64,000 bases of DNA from an uncultured Alphaproteobacteria bacterium (GTDB lineage: Bacteria; Pseudomonadota; Alphaproteobacteria; MPNO01; UBA830): the NCBI GenBank assembly GCA_913046035.1, contig CAJWSW010000005.1:1-64000 (forward strand), given 5' to 3'. The position numbers and the translations under genes were made by a program. Under the pieces are notes generated by a model. It searched no databases. It was not told where the DNA came from and was given only the letters and a program-made list of their open reading frames with translations. Shown piece after piece: positions 1 through 64,000 of the stretch (positions are counted from its first letter, which is position 1; the number at the start of each line of letters is the position of its first letter).

Positions 1-1938
1 TGCAGAAACTCCAATTGATAATGGCCAGCGCTCTCGTTCGAAGGTCATGAAGGCACACGTGAAAACAAATATTGTTGGTAACATCCCAATTAGTGACGTT
101 AAGATTACGAAGGCGAGTACCCAACTAGCGAAGACACACGCACGCCTGCGAACAATGCCGGGGTCTACTTTGCCAGATTCATCTATTGCAATATCAAGTT
201 GCGCTTGCGTGAGTGCACGTTTGCGGACCCCGGATGTCTCAGTGCCCGTAGCCGCGCTACGGAAAGTGTGATTAAGCAAACTAATTGCCGCAAAGATTAG
301 TGCCGCCCAGCCCACTATCTCGGGGACGTAGCGGGCCTCATAACGCCAGGCGGCGGCTTCTGAGATCGCGAAACCAAATAGCGCGATAAAGAACAAATAC
401 AGCCATGAGTTGCTATCTACGCGAGGCTTACCTATGCCTCGAAACAGGCCTCTGAGGCTGCCCTCACCGCGTATGTCGCGGATAAGTGGAAGAGCGAGCA
501 CGATTAAAGCGATGACAAATAACACAACCACCAACCAGTTTGAGGTCCACTCGAAGCCGTAGCGTTTTGACGAGATCCATAGGTAACGTTCGATAATACC
601 ACCAAGCACCACACCAAGGATTACCGGCGGTCTAGGCCAGCCCATTCGTTTCATGATCCAACCCAGCAAACCAAACGCTATAAGAATAAGAAGGTCACCC
701 CAATCGCGGCGCCCCTGAAACGCTCCAACGAATAGAATAGCCAAAATTAGTGGCAGGATAATGGCGTGTCGGATCTGCGATACTCGCGCGAATTGGTTTG
801 AGAACATAAAACAGATGCCGGCGCCCAATATATTTGCGAGCGCTACCGACCAGACCATTGAATATGTCACCTCTAAATTGGTGGTCAGCATGTCCGGACC
901 GGGTATTAATCCTTGTATAAGGAAAGCGCCAAGTAAAATTGCCATCTGTGCTGAGCCGGGTACGCCGAAGGCGATGGTTGGCACTAATGCACCACCTTCT
1001 TTAGCATTGTTAGATCCTTCTGATGCTAAAACGCCCCGAATATCGCCCGTTCCAAAGGTCTTCATCGCGTCTTTTTCGGTACTGGCGGCGTGACCATAAG
1101 CTATCCAGTCGATTACAGCGCTGCCCATACCCGGTATCGACCCCAGTCCGGCGCCAATGGCGCCGCAACGCAGTACAAGAAACGAGTTTCGGAAAGTATC
1201 CTTGATACCCTCCCATTGACCGGACCGTGTGTCCACTTTTGAGTTGCCGGCGACTGAACGACGCGCGATTGCCATGTCTGCTAATTCTGGCAACGCGAAC
1301 AGACCCAGTGTAATTGGGATGATTGACAATCCGTCCCAAAGATACAGCCAGCCGTATGTCCAACGATGGACACCCACCTGTGGGTCTTGACCGATGAAGG
1401 CAACCGTAAGTCCGAACCCAGCGGCAACTAGGCCGCGCAACGGTGAACCACCTGAAAGGGCCGACACCATGCAGAGCCCAAAAACCGCGAAAGCCAGCAG
1501 TTCTGGCGAGCCGACTTCGAGCATCACAGGACGCAGTATCGGTACCGACATACCCAACATTAGGGCGCCGAAAACCCCGCCGATCAAAGATGCCGAGTAC
1601 GCGGCCCCAAACGCGCGTCCTGCCTCTCCTTGTTTTGCAAGTGGGTGGCCGTCTAGGACTGTGGCGGCTGAACCTGCCGTTCCTGGCACACCGAACAGCA
1701 CTGCGGGAATCGTATCTGATGTTGTTGTTACAGACCCCATTCCAAGCAAGAAGGCAAACGCAGAATATGCATCCATGTCAAACGTAAACGGCAGCAACAA
1801 TGCCATTCCGACAATACCGCCTAAACCCGGAATAACCCCGAGCCCGAGGCCAATCACCACACCCGCGAACAGATATGCGAGACGTTCAACTTCTAGCATA
1901 ATCAGCAGGGCGTCCCCTGCTGAGGCAAGCAATTCCAT
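1..1938 (-). CDS. Tripartite tricarboxylate transporter large permease TctA with C-terminal TctB-like extension (partial, runs off left edge)
   Basis: My own minus-strand translation from ATG at 1938 gives MELLASAGDALLIMLEVERLAYLFAGVVIGLGLGVIPGLGGIVGMALLLPFTF..., a typical TctA N-terminus. It stays open to base 1 (646 codons). It is missing from the ORF track because no stop lies in the window. Confidence 0.9.
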   Translation of the reverse strand, partial: MELLASAGDALLIMLEVERLAYLFAGVVIGLGLGVIPGLGGIVGMALLLPFTFDMDAYSAFAFLLGMGSVTTTSDTIPAVLFGVPGTAGSAATVLDGHPLAKQGEAGRAFGAAYSASLIGGVFGALMLGMSVPILRPVMLEVGSPELLAFAVFGLCMVSALSGGSPLRGLVAAGFGLTVAFIGQDPQVGVHRWTYGWLYLWDGLSIIPITLGLFALPELADMAIARRSVAGNSKVDTRSGQWEGIKDTFRNSFLVLRCGAIGAGLGSIPGMGSAVIDWIAYGHAASTEKDAMKTFGTGDIRGVLASEGSNNAKEGGALVPTIAFGVPGSAQMAILLGAFLIQGLIPGPDMLTTNLEVTYSMVWSVALANILGAGICFMFSNQFARVSQIRHAIILPLILAILFVGAFQGRRDWGDLLILIAFGLLGWIMKRMGWPRPPVILGVVLGGIIERYLWISSKRYGFEWTSNWLVVVLFVIALIVLALPLIRDIRGEGSLRGLFRGIGKPRVDSNSWLYLFFIALFGFAISEAAAWRYEARYVPEIVGWAALIFAAISLLNHTFRSAATGTETSGVRKRALTQAQLDIAIDESGKVDPGIVRRRACVFASWVLAFVILTSLIGMLPTIFVFTCAFMTFERERWPLSIGVSA

Positions 1939-2028
1939 ATGTGTTACCGTGCGCTGCGGACTCCTTGGCCCGTGAGGCTAGAGACCAAGTCGGCGGTATC
2001 CGGCCAGTTATTCTGCAAAATACCGAAG

Positions 2029-3321
2029 TTATTTACAATCGAATGCTTTTGCTTGGGTTCCCTGGTAGGTAAGTTTGCAGTTCATGCCAATTTTAAGTGC
2101 TTTGCGTTTTGCTTTCGCTCCGTTCACCATAATCTTGGTGCGTTTCCCGGACACGCTTACCGCCCATTTTTTGCCACTACCCTCTATGGTTACCTTGCGG
2201 CCGCCGCGTTTAATTTTAGTGATAGCACCTTCAAGCGTTTCGACCGGGATGACGGCCTTTGAAATATCCATCTGGCTGTTATCCGTCGCCGCAAGTGATG
2301 CTAGCTTGATAATATTTTGCGGCGTCTCGTAAAGTTCTTTTACCAGAGATGCGATTTTTGGGCCCGGCACAGGCGCGACGTCCAGCTTTTGTTTCTTTGC
2401 ATCCTCCTGGAATTTAGGGTCGTTCATCGTTGCCATGAAAGCTGCTTGCAGCGCCTCCGCGCGGTCTTTCGGGATGCCGGGCGGTGCAAGGTAGGGGCGG
2501 CCCCATGCTTGTCGCGAGTATATAAATGCAAGGATAGCCTTTTGGTCATCTGTTTTTGCGTAGTCCATGATAAACGGCACGCCGCGTCTGGTGAGTTCTG
2601 GATGCGGCTGCGTGGACATCTGAACCAGCAGATTAATCTTGTTTTCTTTGATCCATTTTGCTCGAGTTGATTTTACAGACGACCAGGACCAAGCGCAGCG
2701 CCCGTCGACTTCGCCCCTTTCTGTCGCAAAATTGATGTCGTTACCTCCCGGATAACCTGTGATCAGTTTCATCTTTGAACCGAACACGTAGTTAATAACT
2801 TTTGGAAAATTATCGGTATCGGAACCCGGACCCACTCCGCCGACAACGTAGGTTTTTTTTAACATATCGTCGAAGGTCTTGATGTCAGTCTTGTGCCAAG
2901 AAACGCACAGACTTACCTCGTTATTCATGCTGCCTAGCCAAGTGAATTTTGTAGCATCGAACTTTGCTTCCTTTGTACCTAAAAGCGGTTCGTGTGGTAC
3001 GCCGCGCCCGATGGTAGCAAACACCGTACCGTCTTTGGGTAGCGAATTGTACAGCTCATTTGTAAGGATCATGGATCCAGCGCCAGGACGGTTTTTAACT
3101 ATGATGCGCGGTTTGCCAGGAATGTGGCGCCCCATGTGCCTGGCAAGGGCCCGTGAGTAACGGTCGTATCCTCCGCCGGCCGAGTACCCAACATAAAGGG
3201 TTAGGCGTTTCTTTTTATAGAAATCCGCAACCCCGTTGGCGACGGCCGGTTGTGTAGCAACCGCAGTTAGCATTAACGCTGCTGCTGAGATCGAGAGCAT
3301 CCAAAAAGATTTCTTCATCAT
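2029..3321 (-). CDS. TTT-family (Bug/TctC) periplasmic substrate-binding protein with a C-terminal basic beta-type extension
   Basis: Signal peptide MMKKSFWMLSISAAALMLTAVATQPAVA; TctC motifs YVGYSAGGGYDRYSRALARHMGRHIPGKP. Start placed at 3321 behind a GGGGAGAAG RBS rather than at 3342. Confidence 0.9.
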   Translation of the reverse strand: MMKKSFWMLSISAAALMLTAVATQPAVANGVADFYKKKRLTLYVGYSAGGGYDRYSRALARHMGRHIPGKPRIIVKNRPGAGSMILTNELYNSLPKDGTVFATIGRGVPHEPLLGTKEAKFDATKFTWLGSMNNEVSLCVSWHKTDIKTFDDMLKKTYVVGGVGPGSDTDNFPKVINYVFGSKMKLITGYPGGNDINFATERGEVDGRCAWSWSSVKSTRAKWIKENKINLLVQMSTQPHPELTRRGVPFIMDYAKTDDQKAILAFIYSRQAWGRPYLAPPGIPKDRAEALQAAFMATMNDPKFQEDAKKQKLDVAPVPGPKIASLVKELYETPQNIIKLASLAATDNSQMDISKAVIPVETLEGAITKIKRGGRKVTIEGSGKKWAVSVSGKRTKIMVNGAKAKRKALKIGMNCKLTYQGTQAKAFDCK

Positions 3322-3437
3322 GACTTCTCCCCGTTGGCGCAAGTCCTTTTTCTAAGTTAGGATCTTTATTAAAGCCTGTGGTCGTGCAAACCACAAGTTC
3401 CTTGCTATCGGGAAGAAGGTTCCATGTGGAGGAGATT

Positions 3438-3905
3438 TTGAAGCGACGTAAGCGTAAATCCGCGCAACCGAAGAAAGAAACACCTCGAGTACCACAAACG
3501 TTTAGTTACAAAAAACCTAAAGGTCAGTATGCCGCGAAAGCGATTACCTCGTTGTGTCAGACCGACATCATTCGTGGGGCGGTGCAAACAGTACAAGATG
3601 GCGGAGACAACAATCTTCATTCTCACACAGGGATGGACGGATTTTGGATGGTGCTCCGGGGCGCGGTACGATTTTATGGGGCGGAGGATGAGGTGCTGGG
3701 CGAATTTGGCAAGCATGAAGGTATCGTAATCCCGCGAAACACTAAATACTGGTTCGAGAGTTGTGGCAAAGAAGACCTCGAACTGCTGCAGGTGGTAGCG
3801 TTCGACCGTGACGTAAAGAATGAACGTATAGATGTAAACGCGCGGAAACTGGTGGTAGATACCACACAACGTTTTGACGGACGTGTTCGCAACTCACCGA
3901 TTTAG
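3438..3905 (+). CDS. Cupin-domain protein
   Basis: HSHTGMDGFWMVLRGAVRFYG...GIVIPRNTKYWFES cupin motifs. Likely TTG start at 3438, preceded by GGAGGAG; the ORF track starts at GTG 3378. Confidence 0.75.
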   Translation: MKRRKRKSAQPKKETPRVPQTFSYKKPKGQYAAKAITSLCQTDIIRGAVQTVQDGGDNNLHSHTGMDGFWMVLRGAVRFYGAEDEVLGEFGKHEGIVIPRNTKYWFESCGKEDLELLQVVAFDRDVKNERIDVNARKLVVDTTQRFDGRVRNSPI

Positions 3906-3956
3906 TAAGATTTTTAAAAGTCGAGGTCTTGCCCCGCCTTTTAATTATTACGCGTG

Positions 3957-4568
3957 TCAGATGTCTTCTCGCGTATCCGGATTCCAACCCGGCCCCGCCA
4001 ACATAGGCTCCAGATCACCCTCATAATCGGGTGCATTTTCTATCTGCTCAAGCCAATTCAGCCCCATCGCTTTAAATATACGGTTGGTGATCACGATTAG
4101 CCGCGCTTCGTTGTTTGGATCTGTGTTAAAATGCTGTTGGATGCAGTATGCGGGTACGAAAATGAAATCGCCGCGCTCCCATTCGAACTTCCGCGGTTCT
4201 CTCTTCCATGACCAGTGGAATTCGGTATCGACTTCAAATTCCACATCCCAGTGCAGATCGTAACCCGTACCCTCTGCAACAAACAGGATCTGTTCTGCGA
4301 GGATCCGGCGTTTTCCCGTATGGCTCCCCGGTTTAATAAATTGCATATAAGCTTCGACGCAATTTTCGGTCGTGTCCTGTTTTTCGTGCACCAGATGTTT
4401 GATGAGCCCATCAGGCGAGTTTTCGAACGGCATGTCTTTTGGTTTAACGACTGAAAGACGGTTGCGATAAGTCCTGCGAAACTCTGCCGAATCCTCCAGC
4501 TCTTCTTTGTACCACTCGCTGTTATGGTCAGCGCCACTATGAGCGCGATCTCTTTCGTGTGTAGTCAT
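3957..4568 (-). CDS. Cupin-domain protein
   Basis: AEQILFVAEGTGYDLHWDVEFEV...GDFIFVPAYCIQQHFN; start MTTHERD at 4568 with GGGAAGAA upstream. Confidence 0.75.
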   Translation of the reverse strand: MTTHERDRAHSGADHNSEWYKEELEDSAEFRRTYRNRLSVVKPKDMPFENSPDGLIKHLVHEKQDTTENCVEAYMQFIKPGSHTGKRRILAEQILFVAEGTGYDLHWDVEFEVDTEFHWSWKREPRKFEWERGDFIFVPAYCIQQHFNTDPNNEARLIVITNRIFKAMGLNWLEQIENAPDYEGDLEPMLAGPGWNPDTREDI

Positions 4569-4655
4569 TTTTCTTCCCAGTCTCTCAATTTTCACTCCAA
4601 TCAGGGCGAAGATTTAATCGCCCAAAAATGACCGCCTCCGTAGGTAAGACGAAAT

Positions 4656-5252
4656 TTACAGATCCGTTGGTGGCTCCCAGTGTTCCCAACCTGGAATAGG
4701 CTCTTTGGGTGGATATTCGGCCACTTTTTGAAAGAGCATGTGCATAAACAGGAATAATGGTTTTGCTTTCATGACTAGCGACACCAGGTCTTCTTCATCT
4801 GATGCGTTAAAATGCTGATGGACGCAGCCATTTTCGACAATGATCACGTCTCCGGCTTCGTAGTCGATGCGCTTGCCGTCGTGGATGTCGTATCCTTTTC
4901 CCGAGATGATATAGAACAGCGCTGAATTCATATGCCCATGGCGCTGGCCAGTTCCACCGGGAGCAATGCATGAAATGTGTGTTTCAATCGATTGTGCGAT
5001 ATCAGTGCGTTGGGGATTAATAATCGGCTTGTTGAAAAGCTGCGGACCGCCCTTCCACTGCCAGTCAGTGGATTTATAAACTCTAGGCTGATCCATTAAT
5101 CCTTGTTGAAGTTCTCCGTAGGTACCTTCGAGAGCCCGAACGAACGTCCGTTTTTTTTGCCACCGTTCCCAGACAACTTCCTTAGGTTGGTTGTGTCCGG
5201 GTCCAGCATTTGTGAATGCTGATTGGTTCACACCGTCGGGGGTTTCGCCCAT
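4656..5252 (-). CDS. Cupin-domain protein (gentisate-dioxygenase-like fold)
   Basis: GHMNSALFYIISGKGYDIHDGKRIDYEAGDVIIVENGCVHQHFN double cupin motif. Confidence 0.8.
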   Translation of the reverse strand: MGETPDGVNQSAFTNAGPGHNQPKEVVWERWQKKRTFVRALEGTYGELQQGLMDQPRVYKSTDWQWKGGPQLFNKPIINPQRTDIAQSIETHISCIAPGGTGQRHGHMNSALFYIISGKGYDIHDGKRIDYEAGDVIIVENGCVHQHFNASDEEDLVSLVMKAKPLFLFMHMLFQKVAEYPPKEPIPGWEHWEPPTDL

Positions 5253-5394
5253 GGATCAGGCCTCTTTTAAATACTAATGGGGAACATAGAATTCTGTAAC
5301 CTGCACGTCAAAGCCAGACACCGTTTTGTAATAAACGTTGAGCAGGTATAAAATTTGTACAGTCGGCCTTCGGCCTTGACGGAAAGGATTACCA

Positions 5395-6216
5395 ATGCCC
5401 GATTGGCCACACAACAAACCCCTAGCTGTTTGCGTCAACATAATGTGCGAGATGTGGACTGATGACGCGGCGCCCGGAGTTGGCCCGATGGGGAACCCGC
5501 TGGCAAAGGGTCATCTGGATACCCAGGCGCGGTCTTGGGCCGAGTATGGCATGACCACAGGCGGATACCGATTATTGGACGTCGTTGGCGATATGGATAT
5601 CCCATGCGGGACATACGCGAGCGGCATTATTACGGAAAAATACCCTGAATTGCTCAAACGCATCGATGCGGACGGACATTTCATAGGTGCTCACTCTTGG
5701 GCTCAGAACATCTTACCTGTCTACCAAGAACGCTCCGAAGAGGAAGCGGATCTTATCCGCGGCGTCGAGGGGTTTAAATCCGTTCACGGCAAACCGCCGC
5801 GCGGCTTTATCAGCCCGCGCGGCACGCCTAGCTCCAACACAGTTGAGCTGCTGATAAAACATGATTTTAAATGGCATTCAGATCATTTTGATCGGGATGT
5901 GCCTTACAAGATTGATTGCGAGTTCGGAGACCTCATTGCGGTTCCCTTTACGATGGAAGTCAATGACATGCCGCTTTACATCCGGTATGGCAACGAGCCC
6001 GAGGCCTTCACTCGTATTTTGGAACGCATTCTCGACGGATTTGGCGACACGCATACGCCGCGTGCAGTCCTTGACCTGACCGTTCATGCTCATGTGTTTG
6101 GCCGGCCGTTCGGAGCGATCGAGTTGAGGAAATCGATAGAGGTGTTGCAGCGAAGAGAAAACGTCTGGATCACTACCCACGAAGAGCTTGCAGACACCGT
6201 CTCCCCCAATACTTAG
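5395..6216 (+). CDS. Polysaccharide-deacetylase/PuuE allantoinase-like hydrolase
   Basis: NodB-type fold: GTYASGIITEKYPELLKRIDADGHFIGAHSW, RGFISPRGTPSSNTVELLIKHDFKWHSD. Confidence 0.8.
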   Translation: MPDWPHNKPLAVCVNIMCEMWTDDAAPGVGPMGNPLAKGHLDTQARSWAEYGMTTGGYRLLDVVGDMDIPCGTYASGIITEKYPELLKRIDADGHFIGAHSWAQNILPVYQERSEEEADLIRGVEGFKSVHGKPPRGFISPRGTPSSNTVELLIKHDFKWHSDHFDRDVPYKIDCEFGDLIAVPFTMEVNDMPLYIRYGNEPEAFTRILERILDGFGDTHTPRAVLDLTVHAHVFGRPFGAIELRKSIEVLQRRENVWITTHEELADTVSPNT

Positions 6217-7289
6217 GGCACTTCGACTTGGGTAAGCCACTCGGTTGGGATTTCATTGCCAATACCGGCATCGCGCGCTTTTTTGTACAGGATCGAGCCG
6301 ACAGCTGCGAATTGATAGCCAAGTCCGAGAATATTCAAGAAACAAGTCTTTTGATCGTCTGACGTCCGTCCAGGCGACTTACCGCTTACGATATCGGCTA
6401 ACGTCGGCATGTCTTCTAAGCCAATCTGTCGCGCGAGGGAGTCTACGTCTAAACCGTCGGTGTCTGGCAGCTTTGCGTCTTTCCCGAACTGAAGTGTGGG
6501 GCGGCCGTGCGGCACGTGGCAAACAGCCACGTCACATTTGTTTATGACTTCAGCGCTTATTTCTGGAGACTTTATAGAACTGATATGCATGCCATCTTCC
6601 AGCCAGTCTTCATGGGCAACGTGTTCAATTGAATTGGTAGCTAACAATACGATATCGGCATGCCGCACAGCCTCTACTGTGGTGTCGCACGGGCGGATCT
6701 GAATGCCTAGCCTTTCTGACCATTCCATTGCGAACCGGTCTCGATTTTCTTTTTGAGTGGAGTAGACACGGTAGTCTGCAATATTGTGAATGGTATCGAT
6801 AGCGCGCAGTTGCGCTTGCGCTTGCCATCCAGTACCGATTAATGCGACCGAGCGCGAACCCTTTTTGGCTAAAAATTTAGCCGCCAGTGCGGTTGTTCCA
6901 GCTACTCGCATGGGCTGAATCTCACCGTCCGGGAAGATCGCTAGCGGCTCGCCGGTTTCAGTTGAGAATAATAACACAAGGCCGGTATAACGCTCTCCAG
7001 GAGCCGCCGGTATTTTCACTCGGCGGATATTTTCGCCAACTCTTGGATGTGTGATGATGTCAGAGTTTAAGCGTATTGCACTGACCCCAAGCGACGGGGC
7101 AACGCCATCCATGGATTTAAGTGAATAGATCGCGTCGGGTACAGTATCTGACGTAACAATGGTGTCACTGCGCCGCCTCAGAGCGCCGCGCCCTTTTGCA
7201 AGTTCTTTGTAAGCAAACTCCAAAACATCAATAACTTCTCCAATTGTAATCAGGTCGCGAATGTCCTGATTGTTGAGGATCAACGTCAT
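6213..7289 (-). CDS. Ornithine cyclodeaminase / mu-crystallin family
   Basis: PMRVAGTTALAAKFLAKKGSRSVALIGTGWQAQAQLRAI; full-length 358 aa. Confidence 0.9.
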   Translation of the reverse strand: MTLILNNQDIRDLITIGEVIDVLEFAYKELAKGRGALRRRSDTIVTSDTVPDAIYSLKSMDGVAPSLGVSAIRLNSDIITHPRVGENIRRVKIPAAPGERYTGLVLLFSTETGEPLAIFPDGEIQPMRVAGTTALAAKFLAKKGSRSVALIGTGWQAQAQLRAIDTIHNIADYRVYSTQKENRDRFAMEWSERLGIQIRPCDTTVEAVRHADIVLLATNSIEHVAHEDWLEDGMHISSIKSPEISAEVINKCDVAVCHVPHGRPTLQFGKDAKLPDTDGLDVDSLARQIGLEDMPTLADIVSGKSPGRTSDDQKTCFLNILGLGYQFAAVGSILYKKARDAGIGNEIPTEWLTQVEVP

Positions 7290-7521
7290 AATGCTATTCC
7301 TGATGCGCGGACGTTCTGTCCGTTGTTAGCTGCAACCGTCACTTCAAAATCGCAACATAAGAACATCCTATCGTTTATTTTATAAAATATTTTGTACAAT
7401 TCAGATGCCCCTTATCTGTCGGAGAACGAGCCTTGGTTTCAAGGGATATTTCCAATAAAAATGTGCCGCGAAACAGGAATGAAGTCATTGCATCGTGAAG
7501 GTCTCGCGCACAAGTTGTAAA

Positions 7522-8367
7522 TCAGTCTCGTTTCGCGATGCCGCCCTCACCCGACCAGTCCGGCGGGTTGCTTGCCTTTATACTGCGTCCATCCTTCACC
7601 AATTCTTTAATCAGACTTGCCAGCGGAAAGGACTGGTTTTCCTTGTCCATTAGTTTTTCCATCATCTGCATGTCTTTCAGTGCCCAGGTGAAAGTCATTC
7701 GGTCCCAATCTCGCAATGCCGCACTATCACCGGAACTCATCATCAGTGCTTTTCGCAGCTTTGGCAGTTCAATCCCCGTGGACCCAGCCAGCCGCCCCGC
7801 CTCGATAAGCGCGCAGCCGTTCACCCAAAGAAGGTAGTTGTTCATCATTTTCGCAACTTGGCCGTGGCCGACTGCTCCCATGTGTTCAATGTCGGAGCAA
7901 AATGTTTCGAATATGGGTCGTGAGCGCTCTACCGTCTCGACTGTGCCCCCGACAAGTGCGAGGAGCGTACCCTCATCCGCCGCCCAGCGGCCCCGGGCGA
8001 TCGGCGCATCGAGAAAACTTATGCCTTTTTCGCGGCATCGTTGCTCAAGATCTTGAACGCCGCCGACCGAGGCAGTGGAGCATACAGCTATCGCGCCGCC
8101 TGCAGCCATTCCAGACAGCGCGCCGGTTTCGTTGGTTAAACAGTCATAGACCTCCGGCTCGAAGCCCACGCCGACAATAATGTAATCGCTGTTTTCTCCT
8201 ACTTCTCGCGGACTGCCTGCCTCGATACCGCCAGCATCGATTGCTTTACCTAACTGTGCTTCGTTGACGTCATAGACTGTAACATTGAACCCAGCCTTCT
8301 TAAGATGTTTGAGCATGGCAAGCCCCATTCGGCCTGGCCCTATAATGCCGATGCGATCCTGCGCCAT
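7522..8367 (-). CDS. NAD(P)-dependent beta-hydroxyacid dehydrogenase (3-hydroxyisobutyrate dehydrogenase family)
   Basis: GIIGPGRMGLAMLKHLKKAGFNVTVYD Rossmann motif; DAPIARGRWAADEGTLLALVGG. Confidence 0.88.
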   Translation of the reverse strand: MAQDRIGIIGPGRMGLAMLKHLKKAGFNVTVYDVNEAQLGKAIDAGGIEAGSPREVGENSDYIIVGVGFEPEVYDCLTNETGALSGMAAGGAIAVCSTASVGGVQDLEQRCREKGISFLDAPIARGRWAADEGTLLALVGGTVETVERSRPIFETFCSDIEHMGAVGHGQVAKMMNNYLLWVNGCALIEAGRLAGSTGIELPKLRKALMMSSGDSAALRDWDRMTFTWALKDMQMMEKLMDKENQSFPLASLIKELVKDGRSIKASNPPDWSGEGGIAKRD

Positions 8368-8402
8368 GCGTAATTCCTCCTTCTGTAATGACTTTGGGAA
8401 CC

Positions 8403-10061
8403 CTACGTCCCGTATTGCTCCTCCGCCGCTTTTAGCGACACGTATCCCTCTGCTACATCGTGCGCCACTCGTTCCGGCGCACGCGATTTGGGGTTTCCGT
8501 ATCCACCTCCGCCTGCGCTTTCTAAAAAGAATACGTCACCACTGTCGAGTTCAAACTTGCCAGCGGCCGGGGTCAGTATCTCCTCTGGCGTATCTGCCTT
8601 GATTACGAATTTGCTCGCACCGCCCGGATTACCGCCATTGGTGCCGGGGGGTGGATATTTGAAGCGGTCGTAGCGTCGCACCACAGTGCAGTTCTGCAAA
8701 ACTTTGTATTTTCTCCGGAACGCAACCCCGCCTCGGAATTCGCCTGCGCCGCCGGAGTCTGTTACTAAATTAAACTCGGTGATACGGCATGGATATTCAC
8801 TCTCTATAATTTCCACAGGGGTTACGTGCAGATTTGAAAGATGCGTTGCCGTTGCGTTGCACCCGTCATTTCCATAACCACCGCCATATGCTGAACCCAG
8901 GATTTCGTATTGGAGCGTATTGTGTCCTGGTCGGCCCCCTTCGTGCCAATTGATCGAAAGCGATCCTGATGATCCGGATCCGGCGATGGCACGCGTTGGA
9001 TTGAATGCGGCCAGCGCCTCTAAAATTACGTCAGTAAGCCTCAAATTAGCTTTTTGGTACGATGACACCGGGGCAGGTGATTCCGCATTCGTGATAGTAC
9101 GCGGGGCATAGACGAATTTCACCACGTCGCGCATCCCATCATTAAACTGCATGTTGTGGCCGAGACAACCAATCAGAGAATAGAATACGCAGGCCTCCAC
9201 CATCGATGGACGCAGGTTGATTGGTCCCTTCGCCTGAGGCTGCGAGTTCGAAAAATCGAAAGTGATATCGCTACCCTTTTTGATGATGGTGACCGCGAAA
9301 TAAACGCCCTTATCCATTTCGACCCCGTCATCGTCCATGTAACCATCTGCTGTTGTAGTACCATCAGGTAGAGCAGAGATCGCTGTAATCATTTCGTCGG
9401 CTGCACTTTTAAGAATGGCGGCGAAGGACCCCATTACGGTATCAGTTCCAAAACGCTCACAATGGTCCTGCATACGGGTCACGCCCATCTGGGTCGCAGC
9501 GATTTGTGCCCGCACGTCGCCGCGGACAAGCTCGGGCTGCCGGCTATTTGTTAGGATGAGCCGTTCTAGGTCCTCTTCGTAGGTACCTTGTGTTGCAATT
9601 TTAACCGGCGGCAGGACTAGCCCTTCATGATAGATTTCGGTTGAATTTGCGGAAGTTGAGCCAGGGTTCATGCCGCCGATATCAGCTTTGTGTGCACAAC
9701 TTCCGGAGAATCCTACTAAAACTCCCCCCGCGAAGATTGGTGCGATGAAAGCCATATCGGAAACGTGTGGAACACCCGCCTCGTATGGGTGGTTGGAGAC
9801 CACGACGTCGCCGTCCTTTAACCCGTCTTCGCCATAAATCTCGATCGTGCGGTCTACAAAATGCTTGTAGAATGGCGCGTGAAAAAACATCGGTGGCGGA
9901 ACAATCAAACGGCCGGATTTGTCGAGGATCACACAAGAAAAATCGCGGCTTTCGCGGATGATCGTAGAATAGCCCGATCGATAGAAATGATAATGCATTT
10001 CGTCGACCAAGCTGGCGACTTTGTTTTTCAAAATCTGCACGGTAATGGGATCGAGGCGCAT
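8403..10061 (-). CDS. Hydantoinase B / N-methylhydantoinase (oxoprolinase) subunit B
   Basis: MRLDPITVQILKNKVASLVDEMHYHFYRSGYSTIIRESRDFSCVILD; start at 10061, just after the hyuA stop. Confidence 0.92.
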   Translation of the reverse strand: MRLDPITVQILKNKVASLVDEMHYHFYRSGYSTIIRESRDFSCVILDKSGRLIVPPPMFFHAPFYKHFVDRTIEIYGEDGLKDGDVVVSNHPYEAGVPHVSDMAFIAPIFAGGVLVGFSGSCAHKADIGGMNPGSTSANSTEIYHEGLVLPPVKIATQGTYEEDLERLILTNSRQPELVRGDVRAQIAATQMGVTRMQDHCERFGTDTVMGSFAAILKSAADEMITAISALPDGTTTADGYMDDDGVEMDKGVYFAVTIIKKGSDITFDFSNSQPQAKGPINLRPSMVEACVFYSLIGCLGHNMQFNDGMRDVVKFVYAPRTITNAESPAPVSSYQKANLRLTDVILEALAAFNPTRAIAGSGSSGSLSINWHEGGRPGHNTLQYEILGSAYGGGYGNDGCNATATHLSNLHVTPVEIIESEYPCRITEFNLVTDSGGAGEFRGGVAFRRKYKVLQNCTVVRRYDRFKYPPPGTNGGNPGGASKFVIKADTPEEILTPAAGKFELDSGDVFFLESAGGGGYGNPKSRAPERVAHDVAEGYVSLKAAEEQYGT

Positions 10062-10063
10062 TC

Positions 10064-12151
10064 CTAAACCTCTCGCGTTAAGATTAGGTTCATGAACCCA
10101 TCGACGTGTGAAGACCATCCGTCTGGTACTACGGTCGTACTGTCTAGCTGTTCGATGATTGCAGGGCCTGATAGTGTTGAGCCTGGCGGCATGCCATCAC
10201 GGTGCCATATCGTGGTCTCGGTCGGGACGTCAGAAGTGAACCAGACTAGACGGGTGCCCTTTTGGGCACTGTGGGGCGCAGGCGCCATTGTTTTAACAAC
10301 TTCCGTTGCAGGCTCGTATTTTGGCACCGCTATACGCGCGCGGACGCGGTAACTGACTATTTCGGCGGGTTTTTCCTTCGCGGCATGGCCGTGAATTCGC
10401 GCGTGAATGCCATCAAACCGGTCACGAGCAACAACTAGGGCGGCGGCGTCCAAGCCCTTGTTTCCGCTTATGCCATCCAACGGAACGCGAAGTTCATAAC
10501 CTTGCCCGGTGTAGCGCATATCGAGTTCGCGAGTGAAGGTAGCCGCGGTCGGGTCCATACCCTCGTTTTTTAGTTCAATTCGCCCGCGATCTTCTAGTTC
10601 CTGAAAAATTGTCTCGGCATGGTTTGGTGGTACTTGATCGAGGGGCCGCAGTTCAGAGCGGATGTAATCATGCACCACGTCCGTACATAAAAGTCCTAGT
10701 GCAGAAAACGCACCCGGCCGCCGTGGCACAAGGATCCGCGACATTCCCAGCTCCTCAGCCACTGGGGCTGCATGCACGGCGCCCGCGCCGCCAAAGGGTA
10801 GCAGCGTAAACTCCTGCGGGTCGACGCCTCGTTTTGCGCCAAAGATGCGTACCTCGTCGGCCATTCGCATGTCTACGATACGGCGAATTCCAGCGGCTGC
10901 TTCGAGGGCCGACATACTGAGTAGCTTACCAACTTTTTCATCTAAAGCGTTTAATGAGGCGTCGACGTTGAGCGACTGCGCACCGCCAAGAAAATAATCG
11001 GGGTTCAGGAAACCGCACGCAATATCGGCATCGGTCACAGTCGGGCTTTCGCCGCCGTTTCCATAGCAAGCCGGACCAGGATCCGCGCCGGCACTCTGTG
11101 GGCCTACCGCCAGCAATCCACCTCCATCTACCCAGGCAATGGAACCTCCGCCCGCCGAAATTGTTGTGAGGTCAAGCGCTGGCACGTCCAGCCTACGCCG
11201 GGCCACCTCACCTTCCGTCACTTCAAGGGGTGTTCCCCCTTCGATAAAAGCAATATCGCAAGACGTTCCGCCCATATCGAGGGTGACAAGCCCCTTTTTC
11301 GCGTCTTCTGCAGCGAGATACGCTGCCGCTTGAGCTCCGGCGGCCGGGCCCGAAAACAGAGTGTGAACGGTCTTTGCTCCGGCAACTGCGGCTTCGAATG
11401 GCATTACGCCACCATTTGATTGCATCAAAAAGCGCTGCTGTGTCTCAACACCCCCGTCATCTAGCCCGTCAGATAGATCTCGGATGTAATGTACAAGAAC
11501 GGGCTCAAGGTATGCGTTGAGCAATGTCGTTGACATACGCGGCCATTCGCGGATACGGGGAAGAACGTCGGAAGACAGGGATACATGGGCTTCTGGCCAT
11601 TCTTCAAGAATGACATCGCGCGTGCGTTGTTCGTGGCCTGGGTTCATGAAGGAAAAAAGATAAACGACGGCAATGGACGAGACGCCCTTTTTTCTTAATG
11701 CACGGGCGGCCGTTCGCACCGCCTCCTCGTCTAGAGGCTCTAGCTCATTCCCTTCATAATCGAACCGTCCTGCAGCCTCGAATGTTAAACTCTGGGGGGC
11801 GAGGTGCGGCGGTCGCTGGAAAAAATAGTCGAATGGGTTCCCATCTCGCGCTTGCTGCTGAATTTCCTGTATTGCGCGATATCCTTTTGTAATGAGCATA
11901 CCGATGCTCGCGCCACGTCCCTCTAGAAGAGCATTGGTTGTTATCGTAGTGCCGTGGGCAAAAAACTCGATTTCTGATGGTGTTTTTCCGTGCGCAATAA
12001 ACCGTTTCACGCCGTCGAGCACACCAAGCGCCGGATTGGAAGGGGTTGAAGAGACCTTCTCTACTTCTATGGATCCGTCTGCGATGTTTAAAAGAACGAG
12101 ATCCGTATGAGTACCGCCGACATCTACGCCAAGGCGATAGGGCCCGCTCAC
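10064..12151 (-). CDS. Hydantoinase A / N-methylhydantoinase (oxoprolinase) subunit A
   Basis: RLGVDVGGTHTDLVLLN, FAHGTTITTNALLEGRG, TLDMGGTSCDIAFIEGG. Confidence 0.93.
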   Translation of the reverse strand: MSGPYRLGVDVGGTHTDLVLLNIADGSIEVEKVSSTPSNPALGVLDGVKRFIAHGKTPSEIEFFAHGTTITTNALLEGRGASIGMLITKGYRAIQEIQQQARDGNPFDYFFQRPPHLAPQSLTFEAAGRFDYEGNELEPLDEEAVRTAARALRKKGVSSIAVVYLFSFMNPGHEQRTRDVILEEWPEAHVSLSSDVLPRIREWPRMSTTLLNAYLEPVLVHYIRDLSDGLDDGGVETQQRFLMQSNGGVMPFEAAVAGAKTVHTLFSGPAAGAQAAAYLAAEDAKKGLVTLDMGGTSCDIAFIEGGTPLEVTEGEVARRRLDVPALDLTTISAGGGSIAWVDGGGLLAVGPQSAGADPGPACYGNGGESPTVTDADIACGFLNPDYFLGGAQSLNVDASLNALDEKVGKLLSMSALEAAAGIRRIVDMRMADEVRIFGAKRGVDPQEFTLLPFGGAGAVHAAPVAEELGMSRILVPRRPGAFSALGLLCTDVVHDYIRSELRPLDQVPPNHAETIFQELEDRGRIELKNEGMDPTAATFTRELDMRYTGQGYELRVPLDGISGNKGLDAAALVVARDRFDGIHARIHGHAAKEKPAEIVSYRVRARIAVPKYEPATEVVKTMAPAPHSAQKGTRLVWFTSDVPTETTIWHRDGMPPGSTLSGPAIIEQLDSTTVVPDGWSSHVDGFMNLILTREV

Positions 12152-12927
12152 TTACCATCCTTACGTTTTGCTGGGCTGGCAAACGACGCCATCGCCATTG
12201 TTCCCCCGTCGACAAATAAGTTGGCACCGGCAATGAAAGACGCATCGTCTGATGCCAGGAAGAGCACCGCTTTAGCCTGTTCGTCGGGTTCGCCCGGGCG
12301 GCCAACAAGGTTGTTTACCTTTCGGTTACGATCAAAAATTTCCTGACCAACTGGTGATCCAGTCATGTTTGGAGAAACTTGGTTTACGATGATGCCGTAC
12401 GGTGCAAGCTGAACGGCCATAGACTGTGTGAGATTGGCGACGCCACCTTTGGCTGCGGTATAAGCCAGCGCGCTGGGGCGACCCTTGAAACCGGACGTTG
12501 ATCCGATATTTATCACCTTTCCACCACGGTCATTGTCTACCATCCAATTTGCGACTTGTTTGGTAACGTAAAACGGGGTCGAGAGTGTCACATCGATTGT
12601 CTTACGCCATTCCTCCTCAGTAATCTCGAAGATATCCTTGTTGTCTGAAATCGCAACGTTGTTAACCAAAATATCTATTGCGCCAAAAGCATCTACCGTG
12701 GAAGAAACCATCTTCGCAATATCTCCGGTATCTGACACATCACAAACGACTGCTGCTGCCTCGCCGCCATCTCCTTTGATCCGGTCTGCGACAGCTTTGG
12801 CGCGACTTTCGTCCATGTCAACGACGGCTACCTTTGCACCCTCTTGGGCGAATAGGACGGCTATCTCTTCACCGATATTTCTGCCGGCCCCGGTAACAAT
12901 GGCCGTTTTTTCTGCCAGCTTCATCAC
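12148..12927 (-). CDS. SDR-family oxidoreductase
   Basis: TAIVTGAGRNIGEEIAVLFAQEG; YTAAKGG; C-terminal VDGG; 4-bp overlap with hyuA. Confidence 0.92.
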   Translation of the reverse strand: MMKLAEKTAIVTGAGRNIGEEIAVLFAQEGAKVAVVDMDESRAKAVADRIKGDGGEAAAVVCDVSDTGDIAKMVSSTVDAFGAIDILVNNVAISDNKDIFEITEEEWRKTIDVTLSTPFYVTKQVANWMVDNDRGGKVINIGSTSGFKGRPSALAYTAAKGGVANLTQSMAVQLAPYGIIVNQVSPNMTGSPVGQEIFDRNRKVNNLVGRPGEPDEQAKAVLFLASDDASFIAGANLFVDGGTMAMASFASPAKRKDGK

Positions 12928-13004
12928 TATTCCTCCTTGTTTTCCCGTCGTCGTGTTTCAATTATAAGGAGACAATAAACTTAGAATACGAAGGAAAATC
13001 AAGA

Positions 13005-15311
13005 ATGGGTGAATTCGATGTCGGGCAGCCAATTCCGCGTACTGAAGATCCGCGACTATTAACGGGTGGCGGGCGTTACTCGGACGACTATAACCTGCCG
13101 CATCAATTGCGAGGCTATGTGCTGCGCTCGCCGCACGCCCACGCTGAAATAACCACTATCGATCTCGCGCTCGCGTCCACTATGCCTGGTGTTCACGCAA
13201 TCCTCACCGCGGAGGATTATCGCGCAGATGGTCATGGGGATCTGCAATGCGGATCACGATGGAACGATAGACAGTACCAGCCACCTAATCCACCACTCGC
13301 ACTTGGTCGTGTCCGACACGTCGGCGAAGCTGTCGCTTTTATAATTGCTGATACAATTGATCAGGCAAAAGATGCAGCCGAGGCAATCCAAATTGATTAT
13401 GCGGAACTACCGGCGAATACAATCACGGCCGTAGCAATGGACGAAGATACTCCGGCCGTTTGGGACGAACGGGAAAATAATGAATGCTTCTACGAACAGC
13501 GTGGCTATCCTGAGGAGACGAGGGCAGCGTTTGAGGTCGCCGACATTGTAGTAGAGCGGGTCTTTCCAATCACACGCACCATAACCAACACTATCGAGCC
13601 CCGTTCATACCTGGGCGATTACAATCCGATGGATCAGCGTTACACGCTCTACACCGGCTGTCATTATCCCCACAAGATACGGGAACAAATGGCGACGGAG
13701 GTATTTCATGTCGCCGAACAGGATGTGCGCGTCATTGCGGGCGATGTGGGTGGGAGTTTTGGCCTGCGCGGCAGTGTGTACCCGGAACAGGTACTTGTGA
13801 TGTGGGCGTCACAGAGGCTTGCGCGGCCGGTGAAATGGACAGCCGAACGGTCAGAAGCTCATCTCAGTGATTACCAGGGCCGCGATAACTATTCAGTTGC
13901 GAAGTTGGCGATTGACGCAGACGGTAATTTTCTCGGTATGCACGTGCGGACGCTGGCAGCCCTCGGCGCTTTTGTCACTACCGGGGGAAACGGCCCGCCC
14001 ATAAACAATCTTGGAACTCTGGCGGGCACTTACAAAACACCGGCAATACATGTTGAGGTATCAGGTGTTTTCACAAATACAACGCCAACCTGCCCTTATC
14101 GGGGAGCAGGCAGACCGGAGGCCGCTTATATAATCGAATCTCTTGTCGAGGCGGCTGCCCAAAAACTAGGGCGTGATCCGGCTGATTTGCGACGACAGAA
14201 TACCATTTCCCCAGATGCTATGCCTTTCAAGACAGGACTGGTGTTCACATACGATTGCGGCGAGTTCGAGAATAACCTGAATGATGGTTTAGAGATGATT
14301 GACTACGCTGGGTTCGAGGCAAGGCGAGCCGAGGCCGAAACCCGGGGAAAGATCCGGGGTATCGGAATTTCTAATACCATTGAACGTGCTGGTGGTCCAT
14401 CTATGGAGGAGGCTACTGTTCGCATAGATAAGACCGGTAACATCATGGTTTTAGCGGGTACAATCAGCCAGGGGCAGGGGCATGATACTGTTTATAAACA
14501 AATCGTTGCTGAACAACTTGGTGTGTCCGTTGATCGCATCCGGGTACGCGAAGGAGATACCGACCAGCAGGGCATCGGCGGCGGCACAGGCGGCTCTCGC
14601 TCGGCAACCTGCGGCGGTTCGGCAGTGCTTCGAGCTTCTCTTGCTGCTATTGAAAAGGCAAAAAGACTGGCTGCACACCAGTTGGAAGCAAGCGTCGACG
14701 ATATAGAATTCGCTGACGGCACTTTTACGATTGCAGGCACTGATCGATCGATGACACTTGAGCAAGTGGCGAAGGTTTCCTACGCCCCCGGTAAGCAGCC
14801 TGAAGGGGTTGATGCTGGCATTGATGAACGCGCGACCTTCTCACCGTCTGCAGCAAACTATCCGAACGGCACCCATGCCTGTGAGGTTGAGATCGATCCT
14901 GATACTGGAGAAATAGAAATCAAAGCTTACGTTATTGTTGACGATGTTGGAACCGTTCTGAACCCGTTACTGCTAAAAGGTCAAATCCATGGAGGTGTCG
15001 CGCAAGGCGTCGGACAAGCGATTATGGAGAGAGCGGTTTACGACGGTGTAGGCCAAAATGTCTCAGGATCATTTATGGATTATGCTATGCCTCGCGCACA
15101 GGATTTTACGCTTTTTGATGTCAAATCTAACCCTGTTCCAACGCAGCAAAACCCGCTTGGCGTAAAAGGTGCCGGCGAAGCCGGCACGGTGGGTGCACTT
15201 CCCGCCGTGATGAATGCTATTGAACATGCACTCCGCGGAGCCGGTGTTGAAAAAATTGACTTGCCCGCTTCACCTGAACGTGTATGGCAAGCGCTGCAGA
15301 TTGCGAGCTGA
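13005..15311 (+). CDS. Molybdenum hydroxylase large subunit (CoxL form II-like / xanthine dehydrogenase family), orphan
   Basis: RTEDPRLLTGGGRYSDD; GDVGGSFGLRG; CPYRGAGRPEAAY; GVKGAGEAGTVGA. Confidence 0.93.
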   Translation: MGEFDVGQPIPRTEDPRLLTGGGRYSDDYNLPHQLRGYVLRSPHAHAEITTIDLALASTMPGVHAILTAEDYRADGHGDLQCGSRWNDRQYQPPNPPLALGRVRHVGEAVAFIIADTIDQAKDAAEAIQIDYAELPANTITAVAMDEDTPAVWDERENNECFYEQRGYPEETRAAFEVADIVVERVFPITRTITNTIEPRSYLGDYNPMDQRYTLYTGCHYPHKIREQMATEVFHVAEQDVRVIAGDVGGSFGLRGSVYPEQVLVMWASQRLARPVKWTAERSEAHLSDYQGRDNYSVAKLAIDADGNFLGMHVRTLAALGAFVTTGGNGPPINNLGTLAGTYKTPAIHVEVSGVFTNTTPTCPYRGAGRPEAAYIIESLVEAAAQKLGRDPADLRRQNTISPDAMPFKTGLVFTYDCGEFENNLNDGLEMIDYAGFEARRAEAETRGKIRGIGISNTIERAGGPSMEEATVRIDKTGNIMVLAGTISQGQGHDTVYKQIVAEQLGVSVDRIRVREGDTDQQGIGGGTGGSRSATCGGSAVLRASLAAIEKAKRLAAHQLEASVDDIEFADGTFTIAGTDRSMTLEQVAKVSYAPGKQPEGVDAGIDERATFSPSAANYPNGTHACEVEIDPDTGEIEIKAYVIVDDVGTVLNPLLLKGQIHGGVAQGVGQAIMERAVYDGVGQNVSGSFMDYAMPRAQDFTLFDVKSNPVPTQQNPLGVKGAGEAGTVGALPAVMNAIEHALRGAGVEKIDLPASPERVWQALQIAS

Positions 15312-15520
15312 CGTTGTAAACGCATTTGTTTTGGTGCTTGGCGTGTTGTTTCGACCATCACTTGCTGAAAACTGGATATTTTGCCGGCTGCTCTTGGAGT
15401 GATCGGCGCTAGTCCTTTCCAAAAAGAATGAAGGAACGAATTGATCGAATAGCAGAACGGTTGTTTTTATATCTTGAAAATTTGAAGTCCGAAAACCGGT
15501 TAGGGTGTCGGTAACCTAAC

Positions 15521-16396
15521 TCAACTAGTAGCTTCGCCCTCCACCGTTGTGCGGTACAGGTGACGGATATCGGGGTATTCGTAACCGCCGGTGGCACGAT
15601 GATTGGTGCAGCGGTTATCCCACATGACTACGTCGCCATCATGCCATACGTGTCGATATCGGAACTCAGTTTTGATGGAGTGCGCGATTAATTCGTCGAG
15701 AAGAGTGTCAGCGTCCTCAGTGCTTAAGCCGTTACCCTCAATCGCGATGGTGAAACGGGGTGAACAGTAAAGGCTCTTGCGCCCGGTAACTGGATGCACC
15801 CTTACCAAGGGATGCGTAACATCGGGGATCTCGCGTTCCTGACGCTTATAGAACTCGATGGCGTCTTTACGCGCGCCAGAAATTTCAACGCGTTTGTTTT
15901 TTAGCTTGCTAATAGAGTGATGGCCTCGCAGTTTTAAAATCTGCGTCTTGGTCCTCTCTGGCAAGGCATCGTAGGCATTATACATATTAGCGAAGTCGGT
16001 ATGCCCTCCACGTGAGGGGTTTTTTACAGAATACAGAATTGTACAGTTAGCCGGATGCTCTTTGAACTGGTGGTCGGAGTGCCACGCATCGCCAGCATCG
16101 ATTACGCCGATTTGATTTCCATTTGCGTCCACATCGTTTGAGAGAACGAGGATTTTGGGGTGCGTATCGAGCGTAAATTTTAGGTTGTCGTGAGGGAGTA
16201 CGTCCCCGAAGCGTTCGGAAAACTGGACCATAGCAGCTGGTTTGAGATCTTGGTTCCGTATGCACAACATCTGGTATTTAAGGTAGGCCTGATTGATTTG
16301 ATCAAATGTAGCGTCGTCCAAATCGTTAAGGTCTACGCCAATGATCTCGGCGCCCATTGTTTCGCTTAGCCGGTGGATTTTTATTGGTTGCGCCAT
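15521..16396 (-). CDS. TauD/TfdA-family Fe(II)/2-oxoglutarate dioxygenase
   Basis: WHSDHQF (HxD), WDNRCTNHRATGGY, HLYRTTVEG. Confidence 0.9.
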   Translation of the reverse strand: MAQPIKIHRLSETMGAEIIGVDLNDLDDATFDQINQAYLKYQMLCIRNQDLKPAAMVQFSERFGDVLPHDNLKFTLDTHPKILVLSNDVDANGNQIGVIDAGDAWHSDHQFKEHPANCTILYSVKNPSRGGHTDFANMYNAYDALPERTKTQILKLRGHHSISKLKNKRVEISGARKDAIEFYKRQEREIPDVTHPLVRVHPVTGRKSLYCSPRFTIAIEGNGLSTEDADTLLDELIAHSIKTEFRYRHVWHDGDVVMWDNRCTNHRATGGYEYPDIRHLYRTTVEGEATS

Positions 16397-16411
16397 ATAG
16401 CTAATTTCCCG

Positions 16412-17470
16412 TTAAGCGCGGCGGCGCCTACCTCTCAATTCTGCCTGCTCTGCCGAGATTAGTTCGTCCATGAGGCGCCGAACTTGGATATTTGGAGCGT
16501 CGCTGTTGATATCAATTTCTGGCGCATGCGGCATTCCAGAGATACGTTTCTGCTGTTCGTTCAAGATGACCTGATCCTCCTCAAATACTTGAGTGAACTG
16601 TGTCCTGTATACCTCGTCCCACTTGGGATCGTCGACCTTGAAGTGACGAGAATGAGCATAGAAATAATGGGTAGAGATTTCGGTTTCCGGGGTTGGAAGG
16701 TTCATCACCTTCATCTCGACGCCTTTATCTTCGGTTACTTCACCTGGCTGCAGGTTTAAGCCAACCCCATAGGTACCTGCGTGGTTTACAATATACCCGG
16801 GCATTTCAGAAGTGGTGACCAGGAAACGATCAACATTACCTGTAAATTCGCCGGCTCTCTGATAGAAGGGTGCCGGTGGCCGGTCGGTGATCAAACGGGT
16901 CATCTTGACGCCGCGGTCATAACGCTCCGTCTTAGGTGGAAAATCTAGGATGGCATCATTTCCAATAGACGAAGCGTGCACGTAGGATAGGTGCGTGATG
17001 TCGAATAGGTTGTCGGAAATCAATAAATAGTTTGCGTCCACGGGCATTGGCTTGCCGTTGCGGCCGGCAATCATCTTCCAGTCGGGATCGTCCAGCCACC
17101 ACCAGTCAGGCAGAAGAGACACGTCGGACTTTTCTGGGTCACCAGTCCAGACCCAGACCATGCCCCAGCGCTCTTCTACTGGATAAGACCTGACCGCGGC
17201 CCCCGGTGGTATCCTGGATTGGCCCGGGACTTTAACGCATTCACCGGAAGCGTCGAACTCGAGGCCATGATAACCGCACTGGATGCGATCAATATTTACC
17301 TTGCCCATCGAAAGGGGGAGGGCTCGGTGGCAGCAGCGGTCTTCAAGTGCGACAATGCCGCCTGGAGTGCGGAACATCACGACTGGCTCATCCAGGATGA
17401 TCCGTGAAAAAGGATCATTACCTATCTCACTATCCCAAGCGGCGATATACCATGCATTTTTAAGAAACAT
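16412..17470 (-). CDS. Rieske non-haem iron oxygenase, vanillate-demethylase VanA-like
   Basis: Rieske CCHRALPL...CGYHG; mononuclear site DNLFDITHLSYVH. Confidence 0.92.
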   Translation of the reverse strand: MFLKNAWYIAAWDSEIGNDPFSRIILDEPVVMFRTPGGIVALEDRCCHRALPLSMGKVNIDRIQCGYHGLEFDASGECVKVPGQSRIPPGAAVRSYPVEERWGMVWVWTGDPEKSDVSLLPDWWWLDDPDWKMIAGRNGKPMPVDANYLLISDNLFDITHLSYVHASSIGNDAILDFPPKTERYDRGVKMTRLITDRPPAPFYQRAGEFTGNVDRFLVTTSEMPGYIVNHAGTYGVGLNLQPGEVTEDKGVEMKVMNLPTPETEISTHYFYAHSRHFKVDDPKWDEVYRTQFTQVFEEDQVILNEQQKRISGMPHAPEIDINSDAPNIQVRRLMDELISAEQAELRGRRRRA

Positions 17471-17586
17471 GCTTCTATCCTCTAGATAAAGCGCAGCTGA
17501 AATAATAACTCTCGCCGGCCTTGTGAATCAATTCACGACTTTCGGACCATCGGGAATAAACGCTTCGGTCATGCACGGACTCTGCT

Positions 17587-18342
17587 TTAAGACATCACCG
17601 TACCGCCATCAATGGCGATGGTTTGGCCGGTCACAAATGCGCTGGCATCTGAAGCCAACCACATCACCGTGCCAATAATATCCTGCGGGTGTGGATTGCG
17701 CTTCAGGCTCTGGTCATTTTTGATCACGTCCATCGCGCTGCTTAGTTTTTCGCCGAAAAACTCTGTCGTTCCTTCCGTAATGACCGCGGTGGGCGCAATC
17801 GCATTAACGCGGATCTCATTTCGGCCGAGTTCACGGGCGAGGCCCCGCGTCATGCCGATTACAGCGGCCTTCGATGTTGTGTAATGCAGTGCGAAAGGGA
17901 GTCCATAGGTCGCAGCTAACGAGGCAACGTTGATAATTGAGCCAGCACCTGAGTCCTTCATATAGGGCACAACCGCCTTGCAGCAGTTCCAGATACCTTT
18001 GACATTGACTGCCATGCAACGGTCCCATTCTTCTTCATCGAGCTGGTCGAAACGGCCGCCGGTCAGATCGCCATAGAGGGCCGCATTATTAATCAGGACA
18101 TTGATGCAGCCGAAGGCTTCAATAGCGCTACTCGCCATTGTCGACACTGTGCCCGCATCGGTCACGTCTAGCTGAGCGCCTAGTGCAATGCCGCCATTAG
18201 CCTTAATTTGGCGGATTGTATCGCTACAATCCAAAACATCGCCGGCAATGACCTTTGCGCCTTGCCCTGCTGCTTCGATCGCATAAGCTTGCCCCAACCC
18301 CCGGCCGGCGCCAGTTACAATGACGACTTTTCCCTCAAGCAT
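17587..18342 (-). CDS. SDR-family oxidoreductase
   Basis: MLEGKVVIVTGAGRGLGQAYA; NNAALYGD; YTTSKAAVIGMTRGLAREL; start at 18342 preferred. Confidence 0.92.
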   Translation of the reverse strand: MLEGKVVIVTGAGRGLGQAYAIEAAGQGAKVIAGDVLDCSDTIRQIKANGGIALGAQLDVTDAGTVSTMASSAIEAFGCINVLINNAALYGDLTGGRFDQLDEEEWDRCMAVNVKGIWNCCKAVVPYMKDSGAGSIINVASLAATYGLPFALHYTTSKAAVIGMTRGLARELGRNEIRVNAIAPTAVITEGTTEFFGEKLSSAMDVIKNDQSLKRNPHPQDIIGTVMWLASDASAFVTGQTIAIDGGTVMS

Positions 18343-18389
18343 TTGTCTAAATCCATATTTCAAACGTTGTTACGTCGGTCCAGGAAGAG

Positions 18390-18950
18390 TTATACATCAT
18401 CTTTTTGCGTGCAGCGCATCTTGAGTTTCAGGCCGGCGACAGTGTATACGTCAAGATCACAAATCGATGCGATCTCGGAGATCGGTAGACGAGTTTCGCG
18501 AATTAACACTCTTGCGTGGACTATCGGATTGCGCCGGCGGCTGTTTTTGGGTGTCTGAAAATCGCGAGCGGTTTTTCTCTCCTCGCGGCGACGTTCTTCC
18601 GCATCGAGACCTCGGCCATAGGCGGCTTTAAGAGCTTCTTCGTGCCTTGCCTTGTCGCTTCGAGCGCGGACCTCGGCATTTCTTATGAATTTCGCCATCT
18701 CCGCGAAAGTTCGTTCCCGTACGGCTGTCTCGGCCTCGGAACTTTCACGGGGGGGACGCGATTTAGCCTGCTGACTACTGAATTGCTGGAAGGCTGCACC
18801 ACCTGTCCGCGCTGCTTCTTCTAGAGTTAATCCATGGCGCTTGGCCATTCGTTCTGCTGCTTTTAATGCATTTCGGCGCTCGCCTTCAAATGGACTTTCG
18901 TTTGCCATGAGAAGAAGATTATGGAAGCGATCACGTTCCGATTGTGTCAT
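18390..18950 (-). CDS. DUF2786-domain protein with C-terminal helix-turn-helix-like segment
   Basis: N-terminus RFHNLLLMANESPFEGERRNALKAAERMAKRHGLTLEEA; C-terminus ETRLPISEIASICDLDVYTVAGLKLKMR. Confidence 0.65.
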   Translation of the reverse strand: MTQSERDRFHNLLLMANESPFEGERRNALKAAERMAKRHGLTLEEAARTGGAAFQQFSSQQAKSRPPRESSEAETAVRERTFAEMAKFIRNAEVRARSDKARHEEALKAAYGRGLDAEERRREERKTARDFQTPKNSRRRNPIVHARVLIRETRLPISEIASICDLDVYTVAGLKLKMRCTQKDDV

Positions 18951-19134
18951 TCCACTTGAAATTATTCAGCTCCGATGCAGGGATATTTGCGCCACGCAGT
19001 ATACATTTATAACGTTTTGCCGGTGAGTTTTTGGGCGAAGGTAATGGTTGGTCCGGTGCCGCTTTTGTTTTGAAAATCCTTGTACATGCCATGCCGCCTC
19101 CGGGCTTAGCGCAAATCTAGCTGGAGCTCGGCTC

Positions 19135-20163
19135 TTATAGCTCTCGACGCACAATGGTTGCGCCATCGCACATGGCCTTTAGCTTGCCGAAGGCAACATC
19201 GCGGCGCATGTATTTCATCCCGCAATCGGGAGCGACGATGATCCGATCAGCGCTTACATAATTGAAAGCTCTCCGAATGCGATCCGCGATGGTGTCGGGG
19301 GTTTCGATTTCTTCGGTGCTGAGGTCGAGAACGCCGAGGATAATTTTTTTTGAGGGCAATTCGTTGAGTATTTTGAGGTCAAGGTTAGACTGGGCTGTTT
19401 CGATTGATATCTGGTCGGCCGAGCACTCCTCGAGCTCTTGCAAGAAGGAATATCCCTCAGGACGCTCATGAACGACATGCGCGTAGCCGAAACAGATATG
19501 GACTGCCGTTTCGCCTTCGACCCCCTCAAGTGCCCGGTTGATCGCTTTGATCGCGTATTGCTTTGCTATGTCAGGCCTTGCCTGCATGTAGGGTTCATCC
19601 AGTTGCACTACATCCGCGCCTGCGGTGAAGAGTGCGTGGATCTCTTCATTTACGGCGGCGGCATAGTCCATTGCGGCTGCCTCATCTGAATCGTAAAAGT
19701 CGTTTTGTGCTTGCTGCGTCATAGTAAAAGGACCGGGCAGCGTGATTTTAACCTTACGATCTGTAGCAGCGCGAAGAAATTTGACGTCATCAACCTCGAT
19801 TGGGCGTTTTCGGCGAATGGGTCCGGAGATACGGGGCACCGGGTTTGGGTGACCGGTCCGATCGATTGCAGTGCCTGGATTTTTAGTGTCTACGCCACCC
19901 AATGCTGTTGCAACACGGTTAGAGTAACTCTCACGCCGCACCTCCCCGTCCGTAACAATATCTATCCCCGCCCTTTCCATATCGTGGATTGCAAGAAGGG
20001 TGGCATCATTCTGCGCGCTCTCAAGAAATTCTGGATCGACACGCCATATTTCGTGAGCTCTTATCCTCGGGGGGAGCCGCCCCTTAAGATTGTTGCGATC
20101 GACTAACCATTCAGGCTGTACATAACTACCTACGACAGTTGTAGGAAGCAGTTCATTCGTCAT
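19135..20163 (-). CDS. Short MetE-like (cobalamin-independent methionine synthase C-terminal domain) protein
   Basis: LPTTVVGSYVQP; GADVVQLDEPYMQ; HICFGYAH; IIVAPDCGMKYM. 342 aa, without the MetE N-terminal domain. Confidence 0.88.
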   Translation of the reverse strand: MTNELLPTTVVGSYVQPEWLVDRNNLKGRLPPRIRAHEIWRVDPEFLESAQNDATLLAIHDMERAGIDIVTDGEVRRESYSNRVATALGGVDTKNPGTAIDRTGHPNPVPRISGPIRRKRPIEVDDVKFLRAATDRKVKITLPGPFTMTQQAQNDFYDSDEAAAMDYAAAVNEEIHALFTAGADVVQLDEPYMQARPDIAKQYAIKAINRALEGVEGETAVHICFGYAHVVHERPEGYSFLQELEECSADQISIETAQSNLDLKILNELPSKKIILGVLDLSTEEIETPDTIADRIRRAFNYVSADRIIVAPDCGMKYMRRDVAFGKLKAMCDGATIVRREL

Positions 20164-20606
20164 TTTGCTATCTTTTCATTTTCTTCAAAACTCAGTTTAA
20201 CCGTGCCATCAGAGTTCATATGGACGGAGCGAAAGAAGCATGAGTTGTAGCCGACATGACAAGCGCCTGGGCTCCGCGGCCGAACCTTCAGTAAAACTAC
20301 GTCTTGGTCACAGTCCGTCCGAAGCTCGATTACCTCCTGGATCTGACCACTAGTTGCACCTTTATGCCATAATTCACCGCGGCTGCGGCTCCAATACCAG
20401 GCCTCGCCTGTACGAAGTGTGCACTTAAGGGCCTCCTCGTTCATCCACGCAAACATGAGGGTCTCTGCGGTATCAGCATCTATGGTAATAGCCGGTATTA
20501 AACCCTGCTCATTGAACTGAGGCGAAAACAGGTCGCCCTCTTCCAGGATGTCCTTAGGCAGCCGTTGGGCAAAAACAGGTTCCGGCAATAGGCCGGACAT
20601 CGTCAA
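20160..20606 (-). CDS. hisI: Phosphoribosyl-AMP cyclohydrolase
   Basis: [46 protein letters not shown]. Confidence 0.95.
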
Positions 20607-21205
20607 CCCTTCCTGATCATCGTCAAGAATTCGCGCCGCGTCGACGGATCGTCGCGGAAGACGCCCAGCATTTGGCTTGTAACTGTGTCGGCGCCTGGCT
20701 TATGAACGCCGCGGGTGGTCATGCACTGATGCCTAGCTTCGATTACCACGGCCACGCCTTGTGGCTTGAGAACCTTATCGATGGTGGATGCTATATCTAC
20801 AGTAAGTTTTTCTTGGATTTGCAGCCGCTTGGCGAAAATTTCAACGACACGTGCTAGCTTACTAATACCGACGACACGATTTGCCGGGATGTATGCTACA
20901 TGGGCCCTACCTATGATTGGAACCATGTGATGTTCGCAATGGGATTCCAGTTCTATGTCGCGAACCAGAACCATTTCATCGTATCCTCCTGACTCTTCGA
21001 AGGTTTTTGCTAAAACATTCTCAGGATCCATATCGTATCCCGAAAAGAATTCTGCGTACGATCGAACGACACGATCCGGCGTTTCGATGAGACCTTCTCT
21101 GGTAGGGTCGTCGCCTGCCCATCGTATCAGTGTTCTGACAGCTTCCTCCGCCTCCTCCTTGCTCGGCGTTCCTGAAAGAGTCGTGGGGTCTGCAATTGCG
21201 TCCAT
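20603..21205 (-). CDS. folE: GTP cyclohydrolase I
   Basis: [46 protein letters not shown]; start MDAIADP at 21205 preferred. Confidence 0.95.
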
Positions 21206-21730
21206 AAGAATTCTCCTTATATCCCATAATAAGGAACCCACCGTTATCGTCAAAATATTTTGCGGGTTGCGCCGACTGTCCTGGATTTGAAGCCGAATTG
21301 GATAAAAAGAAAACTCAACGAACTCGTGTTATGATATCTGCTTTTGCGCCCCCATTTTCTGCGAAGAAAAGTAAGAAAACGCGAGTTTTAATATTAAACA
21401 AAAAAAGATTTAAACATCCCAAACTTGCTCTTCATCGTCGCTTTGAAAAAAGCAAGAATGCCCGCTCTACATCATGGCGATCTTCCGCACAATGCCGTCG
21501 GTTTCTGCTGACCAGGTAAAAATAATCGGCATTTGCGATCTTGTATAAGTGCTGAATATCGACGAACACGCCGCGAGGCGATATTGTGTGGCCGCGTCAA
21601 ATTGAGGAAAGCTGGCGTGCAGTGATAATCAGGGCACTTTCCCGAACCTCTCGGAATACTGCGGCGCAAATAGGGGAGGTCACAGGTGCCCAGTTCGCCT
21701 AGGGGCCACAAAATTGAACCGCGTTGAGAA

Positions 21731-22318
21731 ATGACCCTCGTCGAAAACGGAAATCTGTGGGCTGACATTCGAAGCCCAGCAATGCGCAAGACACGTCGAG
21801 GCCTTTTTCTTGACAGAGATGGGACTTTGATTGAATTGGTCGATTATCTCGCCGACCCTGGAAAAGTGACCCTCTTAACCGACACTGTTTCGGAGGTGCG
21901 TAGGGCAAACTCTGCTGGGATTGCCGTTGTTATCGTGACTAATCAGTCGGGAATTGGCCGCGGATTATACCAATGGGCTGATTTCGAGGCGGTGCAGGCC
22001 AGGGTCATTGAGCTTTTATTAGAAGCAGGCGCAAAAATCGATGCAGTCTATGCCTGCCCACACCCTCCGCCGGACGCAGGGGGGCCCCTTGTATCTGCAT
22101 ATCGCAAACCGGCACCAGGTATGTTGATGCGTGCGTCAAGGGACCTCGGCCTCGATTTGGCGACGAGCCGCATTATTGGCGACAGCGTCTCCGATCTTGC
22201 GGCGGGGAAAGCTGCAGGGATACCTGTGGGCATTCTTGCTGGAACCGGCCATAGTGAGCGAGATGCAACGGCGGTTAAAATGCTCGCTGATGAAGAGTTC
22301 GAGGTTAATTTCTTTTAG
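21731..22318 (+). CDS. gmhB: D-glycero-beta-D-manno-heptose 1,7-bisphosphate 7-phosphatase / HAD-IIIA hydrolase
   Basis: GLFLDRDGTLIELVDYL; VIVTNQSGIGRGLY; ACPHPPP; RIIGDSVSDLAAGKAAG. Confidence 0.88.
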   Translation: MTLVENGNLWADIRSPAMRKTRRGLFLDRDGTLIELVDYLADPGKVTLLTDTVSEVRRANSAGIAVVIVTNQSGIGRGLYQWADFEAVQARVIELLLEAGAKIDAVYACPHPPPDAGGPLVSAYRKPAPGMLMRASRDLGLDLATSRIIGDSVSDLAAGKAAGIPVGILAGTGHSERDATAVKMLADEEFEVNFF

Positions 22319-22481
22319 CCACTATCTTCTGCGATTATTCCTTAAGTTTCGCAACGATCAGAATATTTCATTCTGTAAAGTGGGTCCGGAGCCCTTTTGG
22401 TCTATTCCATGCTGTGAGGATTTAGAGCTAATTTTACGTTCTGCAGTTCTACCAACCGACGCGTGTTAAAAAGGACGTTGG

Positions 22482-23387
22482 CTATAGGAGCCGCGGCCTG
22501 GGCGTTGGGGTAGAAAAAATTGCCATAAAGGTTATTGAAATCAACGCTGGGATTGACCGGATTATTGCAAGGGTAGCTTTTTTTTGCTGGTTTTTTTTTC
22601 GGTATGCATGCATTGCTTCAAAATATACGGCCAAGGTTCGCATCCAAAGATTGGTGTATTTGCCTGATGAAAAACTTGGTGCGAACCTAAGTGCAATATC
22701 TAGGCAGCACTTAATCCGACGCTCTGTATGAGCTGTGATACTGCCTTCTGTCACGTGGTAGTGGGTAAGAGCCTCATCGAAAACTTCAAAGGGAATGGAA
22801 CGGTCCTGCAGGATAGCGAGCCAGAGGTCGAAATCCTGCGCGTTAGGCAATGATGGGTCAAAGCCGCCCGCTGCAGTTACTAGGTCGCGGCGAACAACTA
22901 ATGTTGACGTCGCCAGGTATCCCCTACGGTAAAGTGAGGAGTATGGATCCGGCCCTTTCCGAAACCGAGCCGCGCAGTCGACCGCCGATGTGGTGCCGTC
23001 GGCAGCTATCGCAGCATAGTTATGCGCGACTAACTCGAGCCCGCTATGTTCCATTACTGCGAAGCTTCGCGATAATTTTTCAGGAAGCCAAGCGTCGTCT
23101 GCATCAAGAAAGGCGAGGTAAGTAGATGTAGCAGTTTTTACAGCAAGGTTCCGTGCGGCGCCGGCGCCCGCGTTTTCCTGGTGAATTACTGTGTACTTTG
23201 TGTCCTGAAATTTATCGCAAAAGATTTCAGCCACGCTGCCAGTGTTGTCTGGTGAACCGTCAATGACGACAATTACTTCCCGAGGCGGTTTGGACTGGGC
23301 GATAACGCTATTTAAAGCCCGCGCGATTGTATGCTCGGCTCGGTAAGCCGGTATTACAACGCTAACGTCTAATGGTTGGGCCCTCAT
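22482..23387 (-). CDS. Family 2 glycosyltransferase
   Basis: DVSVVIPAYRAEHTIARALNSVIAQSKPPREVIVVIDGSPDNT; LAFLDADDAWLPEKL. Confidence 0.92.
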   Translation of the reverse strand: MRAQPLDVSVVIPAYRAEHTIARALNSVIAQSKPPREVIVVIDGSPDNTGSVAEIFCDKFQDTKYTVIHQENAGAGAARNLAVKTATSTYLAFLDADDAWLPEKLSRSFAVMEHSGLELVAHNYAAIAADGTTSAVDCAARFRKGPDPYSSLYRRGYLATSTLVVRRDLVTAAGGFDPSLPNAQDFDLWLAILQDRSIPFEVFDEALTHYHVTEGSITAHTERRIKCCLDIALRFAPSFSSGKYTNLWMRTLAVYFEAMHAYRKKNQQKKATLAIIRSIPALISITFMAIFSTPTPRPRLL

Positions 23388-23471
23388 GTTTTTAGGTTTA
23401 CCATACATTCCACAAAACAGTTTTAGCTTAGTTAGTTAACCGGAAACGTATTTACGGCGCTCACACCTCAC

Positions 23472-25547
23472 TCATTTTTTGAATGAGAGGACCCCGTCTA
23501 TTGCTAGCGGAGGCATTCCGGTGGGACCTAAAAATAAGGGGTTTATTTCCGCTTCGATCAAACGTTCATTGATGCTTTCGCACATATGCATGAACCGAGC
23601 GATAGTCTCCACGAGGTTCTCAAGATCAACCGGCTTGGCACCGCGGTATCCGTTGAGGAGTGGCATTATTTTTAATGATGCAATCATTCTGCAAATATCG
23701 TTCGGGCTCGCTGGAAGAACACAAAGCGCAATGTCCTCGAACAAGTCAGCTAAAATACCGCCTGCCCCGATCATTACGGCAGGGCCGAGTGCGGGATCAT
23801 TGCGATATCCTAATATCATCTCAATTCCCCCTGATAACTGTTCCTGAATGAGAAATCCTTCTTTCGAATAAACTCCGTGAGCGGCGACACTAGCCGCTAT
23901 ATCATCACACACTGATGCGGCGTCTTGAGGCGCTACGTTTAGCCGAACCCCTCCGACGTCTGTTTTATGTGGTAGAAGGCGCGACAGAATTTTAATGGCG
24001 ACGCGTTCACCTATTTTCGTTGCGGCCTCGACGGCTGCAGCGCTGTTGTCGACAACTACCTCCCGGACTGAATTGATGCCGAATTCGGCGAAGACTCTTT
24101 TAGCCTCAAATTCGTTGAGTGTGCCGGTTAGATCGCACGCTTTTTCTGCCGAAATTAATACCGGTGAACGACTTTCAAATATTTTTTTACACGGTAACAA
24201 CACTTTTAAGAGGTTCGCGCACGCTTCGGGCGTTTCAAAGGCTGGAACGTTTGCTTCATTAAGCCGGGCAACAATAGCAGGCGCATGAGGGCTGGAGTAA
24301 ACGACGATCGGGATGACTTCCGTCGCCACTGCACGAATTACGGGATCAGCCACCATGTATGGCCGGCCTACTGAAGACGATCCGACGACGGGCAGGATGG
24401 CGTCGTACTCGTTGCTAGTCGACAGCGTCATGATCGCTTGATAGACGATTTCGGGATCCAAACCGGCCAGTGTCAGGTCGACAGGGTTACGATCGCAGTT
24501 GAAGCCTTCATCTTTTAATAGTTCACCTAGTTTCCGGGCAGTTTTGGGTGAAGGCGGTGGCGTCTCAAAACCGCTCATACCGCAGACATCGGCAACAAGG
24601 CCCGCAGCCCCCCCTGTGTGTGTCAAAATTGCGAGGCGGTTGCCACTGACAGGTGAAGACAACGAGAGACCAGCCGGCAAGTCAATTAGATCGTCATACC
24701 GGTTGACCCGGATCGCGCCAGTTTGTCGAAAAAACCCGTCGAAAACTTGATCCTCACCAGCCAATGCACCGGTATGGGATGCTGCAGCATGTGCACCTGG
24801 ATCGGACTGACCGACTTTATACACTACCAATCTTTTACCTGCATTAGCCAAGAGGGTGGCGGCATCCCTAAAGTCGCTCGGTCTTCTGATTGTCTCTAGA
24901 TAAAGCGCAACCACTTTCGTCTCTGGGTCATCGGCGAGAAACGTCATCACATCGCTTACATCGATATCGGCTTCGTTCCCCGTTGCAGCAAGATGAGATA
25001 GCCCGACGCCACGTGCGACAGCCCGAGATAATAAAGACCCAAGGATGCCCCCGCTCTGCGACACTACCGCAACACCGCCACTCCTCAGCCCTTCGGCGTC
25101 TAGAGCACCGGACGCTGAAAGCGTGACCCCGTCAGTAACGTTTAGCAATCCGATGGTATTCGGACCAAGGAGGCGCATGTCTTGGGCGGCGCCCATGAGA
25201 GCGTCCTGTCTACTGCTTCCTACGTCACCTGTTTCTGCGAAACCGCCTGCCAAGACAATCGCTGCTCTGCAGCCCTTATCTGCAAGACTTTTTACCGCGG
25301 CGATCGAATTTCTAGGGCTTACGAGGATAACTGAAGCGTCTGGCGCACCAGGCAAGCTTTCAATGTCGGGAAAGCAGCGATAACCTTCAATCCTGTTGGC
25401 TCGTGGATTGACGGGCCAAACATCGCCGGTAAAACCGTGTTTCTTAAGAAAATGTAAGGGGCGACCACCAACCTTCTTTGGGTCTGTTGATGCACCAATT
25501 ATTGCGACACTGCCCGGCCGAAATAGACGGTCGAGAAATTTAGCCAC
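23472..25547 (-). CDS. ADP-forming acetate--CoA ligase / acyl-CoA synthetase family
   Basis: FRPGSVAIIGASTDPKKVGGRPLHFLKKHGFTGDVWPVNP; VAVVSQSGGILGSLL; C-terminal ATP-grasp IKILSRLLPHKTDVGGVRLNV. Confidence 0.92.
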   Translation of the reverse strand: MAKFLDRLFRPGSVAIIGASTDPKKVGGRPLHFLKKHGFTGDVWPVNPRANRIEGYRCFPDIESLPGAPDASVILVSPRNSIAAVKSLADKGCRAAIVLAGGFAETGDVGSSRQDALMGAAQDMRLLGPNTIGLLNVTDGVTLSASGALDAEGLRSGGVAVVSQSGGILGSLLSRAVARGVGLSHLAATGNEADIDVSDVMTFLADDPETKVVALYLETIRRPSDFRDAATLLANAGKRLVVYKVGQSDPGAHAAASHTGALAGEDQVFDGFFRQTGAIRVNRYDDLIDLPAGLSLSSPVSGNRLAILTHTGGAAGLVADVCGMSGFETPPPSPKTARKLGELLKDEGFNCDRNPVDLTLAGLDPEIVYQAIMTLSTSNEYDAILPVVGSSSVGRPYMVADPVIRAVATEVIPIVVYSSPHAPAIVARLNEANVPAFETPEACANLLKVLLPCKKIFESRSPVLISAEKACDLTGTLNEFEAKRVFAEFGINSVREVVVDNSAAAVEAATKIGERVAIKILSRLLPHKTDVGGVRLNVAPQDAASVCDDIAASVAAHGVYSKEGFLIQEQLSGGIEMILGYRNDPALGPAVMIGAGGILADLFEDIALCVLPASPNDICRMIASLKIMPLLNGYRGAKPVDLENLVETIARFMHMCESINERLIEAEINPLFLGPTGMPPLAIDGVLSFKK

Positions 25548-25549
25548 GA

Positions 25550-26353
25550 CTATTTCTCTCGATTGAGAAAAGCGGTGACTGCTTTTCGGTGTGAGTCTGT
25601 GGTGTAGCAGATGCCCTGAGCTTGGCTGCCGAGGGCGAAAATTTCCTCCGCTGTGGACTCAAAGCTTTTGTTCATTATCGACTTTGTTAATGCAATCGCA
25701 TCGGGCGATCCAACCGTCATTGATTTCGCCATTGTAACGGCATCCTCGATTAGGCATTCGGGCGCAGAGACGCCCTCGATCATATTGATAGATAATGCTT
25801 CGTCGGCATCAATTCTACGGCCTGAAAAGATCAGCTCCTTTGCTCGAGCCAGACCTACGCGGCGGGGCAGAAAATACATACCACCGCCATCGGGGATCAG
25901 TCCGCGGAGCGCGTAACTCATTACGAAGTTTGCGTCGCTAGCACCAATAACGAAATCGCAACAGAGTGCGAGATCCGCACCCAAGCCTGCGGCAGCGCCA
26001 TTTACGGCAGCGACAGTTGGCTTTGGTAAGTCATGTAAAGTCGTAAGAAGATGATGAGTGCGCCGCTGACGGTGCCAACCGTTTATGCCGACACGCCCGG
26101 CTGGCGCAGAAAGACGATCCTGCATTGCTGCAATATCACCCCCTGCGCAGAAACCTTTACCTTGGCCCGTTAACACTATGGCTGCGACATCTGTTGACTG
26201 GTCGGCCCAATGTAGCAAAGAGGTGAGTTCGGACCGCATTTCATTGTTGACCGCATTACGTTTCTTAGGTCGGTTTAACGTGAGGATTGCGACATTATCG
26301 CGGAGTGTTATGTCTACTAAAGTAGTATTTGGTTGCGTCAAAACTGCTTCCAT
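25550..26353 (-). CDS. Enoyl-CoA hydratase/isomerase
   Basis: VAILTLNRPKKRNAVNNEM; GKGFCAGGDIAAM; AAVNGAAAGLGADLALCCDFVIG. Confidence 0.92.
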   Translation of the reverse strand: MEAVLTQPNTTLVDITLRDNVAILTLNRPKKRNAVNNEMRSELTSLLHWADQSTDVAAIVLTGQGKGFCAGGDIAAMQDRLSAPAGRVGINGWHRQRRTHHLLTTLHDLPKPTVAAVNGAAAGLGADLALCCDFVIGASDANFVMSYALRGLIPDGGGMYFLPRRVGLARAKELIFSGRRIDADEALSINMIEGVSAPECLIEDAVTMAKSMTVGSPDAIALTKSIMNKSFESTAEEIFALGSQAQGICYTTDSHRKAVTAFLNREK

Positions 26354-26504
26354 TCATGCCTCCTGCTCTTTTTGTGTTGGAGGTGTTGTAAGCTCTTTGA
26401 CTAACCAAGAAAACGGATCGTTCGAAAATTAGCTAGTCCTGGATTGGTTTGTGCAGAAGCATCCGGCATATTGAATATTTAAAAAAGGAGAAATAAAGGG
26501 CGCC

Positions 26505-27368
26505 ATGAATTCATCGGAAAGATTGAACGGTATCATCCGCGCGTTAGAGAATGGTGGACATGCTTTTTCCGCTTTTGTGCCAATGGACATTCAGACCGGG
26601 ATGCAAATGTCCGCTACGCTATATGATGGCATCGTGTATGAAGGGGAGCATCTACCCTGGGATATTTCTGCCTTACGGGATGCCATGCAATTTATGCTCG
26701 ATCGTCGAGCGATTGCGAGTAGCGCTTCCATCGCGCCGTCAGTGACGCCATTGGTTAGGGTTCCGGTCAACGGCATCGAGATGGGCCAGTGGCACGCTAA
26801 GCAGGCATTGGATACTGGCGTTTACGGTGTTGTTTGGCCACATATTAGCACCGTGGATGAAGCCTATAACGCTGTTGCCGCCTGCCGCTATCCGCGTTTG
26901 AAGGACAAGCCGATTTATGAGCCACAAGGCATTCGCGGTGACGGTCCGGTTCGAGCAGCAAGGTACTGGGGGCTCACGCAGCAGGAATACTATAAAAAGG
27001 CCGATGTATGGCCGCTTGCACCCGATGGTGAAATCTTCGTTATAATACAAATCGAGGATACGAAAGGCATCTCAAACCTGTCAGATATGCTCGAAAACGT
27101 TCCGGGCATTGGTGCAGTTCTTATTGGAGAGGGTGATCTCGGCCAAGAGCTCGGGTTCCCGCGCCAGTATGACCACCCGGAATTGTTGAGCGCAATGGCT
27201 CAAGTTGTCGATATCTGCGGGAGGCATGGGGTTTTCGTGGGGCACCCGCATGCAAATGCCGAGAATATGCAAGAGTTAATGGATCAGGGCTATCGGTTCT
27301 TAATGTCAGCGCCGGGACGCCACTACAAGGATCTAGAAAAAGGGCTTGAACTAGCCGGCCGTGGCTGA
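26505..27368 (+). CDS. HpcH/HpaI aldolase family protein
   Basis: LVRVPVNGIEMGQWHAKQALDTGVYGVVWPHISTVDEA; IIQIEDTKGISNL; IGEGDLGQELG. Confidence 0.87.
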   Translation: MNSSERLNGIIRALENGGHAFSAFVPMDIQTGMQMSATLYDGIVYEGEHLPWDISALRDAMQFMLDRRAIASSASIAPSVTPLVRVPVNGIEMGQWHAKQALDTGVYGVVWPHISTVDEAYNAVAACRYPRLKDKPIYEPQGIRGDGPVRAARYWGLTQQEYYKKADVWPLAPDGEIFVIIQIEDTKGISNLSDMLENVPGIGAVLIGEGDLGQELGFPRQYDHPELLSAMAQVVDICGRHGVFVGHPHANAENMQELMDQGYRFLMSAPGRHYKDLEKGLELAGRG

Positions 27369-27391
27369 CTTCAGAATAAAGGAGATAAAAT

Positions 27392-28735
27392 ATGATATCC
27401 GATACACCCAAGAAACGTTCATATTTCGCCGCTAGTTCCAACTTTGCTGATGGTTCAGATAGCCCGCGGGATTTCCTCGATCGTTGTATCTCAGAGATCG
27501 AGGCGCGCGAAACTGATGTAAAGGCTTTCGAATATCTAAATCTCGATGCGGCACGTTCTGAGGCAGATGCGGCTACCGAGCGTTGGAGAAACGGCAATCA
27601 GCTCTCACCCATTGACGGTATGCCGGTTGGAGTGAAAGACGTTATGGAAACGGCTGATATGCCGACTGGGCAAGGCTCTGCGCTGTTTCAGGGCATAGAG
27701 ACGGGGCGCGACTGTGCTGCCGTCGTCGCTATGCGCGAGGCGGGAGCCATAATGGTTGGAAAAACGGTAACTACAGAATTCGCGGCTACACAACCTGGCA
27801 AAACACATAATCCCTGGGACTTAGAACGAACGCCGGGCGGATCGAGCAGTGGTTCAGCCGCTGCCGTCGGTTGTGGCATGTTGGCAGGGGCTACTGGCTC
27901 ACAAGTTATCGGGTCGATCATTCGGCCGTCAGGTTACTGTGGTGCATTTGGATACAAACCCAGCGTTGGCGGAATAAATCGTGGCGGCAGTTTTGACGGG
28001 TTCAGTCAGAGCTGCACAGGCATAATTGCTGCTAGCCTTGCTGAGTGCTGGTCGATGACCCGAGAGATCACGTCGCGCACTGGTGGAGACGCGGGATACG
28101 TCGGGGTCACCGGACCGATGGAGATCCCGACGGCAAAAAAACCAGAAGTGGTTGCGATGTTGTATACGGCCGGCTGGGCAAATGCCACTGATGACGCTAA
28201 GGCTGAATGGCAGCGCTCCCGGGACACACTTGTTGCGGCAGGTGTAGAGGTAGTCGATCGAGAAAGCGACGGTAAGGTAAAAGCGGTTGAAGAGGCGATC
28301 GCTGGTGCAATGGATCTGTCGATGAATATTAATGCGTGGGAGGGTCGGTTTCCGTTAGACACATATAATCGAAACATGGACGCCTCGAAGCTGAGTGACA
28401 GCGCCCATAATCGGCTGCAACAGGCCTTAGGTATGACCCAAGAGAAATTTGCTGAGCTCTTGGCAGAGCGCGATAGGGTCCGCGGCATCTATGCTGGGTT
28501 GGACGGACATATTGACGTCTGCATTACCTTGTCCGCGCCAGGCGCCGCACCAAAGGGGCTAGATTGGACGGGCGACCCGCTCTTCACAGTCCCGACATCG
28601 CTTGTTGGAATGCCAACAGTTACGCTACCGGTTCTTAGTGACGGGGGCTTGCCGTTGGGGCTTCAAGTTATCGGTCATACTAATCAAGATGCTCAACTTT
28701 TCGCTTATGCTGGCGGTATTCTCAATCTTTTCTGA
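27392..28735 (+). CDS. Amidase (amidase-signature family)
   Basis: GMPVGVKDVMETADMPTGQGS; GGSSSGSAAAVGCGM; SIIRPSGYCGAFGYKPS. Confidence 0.93.
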   Translation: MISDTPKKRSYFAASSNFADGSDSPRDFLDRCISEIEARETDVKAFEYLNLDAARSEADAATERWRNGNQLSPIDGMPVGVKDVMETADMPTGQGSALFQGIETGRDCAAVVAMREAGAIMVGKTVTTEFAATQPGKTHNPWDLERTPGGSSSGSAAAVGCGMLAGATGSQVIGSIIRPSGYCGAFGYKPSVGGINRGGSFDGFSQSCTGIIAASLAECWSMTREITSRTGGDAGYVGVTGPMEIPTAKKPEVVAMLYTAGWANATDDAKAEWQRSRDTLVAAGVEVVDRESDGKVKAVEEAIAGAMDLSMNINAWEGRFPLDTYNRNMDASKLSDSAHNRLQQALGMTQEKFAELLAERDRVRGIYAGLDGHIDVCITLSAPGAAPKGLDWTGDPLFTVPTSLVGMPTVTLPVLSDGGLPLGLQVIGHTNQDAQLFAYAGGILNLF

Positions 28736-28873
28736 TATTGTTTAGAGGCAGAAAGCACAATGTCCTTAGGTTGAATCAAGGGAGATTCCTCTAATGCAGT
28801 CTTATAAAGCTGCGGGAAAATGTTTGAGCATCTCTAGAAGTCAAAATCAGCGCTCTCTAATACATCGGGGGGA

Positions 28874-29494
28874 CTAAACCACCGGTTTCATGATGTGTGC
28901 TTGGTAGCCGGGTCTTTGGGAGAGACTTTCAACCCATCTTCTGAGGTTTGGGTAGTCCTCCCGCTCGATCGGCATATTAAACCAACGCCAGGCGGCGATG
29001 CCGAGCGGTATGTCGCCTATGCTGAATTTGTCACCGGCCATGAAGGTATTTTTCTTGAGTGTATCATCCATGATGGCCATCTTCGCCGACAACGCGGCGC
29101 GACCCAGTTCGATGATTTCCATGTTTCGATTTTCTGGTGCAGTCCTGATCATACCGCGAAAAACAGGTATCATCGCAGGGCTGACCGTTGTCACTTGCCA
29201 GTCCATCCAACGTTCGGCGACTGCTCGGACCTGCAGGTCCTCGGGATACAGACCACCAGGATCGTGTTTTGCGGCTAAATAACGAACACAAGCATTAGAT
29301 TCCCAATTTACAAAACCGCTGTCGATGATCACTGGCACAAGGCCGTTAGGGTTTAGTGCTCCAAACTCAGGTGTATCGTTGCCACCGAATTCTCCGCCGA
29401 CATCTTCTCGTTCAAACTCAAGTCCAAGTTCTGCGCAAGCCCAGAGGACCTTCATGACGTTTGAAGAGGTATCGCGTCCCAAAACTTTAAGCAT
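28874..29494 (-). CDS. Glutathione S-transferase family protein (Ser-type active site)
   Basis: MLKVLGRDTSSNVMKVLWACAELGLEFEREDVG...NPNGLVPVIID. Confidence 0.9.
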   Translation of the reverse strand: MLKVLGRDTSSNVMKVLWACAELGLEFEREDVGGEFGGNDTPEFGALNPNGLVPVIIDSGFVNWESNACVRYLAAKHDPGGLYPEDLQVRAVAERWMDWQVTTVSPAMIPVFRGMIRTAPENRNMEIIELGRAALSAKMAIMDDTLKKNTFMAGDKFSIGDIPLGIAAWRWFNMPIEREDYPNLRRWVESLSQRPGYQAHIMKPVV

Positions 29495-29595
29495 TTTGAT
29501 AATCGTCTTTAAAACAACCTGATGGATTATTCCGTATCAGCTGTCGCCTGTCGACGGTGGATCCCGGAGATAGTATATTTTATTTGAATTTGAGT

Positions 29596-30396
29596 ATGGC
29601 GATGAAATCCGAATTTGAAATTTTAAAAATCGCGAACACGCGGGTCGAGGCAGAATACCTTGGAAATGGCCCGCCGCTCATATTTTTGCATGGTGAAGAC
29701 GGGTTCGAGATCAATTCGTCGCTGGTATCCCGATTGGCTCATAAATTTCACATTATCGCGCCGCGATTGCCGGGTTTCGGCAAGACACAGCTACAGGATA
29801 ACATTCGTAATATTGATGACGTGTCCTATATCTGGCTCGATCTCTTGGATCGTCTTGATGTAAAGGACGCTGTCGTTTTGGGTTTTTCTGTCGGTGGTTG
29901 GTTGGCTCTGGAAATGGCGACTAAGAACACGTCGCGAATGGCTTGCATGGTGCTGACGGGATCTGTGGGCGTTAAGTTTGGTGGGGCCTACGATCGGGAT
30001 ATTGAGGATATTTATTTCCACGAGGCAAAAACCGTTCGTTCCATGCGATTTGTTGATGCGGAAAAAGATCCTCATTACGACCTAACTGGGCTGAGCAAAG
30101 GCGAGGCACTAGCATTAGCTCGGTCGAGGGAAGCCATCGCAAAAATCTGCTGGAAGCCGTATTTTCACAATCCGTCATTACGACAACGACTAAACCGCGT
30201 TAATATCCCGGCTCAGGTTATTTGGGGTGGGAAAGATCGGATGACGTTGCCGAAATACGGTCGGGCGCTCGCGAAAGCGTTACCGGATGCAAATTTTGCA
30301 GCTATTCCGGGATCGGCCCATTTTCCTCATATCGAGCAACCCGACCTTTTTTGGGGCGTGTTAAACGATTTTCTAGATCGCTTTAATGAAAGGTGA
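29596..30396 (+). CDS. Alpha/beta hydrolase
   Basis: GPPLIFLHGEDGF; VVLGFSVGGWLALEMA; IWGGKDRMTLP; H in IPGSAHFPHIEQP. Confidence 0.9.
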   Translation: MAMKSEFEILKIANTRVEAEYLGNGPPLIFLHGEDGFEINSSLVSRLAHKFHIIAPRLPGFGKTQLQDNIRNIDDVSYIWLDLLDRLDVKDAVVLGFSVGGWLALEMATKNTSRMACMVLTGSVGVKFGGAYDRDIEDIYFHEAKTVRSMRFVDAEKDPHYDLTGLSKGEALALARSREAIAKICWKPYFHNPSLRQRLNRVNIPAQVIWGGKDRMTLPKYGRALAKALPDANFAAIPGSAHFPHIEQPDLFWGVLNDFLDRFNER

Positions 30397-30514
30397 TAGA
30401 GTGATAGGCTCACCAAAACTCTCATTCTTTGAAGAAATTTTACGTTGTGGCGCCTCGGGCAAAGCGCGCTTCTGCAGAGCAGGATAAACAGATTATTTAT
30501 TTGGGAGCACTCTA

Positions 30515-31714
30515 ATGGAGTTCTATCATTTCACCGAATTCGCCTGGCCCCACCTCCCTCCTGAGGACGAATTCACGTCTGCACGTTTAAACCTACCAAG
30601 CAGCGTTTACGACCCTGAGAAGGGTGCTGATCTTTTAAATATGTGTCTCGATCAGCACGTTCTCGCGGATGAACTTGGCCTTAATTGTATGGTTAACGAA
30701 CATCATCAAACCGCGACTTGCTTGAATTCGTCGGGTGTTGTGCCCTTGTCGATACTTGCGCGCCAAACCAAGAATGCACGTATTTTGATCCTCGGTAATC
30801 CGGTTGCCAACCTTGCTGATCCGATCCGGTGTGCAGAAGAAATGGCGATGATTGATAATATTTCTTATGGGCGGCTCGATTGCGGATTTGTTCGCGGCGT
30901 GCCCTATGAGTTGTTCGCCTCGAACCAAAACCCAACTGAAACTAGCGAACGGTTGTGGGAGTCAATTGGGCTGATTCAAAAGGCCTGGACTACTCACGAC
31001 GGCCCGTTCAACTATGAGGGAAAGTGGTTGCACAAACGTCAAGTGAATGTGTGGCCGCGTCCTTACCAGCAACCGCATCCGCCAATTTGGACGACTGGTG
31101 GCAGCGATATTGCCCATGCTTGTAGGACGGTTTCAAATGGCTTTACGTTTGCGATGTTCCTGACGCCTGTCGACAAATTAGCGGCAATGTTCAAGGGTGT
31201 ACGCAAATGGTGCAGGGATCAGGGTCTGGAACGGCCGACCGATGATAAGTTTGCCTTTATGCCGTTGGTCGCTGTGGGTGAGACAGAAAAAGAAGCACGC
31301 GAAGTGATCGAGCGGGTATTCTGGTACGTCGTAAACAACAAGGCCGAGGCGCAGCACCGTGCACCACCGGGTTACGTTGAGACAAGCCTTTTTGCCGACT
31401 TCTTGTCCGGTAGATTTACAGGAGGTCGCACCGACGCGATACGCACTAAAGGTATGGAGTATTTCCGAGAGAATCATGTGGCAATTTACGGAACACCGGA
31501 AAACGTCGTGAACCAGATAAAATCCTTACACAAAAAGTCTGGTGGGTTCGGTCATCTGGTAGCAATGTTGCACGCTGGCGATATGGACTTTGAAATGACA
31601 GCGAAGAGTATGACCCTTTTCGGTCAAAAAGTGGCGCCTCACCTTAAAGATCTGGGGTCGGTAAGCACAAGTTTTGGTCCTTTACGCAAAAGAGGCGCAA
31701 AGAAAGCTGCCTAA
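30515..31714 (+). CDS. LLM-class flavin-dependent monooxygenase (luciferase-like)
   Basis: MEFYHFTEFAWPHLPPED; VNEHHQTATCLNSS; GRLDCGFVRGVPYE; HPPIWTTGGSD. Confidence 0.9.
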   Translation: MEFYHFTEFAWPHLPPEDEFTSARLNLPSSVYDPEKGADLLNMCLDQHVLADELGLNCMVNEHHQTATCLNSSGVVPLSILARQTKNARILILGNPVANLADPIRCAEEMAMIDNISYGRLDCGFVRGVPYELFASNQNPTETSERLWESIGLIQKAWTTHDGPFNYEGKWLHKRQVNVWPRPYQQPHPPIWTTGGSDIAHACRTVSNGFTFAMFLTPVDKLAAMFKGVRKWCRDQGLERPTDDKFAFMPLVAVGETEKEAREVIERVFWYVVNNKAEAQHRAPPGYVETSLFADFLSGRFTGGRTDAIRTKGMEYFRENHVAIYGTPENVVNQIKSLHKKSGGFGHLVAMLHAGDMDFEMTAKSMTLFGQKVAPHLKDLGSVSTSFGPLRKRGAKKAA

Positions 31715-31761
31715 AACCTACCAGCCTGCGGCAATAGCCAAAGGCTTTGCTTTGCATTTGG

Positions 31762-33072
31762 CTAGGCTAACGCTCTATTCAGACCCCAAAGTAAGCCCGC
31801 AGTTATTGTAGACGTTAAAAAGACGTAAGCGATGTTTGCCCGTGTAATGAGTTCAAGTGGCGGTATTTTGAACATCGTGGCTCCTGTAACGACCGTAAGG
31901 CTTGCAATCGAAATTCCGCTACACAAGCCCCAGCCCACCAAAATAGATTGCATAAGGACCAAGTCAGTTACGCCGGAAGGGACGCTGGTAAATATCACCA
32001 GAAGAAATGTGCCGCTTACGATGGAATGTATACCGAACAATCCAGCGAAGTTCATCGTCATGATTATGATTAGTATTACTGCCCATGGAGGCAGCGCGAG
32101 AGAATTGAGCCAGTTTAGTAATCCCATTTGAGGCAAAGCCGCTTCAAAAACCGCCCCGAGTGTTGTCGAGCAGACGAGGATAAGCGTCTCAGGTCCGATG
32201 CGACCGATTCCATTGCCTGTTTGTATTGCTGCCTTTTTGATGTCGGCCGTTCGGACTGATAATACTGCTAACACGCAGGGGATCGGCAGCGCCAAGACAA
32301 GGGCCTCCAGCGTAGTTAATTCTAACGTGACCGTAGCGCCTACGACGATGAGGGCAGCGATAAAAACGGGCAACGCTACCGGCGCCAACGAGGCTAGGGA
32401 GCGGCTTAGTGCAATAACCCCGGGTTTACGATCAAACAGCGCGAATGAAATTAGGATTGCTATAACAGTCAATAACAATCCGAGTCCCATAATTTGCCAA
32501 AGTGGTACCAGCGGAAGGTACTGACTTGCGACGGCCATGCCGACTATAAAAGGTGACCAAAAAGGGACCGTCATCATGCCTCTGATAGCGGTGGTAAACA
32601 CTTCACGTCTTTCGGTAAGTGGCGCATTTCTGCCCAGGATTGGGGCGAGGACAGCAAATACGCCGACCTGCAGAATTGCGCCGATTAAATGAGTGCCAAT
32701 GACGATACCGCTGTCGCGTTCATTTTTAGGCAGTTCACTGAATAGCTGACGCGCGTTGGCGATTTCAGGGCGTTGGTCTGCGGCTGCGCGAAGCAGTACG
32801 ATAGTTGCTAAGAAAGCGGGGAAGATTGATGCATTCGCGACTCCATTAGCAATGGCGCGCCATTGGCCATAACTCTGCGCAACACCAAGCATTGCGACCA
32901 TTAACAAGCCGCAGAGTATTAGTGTATGTTTCGGCATGCGTGGTAGGCCGACAATGAGAAAGCCTATGATGAGCGTAATCATCGTCTCAGTCAGGTAGGG
33001 AGCGGTCACCAGAATTCTCGCTACGGCTAGAACCCAAAGCATCGCGATTAAGAGGCTGAGTAGCTTATTCAT
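31762..33072 (-). CDS. Unclassified polytopic membrane protein, putative transporter
   Basis: 436 aa with about 10-12 hydrophobic segments (e.g. ETMITLIIGFLIVGLP, PWAVILIIIMTMNFAGLFGIHSIVSGTFLLVIFTSVPSG); family not recognised. Confidence 0.7.
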   Translation of the reverse strand: MNKLLSLLIAMLWVLAVARILVTAPYLTETMITLIIGFLIVGLPRMPKHTLILCGLLMVAMLGVAQSYGQWRAIANGVANASIFPAFLATIVLLRAAADQRPEIANARQLFSELPKNERDSGIVIGTHLIGAILQVGVFAVLAPILGRNAPLTERREVFTTAIRGMMTVPFWSPFIVGMAVASQYLPLVPLWQIMGLGLLLTVIAILISFALFDRKPGVIALSRSLASLAPVALPVFIAALIVVGATVTLELTTLEALVLALPIPCVLAVLSVRTADIKKAAIQTGNGIGRIGPETLILVCSTTLGAVFEAALPQMGLLNWLNSLALPPWAVILIIIMTMNFAGLFGIHSIVSGTFLLVIFTSVPSGVTDLVLMQSILVGWGLCSGISIASLTVVTGATMFKIPPLELITRANIAYVFLTSTITAGLLWGLNRALA

Positions 33073-33938
33073 TAGGCGGGCGAGGTATCGCCTTCTATCG
33101 TTGTGGTGCGCCGTAGTTCGCGGCGTTGGGTGTAGTCGAAGCGCCGACCGCGATGGAGCGTGGAGCGGTTATCCCACATCACAAGATCCCCTACTTGCCA
33201 TTCGTGGCGATAAACAAATTTAGCTTGAGTGCAGTGCTCGATTAACTCATGGATAAGTATCCGCGCTTCGGGCACGCTCATCCCTTCGATTTTATGGATA
33301 TGGATTGGCGCGAAAAGCACCTTGCGACCAGATCCTGGATGAGTGCGTATCAAAGGCCAATGCGCGGACGTGATATTGCTAAGCTGTTCGTCAGAATAGC
33401 GGTTACCCAGCAGCATCCGCGAATAAAGCGGGTGATGTTCGCCTATAAGATCGGCAATGATTTCCTTTAGTTCTGGCGGCAGTTCATCGTAGGCAGCACG
33501 CAGATCAGCGAACTCAGTCTCGCCGCCCTTAGCGGGGACTTCACATGCACACAGAAGCGAATATTTCGCAACCGTTGGCAAAAAAGAGGAATCTGTGTGC
33601 CATAACTGATTAGCCATCGATGACGTGACCGACTGGTGGTCTCTCATCATGATCTTATTGTCTGCGTTTATATTAGCAATATCGACAAAGCCCCTGTGTT
33701 TGAAACGGTTCGGCTTCTTAGTTATCGGCAGTAGCCCCATATCGAGTGGGCCAAACCATTTTGTGAGAGCCATGTGCTGATCTTCGTCGATTGGCTGATC
33801 TCGCCACACAAGGACCGCGTACCGATCCATCGCTTTTTCAATTGAAGCCGCGATATTTGAGTCAATGGGCTGACGCAGGTCGATCCCTGATGCTTTAGCG
33901 GAAAAAAACTCAGATATTGGCGAAAACTTTAGTGGCAT
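33072..33938 (-). CDS. TfdA-like Fe(II)/2-oxoglutarate dioxygenase
   Basis: NQLWHTDSSFLPT; GGETEFADLRAAYDELPPEL; MWDNRSTLHRGRRFD. Confidence 0.92.
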   Translation of the reverse strand: MPLKFSPISEFFSAKASGIDLRQPIDSNIAASIEKAMDRYAVLVWRDQPIDEDQHMALTKWFGPLDMGLLPITKKPNRFKHRGFVDIANINADNKIMMRDHQSVTSSMANQLWHTDSSFLPTVAKYSLLCACEVPAKGGETEFADLRAAYDELPPELKEIIADLIGEHHPLYSRMLLGNRYSDEQLSNITSAHWPLIRTHPGSGRKVLFAPIHIHKIEGMSVPEARILIHELIEHCTQAKFVYRHEWQVGDLVMWDNRSTLHRGRRFDYTQRRELRRTTTIEGDTSPA

Positions 33939-33989
33939 CCTGTTTCCCTTAGCGCAATGTAGGTTTATCTTAAACCCCACAGGGTCAAT

Positions 33990-35441
33990 ATGAACAGCGG
34001 AGGTATGGACGTGCCAAATAAAGATTTGCGGGACTGGATTAAAGAGCTCGAGTCAAATGGCCAGTTACAGCATGTAAGCGGTGCTGACCATCACGAGGAG
34101 ATAGGCGCAATCGTCGACATCCATATGCACAAAATGACAAATCCAGCTGTTATGTTCGACGAGATCCCAGGCTTTCCAAAAGAAAACCGCGTGCTCGCTA
34201 ATATCCTGACGTCCGTGCCTCGCATCAATCTTGCACTCGGTAAGCCTGTTGACACATCCGAGATTGAATTAGTGAATTATTGGCGCGAATACATGAAAGA
34301 CCAGCCGACACATGCTCCTGTGGAGGTTAATGGAGGCCCCCTGATCGAGAATGTGTTTGAGGGCGACGATATAAATATCAAGACGATACCAGCGCCAAAA
34401 TGGCACGAACTCGACGGTGGCTATTTTATCGGGACTGCGTGCATGGTGTTGCTGCGAGATCCGGATACAGGTTGGATCAATTATGGAGCCTACCGCGTGC
34501 AATCGCACGATGCCAAGACCGCGTCCGTGATGGTATCAAAGGGTAAGCACGGAGACATCCTTATGCGAAAATATTTCGACCGCGGTGAGCCTTGCCCTAT
34601 AGCCGTGGTCGCTGGTATGCACCCTGCGCTTTTCATGGTTGCAGGCCTTGAAATGCCATATGGCAAAAATGAATACGATTGCGCTGGGGGTATTATCGGT
34701 GAGGGCGTCGAAGTGATAAACATGCCCAAGACGGGCCTGCCAGTGCCGGCGAACGCCGAAATAGCCTTTGAGGGATTTATCCACCCCGATGACCTGATTG
34801 ATGAGGGCCCATTTGGGGAATGGCCTGGCTACTATGCGGGCGACATGCACCCGGAGCCTGCCATTCGCATCGAAACCTTTATGCACCGGGATAACCCAAT
34901 ATTGCTGGGAGCAATTCCGGCAGTCCCGCCGAATGACGATACATTTTATCGTGGCACTTACCGTTGCGGCGCCGTTTGGAACCAACTCGAGGCCGCTGGT
35001 ATCCCCGAGGTTAAAGGGGTTTGGGCTCATGAGGCCGGCGGCAGTCGTATGTGGCTGACTGTGTCGATTGCAACCAAGTATGGTGGACATTCGAAACAGG
35101 CTGGATTGGTTGCTTCTCAGTGCCACGCCGGCGCTTACGCTAACCGATGGGTTATTGTAGTTGACGAGGATATCGACCCATCAAATATGAATGACGTAAT
35201 TTGGGCTATGTGCACGCGTTGCGATCCAAAGGATGGACTCGATGTTATAAACGGTTGCTGGAGCACGCACCTTGATCCTATGAGCTACAGCCACGAAGAT
35301 CGACGCAATTCTCGTGTCGTGGTTGATGCTTGTATCCCTTTTAAGGACAAAGAGACCTTCCCTGCAGTTGCACGGGCGTCGAAGGAACTTGATGAACGGG
35401 TCCGGGCAAAATTCGGCAATGTCCTCCCGGAGGGATCTTAG
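33990..35441 (+). CDS. UbiD-family decarboxylase
   Basis: DLRDWIKELESNGQLQHVSG; GPFGEWPGYYAG; PPNDDTFYRGTY; 483 aa (true start could be 34005). Confidence 0.92.
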   Translation: MNSGGMDVPNKDLRDWIKELESNGQLQHVSGADHHEEIGAIVDIHMHKMTNPAVMFDEIPGFPKENRVLANILTSVPRINLALGKPVDTSEIELVNYWREYMKDQPTHAPVEVNGGPLIENVFEGDDINIKTIPAPKWHELDGGYFIGTACMVLLRDPDTGWINYGAYRVQSHDAKTASVMVSKGKHGDILMRKYFDRGEPCPIAVVAGMHPALFMVAGLEMPYGKNEYDCAGGIIGEGVEVINMPKTGLPVPANAEIAFEGFIHPDDLIDEGPFGEWPGYYAGDMHPEPAIRIETFMHRDNPILLGAIPAVPPNDDTFYRGTYRCGAVWNQLEAAGIPEVKGVWAHEAGGSRMWLTVSIATKYGGHSKQAGLVASQCHAGAYANRWVIVVDEDIDPSNMNDVIWAMCTRCDPKDGLDVINGCWSTHLDPMSYSHEDRRNSRVVVDACIPFKDKETFPAVARASKELDERVRAKFGNVLPEGS

Positions 35442-35793
35442 GGTAAGCCACCGTTTTAATTGTCAATGTCCTACAATGCGTCGCAATTCTGCCGACGACC
35501 TCAACCCGAGCTAACGGCTTTAACACAATAGGAACTAGTGATTACCTAATGTTGAAAACCTGGCATGGAGGGTGCTTTTTGCGTCTGCTATACCGATTTG
35601 GGTGACCTAATATTCAAGCCGGGATAGGCCGTTTCCCTGCGTATAGAGTATATCTTTAGTAAGATTTACTTCTCACATCCAATGTGAAGGGTAGCGTAAT
35701 AAGAAGCGCGCTGCATTTTGAACGGATAAATCGTTCGGGGTGGAAACTATTCGTAACTGCTTACCCCTGTTTCCAGAAAACCATCCTCACGCC

Positions 35794-36477
35794 TCAATTT
35801 GCCAGTAGAGAGGCAACATAAAATTTGCGGCGTCGCAAACTTTCCTCGAATTCTTTGAGAAACTCTGGTGCCACTGCGCCAATTACCGTTTCGTTAGAGA
35901 GCAAGGCGTCGGCCCATTTTTTGACTTTTGGAAAGTTGTCGAGCAGGCCCGTCCGTAAATACCCATCAGCTATAAGGAACCGTTGCAAGAAAGGCGCGTA
36001 GGCACAATCAACTAGCGATAGGTTGGGCCCGTTGAAGTAGGGGCCGTCGTTAAGGTCGCGTTGACGTGTCAGCGCTTCTTCTAGCCGCTCAATCGTTTTC
36101 GGTGCCTTGGCCAGCCCGTCTTCCATCTCTTCCCGGGTCTTCGTGTAATAAACACCGTTTAGAGCGCGCGCAAAACTAGACACGAAGTCGGTCCATGCGC
36201 GGTTGCGTGCACGCTCAATAGGATCTTCGGGGTGAAGGCGCGGCGAGACAGTTTCGTCTAGGAATTCTGCAATGGCATTTGATTCGAATAAGATATCTTC
36301 GTCGATTTTCAGCACTGGAACTTTTCCGTGCGGCGAGATCTTGAGAAACCAGTCGGGTTTTTCAAGAAGATTTATAAATGTGACCTCGAACTCGACGTCT
36401 TTGGCGCGCATAGCAATTACCGCGCGCTGGACCCAAGGTCAGGTGAATGAGCTAATCAAATGATAACTGGCAGTCAT
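35794..36477 (-). CDS. Probable selenocysteine-containing glutathione S-transferase (in-frame TGA at 36439..36441 read as Sec)
   Basis: The ORF track gives a truncated 205-aa GST starting MRAKDVEFEV. Upstream codons in the same frame are ATG ACT GCC AGT TAT CAT TTG ATT AGC TCA TTC ACC TGA CCT TGG GTC CAG CGC GCG GTA ATT GCT ATG, i.e. MTASYHLISSFT-U-PWVQRAVIAMRAKDVEFEVTFINLLEKPDWFLKISPHGKVPVL. This restores the N-terminal thioredoxin fold of a Cys-type GST, with TGA at the CPW/CPY catalytic Cys. AAGGA RBS 8 nt upstream of ATG 36477. Confidence 0.82.
36404..36441 (-). promoter_or_regulatory. Candidate bacterial SECIS element downstream of in-frame UGA
   Basis: RNA: UGA-CCUUGGGUCCA-GCGCGC-GGUAAUUGCUAU-GCGCGC. 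6-bp perfect stem, 12-nt apical loop beginning GG, loop starts 17 nt after the UGA. Confidence 0.55.
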
Positions 36478-36526
36478 AATTCTATCCTTGCTGTTAATTC
36501 AAAAACGATAAGGATCGCCAATGCTG

Positions 36527-36751
36527 TCAAATTGAAACCGCAGCGGGTAAATCCTCTTCCAATATAGAGATATTGAGGGTGTAAGAGACCTCGCCCTCCT
36601 CGTCATCCCTGTAAAGAACGCCAATAAACTCATCGGCCATGTACACTTCGATGGGCGCGTCTGGCTTTTTAGGCTGGAGGATCTTTAAACGATTGTTGGA
36701 GAATGTCAGGCGGAGATATTCTTGTACGCGGGTAATCTCGTTTAGCGTCAT
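36527..36751 (-). CDS. DUF3126 family protein
   Basis: MTLNEITRVQEYLRLTFSNNRLKILQPKKPDAPIEVYMADEFIGVLYRDDEEGEVSYTLNISILEEDL matches the small alphaproteobacterial DUF3126 family. Confidence 0.8.
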   Translation of the reverse strand: MTLNEITRVQEYLRLTFSNNRLKILQPKKPDAPIEVYMADEFIGVLYRDDEEGEVSYTLNISILEEDLPAAVSI

Positions 36752-36914
36752 AGTTTACCTTTTCTATGTATTTTGCGCATTTTCACACCGTGTATTAGGT
36801 GATTACGGCGAAAAGGGCGATTTTGCAAGCTACCTGTTCTGATTCACTTGCCCGAAAGTCGCAAATTCGATAGCTTTAACATTTTAGGCTAGAAAAAAAT
36901 TTTGGGAGTGGAAT

Positions 36915-37982
36915 ATGACCCGGAAGGCCAATCAACCCTTTGTTCGAAATGCGTGGTATATTGCAGCGTGGTCTGAAGAAATTGAAAGTGGGCTACTTGC
37001 GCGGACGATTATGAACCAGCCGATAGTTATTTATCGCGATGCAGACGGCAATGTTGGCGCATTAGAAGATCGTTGCTGCCATAGAGGCGCGCCTTTGACT
37101 CATGGTTCAGTTACAGACGTGGGGCTGCAGTGCGGCTATCACGGTCTGACCTTTGACACCAAGGGCAACTGTGTCGATATTCCCGGTCAGAAAAATATTC
37201 CCGCCCAAGCGCAGGTTCGGCATTTTCCGCTAGTTGAACGGCACCAAATCTTATGGATATGGATGGGGGACCCGGCACTCGCAGATGAGAGTCAGATTGT
37301 CGATTATTCGTTCCACGACGATACTGAAAAATGGCCGCATCGAAAGGCGATGTTCCAGATCAAATCGAATTATATGTTGATGATTGACAACCTAATGGAC
37401 CTAACTCACTTGGGTTTCGTTCACGGGCGTACAATCGGTGGTAATCCACTTCAGCATGTCGGTGCCGACATGGACAGTCATAAAACAGAAAAAGGAGCCT
37501 ATTTTATTCGGTGGATGCTAGAGCATGACCCGCCCCCAACCTACCAAAAGGGTGGTAAATTCCCTGGCAAAGTCGACCGGTGGCAGGAGTTTGAATATGT
37601 CGGTCCCAGTGTTGTGCTGCAGTGGTCTGGCGCGGTGTCGGTAGGAAAGGGCGCTCAACAGAATCGCGAGCAGGATGGCTTCCACCTGCGCTTACTCCAT
37701 GCGGCAACACCGGAAACTGAAACCACATTTCACTATTTTTGGTCCGCTGCAAATGGCTATCGTCAAGACGATCCCGCGGCTACACAGGAAATGTACGACG
37801 AGATCTATCCGACGTTTATCGAGGATAAGGTCATAATGGAAGCGCAACAGGAGCGGATCAATTTGAATCCGGACCGCGATTTGGTTGAAATTCATGCGGA
37901 TAGCGTACTCGCGTTGGCACGATTGTCCCTTGATGAATTAGTTGAGCAAGATAATCAAATGATGGCACAGGCCGCCGAGTAG
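36915..37982 (+). CDS. Rieske non-haem iron oxygenase, VanA-like
   Basis: CCHRGAPLTHGSV...CGYHGLTFD; DNLMDLTHLGFVHGRTIGG. Confidence 0.92.
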   Translation: MTRKANQPFVRNAWYIAAWSEEIESGLLARTIMNQPIVIYRDADGNVGALEDRCCHRGAPLTHGSVTDVGLQCGYHGLTFDTKGNCVDIPGQKNIPAQAQVRHFPLVERHQILWIWMGDPALADESQIVDYSFHDDTEKWPHRKAMFQIKSNYMLMIDNLMDLTHLGFVHGRTIGGNPLQHVGADMDSHKTEKGAYFIRWMLEHDPPPTYQKGGKFPGKVDRWQEFEYVGPSVVLQWSGAVSVGKGAQQNREQDGFHLRLLHAATPETETTFHYFWSAANGYRQDDPAATQEMYDEIYPTFIEDKVIMEAQQERINLNPDRDLVEIHADSVLALARLSLDELVEQDNQMMAQAAE

Positions 37983-38002
37983 AATTGGTAAAAGAAATTG
38001 TT

Positions 38003-38032
38003 AAAATGGCGGGTTTAGCCCGCCATTTTTTT
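38003..38032 (+). terminator. Rho-independent terminator after the Rieske oxygenase
   Basis: AAAATGGCGGG-TTTAG-CCCGCCATTTT then TTT; 11-bp stem with U-tract 20 nt after the stop codon. Confidence 0.88.
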
Positions 38033-38080
38033 GGTAAAGAGCTGATCAAACCTCGTAATATCGCTCAAGTGGCCTGATCT

Positions 38081-38503
38081 CTAGGCAGAGAAATTGTGTC
38101 GTGTTATGGCATCTAGGATCTGTTGTTTGCGTACCTTTAGCGCCTTCATGTCGTAAGGTTGTCTGGGGCTATGCCCCCATACGGGACCTGGCCATGCAGG
38201 ATCGCATTCGCTGCGTCCTACAACATGAACATGTAGCTGTCGAACGACATTTCCTAGTGATCCGATGTTAAGCTTCAGGGGGCTGTAAAGTTCTCGGATC
38301 ACTCTCGCTGCAACATATGTGTCTTCTGCCAACAGAATGCGGTCATCGCGTGATAAGTCGTCTATTTCTTTGAGACCTGCCTTCTTGGGGACGAGGATAA
38401 GCCAGGGGTAGCGAAAGTCGTTAAAAAGTAACACACAGCACAACGAAAGATCGCCGATTTCGGCGGTATCATTGCCTAGTCTTTTGTCGAGCTTAAAAAA
38501 CAT
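38081..38503 (-). CDS. HIT-domain protein
   Basis: WLILVPKK; NIGSLGNVVRQLHVHVVGR (HxHxH). Confidence 0.88.
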   Translation of the reverse strand: MFFKLDKRLGNDTAEIGDLSLCCVLLFNDFRYPWLILVPKKAGLKEIDDLSRDDRILLAEDTYVAARVIRELYSPLKLNIGSLGNVVRQLHVHVVGRSECDPAWPGPVWGHSPRQPYDMKALKVRKQQILDAITRHNFSA

Positions 38504-38587
38504 TGTCGGTTTGCCTACCCGTCTATCTGTACATCAGTGTTGTGTTACTGGATGGTATAATTATCGTCTTTTTTTTACAGGAGTACT

Positions 38588-38653
38588 ATGAACGCTGAGA
38601 TTTTTCTTTTTATACTCTTATCCATTTTCGCGATTGGACTTTGTCACGAATGA
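38588..38653 (+). CDS. Putative small hydrophobic membrane peptide (21 aa)
   Basis: MNAEIFLFILLSIFAIGLCHE; AGGAG RBS 4 nt before ATG; extended -10 TGGTATAAT with TATAAT at 38556..38561. Confidence 0.4.
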   Translation: MNAEIFLFILLSIFAIGLCHE

Positions 38654-38888
38654 TATCCATTTAACAATCGGCGTGCTGCTTTTTGGGCGCGGAAACAATC
38701 CGTATAATGCAATTACTTAGGAATTCCTGAAACTAAATCATCGGCGATCCTAGATCGTTATTAACGTGGTCTTAGTTGCGGATCAGATCGGTAACACTCT
38801 AGCCGGCGACGAAGGCAACTGACTTTCGGACAGGCATTTGTTTTAGACGGGATGCAGGCTAAAATTTTCCCAGACTAACCAAAGTACA

Positions 38889-39380
38889 ATGAACATCATG
38901 TCAGAAGAAACAGTAAAAATTAGTTTAACCGTCAACGGTGAACCAATCACCAGTACTGTGCCGGTGCGGCGTCACCTTGTTGACTTTTTACGCCTCAATC
39001 TTGACCTTACAGGTTCGCATCTTGCGTGCGAACACGGGGTATGTGGGGCATGCACCGTGAGGGTTGACGGGGCCGCCGTGCGTGGTTGTCTTATGTTGGC
39101 AGTTCAAGCGGATGGTGCCAATGTCGAGACCATAGAGGGGTTATCCGATAGTGGCGAAGTTGCTGACCTGCAAGCTGAATTCGAGGTCCGCAACGCAGCA
39201 CAGTGTGGTTATTGTACTCCGGGTATGATTATTACGTCGGCGGAACTTGTTGCCGCTGGGGGTTTGCCAAACAGAGAGACAATACGTGACCACCTATCCG
39301 GAAATCTCTGCCGTTGTACGGGTTACCAGTCGATAATTGATGCTGTTGAGGAGACAATGAATAAAAGGGCGGGAACATGA
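38889..39380 (+). CDS. Molybdenum hydroxylase 2Fe-2S small subunit (CoxS-like)
   Basis: CEHGVCGACTVRVDG; AQCGYCTPGMIITSAEL; GNLCRCTGYQSI. Confidence 0.94.
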   Translation: MNIMSEETVKISLTVNGEPITSTVPVRRHLVDFLRLNLDLTGSHLACEHGVCGACTVRVDGAAVRGCLMLAVQADGANVETIEGLSDSGEVADLQAEFEVRNAAQCGYCTPGMIITSAELVAAGGLPNRETIRDHLSGNLCRCTGYQSIIDAVEETMNKRAGT

Positions 39381-41764
39381 CACCTCCAGACGGAAACGGT
39401 GGTGAAGGATTAGTTGGTAAGCGAGTTACGCGGCCCAACGTCCGTAGGCTAATTCATGGTCGCGGTCGCTACACCGATGATATTTCTGTGCCTCAGATGC
39501 TGCATATCGCTTTTGTTCGGAGCACTTATGGTCACGCGAAAGTCAAATCGATTGAGACATCTGCGGCCGAAACGGCCCCCGGGGTGGTCCGCGTGATCAC
39601 GGGCGCGCAGGTTGCCGAAATCTGCAAACCTATGCTGGCGATAGCCCAACACAGGCCTGGTCATAAATCGGCACCGCAGTATGCGTTGGCTGTTGACCAC
39701 GTTTGTTATCAAGGAGAACCAGTCGTTGCTGTTGTCGCTTCGAGCCGCGCCGAGGCAGAGGACGCCGCTGACTTGGTGACTGTCGATTACGAGGAGTTAC
39801 CTGTGGTCATGGATATCATGGAGGCGCTTGACCCCGTCTCCACGCCAATACACCCCGAACTCGGTGATAATCAATGTTTTGAACACACTACTAAAACCGG
39901 CGACGCTGCGTCAGCGCTGTCTGCCGCGAAGCTCACAGTTGAGCACAAATTTGAATTCGGGCGCCACACCGCTGTGACCCTTGAAGGACGGGCAATATTA
40001 GCCCATTGGGACCATGTCGAAGAGCGCCTGACTGTGCACCATTCTCACCAGTCACCATATCAGATGCAGGACGTGTTTTCCCGACACCTTGATATCCCCG
40101 AGCACAAGGTCAGGGTAATTACTCCTGATATCGGCGGTGGGTTCGGCCTGAAGATTAATGTTCATGGAGAGGAGCTTGCGGTCGCTGCTATTGCAAAATT
40201 AATCGGCAAGCCGGTTAAGTTTACGGCTGACCGGCTGGAGTCCTTCGTTGCCGACTGTCAGACCCGAGACCATCTTTGCACAGCCGAGATGGGTATAGAT
40301 GAAAACGGTAAAATTACTTCAATGAACTTTGAAAATGCTCTGTCGGTTGGCGCCTACACAGCATACATCCGCTTCGGTTTAGCTGAGGGTATGATGGCGA
40401 TCAGCTGCGCTGCAGCACCATATGCACTGACGGATTATCATGCGCGCACGCGGGTCGCGTATGTTAACAAGGGTATTGTGGGCATGTTTAGGGGAGTTGG
40501 GGTGCCGATTGGTTGCACTGTGACTGAAGTATTGGTGGACCAGGCGGCGGCTAAAGCGGGTATTGACCCCGTTGAGTTCCGGCGCACCAACTATCACAAG
40601 GATGAAGACTATCCCTTGGTAAGCGTTGGCGGTTATTCCGCGAAATCAATGTCACTGCATAAATGTCTGGACGCCTGTGTAAACATTATGGATTACGAGG
40701 CATTGCGTGCCGATCAAGTTGCTCGGCGTGAAAGGAATATTTGGCGCGGAATTGGCGTGGCAACATTCGTCGAGGCGGCTGCATTTGGACCAGTGTATTA
40801 TGGTCCGTCGGGAGCTCGTGTCTCCACGCAGGATGGTTGTACAGTGAAGCTGGAACCTTCCGGTGTAGTGAGGGTAATGACAAGTGTTACTGACCAGGGG
40901 CAGGGAACTTTAACGGGTATAGCACAGATTGTTGGCGACCAACTTGGCGTCGACATCGAAGATATAGATGTTCTCGCTGGCGATAGTGCAACGACCCCCT
41001 ACGGTGGGGGCGCCTGGGCGTCGCGCGGCATGGCGATGGGTGGCGAGGCAGCGCTTCATGCGGGTAAAGCGCTGAAAGAAAATATCCTTGATCTTGCTTC
41101 CTCCATTCTGCAAACGTCTTCAAGCGCTTTGACCCTCGAAGGCGGGGAAATACGGGATGCCGTTTCAGGAGAGGCGCGAATGGATCTCGCCGAACTCGCT
41201 AAGGTGGGTTACTTTCGGCAAGACACTTTGCCTGCCGGCACGCAGCCGGAGTTAATGGTCACGCGCCATCACGTGCCGGATACGCCATATTACATCGCTA
41301 ATGGTGTTCAGGGTGCCCAGGTCGAGGTGGATATTGATACAGGCTTTATTAAGCTCCTTGGTTGGTGGGTTGCTGATGATTGCGGCCGTGTGGTTAATCC
41401 GTTGATGGTTGACGAACAGATCCGCGGTGGGGTTATTCAGGGTATAGGAAATACTTTGTATGAACACAGTCAGTATGACGAGACGGGCCAGCTCTTGAAC
41501 GCGACGTTGGCCGACTATCTACTTCCGATGTCTGGTGAAATGCCTGACATTAAAATTGCCCATGTCGAGACACCATTAACGAACACCGAACTCGGGGCCA
41601 ACGGTATTGGGGAATCTGGAACGATTGGCGCCATTGCGGTTTTATGGTGCGCCGTCAACGATGCTTTAAGACCTTTAGGGGCACAGGTAACTAAGCAACC
41701 ATTTACACCGGAGCATATTTTGGAGGTTATTTCGGCAGCAAAAGAAAAATATGAAACCACTTAG
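39377..41764 (+). CDS. Molybdenum hydroxylase large subunit (CoxL/XDH-like)
   Basis: VRRLIHGRGRYTDDI; PDIGGGFGLKI; MFRGVGVPIG; GANGIGESGTIGA; 4-bp overlap with the CoxS-like gene. Confidence 0.93.
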   Translation: MTPPDGNGGEGLVGKRVTRPNVRRLIHGRGRYTDDISVPQMLHIAFVRSTYGHAKVKSIETSAAETAPGVVRVITGAQVAEICKPMLAIAQHRPGHKSAPQYALAVDHVCYQGEPVVAVVASSRAEAEDAADLVTVDYEELPVVMDIMEALDPVSTPIHPELGDNQCFEHTTKTGDAASALSAAKLTVEHKFEFGRHTAVTLEGRAILAHWDHVEERLTVHHSHQSPYQMQDVFSRHLDIPEHKVRVITPDIGGGFGLKINVHGEELAVAAIAKLIGKPVKFTADRLESFVADCQTRDHLCTAEMGIDENGKITSMNFENALSVGAYTAYIRFGLAEGMMAISCAAAPYALTDYHARTRVAYVNKGIVGMFRGVGVPIGCTVTEVLVDQAAAKAGIDPVEFRRTNYHKDEDYPLVSVGGYSAKSMSLHKCLDACVNIMDYEALRADQVARRERNIWRGIGVATFVEAAAFGPVYYGPSGARVSTQDGCTVKLEPSGVVRVMTSVTDQGQGTLTGIAQIVGDQLGVDIEDIDVLAGDSATTPYGGGAWASRGMAMGGEAALHAGKALKENILDLASSILQTSSSALTLEGGEIRDAVSGEARMDLAELAKVGYFRQDTLPAGTQPELMVTRHHVPDTPYYIANGVQGAQVEVDIDTGFIKLLGWWVADDCGRVVNPLMVDEQIRGGVIQGIGNTLYEHSQYDETGQLLNATLADYLLPMSGEMPDIKIAHVETPLTNTELGANGIGESGTIGAIAVLWCAVNDALRPLGAQVTKQPFTPEHILEVISAAKEKYETT

Positions 41765-41830
41765 CGCGAACGTCAGGGACCTGCTACCCCGGTCTACGCC
41801 AGATTAGATTTCTAACCAATAACGGCGCGT

Positions 41831-42130
41831 TCACTTTTCTGGTTCTATGGTAAACATGAGGGGATGGCCTGCCTCCTTGCCTAATTCGGTTGCCTCCTTG
41901 GCCTTAGATTCCGCGACGTCTCGGGTGTAAACTGAGATAACACAAATACCTTTCTGATGAGCTGTCATCATTTTATTGTAAGCTTCGTCATCCGTCATTC
42001 GGAATACGGTCTTTAAAACCCTTATAACAAACTCCCGCGGCGTAAAATCGTCATTCTCCAGTATCACTTTGTACATGCGTGGTCGTTTGGTCTTGGTGCG
42101 GGTAACAGTGTTTGTATCGGTATTATTCAT
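41831..42130 (-). CDS. clpS: ATP-dependent Clp protease adaptor ClpS
   Basis: RPRMYKVILENDDFTPREFVIRVLKTVFRMTDDEAYNKMMTAHQKGICVISVYTRDVAESK. Confidence 0.93.
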   Translation of the reverse strand: MNNTDTNTVTRTKTKRPRMYKVILENDDFTPREFVIRVLKTVFRMTDDEAYNKMMTAHQKGICVISVYTRDVAESKAKEATELGKEAGHPLMFTIEPEK

Positions 42131-42203
42131 AATCTGATCTGCGCGGTCTTGATCCCTGGTGGAGTATTATAGCGTCTGGAAGAAAGATACCAGCAAACAA
42201 GCC

Positions 42204-42971
42204 TTATACACCTGCATCGTCGAAAGCGTCGCTGATAACTTTAAGGCCGTTAAGGGCAATGGGAACGCCATTCCAAGGGGCGGTCTGTATTGCGGCTTCG
42301 GCAACCTCATCTTTGGAAAGGCCGACATTTAACGCAGAGATCGCAAATCTTCTAAGGGAGTCGTGAAGGCTTGCTGACGTAAAACCGGCAATAGCAACTA
42401 TGACCCTTTGGCGTAAATCAAGACCTGGTCGCATCCATAGCTGCCCGTATCCATGGCGGATTGCTCCGCTGTATAGCGAAAATGTTATCGGGTTTTCGGG
42501 CGAGGCGTAGCCGCTTCCTTGTTGCTGACCGTGAAGTTTTTCCATAATTTTTGTGCCGTCAGCGTCCATCTGCTCAATCGAGCGTTTGTCTTCGGGGTGT
42601 TCTGGAAGAGAAATTCCGCGTTCGGCGAATACGCGATTTGCAGAGGATATGGCGTCCTCTGTTTTTGGTAGTCCGCCGTAGAGAGCAGCTTGGATGAAGA
42701 TTTCTGGAACTGCTTGTGGACGTAGCCCGGAGTCTAGCGCAAATTTCACCATCCGTTCAGTAGCAGTTTCTGATCCCCGAAAGCATAAGGCAGTGAGCAC
42801 AGGGATAACACGATCTGAGGCGTTGAGGATCCGTCGGTTTCCAATGCTGTGATAATAATATTCATCGATATATGCCGTGTAACCAGGCGCTTTCAAACCA
42901 GGATCCTCGTCATCTTGACCCATAGCACGCCGAAGCTCAGAGCCAGCGGTTTTGTTTGTTTCTCTGCTCAT
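42204..42971 (-). CDS. Carboxymuconolactone decarboxylase (AhpD-like) family protein
   Basis: Two CMD repeats: FALDSGLRPQAVPEIFIQAALYGGLP and FAISALNVGLSKDEVAEAAIQTAPWNGVPIALNGLKV. Confidence 0.85.
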   Translation of the reverse strand: MSRETNKTAGSELRRAMGQDDEDPGLKAPGYTAYIDEYYYHSIGNRRILNASDRVIPVLTALCFRGSETATERMVKFALDSGLRPQAVPEIFIQAALYGGLPKTEDAISSANRVFAERGISLPEHPEDKRSIEQMDADGTKIMEKLHGQQQGSGYASPENPITFSLYSGAIRHGYGQLWMRPGLDLRQRVIVAIAGFTSASLHDSLRRFAISALNVGLSKDEVAEAAIQTAPWNGVPIALNGLKVISDAFDDAGV

Positions 42972-43101
42972 TGCGTGTTCACCTATAATCCGTACATACG
43001 AAGGAGTTGTATTAAATAATTAAGCCTATTGGATGGAGCGGCGATTAAATACACAACGCCTTTTTGCTCAAACGCATTCTGATCCGTGCAGTGGAAAATT
43101 T

Positions 43102-44385
43102 TTAATCCAGCCGGGCTTCTATAGACTTATCCATAACTCCTCGGTCACGCGCCCAAATGACCAAGACAAGCATACATGCAAAAAGAATTAGTGCACTGAG
43201 CGCCAGTGACCAGTGGATACCGATAATGCCTCCGCCAAAACCGATAGTAAATCCGCTGAAAGTGCGGCACCCTAGGCTCCCAACATTGAACAGGCCGATG
43301 GCGCGTCCGCGAATTTCTGCTGGTGAATACATCTGTGCCAGTGTTCGGGTCATCGAGTTGAACGAGAGATCGAGAAATCCAGCACACGATAAAAGAACGA
43401 ATGCTAGAATGAAGTTATCCGAAACTGCAAACCCGAAAATCGTAAGCGCCCAAAGTCCGCCAAGAATAAAAGACGTCCGCGTCTTTGCCGGAAGCATACT
43501 TCCTGCCTCTAACACAATTCCAGCGATCATGGCTCCTGCCGCATTAGCGGCAAGCAGGAGGCTGTAATAAAGTCCTTCGCCGCTATATCCAAGGTCACGA
43601 GCAAATTCCGGCATCTGAGGCTCGAACGCGTTGCCCACAAAGAAAGCCGCAATACCCGCGAGGAAAGTCATTGAAAACACAACAGGTATTCCGGAGATAC
43701 GTTTTAGTGTTTCAACCATTTCACCGAAGCCTTTAATGGTTGCGGCAGAGATTTCCCGGTCGGTGTTTACCTTTTTAGGGTTCTTGACCAACCAGAGCGT
43801 TAACGGCAAATAGATAAGCACGTTTATGAAAATTCCGATGGTTGGGCCAACGGTTATTATCATCGCGCCGCCAACAGCAGGACCGAGAAGTAAACCCAAT
43901 GTGCGAGACGTTGCGAGGAGCCGGATCGCGCTCTGGAGCTGACGGTCACCGACGACGTCGTGAACTAAAACCTGTCCGGCGGGTGCCCAAAGTACCCCGG
44001 CAAAACCGTGGACGATCAGTAAGATAACCGCATGCCACTTTTCAAGGCTGTCGGTTGCAAACAAGATTCCCCAGCCCAGTGAAACAAGCATAAATAGTAT
44101 CATGCCGGCCTGTATAATGCGCCGCGGGTCGTATCGATCAGCCAGTGCCCCTGCCCAAAGTGACCCGAGGAGGAAGGGCAACCAGTGCGAAATAACGGCA
44201 AAGCCGGCGAGTGAAGGCGACTCAAAGACGTTGAATATTATCCAATAGCTAATCACGTGCTCTACGCTATCTGCCATCATGGCAAGAGCGGCACCTGACA
44301 GGTACCGACGCGATTCTGGAAAGCGAAGGGCTGCGTAGGATCTTGTATCGTGGGGAGATTCCCCTTCGAATTTCGATTGGTTCAT
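43102..44385 (-). CDS. MFS transporter
   Basis: LLGSLWAGALADRYDPRRIIQAGMILFMLVSLGWG; about 12 TM segments. Confidence 0.9.
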   Translation of the reverse strand: MNQSKFEGESPHDTRSYAALRFPESRRYLSGAALAMMADSVEHVISYWIIFNVFESPSLAGFAVISHWLPFLLGSLWAGALADRYDPRRIIQAGMILFMLVSLGWGILFATDSLEKWHAVILLIVHGFAGVLWAPAGQVLVHDVVGDRQLQSAIRLLATSRTLGLLLGPAVGGAMIITVGPTIGIFINVLIYLPLTLWLVKNPKKVNTDREISAATIKGFGEMVETLKRISGIPVVFSMTFLAGIAAFFVGNAFEPQMPEFARDLGYSGEGLYYSLLLAANAAGAMIAGIVLEAGSMLPAKTRTSFILGGLWALTIFGFAVSDNFILAFVLLSCAGFLDLSFNSMTRTLAQMYSPAEIRGRAIGLFNVGSLGCRTFSGFTIGFGGGIIGIHWSLALSALILFACMLVLVIWARDRGVMDKSIEARLD

Positions 44386-44532
44386 CTAGTTGCAAATCTC
44401 TCGAGAAAAATGCCGGCAAAAGATATCAACGTCGGCACTGGTATTTAGCCTTTTTGCGTCAGGCAATTGCGTTACATACTTGAGCCATTCTTGCCGTTAA
44501 AGCTCAAATTATCCGATGACTAAGCGCTGAGC

Positions 44533-44829
44533 TCACGCGGGCTCAAAATCAATCACCCAAAGGGTCTTTACGACTGGTTTAAGTGTGGCTTGCACTTCCT
44601 TGTGCGCTGGGTGAGGGCCGTAAGCGGATAAAACATTTCGATCGCGCATGGTAACGATCACGGCGTGGGAAAATTTCCCGGCCCTTCCCGAAAAATCCTT
44701 TCCCGATTCAATTCTTTCGATCCCATCTATTTTGTCTTTCAATGCTTCTACGGCCTTTAAAGAATTTGTTCGAGTTTCTTCATCCACGTTTTCGTTGAAT
44801 TCAAGCATCACGATATGTTGAACGGTCAT
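44533..44829 (-). CDS. Dabb (stress-responsive A/B barrel) domain protein
   Basis: MTVQHIVMLEFNENVDEETRTNSLKAVEALKDKIDGIERIESGKDFSGRAGKFSHAVIVTM. Confidence 0.85.
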   Translation of the reverse strand: MTVQHIVMLEFNENVDEETRTNSLKAVEALKDKIDGIERIESGKDFSGRAGKFSHAVIVTMRDRNVLSAYGPHPAHKEVQATLKPVVKTLWVIDFEPA

Positions 44830-45200
44830 ATTTTGCCCTTCGTATTAGTTTGGGTCGGTATCGTGCATACTTGCTTAAGGCCATACAAGCCCCATCCTCG
44901 ACGGGCGCGTAAAGTAAATCGAATCATGCTGAAGCATGAGAAAAAGAGTTTATGTTAGGAAAGAGATATGAACCCACCAGCATTTACGGCATGGTTTTAG
45001 GATAATAACTGCGTCCGCAGAGCGAATTATCTCAATCAATTTCGCCACTCGGTCTAGCTTTAAATCAAGGGATAAATTACGCTGCTAACTTAACTTATCG
45101 AGCGTAGGCAAAACGCGATTAGGACTGCAACTATCACTCGGCCGTGACTGGAGAAGGTCCTGAAACAAAACCTTTGCAGCTGGAAATTTCAGGTTTGCAA

Positions 45201-45230
45201 TACTCAGTATTATGCGCATAATACTGAGTA
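45201..45230. promoter_or_regulatory. Perfect 30-bp palindrome, candidate MarR operator
   Basis: TACTCAGTATTATGCGCATAATACTGAGTA is identical to its reverse complement; ends 25 bp before the TTG start at 45256. Confidence 0.7.
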
Positions 45231-45255
45231 AATTGAGTTTATAAGGGTACTTTCT

Positions 45256-46446
45256 TTGACAGAAGATTTGATTGTAGTGGCGGGCGCCGGCCTCGGAGGA
45301 CTTGGCGTCGCCTTGGGTTTAGCACAGAACGGAAAACGTGCCGTGGTCCTGGAAAAAGCACCGGCGCTTGGTGAGATTGGTGCCGGTATCCAGCTTGGCC
45401 CCAACGCATTCCACTCTTTTGATTATCTGGGCGTCGGGAAGCGTGCGCGAAAACAGGCAGTATATGTAGAGCGGTTAAGGTTCATGGACGCAATGTCAGC
45501 CGAAGAGGTCAATAACGTGCCTCTGGGTGAAGGGTTTCGTGAGCGATTTGGTAATCCATATGCCGTGGTTCATCGTGCCGACTTGCACAAAGAACTTGTC
45601 AACGCCTGTGAAGAACATGATCTGGTAGAGTTGCGCGTCAATAGCGAAGTTATAGGATACGACCAAGATGGAACTACTGTAACCGCGCATCTGGCCAGCG
45701 GTGAACGTGTTAATGGTTCATTGCTAATTGGAGCAGACGGTCTTCATTCGTCTGTTCGGGGTAAAGTGATAGGCGACGGTGCGCCACGTACATCGGGCCA
45801 TTCGACTTACCGAGCTGTCATCCCGGTTGATACAATGCCGGAGGATTTGCGCTGGAATGCGGCAACACTGTGGATGGGTCCAAAGTGCCACCTCGTGCAC
45901 TATCCATTGTCGGGATGGAAAGTGTTTAACCTTGTTGTCACTAAGGATAATCACGCGCAGGATGTGGTCGCAGGTAAACCGCTTACCAAAGCCGACGTAC
46001 ACGAGCATTTCGATCATATTCACGAAACACCACGCCGACTAATCGATCTAAGTGAAGACTGGCGCGTTTGGGTGCTTTGTGATCGCGAACCGGTTGATAA
46101 CTGGGTCGATGGGCGGGTGGTACTTTTAGGGGATGCTGCACATCCAACGCTGCAATACTATGCGCAAGGTGCATGTATGGCGTTGGAAGACGGGGTCTGT
46201 TTATCGCAGCTGGTAGCCGCTAGCCCGGATAATCTTGAGGGGGCACTGCAACGTTACCAAGAGCGCCGACTGGTGCGAACCGCCCGCATACAGATCGGTT
46301 CACGTCAACTGGGCGACAATTGGTTTCACGTGGACGGGGTTCATCGGCTACTTCGCAATGAAATAATGGGTAATATGACGGCTGAGGATTATTACAACCA
46401 GCTTGACTGGTTGTATGGACACAACGAGGCTAAATTGGCCGCGTGA
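45256..46446 (+). CDS. FAD-dependent aromatic monooxygenase (3-hydroxybenzoate 6-hydroxylase / salicylate hydroxylase-like)
   Basis: VVAGAGLGGLGVALGLAQNGKRAVVLEKAPALGEIGAGIQLGPNA; LLIGADGLHSSVR; GRVVLLGDAAHPTLQYYAQGACMALEDG. TTG start. Confidence 0.92.
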   Translation: MTEDLIVVAGAGLGGLGVALGLAQNGKRAVVLEKAPALGEIGAGIQLGPNAFHSFDYLGVGKRARKQAVYVERLRFMDAMSAEEVNNVPLGEGFRERFGNPYAVVHRADLHKELVNACEEHDLVELRVNSEVIGYDQDGTTVTAHLASGERVNGSLLIGADGLHSSVRGKVIGDGAPRTSGHSTYRAVIPVDTMPEDLRWNAATLWMGPKCHLVHYPLSGWKVFNLVVTKDNHAQDVVAGKPLTKADVHEHFDHIHETPRRLIDLSEDWRVWVLCDREPVDNWVDGRVVLLGDAAHPTLQYYAQGACMALEDGVCLSQLVAASPDNLEGALQRYQERRLVRTARIQIGSRQLGDNWFHVDGVHRLLRNEIMGNMTAEDYYNQLDWLYGHNEAKLAA

Positions 46447-46925
46447 TGGCGAGTAATGCGCTGAAATCCAGTATTCTCGAAGACTTACGTCAGGCACCCG
46501 GGCATCTTTTGCGCCGGTGCCAGCAGATCGCTGTCTCGGTATTTCTCGACGAATGCCAAACTTGGGATCTCACCCCAGTGCAGTTTGCTGTATTGGTAGA
46601 GCTCAATCGTCATGGTCCTCATGATCAGGTGGGTCTTGGTGGTGCGCTTGCGATGGATCGGACAACGATAGGCGTGGTGGTCAAAAAGCTAGAAGAGCGG
46701 GGGCTCGTCGAAAGGTCGATTTCTGAACAGGACCGTCGATCAAAGCCGGTTTCTATTACTTCTGCGGGTTCAGCCCTCATTCGCAACGTACTACCCGCCG
46801 CTGAGATGGCGCAGGACCGTATGCTGGCGCCGTTGAATGATGCGGAGCGAAGCCAATTTATGCGTCTTTTAGGTAAAGTCGCTGACGGTAATAATAGCGA
46901 GAGCCGTGCGCCACTGCGTCGTTAG
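46443..46925 (+). CDS. MarR-family transcriptional regulator
   Basis: LTPVQFAVLVELNRHGPHDQVGLGGALAMDRTTIGVVVKKLEERGLVERSISEQDRRSKPVSITSAG; 4-bp overlap with the monooxygenase. Confidence 0.94.
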   Translation: MMASNALKSSILEDLRQAPGHLLRRCQQIAVSVFLDECQTWDLTPVQFAVLVELNRHGPHDQVGLGGALAMDRTTIGVVVKKLEERGLVERSISEQDRRSKPVSITSAGSALIRNVLPAAEMAQDRMLAPLNDAERSQFMRLLGKVADGNNSESRAPLRR

Positions 46926-47533
46926 CGAAAGTCTCGCCGCAGTGATGGATTGGCCATAGTCGTATCCTGACCGGGAGGAGCATTTTCAACCGCACTTTCC
47001 AGTGTCATCTCTTCTTGCCATTCTCCCGCCGGTCGTGCCGTTCCATCCGCTGAGATTTGATCAATCCCCCAGTAGATCTCTAGCATATGTCGGTCTGGAT
47101 CGAAGAACTCCACTGCAACCTGACAACCAGCGCGTCGACGGCCAAGATAGGAAATTTCCACATTGTGCGCCTCTAAATGGTCACGCGCGCGAAAAATCTC
47201 GTCGATTGTCGAAACCTCGAATGCCATGTGGTCCAATTCTTTGCTTTTGCTGGGACCTTTAGCGCCGCCAATGAGTGCAACGCCGTGATGATCGGCGGCA
47301 CATCTCATAAACACCATTCGGCCGGGAACCATTGTCGCGGGGTACACGTCAGAAACTATGAAACCGAGGACCTCAGTATAAAACTTTACCGATTTCTCTA
47401 TGTTTTGAACCTTCAGTACGACATGACCGATCTTATTGATGCTAAATGGAAGGCCTTTGGGTGTCAGCGTGTTCCGCAGTGCCACCACGTCCGGTTGGTT
47501 AAGACCTTCTGTGTCTACGATCCCGCGCGCCAT
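46922..47533 (-). CDS. VOC/glyoxalase-family (extradiol dioxygenase-like) protein
   Basis: NKIGHVVLKVQNIEKSVKFYTEVLGFIVSD; LDHMAFEV; EFFDPDRHMLEIYW. Confidence 0.9.
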   Translation of the reverse strand: MARGIVDTEGLNQPDVVALRNTLTPKGLPFSINKIGHVVLKVQNIEKSVKFYTEVLGFIVSDVYPATMVPGRMVFMRCAADHHGVALIGGAKGPSKSKELDHMAFEVSTIDEIFRARDHLEAHNVEISYLGRRRAGCQVAVEFFDPDRHMLEIYWGIDQISADGTARPAGEWQEEMTLESAVENAPPGQDTTMANPSLRRDFR

Positions 47534-47876
47534 AATCTCTCCCCAAAATTTTGATAGTTTTACCAGACGTCATTAAGCAAGGCGATCCAAATGGGCGGCT
47601 TGCGATTACCTTGAGGATAATCTGCACACGAAATCGGATTACGCGGTTAGAGGTGGGGTCTAAAACACCTTTGGCCTCGTGCTCATGACGACCCCATTGT
47701 CAAAGCGATGATTGCCGACTTGCACTTTCTATAGCCGACGCTCAAGGGCACGGACACTTAAAAGCCTGCATTGACCCAGAGAGCGACAAAACTTCGCTGG
47801 TCATCCCAGCTCCGCCGAAGACATGGGATCCGTATATGCTGCTTCCACTGTATTAGTGATTACGGCTCAGCTATGT

Positions 47877-50258
47877 TCAGATCTTGCCAAGCGCTCCAAG
47901 AACGATTTCTGGTGTGATTGGCTGTTCGGTAACTCTGCCATCTGTCAGAGGTTTTATTGCATTATTTACGGCGTTCATTACCACGCCCGGTGCTGCGCCA
48001 GTGCCCGACTCGCCGGCCCCTTTAGCCCCTAATTCAGACTCACTCGTCGGCGTTTGAATGTGGTCGATTTCTATATCAGGCATTTCAGACATCATTGGTG
48101 TTACATAATCCGCCATCGTGCCGTTCTGTAGTTGACCGTAGTCGTCGTAAATGCAGTGCTCGTATAGTGCCCCGCCCAAACCCTGCACGCAGCCTCCGCG
48201 GATCTGTTCGTCGGCAAGCTGTTGATTAATAATGCGGCCACAATCTTCCACAACCCAGTGTTTTAAGTGCCTAATCCAACCGGTATCCACATCCACCTCA
48301 ACGTATGCCCCGTGGATGCCATTGGTATAGATATAAGGCGAATCCTGCAGTCGATAGCGCCGTGTGTGCGATAGCACGGGTTGGTAATTATTCGGCAGCT
48401 CACCTAGTTGGAAATGACCAATGCGTCCGATCTCAGAGAGCGGAATACGTGGTTCATTTGATCCGTCATTGACGACGTGCCCATCTACGATATCTAGTTC
48501 ATTAGGGTCGGCCTGAAGTAATATCCCGGCCATGTGAAGGATCTCGCGACGCAAGTCGAGTGCAGCCTGGTAGGTAGCTTCACCGCCGATAGCTGTTGCA
48601 CGGGATGCATAAGTTCCACCGCCATAAGGGGTGGCGTCCGTGTCACCTGAAATCGCGCGAACGTGATCCATCGAACATCCGATAGCGGCCGCTGCAATTT
48701 GCTCCATAACGGTATCGACGCCCTGACCTTGATCCGTGACGCCAAGAGCGACGATAACGCCGCCCGAAGGCTCTAATTTAACTGTGGTGGCGTCCTGTGC
48801 TGCAATGCGAGCGCCGCCGGCACCATAATAGCCAACTGGGCTAGGCGCCGTTCCCTTGATAAAGCCGGCGACGCCTATCCCACGGTATATGCCTTTTTTT
48901 CGCAATTCTGTCTGTTCGGAAAGCAAATCTTCGTATGCCATAAGCCCGTACAGTTTTTCTAGGCAGGCTTGATGCGAGAGATCCTTCATCGGTATACCTG
49001 ATCCGATCGGCCGCGGGTAGGAGTCGTCTTCCATTATGTTTTTTCGCCGGATCTCGAAAGGATCGAGGCCTGTGACATCGGCGGCCCAGTCCATCATGAA
49101 TTCACCCACCGAGATGCCGATTGGATGTCCAACCGCGCGATATTGTGAGGTGGGCACTGCGTTCAGGTAAACCACCTGTGCGCGGGCTCTATAATTCGGG
49201 TGTTTGTAGGGACCGAAGCTAATGTTGAGAATTTGATTGGCTTCAAAAACGGAGGTGCGGGGATACTGAGAATAGGCGCCTACGCCGGAGAGGTCATCGA
49301 TTTCGGCGGCAATCATGGTACCGTCGTTCATGATACCAATTTTAGCCTTCACTCTGTTCTCGCGGGCGTGGATATCAGACAAAAATGACTCCAGCCGGTC
49401 AGCTACGAACTTCACCGGTCGACCAAGTTGTATAGCTGCCGCTGTAGCCGCAATCTCGTCGCCGAAGGTATGAATTTTTAGCCCAAATGAGCCGCCTACA
49501 TCAGGTGCGACGATGCGCACATTGTGTTCTGGCACGCCCAATGTTTGAGCAAACACCGTCTCTATCATGTGCGGGCACTGGCTAGATGTGTGTATGGTCA
49601 GTTGCTCGGTGCCTTTATCGTACTCGCATAGCACGATGCGAGGCTCAAGGCTGACAGCCGTATGGCGTCCAAAATAGAATGTCTCTTCAAGTACGTGGTC
49701 AGCTTCTTCAAAAGCTTTATCTACATCGCCGGAGCCGAGGGTGTGTTCCCACGCTTTATTATCGCCCAGGTTGGCATGAATTACAGGTGATCCAGGATCG
49801 AGGGCTGTTTCTTTGTTGATGACGACCGGAAGTTCTTCATATTCGACAACGACCAACTCCCCGGCATCCTCTGCCTGTGCACGGGTCTCAGCGATGACCA
49901 TAACAACCGGCTCACCGTGCCAGCAAACCCGGTCGACTGCCATCGGATGTTGTGGCTCGGCCTTCATGTTTTCGAAAACCTTCAGTGTGCCAACCCAGGG
50001 GCCTGTGCACATCTCGGCGAGCTCACTTCCCGTCATTACCAGTTTAACGCCCGAGGCATCTTTTGCAGCCTCTACATCGATGTTCAGTATTTTGGCGTGT
50101 GCATAAGGGCTGCGGACGAAGGCCGCATGCAGTGTCCTGGGCGGCGTGATATCATCTGTGTAGCGTCCTCGACCAGCCACCGCGCGTTTTGCACGCGACC
50201 GTGGGAGGGTGCGTCCTATATAAGAATTCGGCCGGTCATACGGATGAATAAAGCCCAT
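47877..50258 (-). CDS. Molybdenum hydroxylase large subunit (CoxL/XDH-like)
   Basis: KRAVAGRGRYTDDI; PDVGGSFGLKI; SQYRAVGHPIG; GAKGAGESGTGAAPG. Confidence 0.94.
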   Translation of the reverse strand: MGFIHPYDRPNSYIGRTLPRSRAKRAVAGRGRYTDDITPPRTLHAAFVRSPYAHAKILNIDVEAAKDASGVKLVMTGSELAEMCTGPWVGTLKVFENMKAEPQHPMAVDRVCWHGEPVVMVIAETRAQAEDAGELVVVEYEELPVVINKETALDPGSPVIHANLGDNKAWEHTLGSGDVDKAFEEADHVLEETFYFGRHTAVSLEPRIVLCEYDKGTEQLTIHTSSQCPHMIETVFAQTLGVPEHNVRIVAPDVGGSFGLKIHTFGDEIAATAAAIQLGRPVKFVADRLESFLSDIHARENRVKAKIGIMNDGTMIAAEIDDLSGVGAYSQYPRTSVFEANQILNISFGPYKHPNYRARAQVVYLNAVPTSQYRAVGHPIGISVGEFMMDWAADVTGLDPFEIRRKNIMEDDSYPRPIGSGIPMKDLSHQACLEKLYGLMAYEDLLSEQTELRKKGIYRGIGVAGFIKGTAPSPVGYYGAGGARIAAQDATTVKLEPSGGVIVALGVTDQGQGVDTVMEQIAAAAIGCSMDHVRAISGDTDATPYGGGTYASRATAIGGEATYQAALDLRREILHMAGILLQADPNELDIVDGHVVNDGSNEPRIPLSEIGRIGHFQLGELPNNYQPVLSHTRRYRLQDSPYIYTNGIHGAYVEVDVDTGWIRHLKHWVVEDCGRIINQQLADEQIRGGCVQGLGGALYEHCIYDDYGQLQNGTMADYVTPMMSEMPDIEIDHIQTPTSESELGAKGAGESGTGAAPGVVMNAVNNAIKPLTDGRVTEQPITPEIVLGALGKI

Positions 50259-50263
50259 CGAAT

Positions 50264-50746
50264 TCAGCCTCCCAGTCGTTCGTTATTAATCGACTCAATG
50301 GCATCGACTATAGCGTGGTAGCCTGTGCACCTGCAGTAGTTTCCTGACATGTACTCGCGTATATCGTCGCGGCTCATTTCAGTCTTTTGCGCCAATAATT
50401 CGGCAGCCGTCATAAGCATTCCGGGTGTGCAGTAGCCGCATTGCAATGCATTCCGTTCGACGAATTTTTCCTGAAGATCCGAGATCTCGCCCGTATCTGT
50501 TATCCCTTCAATGGTAAGGACCTCGCATCCATCGGCCTGGGCTGCCAACAGTAAGCAGCCGCGAACAACATCACCATCAACCCGCACTGAGCATGCGCCA
50601 CACACTCCGTGTTCGCAGCCCAGATGTGATCCTGTAAAACCCAGCTCTGTGCGGATAAAATCCACAAGGTGTGTGCGAACTGGGATGGTCTTCGAGACTG
50701 CCTCGCCGTTAACTGTCATATTAACGGTGATCATTTCTTCGCTCAT
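50264..50746 (-). CDS. Molybdenum hydroxylase 2Fe-2S small subunit (CoxS-like)
   Basis: CEHGVCGACSVRVDG; LQCGYCTPGMLMTAAEL; GNYCRCTGYHAI. Confidence 0.95.
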   Translation of the reverse strand: MSEEMITVNMTVNGEAVSKTIPVRTHLVDFIRTELGFTGSHLGCEHGVCGACSVRVDGDVVRGCLLLAAQADGCEVLTIEGITDTGEISDLQEKFVERNALQCGYCTPGMLMTAAELLAQKTEMSRDDIREYMSGNYCRCTGYHAIVDAIESINNERLGG

Positions 50747-51615
50747 AATGTGCCTCCCGCTCTCGAAACCGCGGTATCCATCGCGCGCCCAGTCAAGACT
50801 TTCTGCAAGTGTAGTTTCATGGCGGCTGATCCGTTCAGGTTAGCCATTGGGTCGAGATCATTTTCAAGCGCTGCAGAAACTGCATCCTTTGTTTCTTCAG
50901 ACCAGGCGTGCCCATTAAGAGCTGCGATAGCATGTTCGCCGATCACCGGCCGATCTTCGCTCGCGAAATAAACGAGACGCATGTCGTCGATGGTTTCACC
51001 GGTAACCTTGCCATACGCACATATGCCAGCGATCGCGTAATCCCCATGTCGTCGAGAAAGTTCCATAAACACGGATACATTGTCTTTCTTCTGGGACGGA
51101 AAACGGATTTCAACCAGTAATTCATTTTCTGCCCGCGCTGTTTCATAGAGGCCATGAAAAAATTGCTCAGCCGGTATCTCGCGCTTACCACCGCTATTTT
51201 GGACTACTAAAGTTGCGCCAAGTGCAAGAGCACAAGCAGGCATTTCAGCGGCCGGATCGGAAAGAGCTATACTCCCGCCAATCGTGCCTCGATTACGGAT
51301 AGCGACGTGGGCTACGTAGGGCATTGCTTCGGTAACCAACGGCAGATGGGCCGAAACAATATCCGAATTTAGAACTTCGACATGACGTGTTAAAGCTCCA
51401 ATAACGACTGTGTCACCATCCAGTGAAATTCCCTTGAGCTCATTTAACCGATTAATATCAATAAGAATCTCAGGCTGCGAAAGACGCATATTTAGCGTGG
51501 GCATGAGGCTCTGCCCGCCTGCAAGAATGCGAGCATCGTCTCCGTGTTTATCAAGAAGTTCCAGCGCATGTTCGACGCTGTCTGCACGTACGTAAGAAAA
51601 TTTCGGCGCCTTCAA
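50743..51615 (-). CDS. Molybdenum hydroxylase FAD-binding medium subunit (CoxM-like)
   Basis: ARILAGGQSLMPTLNMRLSQPEILIDINRL; IRNRGTIGGSIALSDPAAEMPA. Confidence 0.94.
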   Translation of the reverse strand: MKAPKFSYVRADSVEHALELLDKHGDDARILAGGQSLMPTLNMRLSQPEILIDINRLNELKGISLDGDTVVIGALTRHVEVLNSDIVSAHLPLVTEAMPYVAHVAIRNRGTIGGSIALSDPAAEMPACALALGATLVVQNSGGKREIPAEQFFHGLYETARAENELLVEIRFPSQKKDNVSVFMELSRRHGDYAIAGICAYGKVTGETIDDMRLVYFASEDRPVIGEHAIAALNGHAWSEETKDAVSAALENDLDPMANLNGSAAMKLHLQKVLTGRAMDTAVSRAGGTL

Positions 51616-51776
51616 GGCTACCTCCTCATTTAAGTCTCACTCACTCAAAACCTTTTAACGAATGTCACACCTAGCTGGTCGTAATTCAAGAGGGGTTAAC
51701 GCATAGCACTCCTCTTGATCTGCAACGCAGGCGCTGTGACAATCCCGACCAGGATAGCATAAAGAGGCTTAGAACG

Positions 51777-52676
51777 GTGGAGTTAAAAAAACATAATAGG
51801 TATGAGTATTCGCCCATTTCCGAAAGACCAGACTACAACTGGCCCGAAGGTAAGCGGATTGCGGTTTATTTTGCGTTAAATATAGAGCATTTCAGTTTTG
51901 GGGAAGGACTCGGTCACACGCCGACTAACCCGGGTACTCAGCCAGACGTGCGGAACTTTGCCTGGCGCGATTACGGTCTCAGAGTTGGAATTTGGCGAGT
52001 GTTCGATCTTTTCGACGATCTAAGTCTGCCGATGTGCCATTTGATGAATACATCGGTCTACGATTATGCGCCCCAAATCCCTCACAAAATTCGCGAACGT
52101 GGTGACGAATTTGTCGGTCATGGTATAACTAATTCAGAGGAGCAGGGCGCGTACCCCAAAGACGAAGAGGCCAAACTCATTGGCCATGCGACGGCGGCGT
52201 TTCGAAAACACGAAGGAGAAGGCCCCGGCGGATGGATGGGCCCCTGGATCTCCGAAAGCGCACACACGCCTGATCTTTTGCATGCTAATGGTTACCGTTA
52301 CATCATGGATTGGTCTGCCGATGACCAGCCGTTCTGGATGTCGACGGAAACCGGACCTATTTTGTCTATCCCATATCACATTGAAATCAATGATTCTCCG
52401 GCGCAACTTAGCCGACGCCATACGTCTGATGAATTTACCCGAATGGTTACAGCGCATTTTGACGAGCAGATGCGACAGTGTGAAAAACAACCCTTAATTT
52501 TCAGCCTTGCGATGCACACGTTTGTGGTTGGTCAACCCTATCGGTTAGCTGGCTTGCGTGACATCCTGGCCCATATTGTAAATCATCCAGAAATGGAGAA
52601 AATTTGGTTCTGCCGCCCAAGGGATATTCATAAGCATGTAACCGGCTTGCCAGCAGGGACCGTCCCGGGAAGTTAA
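51777..52676 (+). CDS. Polysaccharide-deacetylase/PuuE-like hydrolase
   Basis: GKRIAVYFALNIEHFSFGEG...FAWRDYGLRVGIWRVFDLFDDLSLPMCHLMN; GDEFVGHGITNSE. Confidence 0.85.
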   Translation: MELKKHNRYEYSPISERPDYNWPEGKRIAVYFALNIEHFSFGEGLGHTPTNPGTQPDVRNFAWRDYGLRVGIWRVFDLFDDLSLPMCHLMNTSVYDYAPQIPHKIRERGDEFVGHGITNSEEQGAYPKDEEAKLIGHATAAFRKHEGEGPGGWMGPWISESAHTPDLLHANGYRYIMDWSADDQPFWMSTETGPILSIPYHIEINDSPAQLSRRHTSDEFTRMVTAHFDEQMRQCEKQPLIFSLAMHTFVVGQPYRLAGLRDILAHIVNHPEMEKIWFCRPRDIHKHVTGLPAGTVPGS

Positions 52677-52819
52677 CTTCTGCGGCATTTACTTAAAATA
52701 TTAGCCTACAACCCTAGTTCAAAAACGCACAGGGAGACCCCGGATCCTTGCGGGTTGTCAGCACTTTTCACGCTTGGTTTCATACACTAGTGTTTGAGCA
52801 ATTATAGAGGGAGTGTTTT

Positions 52820-53647
52820 GTGCCAAAGGTTCTTTCTGAGGAGCAGATAAAACATTACCGGGAAAACGGGTATCTTGGCCAAATGGATGGTATTGCCCCC
52901 ACAGAAGCACGAGCGATGCTTGCTGATCTTACTGCGTTCACAGAAACACACGGAATATCTGCCGGGCAGTTGCAGATGAAGGGCCATCTATGTTTTCGGC
53001 GGTCGTACGAACTCACTTTTAATGATCGAATACTTGATGTCGTCGAAGACTTGATTGGTCCTAACCTAATGGCCTTTGCGTCGCGATTTTGGATAAAAGG
53101 CGCGCGGGATAAATCGTTCGTTTCATGGCACCAAGATTCTGCATATTTTGGGCTCGAGCCGCATGAGCTTGTGACTGTTTGGTTGGCGATCACGGATGCG
53201 ACGCCTGAGATGGGTTGCATGAAGGTTATCCCCGGTTCACATCGTGGGAAATCCTATACGCACGAGGAAACTTTCGCGGAAAATAATTTGCTTGCCCGCG
53301 GACAAGTGATCCATGGAGTACGTAATGATGACGCCGTTTACTTGCCGCTTAAACAGGGTCAATTTTCGTGTCACCACGAGCGAATCCTTCACGCGTCGGA
53401 CCCTAACGAGACCGAAGTCGATCGTATCGGTCTCGCGGTCTTTTTCATTCCAACCCACGTGAAATCGACAATAGGTCGACGCACAGCGTATTTGGTGCGG
53501 GGTGTCGATGATTTTGGTCACTGGGATAAAGATCCGGTACCGCAGAGCCGACTGGATACCGGAGTTATAGAGCATGTTCGAGCCGCCGGAGAACGCTACA
53601 TTGATCCCAAATATCGACAGGAAGCGGACCTCTCTGAAAAAAGGTAA
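52820..53647 (+). CDS. Phytanoyl-CoA dioxygenase (PhyH) family protein
   Basis: FVSWHQDSAYFG (HxD); MGCMKVIPGSHRGKSYTHE; HHERILHASDPNETEVDRIGLAVFF. Confidence 0.9.
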   Translation: MPKVLSEEQIKHYRENGYLGQMDGIAPTEARAMLADLTAFTETHGISAGQLQMKGHLCFRRSYELTFNDRILDVVEDLIGPNLMAFASRFWIKGARDKSFVSWHQDSAYFGLEPHELVTVWLAITDATPEMGCMKVIPGSHRGKSYTHEETFAENNLLARGQVIHGVRNDDAVYLPLKQGQFSCHHERILHASDPNETEVDRIGLAVFFIPTHVKSTIGRRTAYLVRGVDDFGHWDKDPVPQSRLDTGVIEHVRAAGERYIDPKYRQEADLSEKR

Positions 53648-53653
53648 GGTTGA

Positions 53654-54850
53654 CTAAATTACCCCATCTTTTTCCAACGCTGCTATGTCCTCCTCGCTGT
53701 ATCCGTACCGCTGCAGCATATCGATTGTGTGCTCGCCATACTCTGGCGCCGGAGATACCATACCGGCATCATGGCGGTTAGGCGTTCGGGATAGATGCAT
53801 TGGCTGGCCTACCACCTCAATTTCACCCCGCACCGGGGACACCACCCTTCGCGCGATCCCGCTATGGATAATTTGCGGGTCGGCGAATACCTGATCCATT
53901 GAATAAATTGGACCACACGGCACACGGGCGTTATTTAATGCCTCGATCCAGTGGTTTGAGGTTTGCTGGGTAGTTGCTCGTTCGATCTCAACGATAAGCT
54001 CCGCGCGATGTTTTACTCGTGCATCGAATGTTGCGTACTTCGGATCATCGATAAGCGCATCGAGCCCGGTTGTTTTGCAAAACGCTCTCCAGTGCGCGGG
54101 CATTGGAGCGATGTTTATGAAACCATCCTGTGTCCGGAATGCTCCCATTGGCGCGATGGTCGGGTGATGATTGCCCTGTTGCGGCGGCACCTCGCGGTCA
54201 ACTAGCCAACGCGCTGCCTGAAAATCAAGCAGAAAAATCATAGCCTCAAGAAGCGACGTTTGCACCCATTGTCCCTCTCCAGAGCGCTCACGTTCTAAAA
54301 GCGCAAGCGCAATGCCATTGGCGCATAGTATGCCGGCGGTCATGTCACTAATCGCCGCGCCAGAGCGCATAGGTCCTTCGCCGGGTACGCCTGTCACCAT
54401 CATGTGGCCGCCCATACCCTGGGCAATTTGATCGAGACACGGCCGTTCGGCATATGGGCCGTCTTGGCCGAATCCCGAAATACTGGCGTAGACGATGCGG
54501 GGGTTAATGGCCTTTAATGTATCGTAATCGACCTGAAGACGATGTTTTACTCCCGGGCGCATGTTCTCAACAACCACGTCTGCTTCTTTCGTCATATGGT
54601 AGAAGACTTGCTTGCCATTGTCGGATTTTAGATCCAACGTCATAGACTTTTTGTTACGGTGCAGATTTTGGAAATCAGGTCCGTGACGTCGACCGAGATC
54701 GACATCTGCATCCGCGCCAGGGCTTTCAATTTTGACTACGTCGGCACCCCAATCTGCTAATTGGCGCACAGCGGTGGGTCCTGAGCGAGCACGCGTGAGA
54801 TCGAGGACTTTTATTTGGGACAGGACTTGTCCCTGGCAATCATATGTCAT
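53654..54850 (-). CDS. CaiB/BaiF family CoA-transferase
   Basis: KVLDLTRARSGPTAVRQLADWGADVVKIESPGADAD; LRPGVKHRL-type motif; YASISGFGQDGPYAERPCLDQIAQGMGG. Confidence 0.93.
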   Translation of the reverse strand: MTYDCQGQVLSQIKVLDLTRARSGPTAVRQLADWGADVVKIESPGADADVDLGRRHGPDFQNLHRNKKSMTLDLKSDNGKQVFYHMTKEADVVVENMRPGVKHRLQVDYDTLKAINPRIVYASISGFGQDGPYAERPCLDQIAQGMGGHMMVTGVPGEGPMRSGAAISDMTAGILCANGIALALLERERSGEGQWVQTSLLEAMIFLLDFQAARWLVDREVPPQQGNHHPTIAPMGAFRTQDGFINIAPMPAHWRAFCKTTGLDALIDDPKYATFDARVKHRAELIVEIERATTQQTSNHWIEALNNARVPCGPIYSMDQVFADPQIIHSGIARRVVSPVRGEIEVVGQPMHLSRTPNRHDAGMVSPAPEYGEHTIDMLQRYGYSEEDIAALEKDGVI

Positions 54851-54885
54851 TCTGTTTTTCCGGTATCGGCATGTGTAATTATGAT

Positions 54886-54900
54886 GTTTATCGGATAAAC
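54886..54900. promoter_or_regulatory. Palindrome in divergent promoter region, candidate operator
   Basis: GTTTATC-G-GATAAAC (7-1-7) between divergent CaiB and MFS genes. Confidence 0.35.
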
Positions 54901-54934
54901 CATCTCATATGAATGGTTTCTTCGCGGTAAATTT

Positions 54935-56170
54935 TTGATCAAACACGATATCAGTTTCGGCTGGCGGATAGAAACGCCTATCTATGCCACGGCTTTCTTT
55001 GCCGGCAATGTTTTCCCGATGATGCACGTCCTGATGCCGCTATGGGCACTGGAATTGACCAACTCTGCGTTGATAATCGGCATCATAATTTCATGCCGTC
55101 AGATCTTGCCTATATTTTTATCAATCCACGGCGGCGCTCTCCTTGATCGCTTCGGCCCCCGTAACGTAATTATTTGGATGGGGCTTGTTGGCGGCTTGTG
55201 TACCGGAATGTTTCCGGTACTCCATTTTATCTGGGCTGCAATGTTGTTGCAGATTGTCACCGGTTTTGCCGAGACTACAAATTGGATTGGTGTCCAAAGT
55301 GCGGTTGGCACAATGTTGAAAGGAAAGCCTGTTTATGCCGGGCGAATGACAGCAGCGGCGCGTTTAGGCGGCACTATTGGGCCAGTTTTGGTAGGTGTAA
55401 TGTGGGACACATTTGGCCCCTATGGCGGGTTTCTATTTCTATCATCATGGATCGCTTGTGGAGCCCTGACGGCGTCTTTTTTACCACGTCATTCGGCGCA
55501 AGATCTCGCATCAGATACATCGGCGGGAGTTAGATCTGAGAAAAAGGGGCTTGGCTTGATGGTTAAGGTATCTGACTACCGCAATACAATGCGCCTCTTA
55601 GCAACGTCGGCAATCGCGCTGGTTATAATGGCGACCTTTGTGCGCCAGACCGGGTCGGGTGTGCAGTCGTCCTTCTATGGCGTTTGGTTGAGCGAGGAAT
55701 TAGGTCTCACAGGAACTACAATTGGTTTCCTTATTGGGTTCGGTAACTTGGTTTCGGCAGTGTCCGCACTCACAATAGGTCCCCTGACAAAACGAGTTGC
55801 CGACTACTGGTTGCTACTTTGTATGGTCGGTTTCGCCATTGTCGGTGTCGCGCTGACGCCAATGTTGGAAGGGTTGTTGCTGCTGTCTTTTGCAATTGGT
55901 TTACGCGGCGTGGGTCAAGGTTTGAACCTACCGCTTATGATTTCTATTGCCGCCCGCTTCGTTGGGCCCAAAATCCAAGGTAGGGTCGCTGCACTTCGTA
56001 TATCATTTAATCGGCTTGGGTCGGCTTTGTTTCCAATTGGAATGGGGGCGCTGGCTGAGGCTATAGGATTGGAGGCATCATTTTATGTAATTGGATTATT
56101 CGGCATCGTCCTAATCGGCGGTTTAGCAGTTTGGGTTTTCCGCTCCAAAGATAAATTTCTGGTGCTTTGA
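54935..56170 (+). CDS. MFS transporter
   Basis: IHGGALLDRFGPRNVIIWMGLVGGLCTGMFPVL; about 12 TM segments. Confidence 0.9.
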   Translation: MIKHDISFGWRIETPIYATAFFAGNVFPMMHVLMPLWALELTNSALIIGIIISCRQILPIFLSIHGGALLDRFGPRNVIIWMGLVGGLCTGMFPVLHFIWAAMLLQIVTGFAETTNWIGVQSAVGTMLKGKPVYAGRMTAAARLGGTIGPVLVGVMWDTFGPYGGFLFLSSWIACGALTASFLPRHSAQDLASDTSAGVRSEKKGLGLMVKVSDYRNTMRLLATSAIALVIMATFVRQTGSGVQSSFYGVWLSEELGLTGTTIGFLIGFGNLVSAVSALTIGPLTKRVADYWLLLCMVGFAIVGVALTPMLEGLLLLSFAIGLRGVGQGLNLPLMISIAARFVGPKIQGRVAALRISFNRLGSALFPIGMGALAEAIGLEASFYVIGLFGIVLIGGLAVWVFRSKDKFLVL

Positions 56171-56228
56171 ACTTTCCTCAACTTGGACCCTACCACTCGA
56201 CTGTATCAGTTGGTCGTCGTTTCAGCTT

Positions 56229-57512
56229 TTATTCTCTGGCGAGTTTTGTTCCATAGCTTTTGAAGACAACTAATAAGCCGGTGGCCATAAAACATGCGAT
56301 CCCGGCTGTCACGAAAATCGGGCCATAGCTCAAAATGGCATCTCTTGCTTCTCCCGCTCCGTAGGCCGCGGCTGCGGCACCAAGTTGATGGGAGGCAAAA
56401 ATCCAGGAAAATGCGATAGGGCCATCAATTTTTCCAAAGAAACTGGCACTTAAACGTGCGGTCGGAGGGATGGTTGCTATAAAGTCGAACCCAAAAAATA
56501 TCGCCCATAATGAAAGTGAGAAGGCGTCTAATGAGCTATAGGGCAGATAAACGAGTGACAAACCACGAAAACCATAATAGATAGCCAGCAGGTTGTAATT
56601 GTTGAACCGGTCAGTCAGCCAACCTGAACTGGTAGCGCCGAGAAAGTTGAAGACGCCCATAAGTGCCAAGTAGGAGGACGCTACAACGATCCCAATGTTT
56701 ATATCGGCACAGAAAGGAATAAAGTGCTGAGAAATTAGCCCGTTGGAGGTCAGGCCGCAGATAAAAAAAGTCGAGGCGAGCAACCAGAAACCAGGGTGTT
56801 TAGCAGATGAGGTCAGTACGCTGAGGCTTTTTGAAAAAGGATTTTCTCTCCCAACAGGCTGTTCGTCGTTGGAATTTTTTTCTCCCCCATATGAGCAGAG
56901 ACCCAACTCTGACGGCCAGTTTCTGCCAAATAATAAAAAAAGAACAATGCAGATAAAACAACCAATAGAAGGCGGATAAACGCCGTATCGCCAGCCGTGT
57001 GTTTCCACAATCCATGCAATCAATGGAATAAGAACCAGTTGACCAGCAGCAAAGGCGGAAGCCAGTATTCCAAGGACTAATCCACGCCGTTGATCAAACC
57101 ACCTGGTCGCAAGTGTAGCTGCGAAGCCAAGCCCCAACACTCCACTGGACAGGCCCAAGAAAAACCCAATCCCGACTAGAAGGTGCCATTTTTCGAAAGC
57201 AAGATTGAGCGTGGCTAGCCCAAGGATCACCAGCCCTCCGGAAACCACAACAACTTTTGTGAGGCCAATAATTGCCATTAACGCGGCTCCGAAAGGAGCA
57301 GCCAGAGCAACGGTTAAAAAAAGAACACCGATAGCCAAGGAGACGTCCCCGATCGACCAGCCAAGATCTTTTGTGATCTCGACCATTAATATCCCCGGTG
57401 TCGCCAGTGACGCCGATGAAAAGAAGATCACTAAAAAAGCGATTGCAGCCATAAACCAACTGAAATGAATACCCATCTGGTCAAGGAATTTTTTCATATG
57501 CGTAGCAAACAT
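56229..57512 (-). CDS. MFS transporter
   Basis: SASLATPGILMVEITKDLGWSIGDVSLAIGVLFLTVALAAPFGAALMA; SGWLTDRFNNYNLL. Confidence 0.9.
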   Translation of the reverse strand: MFATHMKKFLDQMGIHFSWFMAAIAFLVIFFSSASLATPGILMVEITKDLGWSIGDVSLAIGVLFLTVALAAPFGAALMAIIGLTKVVVVSGGLVILGLATLNLAFEKWHLLVGIGFFLGLSSGVLGLGFAATLATRWFDQRRGLVLGILASAFAAGQLVLIPLIAWIVETHGWRYGVYPPSIGCFICIVLFLLFGRNWPSELGLCSYGGEKNSNDEQPVGRENPFSKSLSVLTSSAKHPGFWLLASTFFICGLTSNGLISQHFIPFCADINIGIVVASSYLALMGVFNFLGATSSGWLTDRFNNYNLLAIYYGFRGLSLVYLPYSSLDAFSLSLWAIFFGFDFIATIPPTARLSASFFGKIDGPIAFSWIFASHQLGAAAAAYGAGEARDAILSYGPIFVTAGIACFMATGLLVVFKSYGTKLARE

Positions 57513-57588
57513 ATTCAGTCCTTTTCAGCAGCCGCGATGGCAAGTTCACCGATGTAAATATCGATGGGCGATGACGGATATACCGGTT

Positions 57589-59946
57589 CTAAATCTGACC
57601 CGTGGCTTTAAGAATATCCTCCGGCGTCACAGGTACCGCCGAGACTTCACCGCCAAATGGGCGTATTGCGTCGTTAACAGCGCTCAGAATGGATTGCGGT
57701 ACGCCCGCCATTCCGCTCTCTCCGGCTCCCTTCGCGCCAAGTGTCGTCTTTGACGTCGGCGTGGTAACGTGTTCTATAACGATATCTGGAGTTTCTCCTG
57801 ACATAGGCACCAAATAATCCGCCATTGTAGCGTTCTGCAACTGGCCCGCCGCATCGTAAATGCAGTGTTCATAGAGGGCATCGCCCAAACCGTGCACCAC
57901 GGAACCCCGTTGTTGCTCTGCGACGAGTTGTGGATTGATTACTCGGCCGCAATCCTCCACCACCCAGTAGTTGAGGACTTTTACGAAGCCGGTATCTGTA
58001 TCAACTTCGACATAGGCAGCGTGGGCAGCATTAGTGAAAATATAATCTCGGACGCGAAACCGCTCTGTAGCAACCAATACCGGGTGATAGTCGTCCGGTA
58101 ACTGGTAAGAGCGCAGAAATGCAATATTCCCAAGCTCCTGAAGTGTTATGCGCTCGCCGCCACTTTCGGCATCCACGACAACGCTATCGCGAATATCGAG
58201 CTCATCCGCATCCATTTGAAGCAAGATACCCGCTAACTCTAGTATTTGATACCTTAGGGTCTGTCCAGCTTTCCAAGAGGCTTCACCGCCAATCCCAGCG
58301 CCACGTGATCCATAGGTACCCCCGCCATACGGGACGGCGTTGGTATCTCCAGTAATGACGCGGACGTCCTCGAATTTAAGTCCAATTGCCGCAGCGACAA
58401 CCTGTGCAAGTGCGGTTTCAGTTCCCTGTCCCTGTTCGGTCACTCCGGTTAGGACCGTTACGCCGCCGGCAGGCTCCATCCGCACTGTTGTTCCGTCCTG
58501 CGCAGAAATTGGCACATTTGCTGGGCCGTAAATTAGCGCACCTGGGTTGGTACCTTTAATGAAGGAGGCAAAGCCGATCCCACGGTGGATGCCCTTTTTG
58601 CGTGCGACTGTCTGATCCGCTTCTAGTGACTCAATGTCGATAACTTTCGCCAGCTTTTCTAGGCACGCTTGATGGGAAAGATCGTGCAGTGGAATGCCTG
58701 CCGGCGAGGCCGCAGGATACGCATCATCTGAGATTAGATTACGGCGGCGGATCTCCATCCTATCTAAGCCCGCTGCGACCGCTGCTTTGTCGAGCAAACT
58801 GTCGCAAATAACAATTCCCATCGGGTGACCTACCGCTCGATATTGCGACGTAGGCACCATGTTCTGAAAAACGACGGTGGTTTTCGCTCGGAAATTCTCG
58901 ATGTTGTATGGCCCACCCGCAATGTTTAATACCTGATTTGCCTCAACACAGCTCGTTCGAGGGTAGGCGGAATAGGCACCCGCGGCCGTGATGTCATCGA
59001 ATTCGAAGGCAACAATTCTACCCTCTTCATCGATACCCATCCGGCCGACTAGCCGGTGCTGGCGCGCGTGGATATCAGATACGAAGGATTCTATTCTGTC
59101 AGCTCGATATCGAACCGGTCGGCACAGCATTATTGAGAGCACAGCGGTTGCAAACTCATCGCCATAAAAGTGGCTTTTTATGCCGTATGAGCCACCGCAG
59201 TCTTGGGCAATCACACGAATATCGCGTTCCGGAATGCCGAGATGCTTGGAGAACAGCACCTGAATCATGTGGACAGCCTGTCCGCCATAATAAACTGTTA
59301 ATTGATTTTGTGATGGGTCCCATGACGAAGTCATTACCCGTGGCTCTAGGGTGACACCAGTATGCCGGCCAAAGTCAAATGTACCTTCCACAATATGCTT
59401 GGCGGCCGCAAATCCCGCGTCCACGTCTCCTTTGTTAGCTGTGCGTTCGTACATCTTGTTATCGCCCAATTCTGGGTGCAGCACAGGCGTATCAGGGTTT
59501 AGTGCGGTCAGCATGTCAGCGACAGGGGTTTTCTCGGTCCAATCGACAGTGATCAGCTCTGCAGCATCTTCAGCGATTGAGCGTGTGTCGGCAACGACGG
59601 CTACCACGGGTTCTCCCTGCCAGGTTGCACGGTCAACAGCAAGGGCATACTGCGGAACAGATTTCAAGGCCGGCTGGTTATCCATGGTTCCAGTCCAAGG
59701 CGTCATGCGGTCAGCAATTTCTTTCCCTGTCACGACGGCGACAACACCAGGGAGCTCAGAAGCTGCTTTCGTATCAATGTTGCCGATCTCTGCGTGAGCA
59801 AAAGGGCTCCTTACGTAGGCTACTTCGACCATTCTCGACATCGCGAGGTCATCAACATGATGGCCGCGCCCTTCTACCGCTCTTTGCGCCATAATACGCG
59901 CAGGAGATTTGCCGATTGGAGATCCGGATGCAGATGGAATAGGCAT
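57589..59946 (-). CDS. Molybdenum hydroxylase large subunit (CoxL/XDH-like), orphan
   Basis: QRAVEGRGHHVDDL; QDCGGSYGIKS; SQYRAVGHPMG; GAKGAGESGMAGVPQ. Confidence 0.94.
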   Translation of the reverse strand: MPIPSASGSPIGKSPARIMAQRAVEGRGHHVDDLAMSRMVEVAYVRSPFAHAEIGNIDTKAASELPGVVAVVTGKEIADRMTPWTGTMDNQPALKSVPQYALAVDRATWQGEPVVAVVADTRSIAEDAAELITVDWTEKTPVADMLTALNPDTPVLHPELGDNKMYERTANKGDVDAGFAAAKHIVEGTFDFGRHTGVTLEPRVMTSSWDPSQNQLTVYYGGQAVHMIQVLFSKHLGIPERDIRVIAQDCGGSYGIKSHFYGDEFATAVLSIMLCRPVRYRADRIESFVSDIHARQHRLVGRMGIDEEGRIVAFEFDDITAAGAYSAYPRTSCVEANQVLNIAGGPYNIENFRAKTTVVFQNMVPTSQYRAVGHPMGIVICDSLLDKAAVAAGLDRMEIRRRNLISDDAYPAASPAGIPLHDLSHQACLEKLAKVIDIESLEADQTVARKKGIHRGIGFASFIKGTNPGALIYGPANVPISAQDGTTVRMEPAGGVTVLTGVTEQGQGTETALAQVVAAAIGLKFEDVRVITGDTNAVPYGGGTYGSRGAGIGGEASWKAGQTLRYQILELAGILLQMDADELDIRDSVVVDAESGGERITLQELGNIAFLRSYQLPDDYHPVLVATERFRVRDYIFTNAAHAAYVEVDTDTGFVKVLNYWVVEDCGRVINPQLVAEQQRGSVVHGLGDALYEHCIYDAAGQLQNATMADYLVPMSGETPDIVIEHVTTPTSKTTLGAKGAGESGMAGVPQSILSAVNDAIRPFGGEVSAVPVTPEDILKATGQI

Positions 59947-59965
59947 TAGATTTGAATCTTACATA

Positions 59966-61312
59966 CTAACTATTCATGAGGCCTGGAAGATAAAGAGCCA
60001 AGCCGGGGAACATAATAAGTAGGACGAGCACGACCAGGGCGCAACCTATATAAGGGGCGGCCGCTTTTGCCACCTGCCAGAGCGTTGTTCCTTTGGGTGC
60101 AACCGCTACCATAACAAATAAGAGCAACCCAAATGGCGGAGTTGTGAGGCTAATTTCGAGCGCCAAGAGCATTATTAATCCAAACCATACGAGGTCAAAT
60201 TGGAAGGATTCTGCAAGAGGAAAAAAGATCGGCACGGTCAGAAGCATCATCGAAACCTGATCCATAAACATCCCAAGGATCAGCAGCACTCCAAACATGA
60301 TTAGGAGAACAACAAGGGGTGATAAATCGACTTTAGTTGCCCAATCAATCAGTCCTGCACTCGCTCCCGTAAATGCGAGAAGCTGGCTAAATGTGGTTGA
60401 AGCGAGGATGATGAGGAGAACCATGGCTGTCACCCGGAGGGCTCCGGCAAACGACTTAACAAGTACATCCCACGTCATGACCCGGAACAAAACGCCCAAT
60501 ATCACAACACCAAATGCTCCGAACCCTGCAGCTTCAGTAGGCGTCGCTACTCCCAAAATTATTAAACCGATCACACAAAATACGATGAAGCCCATTGGCA
60601 AGACGTTAACTATGAGCGACCAGATGATTTCTTTTAAAGGCGCCGGTTCGACCGAATATTCGGGCGCTGCTTCTGGGTCGAGTTTTACCTGTCCATAAAT
60701 TAGTACAGAGTAAAGAACGGCTAGGATAAGTCCCGGAATCACTCCAGCGATTAAGAGCCCGCCAATATCAATCTCGGCAAGACTTGCAAGCAGAACAGCA
60801 AGAGCCGAGGGCGGGATGATCATTGCTAACCCCCCGGTACCGAGTATCGGACCCATCGACATATGGCCTTTATACCCACGTTTCGTCATCTCTGGGACCA
60901 TGAGCGAACCCATCATAGCGGTGTTTGCCATGGTCGATCCCGACAGGGTTGCGAAAATCGTACCGCCGGCAACTGTGATGTAGGAAAGTCGCCCAGGGAG
61001 GCGACCAAAACATTGGTCTAGGGCGTCGAAAACACGGACTGCTAAGCCCGTGTGAAAAAATAATTCACCCATAATGATAAACAGCGGTACGGGTAGAAGC
61101 GCAAAGATAGCTACCGAATCCACGGCATTTGAAACTATAAGTGGCATAGCGTCGAGACCACCGGTCAGAGTGCCATCACCCATAAATATGGCTGCGCCAA
61201 TTATGTTAGTAGTAAGGAAAGCAAACGCGACCGGAAGACCAAGCAGCATTAATACTATAATCATTCCGACGAGAAAGCCTGCTATGGAATACCACTCCGT
61301 AAGTATTTCCAT
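59966..61312 (-). CDS. dctM: TRAP transporter large permease (DctM)
   Basis: LVGMIIVLMLLGLPVAFAFLTTNIIG; STMANTAMMGSLMVPEMTKRGY; GLAMIIPPSALAVLLASLAEIDIGGLLIAG. Confidence 0.94.
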   Translation of the reverse strand: MEILTEWYSIAGFLVGMIIVLMLLGLPVAFAFLTTNIIGAAIFMGDGTLTGGLDAMPLIVSNAVDSVAIFALLPVPLFIIMGELFFHTGLAVRVFDALDQCFGRLPGRLSYITVAGGTIFATLSGSTMANTAMMGSLMVPEMTKRGYKGHMSMGPILGTGGLAMIIPPSALAVLLASLAEIDIGGLLIAGVIPGLILAVLYSVLIYGQVKLDPEAAPEYSVEPAPLKEIIWSLIVNVLPMGFIVFCVIGLIILGVATPTEAAGFGAFGVVILGVLFRVMTWDVLVKSFAGALRVTAMVLLIILASTTFSQLLAFTGASAGLIDWATKVDLSPLVVLLIMFGVLLILGMFMDQVSMMLLTVPIFFPLAESFQFDLVWFGLIMLLALEISLTTPPFGLLLFVMVAVAPKGTTLWQVAKAAAPYIGCALVVLVLLIMFPGLALYLPGLMNS

Positions 61313-61824
61313 TACAGAGTTTCTCCAGACGTCGCTTTGTTTGAGTAGTAGGTGTCAAACCCTAACAGGTAACGGACAAACTCAATTGCAACCAGTGAAA
61401 ATCCGATAGGGAACGGCACCATCAGTAACCATTTCGGCATATCAACGGAACGAAGGTCCTGCTCTCCGGTTTTGATTGCGTCTATCGTCTCAATTGCGCC
61501 GTAATAAACAAATAGAAGGGAAAGAAAAATACATACGAGATATACTATTTTCTCCACGACCTTCCTGAGTGTTGGTTGCATCGCCATTCTAAGTGACTCT
61601 ACAACAACGTGGCCCTTGTGCCGCACCAGATATGGTGCGCCAAACATCGTGCAGTAAAATAAACTGTATTCGGCTACGGCGCTGTACCACTGAATAGAAT
61701 TAAAACCAATTGTTCGAAGGGTGACGTCACAAATTATCCCAACGAATATCACTGCCAGGAGCACGCCTCCGATGACCGCAAGTCCGAAGATCAGCTTGTT
61801 ATAAAGATAGCTAATAAGGGCCAT
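61312..61824 (-). CDS. dctQ: TRAP transporter small permease (DctQ)
   Basis: VTLRTIGFNSIQWYSAVAEYSLFYCTMFGAPYLVRHKGHVVVESL. Confidence 0.9.
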   Translation of the reverse strand: MALISYLYNKLIFGLAVIGGVLLAVIFVGIICDVTLRTIGFNSIQWYSAVAEYSLFYCTMFGAPYLVRHKGHVVVESLRMAMQPTLRKVVEKIVYLVCIFLSLLFVYYGAIETIDAIKTGEQDLRSVDMPKWLLMVPFPIGFSLVAIEFVRYLLGFDTYYSNKATSGETL

Positions 61825-61844
61825 AAGCGTAACGGGTAAATAAT

Positions 61845-61872
61845 GCCCTCCAGCCTGTTTAGGCTGGAGGGC
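61845..61872 (-). promoter_or_regulatory. Intercistronic RNA hairpin between dctP and dctQM
   Basis: GCCCTCCAGCC-TGTTTA(or complement)-GGCTGGAGGGC, 11-bp perfect stem, between the dctP stop (61888) and dctQ start (61824). Confidence 0.75.
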
Positions 61873-61887
61873 AGAAATTAAAGTAGC

Positions 61888-62883
61888 TTACTGACCGTGG
61901 AAGAGGCGGCTTAACTCTTTGGCTTCTGGCGAGTTAAGCTTTTTTAGTCGCTCAATAGGCATTCCATTTGCCAGCGTAATGTATTTTTTTGCTGCAGCCC
62001 CAGACATAACGATTTCTTTGGCGCCGCCTTTCTTATAAATCTCTCTTTCTTTCTCTACGAGAGGACCCCATATTTTTGCGGACTCACGCTCCCAATCTTC
62101 CCCGACTTGTAGCAAAATCCTTTTGCCTTCGGGGCTCAGTTTAGCGAGGGCCTTATTGCTTACAAAAGTGCAAGCTTCGATTTGGTAGAAAGATGGATGT
62201 ACTGTGTGAGTTACAAATTTGTTCCACTTAAACTTTCGTGTCCAGAGGTTTGGAAACGCAAAGCCGTCAACAACGCCTCTTTGGAGGGCCTCATAAATTT
62301 CTGGAACTTGCACAGTCATTGTTGTCGCGCCAAGACCCTGCAAAAACGCGTCATAAATTGGAACCGAACGCATCTTAAAACCCTTCAGTGATATCACCCC
62401 ATCGGGACCAATCGTTGGCTTCTTTCCTAGATACAATTGGAACTGAACGCTTGACGCTGTGTGAGAGAGAATGATGCCCTTGAGCCGCTTGCTAATAGCC
62501 TTGTTCAGGACGGCCATGCCGCCACTTTTCCGGGCATCCCAGGGTTTGATCTGCTGAGCAGAAAGTGCGTCGACCTCGGGGATGGAGCCTTGTAAGTAAG
62601 TCGCCGCAGTATACATGAGATCGTAAACGCCTGATTTGAAGCCTTTCGCCTGCGCTGCAGGCTTTCCGAGTTCTGAACCACCCGTCCATTTAATTTTGAA
62701 ATGTCCTTTACCGCGTTTGTTCGCTTCTTCTATGAAGGGGAGGTAGTCTTTCGCGACCATTGGAAAGCTTTTTGGCCACCCTGAAATCCCCTTAAGGGTA
62801 ACTTCGGCCGCCTGTGCCGCGGGAATTGCGAGAACACCGCTCAATGCAACAGCGGCAACCGCCGAGATGGAAAATTTATTCAT
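61888..62883 (-). CDS. dctP: TRAP transporter periplasmic solute-binding protein (DctP)
   Basis: Signal peptide MNKFSISAVAAVALSGVLAIPAAQAAE; KIKWTGGSELGKPAAQAKGFKSGVYDLMYT; start at 62883 with GGGAG upstream. Confidence 0.92.
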   Translation of the reverse strand: MNKFSISAVAAVALSGVLAIPAAQAAEVTLKGISGWPKSFPMVAKDYLPFIEEANKRGKGHFKIKWTGGSELGKPAAQAKGFKSGVYDLMYTAATYLQGSIPEVDALSAQQIKPWDARKSGGMAVLNKAISKRLKGIILSHTASSVQFQLYLGKKPTIGPDGVISLKGFKMRSVPIYDAFLQGLGATTMTVQVPEIYEALQRGVVDGFAFPNLWTRKFKWNKFVTHTVHPSFYQIEACTFVSNKALAKLSPEGKRILLQVGEDWERESAKIWGPLVEKEREIYKKGGAKEIVMSGAAAKKYITLANGMPIERLKKLNSPEAKELSRLFHGQ

Positions 62884-62981
62884 AATTATCTCCCTGTTTT
62901 TTTTACAACCTTTTAAGCATTCGAAGGGTCCACCATTTTTGCTTTGTGCGCAAGTGAAACAACGCTTTTTGACTACGTGAC

Positions 62982-64000
62982 TCAATTAGCAATTGCGGTT
63001 TGTTTTTTGCTTGCAACATACCAAAGTGTGACAGCGACTGCGATTAAAAGTAGGGGTATTGCTCCGATATTTACCCAATCCCAGCCAAAGAAGTGAATAA
63101 ACGCGCCAGATGAAAGCGCGCCGCAGGCCACGACTGTATAGATAATCTGGTTCATCATACCCTGGGTCTTGGCTCTCTCCGCAGGCGTGTAGGCGGTGGT
63201 CATCAGGCTGGTGGCGGCAGTAAAGGTGAAATTCCAGCCGATCCCCAGAAGAAACATTGATAACCAGAAATCAATGACTTTGACCCCAGATAAGGCGACG
63301 CCGATGCACGCGGCTTCCAGAAGCAACCCGATTAGAATTATGGTCACGGCGCCGAACTTGCGGACGAGGAAACCCGTAAAAACACCCGGAGCGAACATTG
63401 CAAAAGTATGCCACGCGATCACGCCCGCCGTTGCTCCAAAGCTATGGCCGCAAATTGAGATCATGGCTATGGGTGTCGCGGTCATCAAAAAATTCATCAC
63501 GCACTGTGCCACCGTCGCCGAGACCGCCGCCGCAATGAAGACTGGCTGTTTCATAATTTCCAACATTGACCGCTGCTCACCTTCGAGCTGCGCCTTAGTC
63601 AGGTTCGGGATACGCAGGAAAATGAGCGTAATTGCAGCAACAAGCGCTGTCCCGACCAGAAATAGGAATGTACCGCCGAACCTGTCGACGTCACCGGCAT
63701 ACCAGTCGCGCGGCACCATATTTTCGCCCCATATAGCAAGCCCTGCACCGGCGAAACCAGAAAAGACGCCCCCTGCGAGCACTAGGGAAATTGCAATGCT
63801 TCGATATCTCTCAGTGATGCCGTCTGCCGCAGCAAAACGATAAAGCTGAGCAAAACCAGCGAAAAAGCCGAACACAAGGCCTCCAATTGAAAGCAACCAG
63901 AAGCTCGCGAATATGACCGCGGCGAAGCACATTACCGCGCTTACGGTTGCTAACCCAGTTCCAATCAGGAAACCTACCCGTCGACCGGTACGCCGAGTAA
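62982..64000 (-). CDS. MFS transporter (partial, runs off right edge)
   Basis: The frame stays open upstream of M63932 to the window edge: ...RRTGRRVGFLIGTGLATVSAVMCFAAVIFASFWLL, so the true start lies outside the window. Confidence 0.88.
   Translation of the reverse strand, partial: TRRTGRRVGFLIGTGLATVSAVMCFAAVIFASFWLLSIGGLVFGFFAGFAQLYRFAAADGITERYRSIAISLVLAGGVFSGFAGAGLAIWGENMVPRDWYAGDVDRFGGTFLFLVGTALVAAITLIFLRIPNLTKAQLEGEQRSMLEIMKQPVFIAAAVSATVAQCVMNFLMTATPIAMISICGHSFGATAGVIAWHTFAMFAPGVFTGFLVRKFGAVTIILIGLLLEAACIGVALSGVKVIDFWLSMFLLGIGWNFTFTAATSLMTTAYTPAERAKTQGMMNQIIYTVVACGALSSGAFIHFFGWDWVNIGAIPLLLIAVAVTLWYVASKKQTAIAN

Follow-up and report, generated by a model that had tools for sequence, protein, structure and literature searches.

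A conserved 30-bp palindrome as the predicted operator of a 3-hydroxybenzoate 6-monooxygenase–marR unit in an uncultured alphaproteobacterium

Results

A perfect palindrome precedes a monooxygenase–marR pair

In a 64,000-nucleotide stretch of DNA from an uncultured Alphaproteobacteria bacterium (the window), a perfect 30-bp palindrome lies directly upstream of a gene pair encoding a 3-hydroxybenzoate 6-monooxygenase (3HB6H) and a MarR-family regulator, and is very probably the operator of this adjacent unit's own MarR. The prediction is made from sequence: the palindrome is conserved together with the pair, it is found almost exclusively before such pairs in a class-wide genome scan, and it overlaps a promoter-like sequence; the initial annotation, which had proposed a probable MarR operator, is supported by each of these.

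The palindrome, TACTCAGTATTATGCGCATAATACTGAGTA, occupies positions 45201–45230 and consists of two arms of 15 nt that are 100% complementary with no spacer, as originally described; no strand is assigned to it or to its parts. A conserved core, TCAGTATTATG-NN-CATAATACTGA, lies inside it at 45204–45227, and 25 bp separate it from the TTG start of the monooxygenase gene at 45256, the distance first given. It is the top ungapped palindrome of the window, with a score of 15 versus 10 for the runner-up. From base composition, a perfect palindrome with 15-bp arms is expected about 6e-5 times in 64 kb and about 5e-7 times in the 423-bp intergenic stretch, in keeping with the earlier statement that chance is a very improbable origin. 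The genome-wide search that had been suggested returned one copy in the 2.78-Mb genome, even when up to three mismatches were allowed. With the central 16-mer and three mismatches, only noise was found in this genome beyond the site and the reversed control matched more; the viral contigs searched gave no match. The next-strongest inverted repeats of the window, at 38003–38029 (AAAATGGCGGGTTTAGCCCGCCATTTT) and 61844–61873 (TGCCCTCCAGCCTGTTTAGGCTGGAGGGCA), are terminator-like in appearance.

The monooxygenase gene (45256–46446, + strand) encodes an FAD enzyme with the Pfam domain FAD_binding_3, and its product scores 532 bits against the NCBIfam equivalog model NF006021 (cut-off 459), within reach of the 534–546 bits of its orthologues; the nearest PDB chain is 4bjy. 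Its TTG start lines up with the ATG of the orthologues. Conversion of 3-hydroxybenzoate to gentisate is the predicted reaction, which is consistent with a gentisate 1,2-dioxygenase encoded on another contig of the same genome and scoring above its cut-off, so that the product has an onward route. The unit is flanked by two distinct molybdenum-hydroxylase operons (xanthine dehydrogenase/CO dehydrogenase type) at 38889–41764 and 47877–51615, and no NCBIfam equivalog cut-off was reached by these hydroxylases. They had prompted the idea of a nicotinate (NicC/NicR) cluster, which was dropped because the enzyme scores as 3HB6H.

The regulator gene (46443–46925, + strand) has a PF01047 (MarR winged-helix) score of 58.4 bits against a Pfam cut-off of 24.6. 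With the GTG at 46443 as start it overlaps the monooxygenase gene, which ends at 46446, by the 4 bp originally noted; the in-frame ATG at 46446 (TGATG, 1-bp overlap) is an equally possible start. MarR orthologues within the family share 72–79% identity, and the nearest PDB structure is BpsR (6pcp, 6pco), with PcaV also among the best. On the opposite strand, a VOC/glyoxalase-family gene (46922–47533) overlaps the end of marR with its own end by 4 bp; its orthologue (80%) adjoins the pair in G001 and is absent from that position in G003 and G005.

The palindrome is conserved before orthologous pairs

Absence of the palindrome before orthologous operons had been named as evidence that would count against an operator. 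Palindromes of 26–38 bp with the same position and the same core are, however, present at six further orthologous monooxygenase–marR pairs (genomes G001, G003, G005, G399, G408 and G209), which belong to three families of the class, one of them that of the window. The upstream DNA of G001, G003 and G005 aligns poorly except for the palindrome (TTAGTCAGCATTATGCGCATAGTGCTGACTAA, ATCAGTATTGTGCGCATAATACTGAT and TAATCAGTATTATGCGCATAATACTGTTTA respectively), which forms an island of identity. The sites from other families (G399, CAGTTAATCAGTATTATGATCATAATGCTGATTAACTG; G408, AATCAGTATTATGATCATAATACTGATT; G209, ATTAATCAGTATTATGATCATAATACTGATTAAT, perfect over 34 bp) lie directly 5' of a 3HB6H gene that is followed by marR at 54–59% identity; the G209 pair also has a 4-bp overlap. 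When the seven sites were aligned on their dyad, symmetry was kept in 6–7 of 7 as far as position 15 but in 1–3 of 7 further out, and positions 1 and 13 carried paired, two-sided changes, which argues for selection for symmetry and not mere inheritance. marR is common to these loci and the other neighbouring genes vary between families, indicating that the common unit is operator, monooxygenase and marR. This pairing is a minority arrangement, as both the palindrome and an adjacent marR are missing from most 3HB6H orthologues of the class.

A scan of 385 genomes of the class with the query TCAGTATTATGNNCATAATACTGA, allowing three mismatches, matched four genomes, in three of which (the window's, G399 and G209) the site was directly before a monooxygenase–marR pair; the fourth, G315, has a lone asymmetric site with three mismatches, and the reversed control matched one genome. 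Scanning 399 genomes of the phylum added two asymmetric three-mismatch sites, and the ORFs listed there include no such pair. At the gentisate-dioxygenase loci of eight genomes the motif was not found, and thus no wider regulon was detected there. The motif was also absent with Halomonas-type MarRs (approximately 47%), which mostly have no such monooxygenase neighbour.

Overlap with a promoter-like sequence and the RNA alternative

A sigma70-like promoter match combines a −35-like hexamer, TTGCAA (45195–45200, + strand), and a −10-like hexamer, CATAAT (45217–45222, + strand), across a 16-nt spacer, with the −10 inside the palindrome. The match is weak when taken alone, two overlapping matches being present in the intergenic stretch versus 1.0 expected in shuffles; the TTG of the −35 is retained in G001, G003 and G005, as is CATAAT or CATAGT at −10. 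The palindrome therefore probably spans the spacer, the −10 and the probable start site, as expected for an autoregulated MarR repressor: autoregulation is common among MarR proteins, which bind palindromes in promoters (PMC5487221), and here dyad-symmetric DNA lies on the predicted promoter of the unit that holds marR.

Could the palindrome work instead as RNA, as a 5'-leader hairpin governing translation or terminating transcription? A hairpin is predicted (13-pair stem, 4-nt loop, −19 kcal/mol, z −1.9), and a simple scanner flags the site as terminator-like with the tail AATTGAGTTT, which qualifies the statement in the initial annotation that no U-tract follows; its conclusion that the element is not a terminator stood. 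An intrinsic terminator has a G+C-rich stem and a T-run and lies 3' of a gene, whereas this stem is A+T-rich (3 of 13 pairs G-C), its T-run is poor, and it lies just 5' of a gene at the position of a promoter. Further, with the retained −10 inside the stem the transcript would start near the right end, without the stem; centre and arms conserve DNA identity beyond mere pairing; and in G255 the palindrome sits between divergent genes. We consider an RNA function extremely improbable. Nearly as improbable is an operator for another regulator of the genome, with the adjacent MarR not involved. The genome does hold several further MarR genes (seven matches), but there is a single site per genome, which favours a local regulator; no regulator other than marR was found next to the site in the families compared; and a CAGTATACTG theme is common to the sequences 5' of related MarR genes.

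One MarR dimer or two

MarR sites in the literature measure 16–20 bp (PMC12016517) and the footprints of SCO3205 22–24 bp (PMC3737563). Against this range of 16–24 bp, which is typical and not strict, the palindrome measures 30 bp and is symmetric to ±15 in relatives, so that a plain one-dimer site leaves part of it unexplained. By comparison with relatives, it can be divided into a left module, CAGTATTATG (45205–45214), which is a drifted CAGTATACTG and the proposed site of one dimer, and a right module, CATAATACTG (45217–45226), the same module on the opposite strand. In the window clade the module centres are separated by 12 bp. G105, G290, Azospirillum and Paracoccus have a pair of CAGTATACTG copies at a distance of 15 bp, with 1–3 mismatches in 20, and G255 has window-type arms at the 15-bp spacing (ATCAGTATTATGA-CGA-TCATAATACTGAT). 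Loci L082 (G255) and L099 (Azospirillum oryzae) show window-like half-sites whose middle measures 5 bp and not 2 bp, the arms being 3 bp further apart. None of 100 shuffles matched the 15-bp cases, with p-values that are not independent because the module was picked after these cases had been seen. With at most one mismatch, CAGTATACTG precedes 4 of the 35 further MarR genes taken from relatives, versus 0.05 expected (one of the four, in G009, seen beforehand). None of 44 coding windows contained it, and 2 of 58 flank windows at monooxygenase loci did.

The simplest reading, towards which we lean slightly, is that two MarR dimers would sit side by side on the palindrome with the 10-bp module as base unit, and this would account for the length beyond that of usual MarR sites. 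The fuller proposal, a two-dimer operator whose CAGTATACTG-type modules are separated by 15 bp in some relatives but by 12 bp in the window clade, there fused into one long perfect palindrome, falls a little short of an even chance. A real but lesser possibility is a MarR operator with one dimer at the central dyad that reaches ±15 through its wings or terminal tails, the arms not being separate sites. In favour of one dimer, the seven window-clade sites share a single centre of symmetry, the symmetry ends abruptly at 15, and a C-terminal tail supplies extra contacts in SCO3205 (PMC3737563); the dyad within a single window-clade arm is weak (4–5 of 8 pairs) and does not by itself prove two sites, and the two-site argument consequently rests on the relatives. 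There, the arms of G255 and Azospirillum conserve their sequence although their spacing is 15 and not 12, and the module can itself be palindromic (CAGTATACTG in G105), a poor fit to one rigid dimer. The earlier suggestion of possibly two overlapping sites thus gains some support from the distant relatives and is not proven by the window-clade arms.

Discussion

Taken as a whole, the best explanation, which we hold to be highly likely, is a predicted MarR operator with repression of its own unit and release by an aromatic acid. We infer binding, repression, the ligand and the two dimers as follows. Without inducer, MarR, most likely as two homodimers with one per arm, would cover the spacer, the −10 and the start site and block RNA polymerase, holding the 3-hydroxybenzoate 6-monooxygenase and marR itself low. 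Binding of an aromatic acid (probably 3-hydroxybenzoate or the gentisate made from it) would release MarR from the DNA and allow expression of the unit; the gentisate formed would then be ring-opened by the gentisate 1,2-dioxygenase whose gene lies on another contig.

BpsR and NicR are MarR regulators of nicotinate breakdown. BpsR, as the nearest solved structure, resembles the window's regulator and also accompanies an aromatic flavin monooxygenase pathway; the window enzyme, in contrast, scores as 3HB6H, and in the PDB search 6-hydroxynicotinate 3-monooxygenase came out well below. MobR of Comamonas testosteroni is reportedly a MarR that responds to 3-hydroxybenzoate and goes with a 4-hydroxylase. 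As far as it is described in PMC4737184, MobR is likewise a MarR linked to 3-hydroxybenzoate hydroxylation, whereas the window has a 6-hydroxylase and overlapping genes on the same strand. The CouR box of Rhodococcus jostii (PMC4737184), the BhbR2 site TTGATT-N5-AATCAA of Pigmentiphaga kullae (PMC12016517) and the SCO3205 sites (PMC3737563) are comparable in that an inverted repeat lies on or beside the promoter of a catabolic unit, with marR in or beside the unit. Unlike these sites of 16–24 bp, the window operator is 30 bp long and gapless, extends from the spacer to the start site, has another sequence and apparently comprises two modules. Counting against a repressor, some MarR proteins encoded beside such enzymes act as activators, BhbR2 being one (PMC12016517). 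In Burkholderia xenovorans LB400, a gentisate cluster holds a MarR gene, mhbR, and a predicted palindrome, ATTGTTTCACAAACTAAT, which differs from the window's in sequence, in its target, the transporter mhbT, and in its divergent genes (PMC3572157).

Of the plasmid matches to the MarR, the best (56%) is on plasmid p1 of Agrobacterium leguminum AT13, in an operon with the order 3HB6H – fumarylacetoacetate hydrolase – maiA – marR – cupin protein – maleylpyruvate isomerase, the cupin protein of which may be gentisate dioxygenase-like. A weaker copy of the motif with four mismatches, TCAGCAATATGAGCATAGCACTGA (L097, 292–315), ends 25 bp 5' of the 3HB6H gene there. The gene order in Azospirillum oryzae is marR – cupin – hydrolase – 3HB6H, and in Paracoccus ferrooxidans marR (46% to the window's MarR) diverges from a 3-hydroxybenzoate 4-monooxygenase. 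These three loci link this group of MarR proteins with 3-hydroxybenzoate and gentisate.

No description of this operator motif was found in the literature, and a search for CAGTATTATG gave, among the matches listed, titles unrelated to bacterial regulation. The predicted autoregulatory MarR operator is well supported by the comparisons above; its sequence motif is new, and the kind of element is known and ordinary. The sharply defined motif TCAGTATTATG-NN-CATAATACTGA may serve as an operator signature for the 3-hydroxybenzoate 6-hydroxylase-linked MarR group, useful for regulon annotation, and could serve the building of 3-hydroxybenzoate or gentisate sensors. The difference between 12- and 15-bp spacing in these relatives provides a small natural experiment on MarR-dimer pairing on DNA and, if the two-dimer proposal is true, a natural series that could show such pairing and operator evolution directly. 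About 80 bp 5' of more distant MarR genes in relatives lie near-perfect 20-bp palindromes of the ATCGTTCGTATACAAACGAT type (L115, L117 and L121), which may represent a further operator class with GTATAC at its centre.
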